A DNA stretch of 36,612 nucleotides from Verrucomicrobiales bacterium (GTDB lineage: Bacteria > Verrucomicrobiota > Verrucomicrobiia > Verrucomicrobiales > DEV007): positions 1-36,612 of the forward strand of contig JAGPCC010000011.1 in the NCBI GenBank assembly GCA_018058245.1, given 5' to 3'. The notes beneath the pieces were generated by a model. The model saw nothing but the letters and a program-made list of their open reading frames with translations. It was not told where the DNA came from and ran no database searches. The first letter of the stretch is position 1; each line of letters starts with the position of its first letter. The position numbers were made by a program, and so were the translations under genes. This document shows positions 1 to 36,612 of this stretch, in pieces.

Positions 1-560
1 TGTACTTTGGTCATCGGTTGTGCCGGATAGGGTTCGAAATCGGCGGGCACGCCGGGGAAATTCTCCTCGCGGAAGCGATCCCACGTCCGTCGTGTTTCTT
101 CGGAGAGAACTCCGTTCATCGCCTCCATGCATTCGCTGCAGATCATCGCGCTGTCGACCATGGCTTCGTGATGGCAGACCCCGACGAGACCGAATTCATC
201 GTTCCTTGCCTCGGACCGAGTGCGCGGGCAGAGCGCACATTCTTCAAATCCGGTGATTCCCTCACGATGATGTTTCGCTTGGAACTCCGCCATGTTCTGC
301 TTGGACTCGTCCGATGCCTCATCGAGCATGCCCATCAGACAGGGCATACAAAGGGCATATTCGATCAGTACTTCCCCACGTTTGAAGTTTTTGGAGATCC
401 GGAATCCTTCTTCGAAATGGGCGAGGGACTCTCCGCATCGGGTGCAGGAAACAAAGGGCCTGTCTTCGTAGAACGAATGGAGGATTTCGGGAATGGGTAC
501 CCGGCTTTTTCGGTGGGGCTCCTTCCCTTCGCCTTCCTGTTCTGTCTCTGACTCGCTCAT
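1..560 (-). CDS. Multi-CxxC (zinc-ribbon-like) protein, partial at left edge
   Basis: The minus-strand frame is open from an ATG at 560 to the window edge, giving 186 codons with no stop, so the C-terminus is missing. The N-terminal 20 residues are acidic/basic and disordered-looking (MSESETEQEGEG...). Four CxxC knuckles are visible: C39-TR-C42, C71-MP-C74, C108-AL-C111 and C141-SE-C144, with an extra C129-H-H. This pattern suggests two structural zinc sites built from knuckle pairs. There is no signal peptide or membrane segment, so it is probably cytoplasmic. It starts 23 nt after the FG-GAP gene stop and could be the last gene of that operon. I do not recognise the family. The plus-strand ORFs over this stretch lack such a pattern and are judged to be shadows. 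Confidence 0.72.
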   Translation of the reverse strand, partial: MSESETEQEGEGKEPHRKSRVPIPEILHSFYEDRPFVSCTRCGESLAHFEEGFRISKNFKRGEVLIEYALCMPCLMGMLDEASDESKQNMAEFQAKHHREGITGFEECALCPRTRSEARNDEFGLVGVCHHEAMVDSAMICSECMEAMNGVLSEETRRTWDRFREENFPGVPADFEPYPAQPMTKV

Positions 561-583
561 GCCGACCCGACTAGTATGCTGAA

Positions 584-1795
584 TTAGGAAGGTTTCGTCC
601 AGCCTTCATTCCAGAGAATATACGTGCCGCTCTTGCCTGGAAGGACGAGATCGACATTGCCGTCACCATCGAGATCCTGAGCGCGGATCTGGAGACCGAT
701 TCCAGGGCCCTCACCTGTGGGGGTGTTGCTGATGATTTGCTTGCTCCAAGAGAGGGTTTCTTTGTCCCAGTCATAGTATTGCACGGTGATCGGATCGCTC
801 GCGCCGGGATCTTTTCCAGAATGAGCAAAATATCGTTTCCCGGTGATGAGTTCCGGCTTGCCGTCCCCGTCGATATCCTGCCAGACGAGACAATGGGCCT
901 GCGAAAATTTGTCGTCGATGAGGTGAGATCGCCAAGTCGTGGCACCATTCGGCTGAGCTTCCTGTTGTTCGTACCAGTAGAGTCCGTAGTTGTGCCCGCT
1001 CCCCCAGACGAGATCGTTGCGACCATCTTCGTTGAGGTCGATGACAAGAACGGGACAGCTCCCATGGGGGAGTTCAAAGTCATCGTGGTAGGTCCAGAGA
1101 CCGGTGTAAGGACCGGCGGCGGGGCATTCGTACCAACCCTGGCCGAAGACGATGTCCTGCTTTCCGTCGCCGTTGATATCGCCGAACCCCATTCCGTGCC
1201 CATTGCCCGTTTCGGAGACGACGTGTTTTTCGGGAGTGACCTTGCCATCCGCTCCGCGAACGAGGCGATAGATATGGACGGGACTGGTTTTGTCCCACGA
1301 GTCAATGATCCATTCCGGCGTTCCATCTCCGTCGAAATCGTGAAAAAACGCGGCTTCGTTTTTGTTTACTCCGGTATCTCCAAGATCGTGGGCCTTCCAG
1401 CCACCTTCCCCATAGTTCCCCGCTCCGGGATTTTCATACCAATTCAGGTTTGGCAGGGTGAATGCAATCGAGAGAATGTCGAGATCTCCATCTCCGTCCA
1501 TGTCGTGGAGATGTTCTGAGCTGTTCTGCACATAGTCGGTCCCGAAGGGCATCAGTTTCCGAACCGGTTGGGGTTTGAATTCAGGGGCGGCGTACCAGAA
1601 TTCCCCAGCGGTGACATCGAGTTTACCGTCGCCGTTGATATCACCGACGGCGCATCCTTCGTTGTTGTCTTTGTGAAGTTGCTGCACCCTCCATTTCAGC
1701 GTCGCGGGCATCGGTTTTTTGCCCTTTTGCTGGGCGGCGAGGGTCGCGGCAAAGGCGGCGAGCACGAACAAGGGTAGGACAGGGCTGATTTTCAT
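584..1795 (-). CDS. Secreted FG-GAP/VCBS-repeat protein
   Basis: This 403-residue protein begins with a signal peptide (MKISPVLPLFVLAAFAATLA, cleaved near AQQ). At least seven calcium-binding-type DxDGDG loops follow: DINGDGKLD, DMDGDGDLD, DFDGDGTPE, DINGDGKQD, DLNEDGRND, DIDGDGKPE and DLDGDGNVD, spaced roughly 50-60 residues apart. This is the signature of FG-GAP/VCBS (integrin-alpha-like) beta-propellers, which are exported calcium-stabilised scaffolds, usually for carbohydrate or protein binding. The blades fill the whole mature protein, and I see no extra enzymatic domain. The start lies 11 nt after the haem-protein stop at 1807, so the two are probably cotranscribed. No Shine-Dalgarno sequence is evident. 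The ligand cannot be told from the sequence. Confidence 0.9.
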   Translation of the reverse strand: MKISPVLPLFVLAAFAATLAAQQKGKKPMPATLKWRVQQLHKDNNEGCAVGDINGDGKLDVTAGEFWYAAPEFKPQPVRKLMPFGTDYVQNSSEHLHDMDGDGDLDILSIAFTLPNLNWYENPGAGNYGEGGWKAHDLGDTGVNKNEAAFFHDFDGDGTPEWIIDSWDKTSPVHIYRLVRGADGKVTPEKHVVSETGNGHGMGFGDINGDGKQDIVFGQGWYECPAAGPYTGLWTYHDDFELPHGSCPVLVIDLNEDGRNDLVWGSGHNYGLYWYEQQEAQPNGATTWRSHLIDDKFSQAHCLVWQDIDGDGKPELITGKRYFAHSGKDPGASDPITVQYYDWDKETLSWSKQIISNTPTGEGPGIGLQIRAQDLDGDGNVDLVLPGKSGTYILWNEGWTKPS

Positions 1796-1806
1796 GAAGG
1801 GGAATG

Positions 1807-4800
1807 TTAGAAATTTTTGACTTCGATCATGACGGTCTTGGTGGCGTCATCGAGCAATTCGATGGAGACGTTTTCGAGACCGAAACTTTTGAGTCCGACG
1901 AGGGTGAGTTTTTGGCGTCCGGGTTTCGTAACGGAGAGTTCCAATTCCACGGAATCTCCTGTTTCCGGTAGAGGGATTTCCTTGTCGCCTTGGAAAAAGT
2001 CGAGATCATTGAGCTTCCCGGTGAGTCGGAGCCGGATCGTTCCGGCTACAGGAACGTCTAGAAACGTGCGTGCGACTCCGAGACGGTTTTTTCCGCGACC
2101 GACGACTTCGGGCATTTCCGAAATCGGCAGGGCACCGGCGACGGTTGCGTAGAGTGGTGCCCATTGGTAGTCAACGTCCGCGCTGACAAAGATCGCAGAA
2201 CCGTAAAATCCAATCGAGTCGCGAGTCGAATCGTGTGGCATCATCATTTGCCACTGCCGGACGAAACGATTCGAAGGAGTTTTCAAAGCTCCTTCTTTTC
2301 CGAGTTCGGAGAGGAACCGGACGAGATTCACGAATTCATCTTCGCGAAGGGATGCGGTGAGTCCCGGAGGCATCAGGGAAACGGGGCTGATGGAGTTGCT
2401 GGCAATCTCGGATTTTGCGAGGCGATTTTCGTGTCCGACCGCATCGCGGATGACTAATTCATTGGCATCTTCACGGGCGATGGCTCCGGCAAAGGAGTCG
2501 CCGTTTTTCATCGTAACCAGCGTAGTGTGATACCCCTCCTTAATTTTTTTACTCGGTTCGAGGAGTGACTCTACAAGATAATCTACCGGGGCACTCGATC
2601 CGATGCTGATGAGATTCGGCCCGATGAGTCCACCCGATTCCCCGATGGCGTGGCAGACATTGCATTGGAGTGCGGCGCGTCGGTAAATTCTCTCCCCAGC
2701 CTTGGGATCGCCGACGATGGCGACCTGTTTCATCATGTCCTCCATCTCTTGTGGCGTCAGCGCCAGTTTCATCGCTTTCAAATCGCCGGCCGATTGAAGC
2801 GCGGTCACGAGGCCTTCCGGTTTCGTAGCGGCACTACTCGCCTTTTGTACTCCCGCGAGAGCAATCTCCTGTGGCAGAGTCACTCCTTTCAGTGCTGCGG
2901 AGAGGGCACCAGGGCCTTGTTTGTTCGCGAGGAAGGCATCGTAGATCCCATGGAGGTCTTTTCCCTGGGGAGCTTCGGTGAGAACTGCGACCGCGAGCTT
3001 GGCTCCCTCCTTGGGATTCATGCGGGTTCGCCCGATCACGGCGAGAGAACGGATTAGAAAACTTGCGGCGGGATCGACTGCCAGTCCGTCGAGCAGGGTC
3101 GCGGTGACAGGTCCGCCGAGGGAGATGAGCCCGTCGAGGGCGGCACGTCCCTTTGCTTCGTTCGTGGCTGAGGCGAGAAAGGCCGATTTCAGCGCTTCCC
3201 GAGCGGATTCCAATTTCCAGAGGCCTGCGAGTTTCGCTGCGCTTGAGAAAATCGAGAGATTCTCCGATGTGAGGAATCGAGTGAGACGTGCGCTGTCTCC
3301 CGATGGCTGCAGTTTTCGAAGTGCCCCCGCGCTGGCGAGGGCATCCAGAATCGTGATCTGTTGCGAAGGCGTCGCGTTTTCCCGGAGGGCAAAGGCAAAA
3401 AGGGCGTCGAGATCGTCGGCCGACCCTACTTTGGAGATCCAGTCGGCGACTCCGGCTACTTCGGTGTCGCCCGAGAGTTCACCCGATTTCAGGGAACTGA
3501 GGATTTGCGGAATTGCCACTGCTTCGTTCAGGGCGCGGACCGCAAACAGAAGCTGGCGGGTATTCGCAAACGGATTCCCGGTCTCGGCGGCAGCCGTCCA
3601 GCGTGGGGCATGTTCCCGACAGATCGACCAGATTGCAAAATCGAGGAACTGATCCACCTCGATATTTTCCAGTGCTCGGAGCGCGATTTTCACTGTGTCG
3701 GGCGACAAGAGTTGCGCGAGGACACAAACGGCCCAGAGGCGAACTTGCGGATGGGGATCGGAGACCGCTTTCTCCGCGAGAGTGAGGGCCTCCGGGTTTT
3801 CGGCAGCGGAATAGTAGATCGCCCGGAGAGCACCGGCGCGGATCTTGGGATTGGGGGACGAGAGCAGTGCGGCAGCTCCCGCCGCGTCGAATTGATTGAC
3901 CGCTTGTGTCGCCCATACTTTGCGGAGCGAAACGAGATCTGGATCGACGCCTGCGGGGGCGCTTGCCCCCTGGATCGCCGCCAGAACGGCTTCCGGTTTC
4001 CGGTTTCGGAGCTCCACCATCGCGGCAGTTCGTGTCCATCCCTCTACCGCATTGGTGTGCTGGATGAGATCGGCTTCGCTTGCATTTTTCAAATCCGGAG
4101 CTTTTACGAGATCGCGGCCTTCGAAGGTGATGCGCCAGATCCGCCCATGACTGTGATCCCGGCGGGGATCACGGAAATCGACTTCGCCGTGTTGAATGAT
4201 GGGATTGTACCAGTCTGCCACGTAGATTGCGCCATCCGGTCCCATTTTGACATCGATCGGACGAAAGGCCCGGTGGGTCGAGGAGACGAGATCATCGACC
4301 TGAGTGGAAGTATAGGCGCTGCCTTTGTCGGTCAGTTGAAAAAGGTTGATGCGGTTCCCCCGGAAATCGGGCGCAGCCAGTGTGCCGCGAAGGGAGTCCG
4401 GGATGTGCCGTCCGGTCAGCACCTCAAGGCTGCAATGTTTTGGTTGCCCCGGATTCAGTCCCGGAAGGATTCGTGAAGCCCCTGGCGAGGTCGCAAAAAC
4501 GCTTCGAGGGAAGACAAAATTGATGCCCTCGCTTCCGGCCCCGTCCGTCATGAAGCTTTGACCCCACTCGTCAAAGGCGTGGCCCCAGGGATTGACGAGG
4601 CCCTTCATGAAAACTTCGGCTCGCCGTGTCTCGGGGCGGTAATGCCACATGCCGCCACCAAGGAGACGCCGTATTCCGTAGGGAGTCTCCAGATGGGTAT
4701 GGATGTAGATGGACTGATTCATCCAGATCATTCCTTCGGGACCCCAGCGGAAGGTGTGGAGGAGATGGTGGGTATCCTCGGTTCCAAATCCAGACAGGAT

Positions 4801-5262
4801 CACCTTTCGCTCATCCGCGACATTGTCGCCGTTGGTATCTCGCAGAAATAGCACTTCGGTGGAATTGGCTACATACACTCCGCCATCGCCGGGCAGAACC
4901 GCCGTCGGGATGTGCAGATTCGTGGCAAAATCCGTGTGTTTGTCTGCCACTCCATCTCCATCGGTATCTTCGAGGATGACGAGCTTGTCTTCTTCGTTTT
5001 GCCCCGGCTGGATGTGAGGATAAAGTGGGCTGCTGACCACCCAGAGACGCCCCTGTTGATCCCAGTTCATGTTCGTGGGACTCGTCACGGCAGGTTCGCT
5101 CGCAAAAAGATTGATCTTTGCACCCTCGATGAGCCGGAAGGCCTTCAACTGCGCCTCGACTCCGGGATCGGGGATGTCGCGAAGACCGTTTTGCGCCTCC
5201 AATGTACTGGCAGTGGCAAACAGGAGAATCGGGAGAATCCGGGAAAAGGGAGGGAATTGCAT
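1807..5262 (-). CDS. PVC-type haem-binding protein (propeller, HEAT and CxxCH cytochrome domains)
   Basis: The 1151-residue exported protein has this order: signal peptide (MQFPPFSRILPILLFATAST); an N-terminal glucose-dehydrogenase-like beta-propeller (to about residue 390, with segments such as GPDGAIYVADWYNP); an alpha-helical HEAT-like middle (about 420-840); and a C-terminal cytochrome c domain. The haem motif is C867-NV-CH871 and the probable axial Met is in SLMPPGL (M964). About 90 residues separate them, including a small beta insert typical of the Planctomycete/Verrucomicrobia haem-binding family. A final beta-rich domain of about 150 residues follows. The family is thought to perform periplasmic sugar or alcohol oxidation, but substrates are mostly unknown. 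An upstream in-frame ATG at 5310 exists. I chose 5262 because it puts the signal peptide at the N-terminus and avoids overlapping the SGNH-like gene that ends at 5288. Confidence 0.93.
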   Translation of the reverse strand: MQFPPFSRILPILLFATASTLEAQNGLRDIPDPGVEAQLKAFRLIEGAKINLFASEPAVTSPTNMNWDQQGRLWVVSSPLYPHIQPGQNEEDKLVILEDTDGDGVADKHTDFATNLHIPTAVLPGDGGVYVANSTEVLFLRDTNGDNVADERKVILSGFGTEDTHHLLHTFRWGPEGMIWMNQSIYIHTHLETPYGIRRLLGGGMWHYRPETRRAEVFMKGLVNPWGHAFDEWGQSFMTDGAGSEGINFVFPRSVFATSPGASRILPGLNPGQPKHCSLEVLTGRHIPDSLRGTLAAPDFRGNRINLFQLTDKGSAYTSTQVDDLVSSTHRAFRPIDVKMGPDGAIYVADWYNPIIQHGEVDFRDPRRDHSHGRIWRITFEGRDLVKAPDLKNASEADLIQHTNAVEGWTRTAAMVELRNRKPEAVLAAIQGASAPAGVDPDLVSLRKVWATQAVNQFDAAGAAALLSSPNPKIRAGALRAIYYSAAENPEALTLAEKAVSDPHPQVRLWAVCVLAQLLSPDTVKIALRALENIEVDQFLDFAIWSICREHAPRWTAAAETGNPFANTRQLLFAVRALNEAVAIPQILSSLKSGELSGDTEVAGVADWISKVGSADDLDALFAFALRENATPSQQITILDALASAGALRKLQPSGDSARLTRFLTSENLSIFSSAAKLAGLWKLESAREALKSAFLASATNEAKGRAALDGLISLGGPVTATLLDGLAVDPAASFLIRSLAVIGRTRMNPKEGAKLAVAVLTEAPQGKDLHGIYDAFLANKQGPGALSAALKGVTLPQEIALAGVQKASSAATKPEGLVTALQSAGDLKAMKLALTPQEMEDMMKQVAIVGDPKAGERIYRRAALQCNVCHAIGESGGLIGPNLISIGSSAPVDYLVESLLEPSKKIKEGYHTTLVTMKNGDSFAGAIAREDANELVIRDAVGHENRLAKSEIASNSISPVSLMPPGLTASLREDEFVNLVRFLSELGKEGALKTPSNRFVRQWQMMMPHDSTRDSIGFYGSAIFVSADVDYQWAPLYATVAGALPISEMPEVVGRGKNRLGVARTFLDVPVAGTIRLRLTGKLNDLDFFQGDKEIPLPETGDSVELELSVTKPGRQKLTLVGLKSFGLENVSIELLDDATKTVMIEVKNF

Positions 5263-5287
5263 CGGGAAAAAAGAGTGCGGGAAAAAA

Positions 5288-6292
5288 TCAGTTCTTCGGG
5301 AGACCGGCAAAGACGCGAGTTCTAGCCCCTTCGATTTTCTTCTCCTCTGCAGCGATTAGAGGGTCGAACATGGGGATCTCTTTGGCATTTTGCCCCTGCT
5401 CGTGTTTGCGGAAGAGAAAGAGATACGTTTCATTGGCAGGACGCCAGCGGTGAAAGAAGAGACGGTTTTTTTCGATGATTGCAGCGCGCAACTCCGCGAG
5501 AGCGGGATTTTGGGAATCGATCAAGCGACTTTCTGGATAGCCGAGTCCTTTTACGATTTCGCGGGCGATGACACCGAGTCCGGCTTCGCTGTATTGGACA
5601 CCGTTGTCAGTGAGAGCGGGATTCGCAACGGTGCCCTTGAAGTCGTCGCCACCGAGAGCGGCAAAAAGGTCCACAAACCGAATCCCGTTCTTTGCGGCGA
5701 GCTCGCGGATACCGTCCCGAAACGAAGCAAGATTCTGATTGTTTTGCACCTGATCAGGGAGGGGCGCACCGAGGTTTTCGAGTGGGGGCGGGGACACTAA
5801 CACGATCTCACGGAGCGAGTCGCCGGAATCGGCGCGGACGCGATCGATGAGACCTTGGTATCCCTCGAGGAAGAGCCGTCGGCTGGAATCCAATCCGGCA
5901 GCGGAGGCCGCTGCGTGAGGGGCATCGTTCGTCCAACCGGAATCAACCGACATCGCAGCCTCGGTTCCGTAAGAGAGAATCGCCACCGTCGGCCGAAGTT
6001 CTGACAAGTTTTTCGAAAGGCGTTCTCTGCCTTCCTCCGGTGTACCGAAATAGGATCGGGCATCGCCAAAGACGGTGTCGCCACTCCATGCGAGATTGCG
6101 CAGAGTGATTCCGGTGACGGACGGACCGGCCGCGATCTGAAGGTCGGTCTCGATCTGGCCATAGAGTCGGGCTCTCTCCAAGAGGGTGTTGCCGATGAGG
6201 ACGATTCGGTCCCCCGATTTCAAGAGCGGCGTCGTCTCTTGCGCAAAAAGAGACGTTGAGAAAAAAAGCAGTCCAGTAAGAAGACGTTTCAT
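5288..6292 (-). CDS. SGNH-hydrolase-like secreted protein with degenerate catalytic blocks
   Basis: The 334-residue protein has a signal peptide (MKRLLTGLLFFSTSLFAQ). The fold is recognisable: block I at GDRIVLIGNTLLER (28-40), block II in NLAWSGDTV (about 66-74), block III at SYGTEAA (107-113) and block V at LTDNGVQYSEAG (227-238). At the positions normally holding the tetrad I read T36 for Ser, E111 for Asn and Q233 for His; only the block II Gly is kept. The C-terminal part (RWRPANETYLF... EQGQNAKEIPMFDP) resembles the SGNH-like proteins that accompany PVC haem proteins. The start at 6292 gives the best signal peptide; an ATG at 6310 is also in frame. It lies 25 nt before the haem-protein gene and is probably in the same operon. 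The fold assignment is solid; catalytic activity is doubtful. Confidence 0.87.
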   Translation of the reverse strand: MKRLLTGLLFFSTSLFAQETTPLLKSGDRIVLIGNTLLERARLYGQIETDLQIAAGPSVTGITLRNLAWSGDTVFGDARSYFGTPEEGRERLSKNLSELRPTVAILSYGTEAAMSVDSGWTNDAPHAAASAAGLDSSRRLFLEGYQGLIDRVRADSGDSLREIVLVSPPPLENLGAPLPDQVQNNQNLASFRDGIRELAAKNGIRFVDLFAALGGDDFKGTVANPALTDNGVQYSEAGLGVIAREIVKGLGYPESRLIDSQNPALAELRAAIIEKNRLFFHRWRPANETYLFLFRKHEQGQNAKEIPMFDPLIAAEEKKIEGARTRVFAGLPKN

Positions 6293-6454
6293 CGGAAGGG
6301 GAAAGAGCATTGGCTACAAACAGGGAACACGACACTGCCCCCTTGGGCTAGTCCCCATATACGGTAGGTCTGTGTCACTACGAGAGACCCTTGTACTGTA
6401 TCGGAAACTCGGATTCCAGAAAAATGCGAGATTTTTTGCGCCTTCGTTGGTCGC

Positions 6455-7993
6455 CTACTTCATCGGGATCGTATCGGTCGCTGCGCCAGGGGCAGGCTCG
6501 ATTCCGAGTAGTTTGCAGACCGTCGCATGGAAGGGGAGTTGACCCAGTTCGCCGAGTGGTCCGGTCACAGGTGAGTTGGGGTATCCCGAGAGAAACATCT
6601 GACCCGACATTCGAACGGACTCTTCCACCGGATAACCGAAACCACCGAAAAATCCCGGTCCCTCAGCGGGGTCAAAGACTGGTTCTGCCGCCTTCTGCTC
6701 CGCGAAGGCATATCCTGTTTTCAGCACGAGGACGCGGTCGCCGGTGCGCTCGGCATTACCGTAGGCCCACTCGGCGGGCAGGGCATCCTTCTTCAGCGTC
6801 CGGAAATAGATGCGCTTGCTCAGTTCGCTATCAAACTTGTCGGTGAAGATTTTTTTCTCGCCGTCGCTCGCCGGAAGGTCTTTGAAATACAAGTTCGCGA
6901 CAGCGTCGTGGGCGACAATGTCTGCATGGGCCATCATTTCCGGGCCGAGAAGATGGGCAATATTCACGTTTTTATCGAGTTCGGCGAGGCCGTGGTCCGT
7001 GGTGATAAAGATCACAAGATTGGCGTTCTTCGGAGCGAGGGTGGTCCACTCGGACTTGATGGTTTCAAAAAATTTGTTGAGCGAACTGTCCGTTGCCGCC
7101 ACTGCGGCGAAAGTCTCGGCAGCCCGAGGTCCGTGGAGGAGCCCTTGTCTTTCGATGTCATCGAGCCGCAGCATCACGAGTCGGAGTTTGTTGTCGGCAC
7201 TGCCTCCCGCAGGTGTGGAGGCGGCTGCCGCTCCCTCTGCGGGTGCTGGCGCTGCGGCTGGCGCTGCATCGGCTGCTCCCTCTGCCGCAGGTGCTGGGGT
7301 AGATCCTCCGGAGCTGGTCCGCCACTGCTCGAGCGCCGTAGTGAGCCGTGCCTCGTCAGTGGCTTCGGGATCGTAACTCGTGAGGAAAAATGCGGCCTTG
7401 TTGTCGCCGGTTTGATTTTGCGAAAGAGGCCAGTCGTGGACGAGGGTCTTGATGCCCTGTCGGGTCGCGGTAGTCCAGATCGGCTCGGCGAGGAGAAGGG
7501 CGGGGTCGGTCGGTTTGTCGATGATCTCACCCGAGGGGAGACGGATTTTGTCGGCAATGATGCCGTGTTTGTCTGGAGTGACCCCCGTTGCCATGGTGGT
7601 ATGCGAGGGATAGGTGAGACAGGGGAAGCTCGGTCTCATTTTGTTCGTGGCTCCACCGTCGGTGGTGAGTTTGTCGAAGAAGGGTGTCTCGCTCTTTTCA
7701 AGGTAGTCTCCGCGGAAACCGGGGATGCTGATCCAGACGACGACTGCCGGGCCGTCCCCGGAGTTTTGCACGACGGGGGCCGGTTCGTCGGTCTTATCCT
7801 CTTTCATGACGATCTCGGTCGAGGAATTTGCCCTCCGATATTCCTCCAGAACGCTCTCGGTCGATTTGTCACCTTGGAAAGCGACTCGTGAGAATTGGAG
7901 GTCTTCGCTGCCGCTCCAGAGAAAGAGCATCATGAGCGCGAATAGAAGAATCGCGACAAGCGAAATGAGAGAACTGGCGAGGGACCGGAACAT
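6455..7993 (-). CDS. Membrane-anchored type I phosphodiesterase/NPP-like protein with altered metal site
   Basis: A 512-residue protein with one N-terminal membrane anchor (about 8-26) and an extracytoplasmic domain of the nucleotide pyrophosphatase/phosphodiesterase (alkaline phosphatase superfamily) fold. The landmark is MRPSFPCLTYPSHTTMATG (119-137) followed by TPDKHGI. By analogy with autotaxin/ENPP2 the nucleophile Thr is T127 and the DHG pair is D333-H334. The remaining metal ligands appear replaced: P91 for Asp (ISIPGFR), E281 for Asp and L285 for His (ERQGLLHGP), and F452 for His (GGFGYP). An Ala/Pro/Gly-rich insert (about 229-266) interrupts the domain. The start at 7993 yields the anchor; an ATG at 8092 would overlap rsmB. 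It is 55 nt downstream of rsmB. The fold is clear; whether it is an enzyme is not. Confidence 0.87.
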   Translation of the reverse strand: MFRSLASSLISLVAILLFALMMLFLWSGSEDLQFSRVAFQGDKSTESVLEEYRRANSSTEIVMKEDKTDEPAPVVQNSGDGPAVVVWISIPGFRGDYLEKSETPFFDKLTTDGGATNKMRPSFPCLTYPSHTTMATGVTPDKHGIIADKIRLPSGEIIDKPTDPALLLAEPIWTTATRQGIKTLVHDWPLSQNQTGDNKAAFFLTSYDPEATDEARLTTALEQWRTSSGGSTPAPAAEGAADAAPAAAPAPAEGAAAASTPAGGSADNKLRLVMLRLDDIERQGLLHGPRAAETFAAVAATDSSLNKFFETIKSEWTTLAPKNANLVIFITTDHGLAELDKNVNIAHLLGPEMMAHADIVAHDAVANLYFKDLPASDGEKKIFTDKFDSELSKRIYFRTLKKDALPAEWAYGNAERTGDRVLVLKTGYAFAEQKAAEPVFDPAEGPGFFGGFGYPVEESVRMSGQMFLSGYPNSPVTGPLGELGQLPFHATVCKLLGIEPAPGAATDTIPMK

Positions 7994-8048
7994 AGCTTCT
8001 TTTTTGTATGCGATTATCGTCGAGGATGCAAGTTGAAGGGCAACGTTT

Positions 8049-9278
8049 TTACGCCCGCAATAACGCGGCAAAGGCTCCGTCGTAGCCATCACGCCAAGGC
8101 AGAGAGGAGACGAGGGACTCGATCTGGAGACCTGACGCCTCCACTACGGCCTCATTTTCCGCGCGGTCGATCGAGCAGGTGCTATAAACCAGACGCCCGC
8201 CGGGTTTCAGCAGTCTTGCGACAGATTTCAAGATGGCGGATTGATTTGCTGCCTGCCGTTCGATGTCGCGCTCCTGAATCCGCCAGCGCACATCTACGCG
8301 CCGCCTCATCACTCCCGAGTTCGAGCACGGGACGTCGAGGAGGATCGCATCGAAAGTGGGGAAGGTATGTCCGCCGTGATCGGGTGCGTTCCACTCCGCT
8401 TGCTGGACCTCGACATTTTCGACGGCGAGACGGTGGAAGTTTTCCCGCATTTGCTCGAGGCGGGGGACGGAATTGTCCGTGGCGACAAGTTGCCCCTGAT
8501 TTTCCATCATCGCAGCGAGGATCGCTGTCTTACCACCGGGAGCGGCGCAGGCATCGAGGACGGTCTCGCCGGGTTTCGGGTCGAGAAGTTGGCACGCGTG
8601 GAGCGTGCCGGGATCCTGCACATAGAGGAGACCTTCCCGGATCCACTCGGGATCGGGCGCTCCGCTGACGCGGAAAAATCCGGGGTATTCCGGGCCGATC
8701 AAGTAGGGTTCGGTCTCCGCCCGTACCCTGTTCAATGCCTCCTGGTCGCGGGCGAGTGGATTGATCCGTGCATAGACCGGAGCGGGTTGATTGTTCCACT
8801 CACAGAGCGCTTCGACGGTGGGAGTATCGTATTGCTTTAGCCAACGTTTGATGAGGAAATCCGGGTGGGAAAAACGGTCTTCGAGCGGCCAATTTTCGAT
8901 CTCGACGAGGAGAGCCGCTTTTTGCCGTTGGGCATTGCGAAGGATTGCATTGACGAGGGATCGCTCGTGTTTGCGGGCGAGATCGACGGTCTCGTTGACG
9001 GCAGCGTGCTCGGCGATCTGGGTTTTAAAGAGCTGATAAAGCCCGAGTCGCAGGAGGTTTTGCGTGAGCGGTTTGATGCTGCCTCGCCGGAAGCGGTCGA
9101 CTAGCTCATCGAGCAGGTAGAGATTCCGAATCGTGCCGTAAAGCAATTCCTGCGCGAGACCGCGATCCGGAGGGGAAAGCCGGAATTCGCGAGACAGTTC
9201 TTCGAGGATATCGGAGGCAAAACGGGAGGTGTCCTCCCAGGTGGTGAGGGCTTCGAGGGCGCAGCGGCGGGCGGACAT
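8049..9278 (-). CDS. rsmB: 16S rRNA (cytosine-967-C5)-methyltransferase RsmB
   Basis: This 409-residue protein matches RsmB/Fmu in order: an N-terminal NusB-like helical RNA-binding domain (about 1-130, with ELLYGTIRNLYLLDELV), then a class I SAM-dependent methyltransferase. Motif I is LDACAAPGGKT (241-251). The two catalytic cysteines of RNA m5C enzymes are C318 (LLDVPCSNSG, releases product) and C368 (YSTCSIDRAENE, attacks C6 of cytosine). It methylates C967 of 16S rRNA in E. coli. The length is near the usual 420-430. The 5' flank is nearly all octamer repeat (9291-9362), and no Shine-Dalgarno sequence is visible before the ATG. It follows the Bat operon and may be expressed by readthrough. 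Confidence 0.95.
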   Translation of the reverse strand: MSARRCALEALTTWEDTSRFASDILEELSREFRLSPPDRGLAQELLYGTIRNLYLLDELVDRFRRGSIKPLTQNLLRLGLYQLFKTQIAEHAAVNETVDLARKHERSLVNAILRNAQRQKAALLVEIENWPLEDRFSHPDFLIKRWLKQYDTPTVEALCEWNNQPAPVYARINPLARDQEALNRVRAETEPYLIGPEYPGFFRVSGAPDPEWIREGLLYVQDPGTLHACQLLDPKPGETVLDACAAPGGKTAILAAMMENQGQLVATDNSVPRLEQMRENFHRLAVENVEVQQAEWNAPDHGGHTFPTFDAILLDVPCSNSGVMRRRVDVRWRIQERDIERQAANQSAILKSVARLLKPGGRLVYSTCSIDRAENEAVVEASGLQIESLVSSLPWRDGYDGAFAALLRA

Positions 9279-9290
9279 GGGGGGGAGGAG

Positions 9291-9362
9291 AGCTTTTTAG
9301 CTTTTTAGCGGTTTAGCGGTTTAGCGGTTTAGCGGTTTAGCGGTTTAGCGGTTTAGCTTTTT
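9291..9362. repeat. Octanucleotide tandem array, nine units
   Basis: There are nine contiguous 8-bp units: two AGCTTTTT (9291-9306), six perfect AGCGGTTT (9307-9354) and one AGCTTTTT (9355-9362). The array covers the last codons and stop of the beta-propeller gene (TAA at 9347-9345) and most of the gap to rsmB. Because 8 is not a multiple of 3, three repeats read through all frames, and the array carries stops on both strands (TAA in AAACCGCT-reading frames, TAG on the plus strand). Perfect short units like this are expected to change copy number by slipped-strand replication. Confidence 0.95.
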
Positions 9363-10313
9363 GCGGAGGGTTTTGGCGGGGGTGCCATCGAGTACTAGGG
9401 TGTTGGCGAGGCTGTTTCCAAAGTTGGTGAAATCGTGAAAAGTCCAGACAACTTCTTTTTGGCGAGTGACTTCGATGATTTGGGGATTGTCTGGCCCGGC
9501 GTGACAATTGCCAAAACGAAGGTTGCCGTTCTTTAGCTCCTCGATCGTGGTGACCCAGGCGAGAGTGATCCCAGGGAGGTCATTTTGTTCCAATTTCCAG
9601 ACGATTTCTTTACTGGGGGTGACTTCGAGGATGCTGTGTCCATTGCCGGTGGTGATGAGGTAGTTGCCATTGGCGGCGATGATCGCGGAAAAACAGCGTC
9701 CACCGAAGGCCTCGGGACCGTGGCCGTTCGCAGGACTTTTCCCAAAAAGTGGAATGGGGAATTCCCATACCACTTTGCCGTCGGCATCATACTCTTTCAC
9801 GATCTGGTCTGCCTCGTGCGCGACGAGAAAGTGCCCGTTCGCAAGACGATGTACTTGCCGGGTGTCGGAGTGCGGATTTGGCGCCGAGACCTCGAGCGGT
9901 AGCTCTTTCACGATGGATTTTGCCGGAGTCACTTCGAGGATGCGGCCTGCACCGGACTCGACGATTAGGGTGTTGCCATTCTCTAAGCGCTCGAAGGAGT
10001 GGATTTCGACTTTGCCATCTTCCGCTCTACGGTTCTCTGTCTTTGCGTCGTATTCCCACACGGTCTTCCCGTCGAGATCGATCTCGACGACACGTGGCCA
10101 GCCGTCCTGGGTCAGGAAGTTCCCATTGGGAAGAAGAAAAAGACCGTGTACGGCACCGAGAGGATGATGGAAGAGAACTTTATTGTCCGCCGCCGGATCG
10201 ACGATGACGAGACCTTTCCCGGCCTCTGCACCGATGACAAGACGCTCCGCTGGCGCTGCCTGTAGTGGGGAAAGGAGGAACGGGAGCAGGAAAAGTAGAG
10301 GGACTGGTCTCAT
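9345..10313 (-). CDS. Secreted PQQ-like/arylsulfotransferase-like beta-propeller protein
   Basis: A 322-residue exported protein: signal peptide MRPVPLLFLLPFLLSPLQAA, then five to six repeats pairing a L-x-NGN-x-L strand (LPNGNFL, LENGNTL, LANGHFL, AANGNYL, LKNGNLR) with a V-E-x-(D/T)-x-x-x-(K)-x-VW strand (EIDLDGKTVWEY, EVTPAKSIVKEL, EYDADGKVVWEF, EVTPSKEIVWKL, EVTRQKEVVW). This is a beta-propeller resembling PQQ-like or arylsulfotransferase propellers; I see no catalytic signature. The ATG at 10313 overlaps the batE stop (ATGA, 10310-10313), implying translational coupling to the Bat operon. A longer frame extending to 10709 is rejected because it lacks a signal peptide and is antisense-composition arginine-rich. 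The C-terminus runs into the octamer array. The role is unknown. Confidence 0.88.
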   Translation of the reverse strand: MRPVPLLFLLPFLLSPLQAAPAERLVIGAEAGKGLVIVDPAADNKVLFHHPLGAVHGLFLLPNGNFLTQDGWPRVVEIDLDGKTVWEYDAKTENRRAEDGKVEIHSFERLENGNTLIVESGAGRILEVTPAKSIVKELPLEVSAPNPHSDTRQVHRLANGHFLVAHEADQIVKEYDADGKVVWEFPIPLFGKSPANGHGPEAFGGRCFSAIIAANGNYLITTGNGHSILEVTPSKEIVWKLEQNDLPGITLAWVTTIEELKNGNLRFGNCHAGPDNPQIIEVTRQKEVVWTFHDFTNFGNSLANTLVLDGTPAKTLRKKLNR

Positions 10314-11104
10314 GGAGTGTTGTGGGAAAGGGACGCAGAAAGGGGCCAAACCGGCCGAAGTGATTCGGACCGGATCCAGCCGCGGAGATCGCCGGGGATC
10401 TCGATGTAGGTCCAGCTGTCGGCGGCGCGGAGAATTCGGACTTCGGACCCAGGCGGGAGTTCGATGACGGATTTTGCGTCGGGGACTGGTGCGGTGAGAG
10501 CCTTCGCCTCGGGATCGGTGATTGTCGCGAAAACTTCCACTGCGATCCGTGTGTCTCGGTAGATTCCCACTCGGGAAAAGACCACGGCGGCCATGGTCGC
10601 GAGGATCGCGAGGGTGATGAGGCTCGAGCGATTCGGTCGCAAGCGCTTTACGAGCATTCCCAACGCGAGCGCAAGCAGGGCGATCCAGATCGCTAGGGAG
10701 ACGGCCCACGGAGCGAAGGTCGCGGGGAGGGCTCCGATAAAGCGCTCCAGACGAGTCCCGGAAAATTCGAGGAACGCGAGTTTGGATCGCAGAAAAGCGA
10801 GATTCTGCTGCACCTCCGGCATCGCGGGTTCCACGACGAGAGCGCGGCGCATCCAGAGGATTGCTTCCCCGAACTTGTCGAGCCGGTATTTGGCGGTGCC
10901 GAGATTGTAGAAGAGTTCGGCGGAGATATTTCCCTCTGCGGCGAGTTTCTCATAAGCGGAGGCCGCGTCGGCATATTTCCCGGCTTCGAAATCGGCATTT
11001 GCCGCCTCGAAGGCAGCATCTGGGGGAGGTGCCGCCCCGATCAGTGGGCTGACCGAAAGGAAGAGTGCGCAGAAAAGAACTTGAATGGGGAAGGGGACGT
11101 TCAT
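10310..11104 (-). CDS. batE: BatE-like TPR/SH3 membrane protein
   Basis: A 264-residue protein: signal peptide (MNVPFPIQVLFCALFLSVSP); two TPR units (about 26-100, with AAFEAANADFEAGKYADAA and ELFYNLGTAKYRLDKFGEA); two hydrophobic segments (about 125-150 and 160-175); and a bacterial SH3-like C-terminal domain (KSVIELPPGSEVRIL... WTYIEIPGDLRGWI). TPR plus SH3 in this position matches BatE of Bacteroidetes and spirochaete Bat (aerotolerance) operons, which are proposed to form an envelope complex with the VWA proteins BatA and BatB; the biochemistry is unsettled. The ATG at 11104 comes 1 nt after the batD stop (TGA-A-ATG), so translation is probably coupled. A longer in-frame start at 11236 lies inside batD and lacks an N-terminal signal. 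Confidence 0.85.
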   Translation of the reverse strand: MNVPFPIQVLFCALFLSVSPLIGAAPPPDAAFEAANADFEAGKYADAASAYEKLAAEGNISAELFYNLGTAKYRLDKFGEAILWMRRALVVEPAMPEVQQNLAFLRSKLAFLEFSGTRLERFIGALPATFAPWAVSLAIWIALLALALGMLVKRLRPNRSSLITLAILATMAAVVFSRVGIYRDTRIAVEVFATITDPEAKALTAPVPDAKSVIELPPGSEVRILRAADSWTYIEIPGDLRGWIRSESLRPVWPLSASLSHNTP

Positions 11105-11105
11105 T

Positions 11106-12830
11106 TCAGTGGCGCGGAAGTTTGTTGAGCATCGCCTCAAATTTACTGACTTCAGCAGCCGGAACGGGAACATCGTTTTCCGCCATGCCGCTATAAAGAA
11201 TCGTCGCGCATACTTCAGAGACCTGTGCGATGACATGGGTTACCTTCTCTGGAGCGTCAGGATGCTCCTTTTTCCAAAGGTCGAGGGCTTCGAGAACAGC
11301 GTGGAAAAATTCTTTTCGTGGGCTGCCGACCTGCGGGAGATTCTTGACGGCACGAGCGAAGGTGAGGTTTTGTGCCCGCCCGGCACGGTATTCGGCAAAT
11401 CGATTCCACCAGCGAACTAGTCCGAAACCAAGGATCGTGCAGAATGCGATCGAGAAAAGCACCTGAATGATGTAAAAAAATGTACCTGGAGCAGATCCTC
11501 CGGCATTGGCTACCCACCTCGATGGCCCGGTTCGGATGTGCAGGATGTCGTTGAACTCCGCAGTGGGAGGTTTTGCCGCTGGCAATTTTCCCGGAAAGCT
11601 GTCTTCTCCTGAAAATTGGATTGCAGTGCCTGCGTTTCTGGGGCGGTCATCGGTGAGCGTGATTGGGATCGGCTCGCTGCGTAGAGTGACGTATTTGTCC
11701 TTTTGCGGATCGAAATAGGTGAGCAGGAACGGGGGAATCACCGCAGTCTTTGTCTCGGGGATGACCACTTGGGAGAATTTGGCTTTCCCCGGATTGATGC
11801 CGTCCGAGTCGGAGGCGTCATCGAGTTCTTTGTTCGCCGGATAGGACTTCCAGATTCCCGTTTGCGGGATCTCAAATACCGGTGCGCTCATCGTGCGAAG
11901 ATTACCGATGCCGGTGATTTCAAATTCCATCGAGATCGGGTCACCGACGCCTACGCTGGTGGTGGACGCTTTGGTTGCCATCTCAAATGCGCCGACGCCC
12001 CCAGTGAAGCTGACCGGTGCACTGTCGGGGAGAGGTTTTACCTCCACATTGATCGAGTTTGTCGTCAGTTCCTGTGTGGTCTGACTCCTGAAAAAGGCGG
12101 ACAATCCGAATCCAGAATCAGTGTCCATGACTCGCAACCCGATCTGGGCAGGCCCGAGTAGATGGCTGCCAGGCTTGAGCGCAAAAAGGGTGGAGGGCAG
12201 GCTCGCGGAAGTGTAGAAGGAATTTCCCACCTCCGCCCCATCCGTTCGAATATCGCGGAACGACTCAAAGACAAAACTTTCGTTTTCGATCTTTGCATTG
12301 TTGACCCCAGCGATTGAATTCCGTCCTCTCACATAAGCGGTCAATGAAAAGGGGACGATCTCGTTCACGTAGAAGGATTCTTTGCTAAGCTCCAGTTTTC
12401 CGAATAATGGTTTTGTCGCATCGAGATCGGAATCCTTCTGGCTTTTTTCATAGATGGTCACTTCCACCTCGCGAGTGGGATAAGCGACTCCCTTCACGAG
12501 CACATCGAACGAGGGAATCTTGAAGGTTCCGGGAGTGTTCCCTCGAAAGCGGTAGTAGTAATTATTTTCAATCTTGCTGACTCCGTTCACCACGGTAATC
12601 GAGGACTGCGAACCAGAAAAGGAAATCTCCAATCCGGGAGCGTCGAGAGTCTGAGGGAGGGTCGCTTCTCCGTTCGTGACTTTCACGATGAACTGACTAA
12701 TCTCCCCGAGAAGGACACGATTGCTCAGCAAGTTGACGGTGACGGGAGCGCTCGCCGGGACCTGCTGCGCGATGAGCGGGCATATCCCGGTCGCAAAAAG
12801 AGCACAGAGAAAGGAAAGTCGGAGTGACAT
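11106..12830 (-). CDS. batD: BatD family protein
   Basis: A 574-residue protein with a signal peptide (MSLRLSFLCALFATGICPLIAQQ), a long periplasmic region of Ig-like beta domains (LNNRVLLGEISQF-like strand at about 33-48; NNYYYRFRGNTPGTFKIP at about 88-105), a single transmembrane helix near residues 450-475 (FFYIIQVLFSIAFCTILGFGLV) and a basic, helical cytoplasmic tail of about 100 residues. This layout is that of BatD (oxygen-tolerance family), which sits next to batA-batB-batC in other genomes. It is thought to be an envelope scaffold partner of the VWA proteins. The start is 8 nt after the batB-batC stop at 12839. No catalytic residues are expected or seen. Confidence 0.88.
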   Translation of the reverse strand: MSLRLSFLCALFATGICPLIAQQVPASAPVTVNLLSNRVLLGEISQFIVKVTNGEATLPQTLDAPGLEISFSGSQSSITVVNGVSKIENNYYYRFRGNTPGTFKIPSFDVLVKGVAYPTREVEVTIYEKSQKDSDLDATKPLFGKLELSKESFYVNEIVPFSLTAYVRGRNSIAGVNNAKIENESFVFESFRDIRTDGAEVGNSFYTSASLPSTLFALKPGSHLLGPAQIGLRVMDTDSGFGLSAFFRSQTTQELTTNSINVEVKPLPDSAPVSFTGGVGAFEMATKASTTSVGVGDPISMEFEITGIGNLRTMSAPVFEIPQTGIWKSYPANKELDDASDSDGINPGKAKFSQVVIPETKTAVIPPFLLTYFDPQKDKYVTLRSEPIPITLTDDRPRNAGTAIQFSGEDSFPGKLPAAKPPTAEFNDILHIRTGPSRWVANAGGSAPGTFFYIIQVLFSIAFCTILGFGLVRWWNRFAEYRAGRAQNLTFARAVKNLPQVGSPRKEFFHAVLEALDLWKKEHPDAPEKVTHVIAQVSEVCATILYSGMAENDVPVPAAEVSKFEAMLNKLPRH

Positions 12831-12838
12831 AAGGGAAA

Positions 12839-15115
12839 TTACCAGTTTTTGAACTTTTCGCCCTTGGCGGATTTGAGAATAGGGCGCACTTCGGTCTCGT
12901 CCGCGAGGGCATCTAGAAGCTGTCGTGCTTCTGTCGGAGAATATCCAGTTTCCGGGTTTTGTTTCATTTCCGCCGGACTCGGCTGTCCTGCTCCGATTTG
13001 ATTCTGCGGCTGCTCTTGGTTCGGGTTGGCCTCTAGCTCGCCATTCTTTGGTGCGTCGGGTTGCTCTGGCGGCTGTCCTTGGGAGGGCTGCTGCTGGTCC
13101 TTCTTCTGATCTCCCTTGCCCTCTTTCGGCTGGTCGGATGGTTGCTGATCGCCCTTCTCTTTTCCTTTTTCCTTGTCTTCTTGACCTTCCCCCGGTTTTG
13201 GTTCGGGCGGTGGTTGTTCGCCTTCTGGTTTGTCACTTTTCTCGCCGGGATCTTTCTCCTTCTGGTCTTTGGAATCCCCCTTCTGATCATCCTTGGGTTG
13301 ATCCTGGTCGTTCTTGTCCTGGTCTTTCTGATCGTCCTTTGGTTGATCCTGATCCTTCTTGTCCTGATCCTTCTTGTCCTGATCCTTCTGCTCGTCCTTT
13401 TTCTCGTCCTTTTTCTCGTCCTTTTTCTCGTCTTCTTTCTTCTCTTCTTCGTCTTTCTTCTTGTCTTCTTTCTTCTTGTCTTCTTTTTCGTCCTTCTTTT
13501 TCTGTTCTTCTTTTTGTTTTTCCTGCTCTTCCTTTTGTTTTTTCAGTTCGTCGAGACGCTTCTGAACCAGTTCTCGATTGTGCAAGGCACGGGCGTTTTC
13601 CGGATCTAGGGCGAGTGTCGAGTTGTAGTGTTCGATTGCATTTTCCCACTCACGAATCGTATTATCTACCACTTCTCCGGTCGCGGAGAGGGATTGCACC
13701 TGATCGGGGTCCGCTTTTTTGGCCGACCCAGTCAGACGGGTTTCCCCTTGTTTGAAAAGGGTGTTGCCGAGATTGTAATGCGCCTGGCTCTGCACCAGTT
13801 CCGATCCGTCGGCGAGGGCTTGCCCGTAGGCCTCCGAAGCGCGTTCAAAGTTTCCGAGACTGTAGGCGGCTGCCCCGATGCCCATCTGCAACCTTGCACG
13901 GTCCTTTTGGGTCATTCTCTCTGCGAGGTTTCCTTCGTAAAGTTCCAAGGCGGACTGGTAGTTTTTCTCTTGATAGGCTTTGTAGCCGTGTGTGAGTTGA
14001 TCCTTTGCGGAAACCCCGGCGGGAGCAAGGAACAAAACGACAAGTCCTGCCGTGAGACGCCGCACTGAGTCGGGATTTAAGGGACGTTTCGGACGTGGCT
14101 TCAGCCAGAAGAGGGGGATTACATAACCCAGGAGGAGGCATAGCAAAGCAATGCTGAGCGGCCACATGAAGCGCTCAACGGGACGGAGTCGGGTTTCACT
14201 TTCTTCTCGCGAAGTTGCAATGCCTCGACGGATCTGTTCCACTACGTGGGTGAGCGAAGCCTGACCTCCGAGATGGATGTAGGCTCCCCCTCCCGACGCG
14301 AGTGCCTGCATGGCTTTGGGGTCGAGACGAGTGCGAACGACCTGACCAGCTTCGTCTTTCACGAACACTCCCGGGATAGGATCGCCGTTGGCATCGGACT
14401 CGGGAATGATCGATCCCTCGGCCGTCCCGACGCCAACAGTCAAGATCGCCATTCCCATTTTTGCAGCATTGGCGCGGACTTTTTCGATTTCATCACTGCC
14501 TTCGAGGGCTTCGCCATCGGAGAAGAGGACCAGCGCGCTCTGCGGTAACTCCGCTTCTTTGAAGGTCTCCATCGCAAGTTCTGCCGCTGCGGAAAGATTT
14601 GTGCCTCCTCGGGGAATGATTTCGGTATCGAGCTGATCGATTGCTTCGAGGACGGCCTCATGATCGACTGTCAGTGGTGCCTGGACAAACGCGCGACCGG
14701 CGAAAGCGATGAGACCGACACGGTCATCGGGCAGGGAGAGAATGATGTCCTTGGCGGCGAGTTTTGCCCGCGTGAGCCGGTTCGGTGGCAGATCGTCAGA
14801 CATCATGCTGCGGGAAGTGTCGATCGCGAGGATGAGATTGCGAGCGTCGGTCTCGGTTTCTACCTCGTCAAAGCCTAGTTGCGGTCGGGCAAGAGCGGTG
14901 AGGATGGCAACAAAGGAAAGGGTTTGGAAACTAAAAACAATCCAGCGCTGGGTCCGACTGTTTCCGCTGATCAATCGAGCGGCGAGACGAGGGGATACGA
15001 GACCGGGGAGCTGCCTCGCTGTTTTCCGGTGCGCCCAGAATCGGAGTGCGACGAGGGGCAGCAGGAGAATCAAGCCCTGAAACCACTCTGGGTTCTGGAA
15101 GGTGAGGCCGTTCAT
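12839..15115 (-). CDS. batB: BatB-BatC fusion: VWA domain, membrane helices, TPR, K/D/E/Q-rich tail
   Basis: 758 residues. N-terminal membrane segments (about 12-25 and 58-75) precede a von Willebrand A domain with an intact MIDAS: D99-x-S101-x-S103 (AIDTSRSM), T172 (RGGTNLS) and D200 (FSDGEAL). Two hydrophobic stretches follow (about 317-338 and 353-370, the second ending AGVSA like an internal signal). A TPR region (about 372-520) and a charged low-complexity segment (about 524-660) of K, D, E and Q come next, then a P/Q/G-rich linker and a short conserved-looking end (about 705-758, YSPTEARQLLDALADE). BatB and BatC are separate genes in most operons, so this is a fusion. The start overlaps the batA stop by 4 nt (15112-15115). 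It is probably an inner-membrane protein with both domains outside the cytoplasm or on opposite sides; the topology is uncertain. Confidence 0.9.
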   Translation of the reverse strand: MNGLTFQNPEWFQGLILLLPLVALRFWAHRKTARQLPGLVSPRLAARLISGNSRTQRWIVFSFQTLSFVAILTALARPQLGFDEVETETDARNLILAIDTSRSMMSDDLPPNRLTRAKLAAKDIILSLPDDRVGLIAFAGRAFVQAPLTVDHEAVLEAIDQLDTEIIPRGGTNLSAAAELAMETFKEAELPQSALVLFSDGEALEGSDEIEKVRANAAKMGMAILTVGVGTAEGSIIPESDANGDPIPGVFVKDEAGQVVRTRLDPKAMQALASGGGAYIHLGGQASLTHVVEQIRRGIATSREESETRLRPVERFMWPLSIALLCLLLGYVIPLFWLKPRPKRPLNPDSVRRLTAGLVVLFLAPAGVSAKDQLTHGYKAYQEKNYQSALELYEGNLAERMTQKDRARLQMGIGAAAYSLGNFERASEAYGQALADGSELVQSQAHYNLGNTLFKQGETRLTGSAKKADPDQVQSLSATGEVVDNTIREWENAIEHYNSTLALDPENARALHNRELVQKRLDELKKQKEEQEKQKEEQKKKDEKEDKKKEDKKKDEEEKKEDEKKDEKKDEKKDEQKDQDKKDQDKKDQDQPKDDQKDQDKNDQDQPKDDQKGDSKDQKEKDPGEKSDKPEGEQPPPEPKPGEGQEDKEKGKEKGDQQPSDQPKEGKGDQKKDQQQPSQGQPPEQPDAPKNGELEANPNQEQPQNQIGAGQPSPAEMKQNPETGYSPTEARQLLDALADETEVRPILKSAKGEKFKNW
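13351..13438. repeat. In-frame minisatellite in the BatC-like tail
   Basis: On the plus strand, two perfect copies of the 15-mer GATCCTTCTTGTCCT (13351-13380) and a partial third are followed by three perfect 12-mers CTCGTCCTTTTT (13391-13426) and a diverged fourth (13427-13438). Both periods are multiples of three, so copy-number change would lengthen or shorten the K/D/E/Q tail without a frameshift. A related, longer 40-50 bp periodicity (Q-P-K-D-D-Q units) continues to about 13260. Confidence 0.85.
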
Positions 15116-16122
15116 GGGTATCGTTTCCAGAAAGTCTCGTTTCCGATGAGAGTCAATATCCCGAATCCAAGACCCGCAATCGCAAACCAGTGAAAGAGTT
15201 CGGCACTCTCGACCCGTGTTTGTTTCTTGATTTCGGTTTTTTCCATTTTGTCAATTTGCTCGAAGATCCGTTCGAGGCCGGAGGTGTCTTGCGCACGAAA
15301 GTACTCGCCGTCTGCGATACGGGCAATCTCCTTCAGCGTTCCTTCATCAAACTCTTGCGAGAGATTCTGAACTCCCGCAGGGGTCTGGACGGTATAATTG
15401 CCGTAGGTGCCCACGGCAACGGTGTAGACCCGGATGTTGAGTGTCTTGGCGAGTCGGGCGGCCTCGATCGGAGAAAGGTTTCCCGCGTTGTTTACTCCGT
15501 CTGTGAGCAGCACGATGACCTTGCTTTTGGATGTCCGTTTGTCGAGTCGTTTCGCCGCCGCTGCGATGGCAGATCCGATCGCAGTCCCGTCTTCGACCAT
15601 GCCGATCTGAACTCGCCCGAGGCCCTGCGGCCCCTCCAACCAAGCTTTTGAGAGGGTGAGGGGACTCGCGAGATAAGGACGGCCTGCAAAGGCGAGAATC
15701 CCGATCCGGTCTGAAGTCCTGCCTTTGATGAAATCCCGAGTTACCTTTTTAGCGGCCTGGAGTCGATTGGCACGACTTCCTTCGATTCGAAAATCCTCGA
15801 TCTGCATCGAACGAGAGACATCAATCGCGAGGATCAATTCTACGCCGCTCTCGGAAATCTGTTCGGTGCGATTGATCCATTGTGGCCGCGTCAGGGCTAG
15901 AATAACGCAAAACATGGATAGAAAAATCGAGGCGAGTCTGAATCCTCCCGCCCGTCCTCGTGCGATCGGACCGAGGCGGTTCAAAATATGCAGCGACGAA
16001 AATACGACCGCTCCTTGATTCCCTGAGCGGCTCTTCAGGAGCGCGAGCAAGGGAAGCAAGAGGAGGAGACCGATCACCCAGGGATAGGCTAGTTGAAAAG
16101 TCGTTTCGGCAAAGACAATCAT
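15112..16122 (-). CDS. batA: BatA family VWA protein
   Basis: A 336-residue integral membrane protein: helices at about 13-29 and 60-78, a VWA domain (about 94-290) with an intact MIDAS (D101-x-S103-x-S105 in AIDVSRSM; T in EDGTAIGSA; D in LLTDGVNNAG), and a C-terminal helix (about 310-330, FHWFAIAGLGFGILTLIG). The sequence ISESGVELILAIDVSRSM plus VEDGTAIG is characteristic of BatA. The membrane-anchored VWA domain is expected to bind partners through a metal ion. In most genomes moxR (AAA+) and a DUF58 gene lie directly upstream; here the upstream gene is fabH, 48 nt away. The 4-nt overlap with batB-batC implies coupling. Confidence 0.92.
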   Translation of the reverse strand: MIVFAETTFQLAYPWVIGLLLLLPLLALLKSRSGNQGAVVFSSLHILNRLGPIARGRAGGFRLASIFLSMFCVILALTRPQWINRTEQISESGVELILAIDVSRSMQIEDFRIEGSRANRLQAAKKVTRDFIKGRTSDRIGILAFAGRPYLASPLTLSKAWLEGPQGLGRVQIGMVEDGTAIGSAIAAAAKRLDKRTSKSKVIVLLTDGVNNAGNLSPIEAARLAKTLNIRVYTVAVGTYGNYTVQTPAGVQNLSQEFDEGTLKEIARIADGEYFRAQDTSGLERIFEQIDKMEKTEIKKQTRVESAELFHWFAIAGLGFGILTLIGNETFWKRYP

Positions 16123-16170
16123 AGGATTACGGAGGGTAAGACACCGTAAGATGTTCTTTGCTCAAGCTTC

Positions 16171-17187
16171 CTACCATTCGATGACTGCACTGGCCCAGGT
16201 CAGTCCGGCACCAAAGGCGACAAGTAAGATACGGTCGCCGGGTTTGATTCGCCCCTGGCGATTTGCTTCATCCAGTGCGATCGCGACGGCTGCAGCAGAA
16301 GTGTTACCGTACTTATCGAGGTTGATAAAAACGTCTTCGCGGCTGAAATCGAGCCGCTCCACGATGGCGTCGATAATCCGAAGATTGGCCTGATGAGGAA
16401 TGAGGAGATTGATATCCTGGATCGTAAGTCCCGCCGCTGCTATGGCATTGTTACTCGCTCGGCGCATCGCATTGACGGCATGTTTGAAAACCTCGCGACC
16501 TTGCATCGCGAGAGTCGCTGATTTTTCTGGAACGACTCCGGGAATCACCGGGCAGGCGGATCCACCGCCGGGAATATTGAGCAATTCCGCTTGGGCTCCG
16601 TCGGTCCCGAGGCAGGACGAAAGAATCCTTCCCCCACCATTGGAGGAGGGAACCAATACTGCTGCACCTGCTCCGTCACCAAAAAGCACACACGTATTTC
16701 GATCGTTCCAGTCGACAAAGGCGCTTAGTTTTTCCGCTCCGATGATAAGCGCATTTTTGAAAGCTCCGGCCCCGACAGCGTGGCGGGCAATTTCGAGAGC
16801 ATAGAGGAATCCCGAACAGGCCGCTGAGACATCAAACGCGACCGCTTTGAGAGAACCGATCTGCTGCTGCACGTAGCAAGCGGTAGCCGGGGTCAGCGTA
16901 TCGGGAGTAATTGTCGCGACCACGATGAGCTCGATGTCCAAGGCGTCTATCCCAGCCTGTTCGAGAGCGCGGCGTGCCGCTTCACTGGCAATGTGGCTCG
17001 TGAATTCATCCTCACGGGCAATCCGGCGCTCTCGGATTCCCGTCCTCGAAGTGATCCACTCATCCGACGTATCCACGGTCCGTTCGAGATCATGATTTGT
17101 CATGATCCGTTCCGGCAGATAGCTCCCCGTTCCGGCAATACGGACGGGAAGCGGGAAGGTCTGGGAGGGGGAACCGGATTCAGTCAT
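16171..17187 (-). CDS. fabH: Beta-ketoacyl-ACP synthase III (FabH)
   Basis: 338 residues, slightly longer than E. coli FabH (317) because of an N-terminal extension of about 14. It condenses an acyl-CoA primer (usually acetyl-CoA) with malonyl-ACP to start fatty-acid synthesis. The catalytic triad is complete: C124 (DVSAACSGFLYAL), H265 (IPHQANLRI) and N295 (YGNTSAAA). The thiolase-fold landmarks TSDEWITSRTGIRERR (40-55) and GDGAGAAVL (170-178) are also present. It lies 43 nt downstream of plsX in the classical rpmF-plsX-fabH order. No Shine-Dalgarno sequence is visible. Primer preference (straight or branched) cannot be read from this. Confidence 0.97.
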   Translation of the reverse strand: MTESGSPSQTFPLPVRIAGTGSYLPERIMTNHDLERTVDTSDEWITSRTGIRERRIAREDEFTSHIASEAARRALEQAGIDALDIELIVVATITPDTLTPATACYVQQQIGSLKAVAFDVSAACSGFLYALEIARHAVGAGAFKNALIIGAEKLSAFVDWNDRNTCVLFGDGAGAAVLVPSSNGGGRILSSCLGTDGAQAELLNIPGGGSACPVIPGVVPEKSATLAMQGREVFKHAVNAMRRASNNAIAAAGLTIQDINLLIPHQANLRIIDAIVERLDFSREDVFINLDKYGNTSAAAVAIALDEANRQGRIKPGDRILLVAFGAGLTWASAVIEW

Positions 17188-17230
17188 TTTGTCGGTGAAA
17201 TGTGCAACTTGAACCGTCTTCGCACCCGAC

Positions 17231-18244
17231 TCAACGAAAAAGGTCGGAATATCGGCTCATCTCCTCTTCAATGTGAGGATTGACATGATGTTTGATCGAC
17301 TCGGCGGCTACGCGGATGGCATTACTGATGGCTCTTGCCGAACTGGAACCGTGGCCGATGATGCAGACTCCATTGACGCCGAGAAGGGGGCTGCCCCCGT
17401 AGGTTTCGTAGCTCCCTCGCTCCTTGGTCGCCTTGAAGGCATCCTTGGCGATGAGCGCCCCAAGCTGACGAATCGGTGTGGCTTTGATGTCCTGTTTCAG
17501 CCATTTGAACATTACTTTTGCAGTCGCTTCGCAGGATTTTAGGACGACATTCCCGACAAATCCATCGCAGACAACGACATCGAGAGGTGTTTCGAAAAGG
17601 TCGTGTCCCTCGATGTTCCCTCGAAAGTTGAGATCCGTGGACTTCAATAGTTCGAAGACTTCCCTCGTGAAATCGGTTCCCTTTGAGTCCTCTTCTCCGA
17701 CGGACATCAATCCGACGACGGGATTCTTCTTCCCCTGCACGTGGCGAGCATAGACGCTGCCCATGATCGCATAACCGAGGAGATGAGAAGCTTTTGCATC
17801 GACGTTCGCGCCCGCATCCATAATGTTGCATGGTCCATGCTCATTGGGGAGCGCGGAGGCGATACCAGATCGTTCGACACCGGGAATATTTCGCAATTTG
17901 ATCGTCGAGGCAGCAACGACGGCTCCGGTATTCCCGGCACTTACGATCGCATCACAATCACCTCTCTTCACGAGATCCACCGCGACACTAATGGAAGAAT
18001 TTTTCTTCTGTCGGACGGACTTCACCGCAGAATCGTGCATCGTAACGATCTCGGAAGCATGCACGATCTCGATTTTGCCGTGGGCGTAGGACAGATTCTG
18101 GAGTTGCTCCTTGATGATAGATTCGTCACCTACCAAAAAGAGCTTCTTGAGATCGCCGCCAAACGCCTTGAGAGCCTCAACGGCCCCCATCATGATCGCT
18201 TCGGGAGCCTTGTCGCCTCCCATGACATCCAGAGCAATTCTCAT
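17231..18244 (-). CDS. plsX: Phosphate acyltransferase PlsX
   Basis: 337 residues, the usual length. It converts acyl-ACP and phosphate to acyl-phosphate, the donor for PlsY in the first step of phospholipid synthesis; it is a peripheral membrane enzyme. Family landmarks are MRIALDVMGGDKAPEA at the N-terminus, AIVSAGNTGAVVAAS (about 100-115), DAGANVDAKASHL (about 142-154), FVGNVVLKSCEA (about 230-241), and YGGSPLLGVNGVCIIGHG (about 282-299). It is flanked upstream by rpmF, from which a terminator separates it, and downstream by fabH. The ATG at 18244 is the only start that leaves MRIALDVMGG at the N-terminus. Coding bias and length give no sign of decay. Confidence 0.97.
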   Translation of the reverse strand: MRIALDVMGGDKAPEAIMMGAVEALKAFGGDLKKLFLVGDESIIKEQLQNLSYAHGKIEIVHASEIVTMHDSAVKSVRQKKNSSISVAVDLVKRGDCDAIVSAGNTGAVVAASTIKLRNIPGVERSGIASALPNEHGPCNIMDAGANVDAKASHLLGYAIMGSVYARHVQGKKNPVVGLMSVGEEDSKGTDFTREVFELLKSTDLNFRGNIEGHDLFETPLDVVVCDGFVGNVVLKSCEATAKVMFKWLKQDIKATPIRQLGALIAKDAFKATKERGSYETYGGSPLLGVNGVCIIGHGSSSARAISNAIRVAAESIKHHVNPHIEEEMSRYSDLFR

Positions 18245-18290
18245 GGTCAGATATAAGATGCTACGTAGGAACGCGCCACAAAAACATGCA

Positions 18291-18327
18291 ACCCGAAAAA
18301 AAGAAAGTCACCCCTAGGGAGTGACTT
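18291..18327 (-). terminator. Intrinsic terminator after rpmF
   Basis: Read on the minus strand, a stem AAGTCAC/GTGACTT (18327-18321 with 18311-18305) encloses a C/T/A/G loop that can extend pairing through CCCTAGGG, and is followed by TTCTTTTTTTCGGG (18303-18291). Stem plus T-run just after the rpmF stop is a standard rho-independent terminator. It lies before plsX, so it would separate or attenuate plsX from the rpmF promoter. Confidence 0.8.
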
Positions 18328-18362
18328 CTGCGAGTGGAATTTTTCGGAAACTTTTTCCCGAA

Positions 18363-18545
18363 TCAAAGTTCGTCAACGGTGATCACTTGACGGCCTTTGT
18401 AATATCCACAACTCGGACAGGCGATGTGCGAGGGGGCTGCGCTTCCACATTCGGAGCACACATTGAGCTTCCTCGCGCGCCAGCGTTGGCCGGAGCGACG
18501 GAGGCGCTTTTTCATTTTAGAAGTTTTACGTTTCGGGACTGCCAT
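18363..18545 (-). CDS. rpmF: Large-subunit ribosomal protein bL32
   Basis: 60 residues starting MAVPKRKTSKMKKRLRRSG, the conserved bL32 N-terminus, with a zinc ribbon C-SEC ... C-PSC (CSECGS and CPSCGYYKGRQV). bL32 is a small zinc-binding protein of the 50S subunit. The ATG at 18545 is preferred to an in-frame ATG at 18575, which would add ten non-conserved residues and overlap the promoter. It heads the classical rpmF-plsX-fabH locus, but the yceD (DUF177) gene that often precedes rpmF is not recognisable upstream. Confidence 0.96.
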   Translation of the reverse strand: MAVPKRKTSKMKKRLRRSGQRWRARKLNVCSECGSAAPSHIACPSCGYYKGRQVITVDEL

Positions 18546-18572
18546 AGCGAGCTGAGAGTTTTGAGGAGTGCG

Positions 18573-18601
18573 CACTTAACCGGAAAACGCGGCGATGTCA
18601 A
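18573..18601 (-). promoter_or_regulatory. Sigma-70-type promoter of rpmF
   Basis: On the minus strand a perfect -35 TTGACA (18601-18596) is separated by 16-17 nt from TTAAGT/TAAGTG (18579-18573). The distance from the -10 to the rpmF ATG at 18545 is about 28 nt, implying a short leader. The match is by eye; the -10 is imperfect. Confidence 0.62.
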
Positions 18602-18904
18602 CGAAGGAATCCTGCTGAAAGTCGAGAAAAGTTACATTGTTTGCGAGTAGTGCCTCGAAATGAAGTGACGAGGTGGGGATGCAGCCCTCTGCCTGGGCCA
18701 TAAAAACGAGGTGCAGGCGAGGATTTCTTGCCGTTTGCCTATCACCGTAGTCCCTGGTTTCTCGTACCAAGCGGAAATGGGCTCACGAACTGGAAAGGGA
18801 AAACCAGGGAGGAAGGAACGACGAGAGGATGTTCGGTGTTCCGCTTCCTTTTGATCAAAGCGGTGGCGAGAAGAAAAATTTCCAGATTTATCCGTTTTGT
18901 TGCT

Positions 18905-18934
18905 TGACCGAGACCGTTTGTTTTTCCTACCATT
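18905..18934 (+). promoter_or_regulatory. Candidate sigma-70 promoter of the pseudopilin gene
   Basis: TTGACC (18905-18910), an 18-nt T-rich spacer and TACCAT (18929-18934), about 50 nt before the ATG at 18984. The -35 matches consensus in five of six positions; the -10 is weak. Confidence 0.45.
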
Positions 18935-18983
18935 ACCTTTTGCCGAAGTGTTCAGATCCCTTCGGCCTCCTCTCCATCCATTT

Positions 18984-19790
18984 ATGAAACACAACCTCCC
19001 ACCAATTGTTTTCCGTCGAGGAATGACTCTGATCGAACTTCTCGTCGTAATTGCAATTTTGGCGATACTCATTGCACTCCTAGTGCCCGGTTTAAACAAG
19101 GCAAAGGAAGTGGCGGAGGCGGTGAAAAACACCTCGAATTTAAAGCAGATCGCGATGGCGACGATCAACTGGGCGGCTGACAACGGCAGTCGTCTGCCAT
19201 CCCCTCAGTATCCGGGGGGGATGTCACCGCCTTCGGGCGTATCTCCGGAGGACTATTTCCCGGTGAATTACAACTTAGGCACCTCTGGACTCTGGCTTGA
19301 TGGAGTGGTTTTTGCCGAGATTTATTTGAAGGAAAATAAGGATGGGGAGAAAACTAGTTACCAAGTGGATGAAGACGGGGAACATTTGAAGGGAACCATT
19401 TTTGAATCCACACAATCGGTGAAAAAAGATCCGATGGAGAAAAACTGGCACAAACATAGTTATGCGATGAACGCGAATCTCGCCTACGACCGGATCTATG
19501 ATCAGGTGGAGTCTCCCGATCCATATTTGACCGAAAAAACTCTCTCAAACCTTCTTTTTGCTCCCAATGCGATGCTGTACATCGAGTGCACCGAGCCAAA
19601 TGTTGTGATGTTTGAAGATCGGCAGGCGATCATTGATACGATCGAGAGCCGATGGGACGGTAGCAAGGCAATCGTTGCTTATCTGGATGGTCACGCGGAT
19701 CGCCTCCCGGAAAGGGAGATTCCCGATATGGACATTGAGAGCGACATCAGATCGAGTCGCTTTTGGCGAGGTGTTGATGCGAAGCGATAG
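18984..19790 (+). CDS. Type II/IV pilin-like protein with prepilin-type N-terminus
   Basis: 268 residues with a class III signal: a short basic leader ending FRRG (10-13), prepilin peptidase cleavage before M14, and a hydrophobic helix [20 protein letters not shown] (14-33) with the conserved Glu five residues after the cleavage site. The C-terminal part has the [12 protein letters not shown] motif (around residue 237-248), like the DGH element of PVC general-secretion pseudopilins. Such proteins are usually displayed or assembled into pseudopili by machinery encoded elsewhere; no pilus ATPase or secretin is in this window. The ATG at 18984 is chosen because it gives a standard leader; an upstream frame to 18897 would place the signal about 40 residues in. 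The gene stands alone, convergent with the next gene (16-bp gap). Confidence 0.88.
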
Positions 19791-19806
19791 TCCATTCGGC
19801 GCTGAT

Positions 19807-20406
19807 CTATTTTGATTTCGCAAGTTCGCGGGCGGCGCTCACCACGAACGTGCATGCCTCCGTGCAAATGGCAGGGATTTGTCCGCTCATATCCTTGAGG
19901 CGGCTCACGGGAGCGCTATCGTTGATTGGCCAGGCGATTTTCCGAAGGCAACCCGGGGAGCAGATTTCCCGCATAATTTGGTTTGCCGTGGGGTCCGAGA
20001 TCTTGCCGGTGAAACGATACATGCCCGACTGACGATCGAGAGTTTTCCGAAGCGACGTAGGGTTGTGCTCACCGCGCCGGTACCGTATCCAAGTCGCGAA
20101 AAGAGCTGGATAGATCGCGTCGATCCGTCGTAGAAATTCAGACGCCTCCCCGCAATGCGAAATCCATCCAGAGCGAAGGGTGGGGGCAGTTTTGAGGGGG
20201 CGATACATTCCGCATGCGTCATACTTCGCGATCTCTCGTAGATCAGCCGGGGAATCGAATAGGGTGAGCGATTCGGAGGGAGTATCATTATCCTCAGCGT
20301 GACGAACCTCAAACCGACCGTCTGGAGATCTCGTGAGTTGGATTTCCCCGAATCGAAGGATGGTGCCCCGTGGGAGAAGGGTTTTAAGTTCTTGAGCGAG
20401 TGTCAT
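19807..20406 (-). CDS. DR2241-like four-cysteine (putative 4Fe-4S) protein
   Basis: 199 residues with the C-terminal signature C149-SPG-C153 ... C181-TEA-C185, two CxxxC pairs suited to one [4Fe-4S] cluster. The region YPALFATWIRYRRGEHNP (about 99-116) also resembles the DR2241 domain of Deinococcus, which is found fused or next to CbiX-type chelatases. The ATG overlaps the cbiX stop by 4 nt (20403-20406, ATGA), so the two are probably made together. Extra cysteines at 65 and 85 are not clearly part of a motif. No signal peptide; probably cytoplasmic. Proposed role: redox or structural partner of the chelatase in tetrapyrrole metallation (inference). The family call is from memory of motif and context. 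Confidence 0.75.
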   Translation of the reverse strand: MTLAQELKTLLPRGTILRFGEIQLTRSPDGRFEVRHAEDNDTPSESLTLFDSPADLREIAKYDACGMYRPLKTAPTLRSGWISHCGEASEFLRRIDAIYPALFATWIRYRRGEHNPTSLRKTLDRQSGMYRFTGKISDPTANQIMREICSPGCLRKIAWPINDSAPVSRLKDMSGQIPAICTEACTFVVSAARELAKSK

Positions 20407-21218
20407 TTTTGGTGATTGTCATCAAACAAGTGGACCTGATCCAGAATCACCTCTGCGAGTGAGGGATCGGTACCGATGGCGGAGCTGTAGTAAAGAGTCC
20501 GCTCGCCGATCCGATAGGGATTCTGTCGGAATACGTCGCGTTGACTTGCCGCCGAGGTCGGTTCCGATTCGATCCCGAGAAGAACTGGAATGTCTTGGTA
20601 GCTGTGGAGCGCATCTGCAATAAAAAAGGGGACAACGACCACTACAGGCGAATCGGCGAGGGTTTGCCAGTCGGAAATAAAGGGTGCCTCCTCCATGTAG
20701 GCGTCGAGGACATTGGCAAACGGAACCCCGCTCTCCCGGATCGCGACGACTTGAGCCTGAATCGCTTCGGTGGACTTTTGATTCAAATTGGTTCCGTGTC
20801 CGACAATGATCAGAGTGATGTCCTCCATCTTCACGGAATCATCGATGATCTCCTGTGCCCGTTTGATGAGGAGACCGGTCATCGCTGGATGAATTCCCAC
20901 AGGATCGCAGTAGTGGATCACCTTTCCATCCCGAACGGTAGTGGGGCCGTCTAGTTCCAGTTCGCGCGGGAGAACTTGGCGTGTGAAATACCCTTCGCTG
21001 ATGAAATTAGGAACCACGTAGACCTCTTCCTCTTCGATCGTCGGCCAGACTTGCCGAAAACTGGGTTCCTCTTTCCAGAAAGCACAGTGGACGCTCCCAA
21101 ACTGTCCACTCCGCAAGATCGTTTCGGCGTGATCCCAGCACGGTTGCGAGGAATCGGGATTCTCCGTGGATCCGTGTCCTAGAATGAGGAGGGCGGCGTT
21201 TGGTCGTGGATCGGGCAT
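20403..21218 (-). CDS. cbiX: CbiX-type sirohydrochlorin cobalt/ferrochelatase-like protein
   Basis: 271 residues, the size of the long (two-domain) CbiX. The N-terminal half has LLILGHGSTENPD (10-22; His15 is the likely metal-binding residue) and the C-terminal half has LIIVGHGTNLNQ with VVVVPFFIADALHSYQDIP later. These GHG(S/T) and PFFIADGxH-like elements mark CbiX/SirB chelatases, which insert Co2+ or Fe2+ into sirohydrochlorin for cobalamin or sirohaem. I cannot tell which metal is used. The start at 21218 is chosen because upstream in-frame codons (to 21341) encode an unconserved Cys/Arg-rich stretch. No other cobalamin or sirohaem gene is visible here. The enzyme fold is confident; the specific substrate less so. 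Confidence 0.82.
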   Translation of the reverse strand: MPDPRPNAALLILGHGSTENPDSSQPCWDHAETILRSGQFGSVHCAFWKEEPSFRQVWPTIEEEEVYVVPNFISEGYFTRQVLPRELELDGPTTVRDGKVIHYCDPVGIHPAMTGLLIKRAQEIIDDSVKMEDITLIIVGHGTNLNQKSTEAIQAQVVAIRESGVPFANVLDAYMEEAPFISDWQTLADSPVVVVVPFFIADALHSYQDIPVLLGIESEPTSAASQRDVFRQNPYRIGERTLYYSSAIGTDPSLAEVILDQVHLFDDNHQK

Positions 21219-21348
21219 ATCAGGTGATACGGAAGCGGTGAATCGGCGGATGCGCCAAGAATAATTCCGGTTTTGGCAGCGAAAACAAACCGGATGCGAT
21301 GGAATTTCTAGAGTTTCACAGCAAATTCGCATTCTTTGCATAAAGTCA

Positions 21349-21377
21349 TTGCTTAATAGTCAGGCATTGTTGATAAT
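21349..21377 (+). promoter_or_regulatory. Candidate sigma-70 promoter
   Basis: TTGCTT (21349-21354), a 17-nt spacer and GATAAT (21372-21377), in an AT-rich stretch 45 nt upstream of the ATG at 21423. Spacing is ideal and both hexamers are one or two mismatches from consensus. Confidence 0.6.
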
Positions 21378-21422
21378 ATTAGAAACAACAGAACAACTGG
21401 AGCGGCCCTCTTCGTTCCCTTC

Positions 21423-21998
21423 ATGAAATCTTTGATTCTTGCTCTAGTGCTTCTTTTTTTGTTGGGTTCCCACGCCGCATTGCCGGATGATGCCCTGCTT
21501 CCCACCAAGGAGGAGAGCGGTTTCGCGGCACTAGATGGCTATCTCTCGGCAAATGCTCAGCCTGCCAAGGGGGAAGTTCTGGGAATTACGGGATTTTTCG
21601 GTCCGTCGAGCCCAGGGCACTGGCTCATTCTCTGCCGGATGGGGAAAAGTGGCGGAACTCTTTGGGAGTCAGCCTGGAAAGATGGTGTAATTCTTCATCA
21701 GCGGATTCTTCCTGTCCTTCCGGGGCAGGATGTTCCCGATCTTCCTGTGCTCCGAGAGTCTCTACGGATCGATTCGGGAGCGGTTTTTCTCGCGGCGACG
21801 CAGCTAGCGACGGAACGTAAGGTTGCTTTTGAGTATGTTCGCTACCAACTACGTGTTCGGGATGCTGGGAGAGAACCGGTTTGGATGGTGAGCCTTCTCA
21901 GTCGTTCCCAAGTACAGGTGGGATTGCTCTATTTCTCCGCTGCGAGTGGTACTCTTCTGCGTGAATCTTGGTCCCAAGGAGGTAAGGGGCGTTCCTAG
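21423..21998 (+). CDS. Secreted protein of unknown function
   Basis: 191 residues with a clear signal peptide (MKSLILALVLLFLLGSHAAL). The mature part is about 170 residues of mixed alpha/beta composition with one cysteine in its first third. The C-terminal half (YVRYQLRVRDAGREPVW... VGLLYFSAASGTLLRESW) has the look of a PepSY-like unit (strand, strand, then G-x-(I/V)-x-x-S-A-x-x-G), but this is only a pattern impression. It has its own candidate promoter and is followed by a gap of about 430 bp, so it is probably monocistronic. I do not recognise a named family; no catalytic motif is apparent. Confidence 0.72.
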   Translation: MKSLILALVLLFLLGSHAALPDDALLPTKEESGFAALDGYLSANAQPAKGEVLGITGFFGPSSPGHWLILCRMGKSGGTLWESAWKDGVILHQRILPVLPGQDVPDLPVLRESLRIDSGAVFLAATQLATERKVAFEYVRYQLRVRDAGREPVWMVSLLSRSQVQVGLLYFSAASGTLLRESWSQGGKGRS

Positions 21999-22173
21999 TC
22001 CGTTCAGGACAGCGGATTCCAGCTGACGGCTTGGATGTGAGGCCCCTCCTTGAGCTCTCCCGAGTCGGAAATGGGGGCGATGTCTCTCTTGTCCTTGAAT
22101 ATTACCGCTGAAACGAGCCTCTTCGGCAACTTCTGGAAAAGTCCGATTAATTTGGAAATCTTAATAATTTGGC

Positions 22174-22203
22174 TTGCCTTACAGCCGTTCGGAATAATAT
22201 AGT
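22174..22203 (+). promoter_or_regulatory. Candidate dcw-cluster promoter
   Basis: TTGCCT (22174-22179), an 18-nt spacer and TATAGT (22198-22203), directly after a pair of TAATTTGG direct repeats that could be an operator. The leader to the rsmH start would be about 220 nt, which is long. Eye-based call. Confidence 0.4.
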
Positions 22204-22419
22204 AAAACCCGTCATTCTTTTAGAATTATGAAAATTTTGATCGTAATCGGGCGACGGTCCGAATTTTGATAAAATCAATACAGTAAACGCTACGAGACGA
22301 AACATGATTATCCCAATCAAGCCTTGGCTGGATCTCGCGAATGGTGCGGGACATTGCTCGCTGAGTGGATCCCGGGGATTCTCTGGGGAGGGGCTTATCC
22401 TCTCTTCATGCAGTGAGAT

Positions 22420-22424
22420 GGAGG
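22420..22424 (+). promoter_or_regulatory. Shine-Dalgarno that may set the rsmH start
   Basis: GGAGG at 22420-22424 lies 5 nt before an in-frame ATG at 22430 (and 2 nt before an ATG at 22427). No such site precedes the ATG at 22487, where similarity to other RsmH proteins begins. In a window where most genes lack a Shine-Dalgarno sequence this is a noteworthy match. Confidence 0.55.
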
Positions 22425-22429
22425 AAATG

Positions 22430-23404
22430 ATGTTCCCCGCACGCGGAGGCAGTCTCAACGGAATTACAGAGTTTACCAATCAGCGCATGGAATTCTATCA
22501 CGAACCCATTTTAGCTCACGAAGTCCTCGCTGCGATGGCACCGGTCGCCGGTAAGCAGATTTTTGATGGGACTCTCGGTGGTGGTGGGCATTCCGAGTTG
22601 TTGCTCAAGCATGGAGCGCACGTCATTGGCTGCGATCAAGATCAGGATGCTCTAGAATATGCGCAGGCCCGCTTGGCGGGTTTCGAGGACGCCTTTCTTC
22701 CGGTGCGGGGTAATTTTAAAGACATTGATTTGATCCTGGACGGCTTGGGTATTGGTGGGGTGGACGGAATTCTCCTCGATCTCGGAGTGTCTTCGAGACA
22801 ATTGGATAATCCAGAGCGGGGGTTTTCGTTCCGTGAGGATGGGCCTCTCGATATGCGGATGGATACGCGTTCCGGGCTCTCTGCCGCAGAGTTGGTGAAT
22901 GAATGGTCCGAGGAAGAGTTGATTCGAATTTTCAGAGAATACGGGGAAGAGAGTCGCGCCGCTCGGGTCGCGAGAGAGATTGTGAAGTCGAGATTGGTGA
23001 AGCGGATTGAAACGACTTTTGAACTCAGTGAGGTGGTCGGACGGGCGATTCCGAAGACCTCCGCGAAGAATCCCGCGACAAAAGTATTTCAGGCGATTCG
23101 CATCGCCGTGAATGGAGAATTGTCTGCCTTGGAGACCATTCTCGAAAAGTCCGTTTCTGCGCTGGAGCTTGGTGGAGTTCTTGTTGTCATAACCTTTCAC
23201 TCTCTGGAGGATCGCATCGTGAAGCGCTTCATGCATCGTCGCAGCAGCCCTTTCATTGATCGACCCGAGTGGCCAGAGCCACGACCGAATCCTGAATATA
23301 GTTTTCATCTGCCCAGTCGACGTTCGATTGCGCCGGATGAAGGGGAGACGCGGCGGAACTCCCGGTCACGTAGTGCCCGTTTGCGTGTCGCAGTGAAAGC
23401 GTAA
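22430..23404 (+). CDS. rsmH: 16S rRNA (cytosine-1402-N4)-methyltransferase RsmH (MraW)
   Basis: 324 residues from the ATG at 22430, or 305 from 22487 (MEFYHEPILAHEVL, which aligns with the E. coli N-terminus). It N4-methylates C1402 in the 16S rRNA decoding centre. Family landmarks: FDGTLGGGGHSELLL (SAM-binding motif I), DGILLDLGVSSRQLDNPERGFSF, DMRMDTRSGLSAAELVN, FQAIRIAVNGELSALE and VITFHSLEDRIVKRFM. The start at 22430 is preferred for its GGAGG site; the frame is open further up to 22304, but those codons look non-conserved. It is the first gene of the dcw cluster, 3 nt before the ftsL-like gene. A position immediately after mraZ is typical, but mraZ is absent here. Confidence 0.95.
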   Translation: MFPARGGSLNGITEFTNQRMEFYHEPILAHEVLAAMAPVAGKQIFDGTLGGGGHSELLLKHGAHVIGCDQDQDALEYAQARLAGFEDAFLPVRGNFKDIDLILDGLGIGGVDGILLDLGVSSRQLDNPERGFSFREDGPLDMRMDTRSGLSAAELVNEWSEEELIRIFREYGEESRAARVAREIVKSRLVKRIETTFELSEVVGRAIPKTSAKNPATKVFQAIRIAVNGELSALETILEKSVSALELGGVLVVITFHSLEDRIVKRFMHRRSSPFIDRPEWPEPRPNPEYSFHLPSRRSIAPDEGETRRNSRSRSARLRVAVKA

Positions 23405-23407
23405 ATT

Positions 23408-23749
23408 ATGGAAAAAAATAATCGATACAAAAACAAGATCGGGCGACTTCTCGTGATTCGTCTCTTTCTCGCTGGTGGATTGCTTCTTTCTGCTGGGGCT
23501 GGTTTCGTCCTGATTCGGAATGCGCATGTGATCTCGGGAAACGAGGTGGTTGCAATAGAGAATGAGATTCTTCAACTCAATCAAGAAATTGAACTTTGGG
23601 AATTGCGCATCGCTGCGGTGCGGGACCGACAGGAGCTCTCCCGCCGCCTTCGGTGGGTGCAGAGTGATCTGACAGATATCGATCTAGCGCGGGTGATTGA
23701 GATTCCTGTGAGTGACCGGGTTTCGGTCCCTGTGGCGAGTGCATACTAA
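23408..23749 (+). CDS. ftsL: FtsL-like division protein
   Basis: 113 residues: a short basic cytoplasmic N-terminus, one transmembrane helix (about 14-36, LVIRLFLAGGLLLSAGAGFVLI) and a periplasmic coiled-coil-like helix (about 44-85, VVAIENEILQLNQEIELWELRI). Size, topology and position between rsmH and ftsI match FtsL, a bitopic protein that with FtsB and FtsQ regulates FtsWI at the septum. Sequence conservation in FtsL is too low to confirm by eye, so the name rests on topology and synteny. It starts 3 nt after rsmH and ends 11 nt before ftsI. Confidence 0.75.
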   Translation: MEKNNRYKNKIGRLLVIRLFLAGGLLLSAGAGFVLIRNAHVISGNEVVAIENEILQLNQEIELWELRIAAVRDRQELSRRLRWVQSDLTDIDLARVIEIPVSDRVSVPVASAY

Positions 23750-23760
23750 AATTTCAAGCT

Positions 23761-25638
23761 GTGGATAGGGGATTAAAGACTAGGTTGGTGTTGGGGTGCA
23801 TCCTAATGGTTATGCTGCTCTCTGCCTTGAGTGTTCGGCTCTTTTATGTCGAAGTATTCAAGAGTGCCGCTCTGAGCAAGGAGGCACGGGCGCGGTATGA
23901 GTACAAGGAAGTCTTGCCGGCGGCACGCGGACGCATCTATGACCGGGCTGGTGAACTCCTCGCACGGAATCAGACCGTTTTTACACTGGCGGTGGACTGC
24001 AATCAGATGCAGGACCACATGCTGGCAAGTATTGGGTTAGGGGTGAAGGAGGGGGTCTCTCCCCAGACGATCCGAAAGAGATACCTTCCTGAGGAAATTC
24101 TGAGTAACTACCGGGAGTACGTCGCGGAATCGCTTGCGGAAACGCTGCGTGAACCAAAAAGTGAAATTTCCAGGGTGTTGCGGGAGAAAAAAGGAGGTGA
24201 GGTCCTTCTCCGCAAGGAAATCGAAGATGATTTTGCGGGGGAAATCGCAGCCATGTTGGAGCGTAAGAGCCTTGGTGCTCTCTATCTCCGTCGCAGCGAG
24301 CGGAGATACTACCCGAGTCCTCTTTCCTTGACTCAGGTGATCGGGTATACCGATGAAACCGGGGCAGGTGTAGGCGGGATTGAAAAAATATTTGACGAGG
24401 AAATGACCGGGCAACCCGGATATCGCTTTTGTGAGCGTGACCGCCGTCGCCAGGAGATCCATGCATACCGCGGGCAACAAGTCGCCCCGGTTTCGGGAAA
24501 AGATGTCTATTTGACGATTGATATGGGTGTACAGGCCATCGTGGAACGTGAGCTCGATACGATCATTGATCGATACCGCCCGGAAAAGGCTACCGTGATC
24601 TTTATGTCGCCAAAGACAGGGGAGATCATTGCCATGGCAAGCCGTCCACATTTTGATCTGAGTAATCGGAAGGGGATTCGAGGAATGGAGCCCCTGCGTA
24701 GGAATCCCGCCGTGACGGATCTGTATCAACCGGGTTCGACCTTCAAGATCGTTGGCTACGGTGGTGCGTTCGACCGAGGGATCGCCAATCCTTCCATGGA
24801 AGTGGATTGTCATATGGGGAGTTACAATCTCGATGGCTTTCCTTTGAAAGATCATCACCCCTACGGCAAGTTGACCGCACGGATGGCGTTTGCAAAGTCA
24901 TCGAACATTGGTGCTTACCTCGTCACTCGGCCATTGAATCGAGATCTTTTCCACCACTACGTTGAGGAGTTTGGTTTCGGGGAGAAGACAGGGATCGAGT
25001 TGCTTTCTGAAAATTCCGGGCGTGTCATCCCAGTTAAGGATTGGTCTCAAACTTCGTTTTCCAGTCAAGTGATGGGCTATGAGGTCGCCGTCACTCCTAT
25101 CCAGATGGCAACTGCCTACGGTGTCATCGCAAATGGAGGCTTTCGGCGCGACCCTACGATCCTCAAGGGGGTGAAGACGGATCAGCGAAATGCAACTCTC
25201 GTGAAAGGCCCCGAAAAACCCGGGCGTAGAGTGCTGAGTGTAAAAGCGGCTCACCAAGTGATGCAGTGCATGCTCGAGACGATGACAGAACATGGAACTG
25301 GATCAAAAGGAAATGTACCTGGATACACTGTTGCGGGGAAGACCGGAACCACGAGGAAACACATTGAAAATGTTGGCTACGTAAGCGGAAAATATATCGC
25401 GTCCTTTGCGGGATTCCTTCCCGCAGATAACCCTGAGTTGCTCGGGTTAATTGTGATTGATGATCCGCGTGCGGACGGGGCGGCAGTCTACGGTGGTTCC
25501 GTTGCGGCACCGATCTTTGCATCGATCGTAAAGGATGCAGTGAAAATTTTGGGGATTGAACCGGATCGACCGGACGAGGTGGAAAAAGGCGCGGCTACGT
25601 TTGCCGCAGCCGCAAAGGATGAGGTGCCTGTTAGGTAA
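23761..25638 (+). CDS. ftsI: Class B penicillin-binding protein, septal transpeptidase FtsI
   Basis: 625 residues from a GTG start, the usual size for FtsI/PBP3. It cross-links peptidoglycan at the septum as partner of FtsW. N-terminal helix (about 8-29); PBP dimerisation (non-penicillin-binding) domain with RGRIYDRAGELLARN (56-70); transpeptidase domain with S326-TFK329 (YQPGSTFKI), S380-S-N382 and K527-TG529 (VAGKTGTTRK). All three active-site motifs are intact. The C-terminus has an acidic/alanine-rich tail of about 40 residues. No PASTA domain is seen. The GTG at 23761 is 11 nt after ftsL and fits the helix; the murE ATG follows 4 nt after the stop. Confidence 0.96.
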   Translation: MDRGLKTRLVLGCILMVMLLSALSVRLFYVEVFKSAALSKEARARYEYKEVLPAARGRIYDRAGELLARNQTVFTLAVDCNQMQDHMLASIGLGVKEGVSPQTIRKRYLPEEILSNYREYVAESLAETLREPKSEISRVLREKKGGEVLLRKEIEDDFAGEIAAMLERKSLGALYLRRSERRYYPSPLSLTQVIGYTDETGAGVGGIEKIFDEEMTGQPGYRFCERDRRRQEIHAYRGQQVAPVSGKDVYLTIDMGVQAIVERELDTIIDRYRPEKATVIFMSPKTGEIIAMASRPHFDLSNRKGIRGMEPLRRNPAVTDLYQPGSTFKIVGYGGAFDRGIANPSMEVDCHMGSYNLDGFPLKDHHPYGKLTARMAFAKSSNIGAYLVTRPLNRDLFHHYVEEFGFGEKTGIELLSENSGRVIPVKDWSQTSFSSQVMGYEVAVTPIQMATAYGVIANGGFRRDPTILKGVKTDQRNATLVKGPEKPGRRVLSVKAAHQVMQCMLETMTEHGTGSKGNVPGYTVAGKTGTTRKHIENVGYVSGKYIASFAGFLPADNPELLGLIVIDDPRADGAAVYGGSVAAPIFASIVKDAVKILGIEPDRPDEVEKGAATFAAAAKDEVPVR

Positions 25639-25642
25639 TACG

Positions 25643-27130
25643 ATGAAACTTTCTGATGTTATTGATCATATCTATGTGAAGTCTGTAGCGGGTCCGCTGG
25701 AGACCGAGGTTTCCGGGGTTCACTACGACTCTCGCAAAGTCACACCCGGAGGACTCTTCTGCGCGATCAAGGGCGGGGGACTCGATGGTCATGAATTCCT
25801 TGATGCGGCCATCGCCAACGGTGCGGTTGCCATTTTCTCGGAACTCCCGAATCCAGCGGCATTCCCGGTGACTTGGGTTCAGGTAGGCGACGTGCGTGCC
25901 GCGATGGCGATAGCCGCCGGGAATATTGAGGGATCGCCGAGTCAGGAATTTCCGGTAATTGGGATTACAGGGACGAACGGTAAAACCACGACCGCGTATC
26001 TCGCTCACCACATTCTGACATCCATTCTGCATCGTGCAGGTATGATTGGAACGATCCAATACAGCACGGGCGATGCGGTCATGGATGCTCCCCACACAAC
26101 GCCGGAATCGCCGGATCTCCAGCATCTGTTCCGTCAGATGCGTGACTCGGACTGCCGTGCTGCGGTAATGGAAGTCTCGTCCCATGGACTCACACAACGC
26201 CGCGTTGCTGGGGTGCATTTTGATGTTGGGATTTTCACGAACCTAACCCAGGATCATCTCGATTTTCACAGATCCATGGATGAATACTATGCCGCGAAGA
26301 GAATGCTCTTTGAGCAGATTGATTCGACGGCGGGGAAGAAGGGTGTCGCGATCATCAATGTGGACGACCCTTATGGAGATCGCCTTTATAAGTCCCGCTT
26401 CGACAATCTCAAGAAATTGAGTTACGGCCGTTCCGCGAATGCTGATTTTCAGGCAGGAGAAATTCGTTCCGACTTCAACGGTACGCAATTCCGATTAACC
26501 TTTAAAGAGCGGCAATTCCTTGTCAGAATTCCACTAATTGGAGCCTTCAATGTCTACAATGCTGTGGCCGCGATTGCTGCGAGCTATTCGATTGGACTCA
26601 ACCTTCGTGAGGTGATTTCCAAGATGGGCGACGCTCCTCAGGTTCCAGGTCGCCTGGAAGCGGTCGGAGGTCGCCAGATCAATTATCGCGTTTTTGTCGA
26701 TTACGCCCATACGCCAGACGCTCTGAGTAATGTCCTTGCTACTCTTCGCGCTCTCGAACCGTCGCGGATTATCACCGTTTTCGGTTGCGGTGGGAACCGT
26801 GACGTCACGAAGCGCATCCCCATGGCGAACGCGGCGGAGCAGGGGAGTGACCTTTGTATACTGACTTCGGACAATCCACGTACGGAGGATCCCTCCCAAA
26901 TCCTTCGAGATGCTCGGGAGGGTTTTCTCCGTTCCTCCCATGAGGTGATCCAAGATCGTCGTGTTGCGATCAAGCGGGCGATCAATCTCGCAGGGGAGCG
27001 TGACATTGTCCTCATTGCCGGAAAGGGGCATGAAACCTATCAGGAAATCAATGGGGTCCGTCACGAATTCGATGATAGGAAGATCGCGGCGGGATTCATT
27101 GCAGAAAGATCGGAAGGAGGTGGACGGTGA
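25643..27130 (+). CDS. murE: UDP-MurNAc-L-Ala-D-Glu:meso-diaminopimelate ligase MurE
   Basis: 495 residues, typical. It adds the third amino acid to the peptidoglycan precursor using ATP. The P-loop is GTNGKTT (110-116), the probable carbamylated Lys is K219 (YYAAKRMLF), and D410-NPR413 (TSDNPRTED) is the motif that selects meso-diaminopimelate, implying DAP-type peptidoglycan. Further landmarks are MEVSSHGL (about 176-183), VDYAHTPDAL (352-361) and GCGGNRD (381-387). The ATG at 25643 is preceded by a weak AGGT; a frame running back to 25556 would overlap ftsI and is rejected. The stop overlaps the murF GTG by 4 nt. Confidence 0.96.
   Translation: MKLSDVIDHIYVKSVAGPLETEVSGVHYDSRKVTPGGLFCAIKGGGLDGHEFLDAAIANGAVAIFSELPNPAAFPVTWVQVGDVRAAMAIAAGNIEGSPSQEFPVIGITGTNGKTTTAYLAHHILTSILHRAGMIGTIQYSTGDAVMDAPHTTPESPDLQHLFRQMRDSDCRAAVMEVSSHGLTQRRVAGVHFDVGIFTNLTQDHLDFHRSMDEYYAAKRMLFEQIDSTAGKKGVAIINVDDPYGDRLYKSRFDNLKKLSYGRSANADFQAGEIRSDFNGTQFRLTFKERQFLVRIPLIGAFNVYNAVAAIAASYSIGLNLREVISKMGDAPQVPGRLEAVGGRQINYRVFVDYAHTPDALSNVLATLRALEPSRIITVFGCGGNRDVTKRIPMANAAEQGSDLCILTSDNPRTEDPSQILRDAREGFLRSSHEVIQDRRVAIKRAINLAGERDIVLIAGKGHETYQEINGVRHEFDDRKIAAGFIAERSEGGGR
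27114..27121 (+). promoter_or_regulatory. Strong Shine-Dalgarno of murF
   Basis: AAGGAGGT, a full anti-16S match, sits 5-6 nt before the GTG at 27127 and inside the murE 3' end. It decides the murF start and is unusual in a cluster where most starts show no such motif. Confidence 0.85.
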
Positions 27131-28494
27131 GGGAACTCACGCTCGCGCAGATCGCTGACTGGTGCGACGGTGCACTCCTCCAGGGAGTTCCGTCTGCTAC
27201 CGTGAATGCAATCTCGACGGATTCCCGGAAGGGCGGGCCAGACGACCTCTTTGTTGCATTAAAAGGGGATCGGTTTGACGCCCATCACTTCCTCGGTGAC
27301 GTCGTCCAACGAGGAGTAGGGGCGATTCTGGTGAGCTCTTTGCCGGTCGAATCGGAGCGATATGCTGGCGGCATTATTCGAGTGAAGGACACTCTCCGTG
27401 CCCTTCAATGTTTCGCCCGACAGCATCGGAAATCTTCGACTGACTTACGAGTGATTGGGATCACAGGGAGCAACGGCAAGACTTCCACCAAAGACTTCCT
27501 CAGCGCCGTCCTCGCGAAGGGAGGATCGGTCAATTGTACTGCCGGGAATCTTAATAATCACATCGGTCTTCCGATGACGATTCTTGCGGGAGACGAGCGG
27601 GACCGCTTTGGGGTCTGGGAGATGGGGATGAATCATGCCGGTGAAATTGAGGTTCTGGCCGAGATTGCAAATCCCGATGCGGCAGTGATCACGAATATCG
27701 GGACAGCCCATATTGAATACATGGGAACTCGCGAGGCGATCGCGGCGGAGAAGTCTGCGCTCGCGACGGCTCTGCCAAAAGGCGGATATTGCGTGATGCC
27801 GGTCACCGATGAGTTCTATGAGTCGGTGAAGGAGCAAGTCTCCGCAGAAATGATTCCAGTTGGGATCGGTCAGGGCGAAGTCCGGGCCGAGAGTCTGACT
27901 GCCGACAGCGACGGTCGGATGCGCTTTTCACTCTGTTCGGCCTATGGCGCCACAGTCTCTGTCGCTCTGCCAGTGCGGGGGGAACACATGGTGATGAACG
28001 CACTTCTCGCAGCCGCCGTAGGGTTTCGCGAAGGTATTCTAGCGGAGGAGATCGCAGCGGCTCTTTCCAATTGTGTCCTTACCCATGGACGGCTCGAAGA
28101 GAAATTAATTCGAGGCATTTCGGTTCTTGATGACACCTATAATGCAAATCCCGACTCCATGGCCGCTGCCCTTGCAACCCTGCAAGCATCGCAGACGACA
28201 GGTCGCCGAGTCGCCGTGTTAGGATTCATGGGGGAACTCGGGGAACATGCCGAAGCGGAGCATTTGCGATTGGGAGCGCTTGTGAGCTCTCGCCAGATCG
28301 ACGCACTTGTGACCGTGGGAGAAAAAGCCGCTAAAATCAATCACCGCGCCGCTGGTCTTGCCGTAAACGAACACTTTCCGACCCACCAGGAAGCTGCTGA
28401 TTTCCTCCAGAACTATCTTGTCGAGGGTGATCTCGTCCTCGTCAAGGGAAGCCGGTCTGCCGCGATGGAGCAGGTCATCGCTGGAATTAACTGA
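27127..28494 (+). CDS. murF: UDP-MurNAc-tripeptide:D-Ala-D-Ala ligase MurF
   Basis: 455 residues from GTG. It completes UDP-MurNAc-pentapeptide by adding D-Ala-D-Ala. Domain order is normal: N-terminal UDP-binding domain (STDSRKGGPDDLFVALKG, 30-47), central ATPase with P-loop GSNGKTS (114-120) and NLNNHIGLPMTIL, then the C-terminal domain with DDTYNANPDSMAAAL and LGFMGELGEHAEAEH. The start is fixed by the AAGGAGGT site and by the 4-nt overlap with murE, suggesting coupled translation. mraY follows 8 nt after the stop. Confidence 0.96.
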   Translation: MRELTLAQIADWCDGALLQGVPSATVNAISTDSRKGGPDDLFVALKGDRFDAHHFLGDVVQRGVGAILVSSLPVESERYAGGIIRVKDTLRALQCFARQHRKSSTDLRVIGITGSNGKTSTKDFLSAVLAKGGSVNCTAGNLNNHIGLPMTILAGDERDRFGVWEMGMNHAGEIEVLAEIANPDAAVITNIGTAHIEYMGTREAIAAEKSALATALPKGGYCVMPVTDEFYESVKEQVSAEMIPVGIGQGEVRAESLTADSDGRMRFSLCSAYGATVSVALPVRGEHMVMNALLAAAVGFREGILAEEIAAALSNCVLTHGRLEEKLIRGISVLDDTYNANPDSMAAALATLQASQTTGRRVAVLGFMGELGEHAEAEHLRLGALVSSRQIDALVTVGEKAAKINHRAAGLAVNEHFPTHQEAADFLQNYLVEGDLVLVKGSRSAAMEQVIAGIN

Positions 28495-28502
28495 ACGAAC
28501 TA

Positions 28503-29615
28503 ATGCTCTACTACCTTCATCTACTCAAAGACTCGGCCGATTTTCTGGAAGTTCTGAATGTGTTCCAGTACCAGACCACACGGGCTGCCGGGGCGTGTTT
28601 GACGGCATTCTTGATATCGGTTGCCCTAGGTAATCGTGTGATCTTGAAGCTGACCTCGCTCAAAATCGGGCAGCCGATCCGAACGAAGGAAGAAGTCCAT
28701 CGCCTCGCTGAATTGCACGGGATAAAGACAGGCACTCCGACGATGGGCGGCATCCTGATCGTAGGAGCCGTACTGTGCGCCGTGCTCCTCTGGGCTCAGC
28801 CTACCAATCCGTTTATTCAGGTACTGATCTTTGTGACTATCACGATGGGACTACTCGGGTTTTCCGATGACTATCAAAAGGTGAAAAAGAAGAACTCCGC
28901 CGGACTAAGCGGACGATGGAAACTCGCAGTACAGTTCGCTGTCGCAATTGTCGCAGTGGGATATCTGTATCTGCTCCCAGAAACGTCCGAGTTCATACGG
29001 AAACTCTACTTACCTTCGGTGAAGTTTCCTATCATCGAAGACATGGGGCTGTTTGCTCTCATTCTTCTTCCGATTGTCATCGTGGGAGCATCGAATGCGG
29101 TGAATCTTACCGACGGGCTTGATGGACTCGCCTCCGGTTGCACAGTTACGACGGCGCTTGCCTATGGGATCTTCACGTACATCGCCGGGCACAAAGTGAT
29201 TGCTGAGGATTATCTCTTTGTGCCGTATCATCAGTATGCAGGAGAAGTCTCGATTTTCTGCGCTGCTTTGGTTGGGGCCGCGCTAGGTTTTCTCTGGTTC
29301 AATTGTCACCCTGCTCGAGTCTTCATGGGGGATACGGGATCGCTTTCGATTGGTGGAATGCTCGGAATGGTTGCGATCTGCTGCAAGCAGGAGCTCCTCC
29401 TTGTCATTGTCGGATTTGTCTTTGTAATGGAAGCTGCGTCAGTGATTCTCCAAGTCGCTAGTTTCAAACTGACAGGTAAACGAATCTTCAAGATGTCGCC
29501 CATCCATCATCACTTCGAGCTTCTCGGATGGGAGGAAAGCAAAGTGATCAACCGATTTTGGATCATCTCGATCATTGCCGCAATGGTAGGATTGATGACC
29601 TTAAAACTCCGTTAA
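28503..29615 (+). CDS. mraY: Phospho-MurNAc-pentapeptide translocase MraY
   Basis: 370 residues with about ten transmembrane helices. It transfers phospho-MurNAc-pentapeptide to undecaprenyl phosphate, making lipid I at the inner membrane. Catalytic and binding signatures: GIKTGTPTMGG (73-83), D122-D123 in GFSDDYQKV, NLTDGLDGL (201-209; D204 and D207 with N201), FMGDTGS (274-280; D277) and PIHHHFELLGW (334-344). All are intact. The ATG lies 8 nt after murF with no visible Shine-Dalgarno site, and murD begins 1 nt after the stop. Confidence 0.97.
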   Translation: MLYYLHLLKDSADFLEVLNVFQYQTTRAAGACLTAFLISVALGNRVILKLTSLKIGQPIRTKEEVHRLAELHGIKTGTPTMGGILIVGAVLCAVLLWAQPTNPFIQVLIFVTITMGLLGFSDDYQKVKKKNSAGLSGRWKLAVQFAVAIVAVGYLYLLPETSEFIRKLYLPSVKFPIIEDMGLFALILLPIVIVGASNAVNLTDGLDGLASGCTVTTALAYGIFTYIAGHKVIAEDYLFVPYHQYAGEVSIFCAALVGAALGFLWFNCHPARVFMGDTGSLSIGGMLGMVAICCKQELLLVIVGFVFVMEAASVILQVASFKLTGKRIFKMSPIHHHFELLGWEESKVINRFWIISIIAAMVGLMTLKLR

Positions 29616-29616
29616 A

Positions 29617-30942
29617 ATGAACCTGAACGGACAACGTGTCGCCATACTTGGGGCAGGGGGAAGCGGGCTTGCTGCCGCCGCTCTCGCGTTGTCGCGTGGT
29701 GCTGTGGTCGAGGCGTTCGATAGCGGTGATACGGTAAAACTCGGCCCGGCGGTTGCTAAATTTGCGAGCCTGGGAGTGACTCTGACCTGTGGTGATGCCG
29801 CACTGTGTCCTTCAGGTCGATATGCCCTCGCGGTGATCAGTCCGGGAATCGATACGGCCTGGCCTATTGCTACGGCCTTTGCAAATGCTTCCGATGCGCT
29901 GATTGGTGAGATCGAGTTTGCTTACCGGCTGAGCGACACTCCGGTGATTGCTATTACCGGGACAAATGGGAAGACGACAACGACTTCTCTGATTGCAACG
30001 ATGCTGAACGGATGCGGCGTTTCGGCAGTCGCTGCCGGAAACATCGGATTGGCCTACAGTGAAGTAGTATTGTCAGGAAAGAGGTATGACTGGATTGTCC
30101 TAGAGCTCAGTTCGTTTCAACTCGAAACCATTTCCGAGTTTGCCGCAGAAATCTCCATTTGGATGAATTTTGCGCCGGACCATATGGATCGTTATCAGTC
30201 GATAGCCGACTATCTTTCCGCAAAGAAACGACTTTTTGAAAACCTTGCTCCGGGATCTCTTGTGATACACAAGTTGGAATGTGAATTCGAGCTTCCGGTC
30301 GAAGTGGTGACCTTCAGTTCGTTTCGGGAGGGGGCCGATTTTGGTTACTCGAACGGATTCATCGTCCACCCCGAGTCGGGACGCACATTTGACTTTCTTT
30401 CCGGTACCCTTCAGGGAAAGCACAATGCAGAGAACGTGATGGTCGCACTCGCGGTTGCCGATCGGATCGGTCTCCCTTGGGAGAAAGTCACCGGGATCAT
30501 TCATTCGTTTGTGGCACCTCCACACCGATGCGAGAAAGTCGCAGTGTTCGGTGGCGTGACTTATCTCAACGATTCCAAATCTACGAATCTCCATTCGCTG
30601 GAGAGCGCCCTGATCGGGCAGGATGAGCCGGTCATATTGATCGTGGGCGGTAAGAATAAGGGGCTCGATTTTCGAGAGCTGCGGGAGATTGCCGGTCGCA
30701 TGGTGCGGGAGGCTGTCTGCATCGGGGAGATCGCGGGAGCGATCGCTGAGGATTGGGAGGGTTTCGTAATTTGCCATACCGCCAATGACCTCCGAGACGC
30801 GGTATTGATCGCCCACCAGATCGCCCATGACGGGGAGGTCGTCCTCTTCTCCCCGGGCACCTCTAGCTTCGACATGTTCACCGGCTACGAGGAACGCGGG
30901 AAGGTTTTCCGTGAACTCGTGAACGCGATTCCTGTCGCCTGA
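29617..30942 (+). CDS. murD: UDP-MurNAc-L-alanine:D-glutamate ligase MurD
   Basis: 441 residues, typical. It adds D-glutamate to UDP-MurNAc-L-Ala. The N-terminal domain has the dinucleotide-like loop ILGAGGSGLAA (10-20), the ATPase P-loop is GTNGKTT (115-121), and FAPDHMDRY and YLNDSKSTN, FSPGTSSFDMF (C-terminal) are standard MurD signatures. The start is 1 nt after mraY (TAA-A-ATG), so reinitiation is likely. A 43-nt gap precedes the LysM gene. Nothing unusual is seen. Confidence 0.96.
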   Translation: MNLNGQRVAILGAGGSGLAAAALALSRGAVVEAFDSGDTVKLGPAVAKFASLGVTLTCGDAALCPSGRYALAVISPGIDTAWPIATAFANASDALIGEIEFAYRLSDTPVIAITGTNGKTTTTSLIATMLNGCGVSAVAAGNIGLAYSEVVLSGKRYDWIVLELSSFQLETISEFAAEISIWMNFAPDHMDRYQSIADYLSAKKRLFENLAPGSLVIHKLECEFELPVEVVTFSSFREGADFGYSNGFIVHPESGRTFDFLSGTLQGKHNAENVMVALAVADRIGLPWEKVTGIIHSFVAPPHRCEKVAVFGGVTYLNDSKSTNLHSLESALIGQDEPVILIVGGKNKGLDFRELREIAGRMVREAVCIGEIAGAIAEDWEGFVICHTANDLRDAVLIAHQIAHDGEVVLFSPGTSSFDMFTGYEERGKVFRELVNAIPVA

Positions 30943-30985
30943 CTTCACAACAATATTCCGACTTCAACAACAACCAACGACTACG

Positions 30986-31768
30986 ATGAGCAACAAAAGA
31001 AGAAATAGAAAGACGGCAAAAAGCAGCCGACAAGGATTCATGGGGAAAGCCCGTGCCCAAATGCGTCTCGCCGCAAATGTCACGGAAGAACAGGATTGGT
31101 ACCTTGATACTCCCGATGTGAGACTTACCCGGATTTTTACAGTAGTCTTGCTGCTCCATGTCATCGCAGTAGGAGGGATCATTGCCTTTAAGATGGTCGA
31201 TAAGGCATCGGAGACAACGGACGTAAGAGTCACCGCAGCACGCCATACTCTCGAGCTAGCGGTTCAGGACTCCAAGGAACTAGCGGCCGAAATGAAAGAA
31301 GCGACGAGTGCTTCGGATATTCCTGCTCGCCATGCTCCGGCGGCTCCTCTCCTTCCCGATCCGGCGAAAGGGAAACAGTACAAAGTGCAAACCGGAGACA
31401 CTCTACCGGAGATTGCGCAAGCTCTCGGAGTCTCTCCTGAAGCGCTTCGGGCAAAGAATGCGATTCGTTCGGACAATGAACTCTATCCTGGTCGCTGGTT
31501 GACAGTGCCTGGTGAAGGCGACTCCGCAGCGACACCCACACCGGTAACAAAGACCCCACAGGCATCTCAGGTTGCACAGGTAAGACCGGCCACTGCGGCT
31601 CCCGTTGCAAAAACCGGCGCGACCTACAAAGTAAAGCCTGGAGATACCGCTTGGGCGATTTCCCGGAAGCTGAATATTCCATTCAACGAGTTAATGCGTC
31701 TGAACGGAGTAAAGAATGCCGAGGCTCTGCAGATCGGACAAGAACTTCGGATTCCTGGGGGGAACTAA
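30986..31768 (+). CDS. Membrane-anchored protein with two LysM domains
   Basis: 260 residues: basic cytoplasmic N-terminus (1-45), one transmembrane helix (about 48-69), a short helical stem, and two LysM units (about 131-175, YKVQTGDTLPEIAQALGVS; 213-257, YKVKPGDTAWAISRKLNIP) joined by a P/A/T-rich linker (about 178-210). LysM binds GlcNAc-containing glycans, so the protein probably tethers membrane and peptidoglycan at the cell wall. It is placed between murD and ftsW where murG or ftsW would normally follow, suggesting a role in wall synthesis or division. No hydrolase domain is present. The start is supported by the compact leader; the gap to ftsW is 47 nt. Confidence 0.93.
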   Translation: MSNKRRNRKTAKSSRQGFMGKARAQMRLAANVTEEQDWYLDTPDVRLTRIFTVVLLLHVIAVGGIIAFKMVDKASETTDVRVTAARHTLELAVQDSKELAAEMKEATSASDIPARHAPAAPLLPDPAKGKQYKVQTGDTLPEIAQALGVSPEALRAKNAIRSDNELYPGRWLTVPGEGDSAATPTPVTKTPQASQVAQVRPATAAPVAKTGATYKVKPGDTAWAISRKLNIPFNELMRLNGVKNAEALQIGQELRIPGGN

Positions 31769-31815
31769 GCGATCATTTCTACTCGATCTACCTCTCTTAG
31801 TAATCTCTTCATCAG

Positions 31816-32961
31816 ATGCACCGGAAAAGCGTGATTCTTCTCCTCTCCTCGGTTTCCTTCCTCGTGATCGTGGGGTTTGTGATGCTGATTAGCACTTGTA
31901 TTTTCAGTGCCCATGCCTCTGCCGTAGATGGGTACCGGGAGGCGAGGCATCAAGGGTTTTCCTTATTGCTGGGAGTAGCGGTATGTTGGGCCGCCGCTTC
32001 CGTCGACTACCGGTTTTGGAAACGTCATGCTTGGATGATTCTCTGGACGATATGCTTCCTTCTTCTACTCTGTTTTGTTCCGGGGATCGGGCGAGAGATC
32101 AACGGCGAGCAGCGTTGGTTGCGCTTGGGAATGCTACAAATTCAGCCGTCAGAATTCGGAAAGATCGCGATTATATTCTTTCTTGGTTACTGGTTTTCCC
32201 GGCATCCTGATTGCGGAAAGCACCTCTTGAAAGGATTTGTGTTCCCTTTGGGGATTGTCGCAATCCCACTATTCTTGATCCTTTTTGAGGTCGATATCGG
32301 CACCACGGCAGTGATGACTGGGACTACCTTACTGGTTCTTTTCATTGCTGGGGTAGATTGGAAATTTCTATCGAGTCTCGTCCTCACGGGTGTGATTGGG
32401 TTCATTGGCATGTTAAGCTATGCACCGAATCGAATGGAACGCATCATGGCATTCCTTGATCCCGAAAAGTTCCGCCTCGATGCGGGTCTACAACAGTGGG
32501 TTTCACTCATTGCCATCGGATCGGGAGGTGTCACTGGTCGAGGCATTGGGGAGGGGCGGCTAAAAATGCTTTATATGCCATTTGCTCATACCGACTTTAT
32601 TTTTCCAATGGTCGGAGAAGAGATGGGGCTTCTTTGCACCGTCCTTGTCGTTCTGGCGTTCATCTCAATCGCGGTCGCTGGATTCATCATTGGGTTTCAT
32701 GCTCCCGATCGTTTTGGAACACTCCTTTCCATCGGTCTGACAGGGTTCATCTCCTTCCAAGCGTTCATGAATATTGGGGTTGCTACCTCGATCCTTCCCA
32801 ATACTGGGTTGACCCTGCCCTTCGTGAGTTATGGTGGGTCTTCCCTTGTCATCGGCTTCTTTGCGATTGGAATCGTCGTGAATATTTTTCGGCAGGGGAC
32901 ACGGGAAGAAGGCGATACAAGAGATTGGGTCGCGCGACGACGCATCACACCACGGGTCTAG
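31816..32961 (+). CDS. ftsW: Septal peptidoglycan polymerase FtsW (SEDS family)
   Basis: 381 residues, about ten transmembrane helices. SEDS glycosyltransferase that polymerises lipid II at the division site together with FtsI. Landmarks: RWLRLGMLQIQPSEFGKI (about 100-117), EVDIGTTAV (the D-x-GT loop), the FAHTDFIFPMVGEEMGL segment (the catalytic Asp is expected in HTDF), and PFVSYGGSSLV near the end. The N-terminal ATG leaves only a short cytoplasmic segment, as usual. FtsW rather than RodA is chosen because of dcw context. It is the last recognisable division gene in this cluster; no murG, murC, ftsQ, ftsA or ftsZ follows. Confidence 0.94.
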   Translation: MHRKSVILLLSSVSFLVIVGFVMLISTCIFSAHASAVDGYREARHQGFSLLLGVAVCWAAASVDYRFWKRHAWMILWTICFLLLLCFVPGIGREINGEQRWLRLGMLQIQPSEFGKIAIIFFLGYWFSRHPDCGKHLLKGFVFPLGIVAIPLFLILFEVDIGTTAVMTGTTLLVLFIAGVDWKFLSSLVLTGVIGFIGMLSYAPNRMERIMAFLDPEKFRLDAGLQQWVSLIAIGSGGVTGRGIGEGRLKMLYMPFAHTDFIFPMVGEEMGLLCTVLVVLAFISIAVAGFIIGFHAPDRFGTLLSIGLTGFISFQAFMNIGVATSILPNTGLTLPFVSYGGSSLVIGFFAIGIVVNIFRQGTREEGDTRDWVARRRITPRV

Positions 32962-32982
32962 AAATCCGAGCAAAGAGGGTTG

Positions 32983-32998
32983 TGTTCCCGAGGGAACA
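32983..32998 (+). other. Small hairpin downstream of ftsW
   Basis: TGTTCC-CGAG-GGAACA forms a 6-bp perfect stem with a 4-nt loop, 22 nt after the ftsW stop and 21 nt before the PhnA-like ATG. No T-run follows, so a standard terminator is unlikely; it may stabilise or separate the mRNA segments. Confidence 0.5.
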
Positions 32999-33018
32999 GG
33001 GTTAGATCCCGGTAAACG

Positions 33019-33420
33019 ATGGCAAAAGGGAGAGAGATCCATGACGCGCGGATGGCGGAACTGAGCCGATTTGGCAAAGATCTCGCCCGTCGGGCGAAAT
33101 CGAAGTGCGAACTGTGCGAAGGGGCCGGGGAAAAATTGAGCATCTTTGAGGTGCCGCCTGTGCCCACTCAGCCTGACAGTGATCGCTGCCTCCTCCTTTG
33201 TCAGAGGTGCTCGACCGCCGCGAACGATGTTCGTCAGAAGATGACCGGGGAGCAGTGGCGCTTCCTCTCGGAAGCCTCCTGGAGTGAGATACCGATGGTC
33301 CAAGTGATGGCGGTTCGTATGTTGAAACGACTCGCTTCTCATCAAGACTGGGCACGCGAAGCGCTGGAGGGTCTTTTCCTTGATGAGGAGATGGAGACTC
33401 TCGTAACAGAGTCCGCGTGA
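33019..33420 (+). CDS. PhnA-like zinc-ribbon protein, N-terminal part only
   Basis: 133 residues. C30-EL-C33 and C61-QR-C64 form a zinc ribbon, followed by helices with W80RFL, W88SEIP, MAVRMLKRL (97-105) and LFLDEEM (119-125). This pattern, CELC ... LLLC-x-x-C ... SxWSE(I/V)PxVQVMAxRMLxRL ... LDEE, matches the N-terminal region of PhnA/YjdM-family proteins. That family was named after a phosphonate locus but is not a proven phosphonate enzyme. The usual C-terminal PhnA domain is missing and no frameshifted remnant is apparent, so this is a short form. It starts 57 nt after ftsW and is probably cytoplasmic. Confidence 0.78.
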   Translation: MAKGREIHDARMAELSRFGKDLARRAKSKCELCEGAGEKLSIFEVPPVPTQPDSDRCLLLCQRCSTAANDVRQKMTGEQWRFLSEASWSEIPMVQVMAVRMLKRLASHQDWAREALEGLFLDEEMETLVTESA

Positions 33421-33437
33421 ACGGATATTCGTTTCGA

Positions 33438-34040
33438 ATGAAAGTCTCGCTTTTGATTTGTGCGTTCGGTTCGTTTCTGCCGTTATGCTTCGCCGGGGAC
33501 ACTCTCGATTATGCCAAGGACGTTCTCCCGATCATGAAGGAACATTGTTGGAAGTGCCACAGCAAGGAGCATGAGGTGAAGGGAAGCCTCGCCTTGGACG
33601 ATCTGGATGGGGTCCGCGAGGACCAAATCGGAAAGTACAACATCATCCGTCCTGGAGATCCTGGAGAGAGCGGGTTTGTGGAGCGACTGAAGCTCGACTC
33701 TGGTCATACGGATTTTATGCCGAGAAAGGGTACTCCGCTTTCGACAAACGAGATCGAGACAATTGAAAAATGGGTGCTGAGTGGAGCGATCATCGATGCA
33801 TCCAAGATGACTGCTGGAGAGCAAGAATGGCTCGTGGCAAACGAGGGCGCTCCAACACCGGCTTCTGAGGAATTTCATCAGTGGACGAATTCCCAAGGCA
33901 AGACAATTGAGGCAAAATTTGTTTCGATTAGCGGGAAGAACCTCAAGATCCGAAAGAAGGACGACTCCATCTACGTGATTGATCTGGAGAAACTTTCGGC
34001 CGAAAGCATTGCCCTCGCAGAATCACTCGGAAAGAAATAG
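33438..34040 (+). CDS. Secreted Planctomycete-type cytochrome c fused to an SHD1-like domain
   Basis: 200 residues: signal peptide (MKVSLLICAFGSFLPLCFA); a Planctomycete-type cytochrome c domain with C37-WK-CH41 (KEHCWKCHSKEH) and probable axial M94 (DFMPRKGTPLS); then a C-terminal domain (about 144-198, FHQWTNSQGKTIEAKFVSI... IYVIDLEKLS) resembling SHD1 (SLA1 homology domain 1), with the pattern W-T-x-x-x-G-K-x-x-E-A-x-F and the closing L-x-x-L-S. Such fusions are lineage-typical of PVC bacteria; the SHD1-like unit is presumably a binding module. I chose the ATG at 33438 rather than the GTG at 33417, which overlaps the preceding stop, because it starts a good signal peptide. The electron-transfer partner is unknown. 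Confidence 0.85.
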   Translation: MKVSLLICAFGSFLPLCFAGDTLDYAKDVLPIMKEHCWKCHSKEHEVKGSLALDDLDGVREDQIGKYNIIRPGDPGESGFVERLKLDSGHTDFMPRKGTPLSTNEIETIEKWVLSGAIIDASKMTAGEQEWLVANEGAPTPASEEFHQWTNSQGKTIEAKFVSISGKNLKIRKKDDSIYVIDLEKLSAESIALAESLGKK

Positions 34041-34512
34041 GTCGATTTTTGAAGCCGCCGCATCCTGAATCTGGTCCAGCGCGGAATTTCGGAAAACGAA
34101 AACGCCCCTTCCGGGGAAGCGGAAGAGGCGTCTATTGAAACGAAAACAAGTTTCAGGAAATTCGGACAGAAGGACTATTAAAGGGAACTCCGACTGCTTT
34201 GGTGTTCCATACTATCACCTCTGGGAGCATTTCGGCAAGCGTAAATTTTAAAGATTTTCCGGTTTTGTGGAATATTTTTCAGATTTTTGGTGTGTGTTGC
34301 TAAAAATTTCACTGAATTTCAAGAAAGTTTATTAATTGTGGAAATTCTGGCGAGATTGCCGAATGAAATCAATCTTAGGAATGATGGGCCTCTAATTTCC
34401 CGTCGTGGAGAAGTGGGAGAGGTCTTGCTGATTGTCACCACATCTTATTTTTTCGTAATTATAATAATTATAGCGTAAACTATAAAATCGTGCAATAATA
34501 CGGGATCGTAAG
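34041..34512. other. AT-rich intergenic region upstream of the histidine kinase
   Basis: About 470 bp. A hairpin at 34102-34131 and a minor TGAAAC/GTTTCA inverted repeat (about 34135-34154) lie at the left. The remainder, 34240-34500, is AT-rich with TAATTATAATAATTATA (34456-34472) and TATAG-CGTAAA-CTATA-like elements. TTGTCA (34432-34437) with TAATTA (34456-34461; 18-nt spacer) is a possible kinase promoter. A 63-codon TTG-start frame at 34287-34478 has no motif and is not called. Confidence 0.5.
34091..34131 (-). terminator. Hairpin with T-run on the minus strand
   Basis: An 11-bp stem with one mismatch (ACGCCCCTTCC at 34102-34112 with GGAAGAGGCGT at 34121-34131). On the minus strand it is followed by TTTTCGTTTTCC (34102-34091), giving it a terminator orientation facing left. 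On the plus strand no T-run follows. No minus-strand gene is called to its right, so the served transcript is unclear; it might act bidirectionally for the cytochrome gene. Confidence 0.45.
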
Positions 34513-36015
34513 ATGTCGCTGTCCGATTACATTGTCTCCCATTTGCTATTTCATCCGGTCAAGCCGCCTGAACTGAGTGATTTTTCGTGGCGGGCGATGC
34601 AGGCGGAAGACCGGCGGCTCACGCTGCGAAACATTCGTTTCATCGGGATCATGTCTGCAATCATGGTACCGTCGTTTTCGATTCTTGATTTTTTTGTCTA
34701 TCCGGACCACCTCTTTCTCTTTGCTGCTTTGCGATGGACGTGTACCGCTTTGATTCTTTTATTGCTGGTCGCGATTAGATCGAAGTTTGGGAACAAATAT
34801 TTTCGCCTCTTTACGGTGGCTCTAGCACTGATCCCGTCCTTTTTCATTGCTGCGACGATTTTTGTGTCGAGGGAACCGGAAACCGGGTACTACGCGGGAC
34901 TCTCGCTCAGCATCGTGGCGATCGGATTTGTCTTTCGATGGAATTTTCGTGAGGCCCTTTTTGCCAGCGCTTCGGCGATCTTTTTGTACCTCGTGGCCTG
35001 TGCTCCGGCTCTTGCTAGTGGAATCGATCTCAGAACCGTAGGGGGTCTTTTTACAAATTTGATTTTCCTTGGCGGTCAGAGTTGTGTCGTGATCTTCGGT
35101 TGTCGTACCAATACGAAGCTGCGAGTCGAGGATTTCAAGGGGCGCCAGAATCTTCGGGAGAAGAAGATTGCGCTGCGTTCCCAGGCAAATGAACTGAAAG
35201 ATACGATTTCGGAATTGAGCGAAACCGAAAGCCAGTTGATTCAGTCTGAGAAGATGTCCTCTCTCGGGCAACTCAGCGCCTCAGTAATTCACGAGATCGG
35301 GAACCCTTTAAACTATGCAAATCAGGCTCTCTTTCTTTTGCGCCGCTGTTTGAAGAAGGACGCCGGGACGGGGGACACTCTGCACGAAGCAGTCTCGGAT
35401 CTTCAGGAGAGCATCGATCGGATGAAGGAAATTGTGAAGGATTTGAGAGAGTTTTCCTACAAGAGCAATGAAGTCGGAATCGAATTTCCCGTAATTTCAT
35501 CGATTCATATGGCGGTTCGTATGTTGGGAAAAGAGATCAGCGAAACGGCGACCCAAATTGACTTGAGGATCGACGAGTCGGTTGTCGTTGAAGGGGTGAA
35601 GAACCAACTCGCTCAGGTTTTCATCAATCTGATTCAGAATGCGATCCAGGCGATGAAACCCACGGTGAGGGACCGGAATCACTTGATTGTGATCGAAGCA
35701 AAGTCTTTCGAGTCGCATCATCTCATCGGAGTGCGAGACAACGGACCAGGTATTTCGGAAGCGAATTTACGAAAGATTTTTAATCCGTTTTTCACCACCA
35801 AAGTGGTAGGAGAGGGGACGGGGCTAGGGCTCAGCATTTCGTACCGTATCATCGAGTCCCATGGCGGAACAGTCAGTGTCCATTCCGATGGATCATCCTA
35901 CACCGAGTTTCAGATTCAACTTCCCAGACCGCGAGACATTTTGGTTCACTCTGTCGAAGAAATGCACCATTCTTCCACTTCAATCCCTGTCCGTTATGAG
36001 CAAACATTTCACTGA
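34513..36015 (+). CDS. Membrane sensor histidine kinase
   Basis: 500 residues. The N-terminal half has about six hydrophobic helices (about 42-62, 68-88, 97-118, 125-141, 148-170, 178-197) with no recognised extracytoplasmic sensor domain and no HAMP. A coiled-coil-like stalk (about 203-245) leads to a HisKA domain with H260 (ASVIHEIGNPLNYAN), then the HATPase domain: N-box INLIQNAIQAM (N376), G1 D409-NGPG, F box NPFFTT, G2 GEGTGLGLS (433-441). All catalytic elements are intact. It autophosphorylates on His in response to an unknown membrane signal. Its 3' end overlaps the next gene's ATG by 20 nt, so the two are likely a cognate pair. Confidence 0.94.
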   Translation: MSLSDYIVSHLLFHPVKPPELSDFSWRAMQAEDRRLTLRNIRFIGIMSAIMVPSFSILDFFVYPDHLFLFAALRWTCTALILLLLVAIRSKFGNKYFRLFTVALALIPSFFIAATIFVSREPETGYYAGLSLSIVAIGFVFRWNFREALFASASAIFLYLVACAPALASGIDLRTVGGLFTNLIFLGGQSCVVIFGCRTNTKLRVEDFKGRQNLREKKIALRSQANELKDTISELSETESQLIQSEKMSSLGQLSASVIHEIGNPLNYANQALFLLRRCLKKDAGTGDTLHEAVSDLQESIDRMKEIVKDLREFSYKSNEVGIEFPVISSIHMAVRMLGKEISETATQIDLRIDESVVVEGVKNQLAQVFINLIQNAIQAMKPTVRDRNHLIVIEAKSFESHHLIGVRDNGPGISEANLRKIFNPFFTTKVVGEGTGLGLSISYRIIESHGGTVSVHSDGSSYTEFQIQLPRPRDILVHSVEEMHHSSTSIPVRYEQTFH

Positions 36016-36612
36016 GTTCGGAATCCTCTATATTGATGATGAAGTAAAATCGCTGAAATATTTTGAGGCAATTTTCGAAACGATTGCTCCGATTTATACA
36101 GCGAGAAATGCCGAGGAGGGATTTGAGATTTTTGTCCAAAATCATCATCGCATCGGTCTAGTTCTTAGTGACAAGAAGATGCCGAACGAGTCGGGACTCG
36201 ATTTGCTCGCTCGAATTCGGGAGTATGATCCGGCACCGCTTCGATTTCTGGTGACTGCATATTCGAATCTAGATGTAGCGGTGGATTCGCTCAATGAGGG
36301 GCTTCTCTACTCGTACCTCACAAAACCGTGGGATCCAGAGACTCTCGAGCGCCGACTTGTGAAAGCGATGGAACATTTCACGCTTGCTCAAGAGCGAGAT
36401 CGGCTCCTTCGGGAAAAGGCGGAAGCTCTGAATCACCTCATCATGGCGGATAAAGCTGCCAGCATCGGAATCCTTTCCGCTGGCCTGAATCACCATTTAC
36501 GGAATTCGCTTACGGTAATGAGAACGTTTCACGACCTGATCCCGTACCAACTGGAGGAGGAACTGGAGGGAGAGCCAAAGGACCAGGACTTCTGGGACGG
36601 CCACTATCGTGA
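35996..36612 (+). CDS. Receiver domain plus HisKA-like region, partial at right edge
   Basis: An open frame from the ATG at 35996 to the window end, 205 codons without a stop. The receiver domain (about 6-125) is intact: D14-D15 (YIDDE), phosphoacceptor D59 (LVLSDKKMP), T87 (LVTAYS) and K110 (YLTKPWD). A coiled-coil-like linker (125-145) leads to a second, HisKA-like segment with MADKAASIGILSAGLNHHLRNSLTVM: the likely phosphoacceptor is H166, followed by H167 where most kinases have Glu. The HATPase domain, if any, lies beyond the edge. It overlaps the kinase gene by 20 nt and probably receives phosphate from it, acting either as a phosphorelay step or as a second kinase. Confidence 0.88.
   Translation, partial: MSKHFTEFGILYIDDEVKSLKYFEAIFETIAPIYTARNAEEGFEIFVQNHHRIGLVLSDKKMPNESGLDLLARIREYDPAPLRFLVTAYSNLDVAVDSLNEGLLYSYLTKPWDPETLERRLVKAMEHFTLAQERDRLLREKAEALNHLIMADKAASIGILSAGLNHHLRNSLTVMRTFHDLIPYQLEEELEGEPKDQDFWDGHYR

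Follow-up and report, generated by a model that had tools for sequence, protein, structure and literature searches.

The window, i.e., the whole stretch of 36,612 nucleotides of a Verrucomicrobiales contig that was analysed, carries the gene of a predicted NPP-fold membrane protein on its minus strand. The gene, here called the pseudo-NPP gene, was read from an ATG at position 7993 to a stop codon at 6457-6455. The features of the locus are as follows.

6455..7993, minus strand: pseudo-NPP gene, 512 aa; an MFRS or MFRT start lies at the equivalent site in most orthologues
7910..7990, minus strand: N-terminal membrane helix, residues 2-28, a probable type II anchor (model and Kyte-Doolittle)
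6458..7753, minus strand: NPP-fold domain, about residues 81-512 (Pfam PF01663 and VIA-align)
7193..7315, minus strand: A/P/G-rich linker insert, about residues 227-267, variable in length, pLDDT below 50 at 231-264
8049..9278, minus strand: rsmB-like gene (Pfam PF01189/PF01029) directly upstream of the pseudo-NPP gene, given as context only

In the Pfam search, PF01663 was recognized at residues 85-435 (E 2.1e-47; 162.9 bits, the cut-off being 23), while in NCBIfam P0001 gave only matches far below the cut-off. The predicted model of the window protein, built from 31 sequences (mean pLDDT 80.8, pTM 0.76), was aligned with Xanthomonas NPP 7n1s over 369 residues (VIA-align; Z 41.8, rmsd 2.6 A). 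The closest solved relatives were Xanthomonas NPP and the ENPPs, both by sequence and by fold. The profile and the domain-wide fold both place the protein in the NPP fold family. Because the PF01663 match is far above the cut-off, annotation by this profile alone would label the protein a phosphodiesterase.

In Kyte-Doolittle analysis, hydropathy reached its maximum of 2.65 at residue 7, and nothing beyond residue 80 rose above 0.91. The N-terminus ahead of the helix is short and contains one Arg. Because the hydrophobic helix follows such an N-terminus, a type II anchor is probable, and the protein would be a type II inner-membrane protein with its NPP domain in the periplasm. An earlier note on this DNA had read the product as an NPP-fold membrane protein, which the profile, the fold and the single N-terminal helix bear out.

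In mouse ENPP1, Zn1 is bound by Asp358, His362 and His517, and Zn2 by Asp200, Asp405 and His406 (PMC6200793). The two zinc ions and a phosphate-binding Asn were described as absolutely conserved across the NPP structures compared in PMC6052110. The corresponding positions were assigned by phmmer against Xanthomonas NPP (Xac NPP, 2gsn) and by MAFFT with 17 canonical Verrucomicrobiota NPPs. Clade counts refer to 40 full-length members (window + 30 + 9) and are compared with these 17 canonical relatives; partial loci (L022, L023, L031, L072, L079, L081, and L082), repeats (L116-L119) and many genus loci duplicating counted ones were left out. The partial loci L022, L023, and L031 were consistent with the clade at the positions they cover. 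The positions, all on the minus strand, are listed below.

7721..7723, minus strand: P91, replaces a metal ligand Asp (phmmer and MAFFT); Asp in 0/40 of the clade
7613..7615, minus strand: Thr127, nucleophile position, kept; T in 34/40, otherwise H3 D2 E1
7550..7552, minus strand: D148, replaces the phosphate-binding Asn (Asn role, PMC6052110); N in 17/17 canonical, clade D36 N4
7151..7153, minus strand: E281, replaces a metal ligand Asp; Asp in 0/40
7139..7141, minus strand: L285, replaces a metal ligand His; His in 2/40 (L106 and L107)
6992..6997, minus strand: D333-H334, kept metal-ligand pair; 39/40 and 40/40
6638..6640, minus strand: F452, replaces a metal ligand His; His in 0/40, F18 Y17 G3 W2

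In the phmmer alignment, ISIDGLR of Xac NPP lay on ISIPGFR (Asp to P91), LTFPNH on LTYPSH (T127 kept), VDEAGHDHGP on IERQGLLHGP (Asp to E281 and His to L285), DHG on DHG (D333 and H334 kept), and SHGY on GFGY (His to F452). The MAFFT mapping was identical, and all 17 canonical NPPs read D T D H D H H. Since the sequence match with ENPP2 spans residues 83-191 only, beside a whole-fold match, the mapping of residues relies on Xac NPP together with the homologues from Verrucomicrobiota. Compared with Xanthomonas NPP (2gsn, 7n1s) and vertebrate ENPP1-7, the window protein has the whole-domain predicted fold, the Thr position (T127) and the DHG motif in common, but it keeps two of the six zinc ligands and has replacements at the other four and at the phosphate-binding Asn. 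On this map, Zn1 is wholly lost, and Zn2 has lost one of its three listed ligands, with the other two and Thr remaining. The earlier note had claimed the same four replacements, the keeping of T127 and D333-H334, and the full loss of one zinc site with weakening of the other; these points were reproduced in both alignments. D148, a change absent from that account, aligns with an Asn 21 residues past the nucleophile, which matches the spacing in NPP3 (T206, N227).

Misalignment of an ordinary dizinc NPP would give the same picture, and the strong overall NPP similarity speaks for it. It is very improbable, because phmmer and three MAFFT alignments agree on the positions and the shifted positions are without a conserved acidic or His residue. 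As candidates for shifted ligands, columns 278-282, 286-287, 448-452, and 456-458 were searched and rejected, holding no conserved substitute. Asp at 278 (17/40), Asp at 279 (25/40) and His at 287 (13/40) were too variable, and the nearest substitute, Glu or Asp at 458 in 37/40, lies six residues beyond the lost His.

The changes are shared by the clade. Asp91, Asp281, and His452 were found in no clade member, His285 in two and Asn148 in four, whereas each was present in 17/17 canonical relatives, as were Thr127, Asp333, and His334; all seven catalytic positions were intact in every canonical sequence. Such clade-wide ligand loss argues against chance in the window sequence. The replacements at 91, 285, 452, and 148 are themselves conserved. 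Position 91 is P, A, S, T or R throughout (Pro in 29/40), position 285 is Leu, Met or Ile in 35/40, position 452 is Phe or Tyr in 35/40, and Zn1 is incomplete in 40/40. At 46 positions, 16 or all 17 canonical rows carry the same residue. Of these, the majority residue of the clade was changed at 5 of the 8 metal, nucleophile or phosphate positions versus 6 of the 38 others (Fisher one-sided p 0.013), where the 8 positions were picked from known NPP chemistry after the alignment was viewed. Basic residues also mark the clade, i.e., R290 (39/40), R420, K425, and R461 (each 40/40), and R276 (33/40, with Lys in 3), and few or no canonical rows carry a basic residue there. K341 is invariant in the clade, yet Lys or Arg already stands there in 6/17 canonical rows. 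From nearness in sequence, R276, R290, and R461 may line the old cleft.

The A/P/G-rich insert had been brought forward in the earlier note as interrupting the domain. The insert is real, but the argument falls away because it is a variable linker, found in long form only in part of the genus. The stretch ranges from 5 to 59 residues across the clade, with 5-7 in about half of the members and 5 in all nine of the 9-member subset. The insert was dropped as a functional element on this range of lengths, and it tells nothing on catalysis.

Of the 33 genomes of the genus, 29 carry the pseudo-NPP, counting the genome of the window; the four without an orthologue (G003, G009, G018, and G027) are 53-79% complete. 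When 288 genomes were sampled from the order, 47 of them gave a match at E<=1e-20. Five of these are intact NPPs (G027, G037, G050, G079, and G152), and 42 are of the pseudo-NPP type, all in one family and in seven genera (g1, g15, g16, g17, g20, g21, and g26). A wider genome scan gave 34 related loci, Verrucomicrobiota records throughout, and no relative that would indicate a virus origin was confirmed in the viral_contigs scan.

The nearest intact relatives in the tree are canonical Verrucomicrobiota NPPs (L115/L038 in G027, L140-L147, L152, and L153), which keep the seven catalytic positions, whereas the pseudo-NPP clade does not. L038 is 32% identical to the window protein. In contrast to the pseudo-NPP, the canonical NPPs are scattered: among 387 genomes of the phylum, 12 gave a match to L038 at E<=1e-35, and three of these 12 carry members of a more distant intact group. 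G027 is the sole genus genome with an intact sister-group NPP, and no pseudo-NPP was found there; this may reflect a replacement, a gap in the MAG or a misbinned contig. L115 (G027:C428) has a ThiF protein among its neighbours, and the others gave no Pfam match.

A tree was built by a quick method with no bootstrap, minus the seven catalytic columns, and with a program warning of long branches meeting; in it, a single branch (SH-aLRT 99) set the 40 members apart; 11 intact Verrucomicrobiota NPPs were their neighbours (support 94), and six more intact ones lay outside. One loss of the ligands before the family diversified would be the simplest reading of this tree. Pairwise dN/dS (NG86, a single gene run) was 0.03-0.23 in 37 of 43 pairs of orthologues more than 72% identical, the other six being without usable dS and dS exceeding 1 in many. 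These values are far below 1 and thus indicate purifying selection. One clade in seven genera, clade-wide ligand loss and purifying selection together point to an old, retained pseudo-NPP.

A gene in decay would also show lost catalytic residues and a low-complexity insert. Decay is hardly credible here, since the genus and order genome scans gave no stop inside the matched stretches, dN/dS is far below 1 in all computable pairs, and most genus genomes hold the gene. The claim in the earlier note of an otherwise intact gene agrees with this. In a scan with another query, four rows showed one stop each, the match apparently running beyond the gene end there.

The protein might still be an enzyme in which T127, D333, and H334 hold one metal, as in LtaS, EptA and the sulfatases, single-metal members of the superfamily, and which carries out slower or different chemistry, e.g., phosphoryl or group transfer. 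These three residues are kept in 34, 39, and 40 of the 40 members. Thr127 is lost in L073, L070, L104, and L110-L112, always to Asp, Glu or His, and L073 combines D127 with P333 as though the carboxylate had moved. The first-strand Glu/Asp position of LtaS and EptA we take to be position 91 of the window protein. In LtaS and EptA, this residue surrounds one metal together with Thr, Asp, and His (PMC7576196). Precedent comes from YejM, which was at first said to be without the typical catalytic residues (PMC7018646) and was later reported as an active, Mg-dependent phosphatase (PMC7576196). Against a one-metal enzyme, the fourth ligand, Asp or Glu at 91, is absent from 40/40, the phosphate-binding Asn is Asp in 36/40, and the nucleophile has been lost in four lineages by the tree. 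Such an enzyme is therefore considered unlikely. L110-L112 (genus g16) are the most divergent members, in which the nucleophile position is His and position 452 is Gly, and L110 and L112 show an acidic stretch ahead of the domain.

The best explanation, to which we give a probability of roughly 70%, is a pseudo-NPP that purifying selection has maintained in a non-catalytic role at the envelope. The dizinc centre would have been lost once, in the ancestor of the copies of this Verrucomicrobiota family. The type II single-pass protein, with its NPP-fold domain in the periplasm, would then have been retained for a non-catalytic job, most likely to bind a ligand or partner protein, unhydrolysed, within or near the former active-site cleft. 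Such a role is probable because the ligands are lost and many related Verrucomicrobia keep the protein in this state. The earlier note had proposed a pseudo-phosphodiesterase with a retained non-catalytic role, and the incomplete Zn1, the single branch, purifying selection and the presence in most genus genomes all favour it, with inactivity being predicted. Conservation of D333, H334, and T127 counts against this explanation, as drift would be expected in a wholly dead site, and so does the fact that all six changes at 127 gave potential metal binders. Loss of residues alone is also no proof of inactivity, because NPP3 T206A crystals soaked with substrate showed the product AMP at room temperature (PMC6052110); the YejM precedent is a second reason for caution here.

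A more specific and rather doubtful form of this reading is an NPP turned envelope sensor or regulator, in which Arg/Lys and aromatic residues replace the zinc centre, bind an anionic envelope ligand without cleaving it and signal through the helix. The ligand may be a phospholipid, an LPS-like lipid or a nucleotide. If so, the protein would be the NPP-side counterpart of PbgA/YejM. By its description, PbgA/YejM/LapC of enterobacteria likewise has a periplasmic domain that is anchored in the membrane, belongs to the alkaline phosphatase superfamily and is without the usual catalytic residues (PMC7018646), and it is described as acting on the LapB/FtsH control of LPS synthesis. The two differ in that PbgA has a sulfatase-like domain behind five membrane helices (PMC7018646), whereas the window protein has an NPP-type domain behind one, i.e., residues 2-28.

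No NPP-type or Verrucomicrobia pseudoenzyme was recognized by title or start of abstract among the open-licence literature matches listed. The fold family and the type of change are both known; here the change is kept across a bacterial family. With intact relatives, His285 keepers (L106 and L107) and members without Thr127, the clade forms a graded series, a natural experiment in which the path from a dizinc enzyme to something else can be followed.

In the gene neighbourhood, 18 of the 34 related loci have a same-strand rsmB immediately upstream of the pseudo-NPP gene, and bat-type genes lie further upstream in 15. No rsmB was found around L104-L112 (about 3-5 kb of flank per side). Neighbours elsewhere vary, i.e., an Ank-YkuD L,D-transpeptidase, an M19 dipeptidase or a CHASE2 cyclase. 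The downstream GDSL and DUF7133 genes of the window had no match in the 34 loci, and a weak DUF7133 match (25%) was seen near the gene in L107. No partner, ligand or family-wide conserved neighbourhood was found among the loci compared. Function by operon association was rejected, given the missing rsmB in L104-L112 and the varying neighbours, and no context-based function is claimed.

Window positions 8049-18244 hold a same-strand run of plsX, fabH, two VWA/BatA-type genes, batD, a TPR gene and rsmB. Its VWA-to-rsmB part reaches the pseudo-NPP gene in 15/34 related loci, with fabH at the edge of four. No Rfam families at the gathering threshold and no tRNAs were detected in the window. Antisense ORFs of 285-575 aa overlap the gene in the window (6908-7891, plus strand) and in L049, L051, L065, L074, and L108. 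They probably follow from the base composition and could mislead gene callers.

EboF is described as a separate PF01663 lineage, and some eukaryotic EboF homologues were reported without targeting sequences (PMC5133447), in contrast to the membrane-anchored window protein. The best PF01663 match in the window's own genome was P0002 (L156:4548-5966, G000:C59; E 9.8e-55). By eye, P0002 likewise deviates from the usual metal ligands, with NIVGLTP where the first Asp would stand, LDYNLQ in place of the Zn1 Asp/His pair and SEYG in place of the Asp-His pair; SHG is kept. Its gene follows molybdopterin dehydrogenase-like genes, and P0002 is possibly EboF-like.
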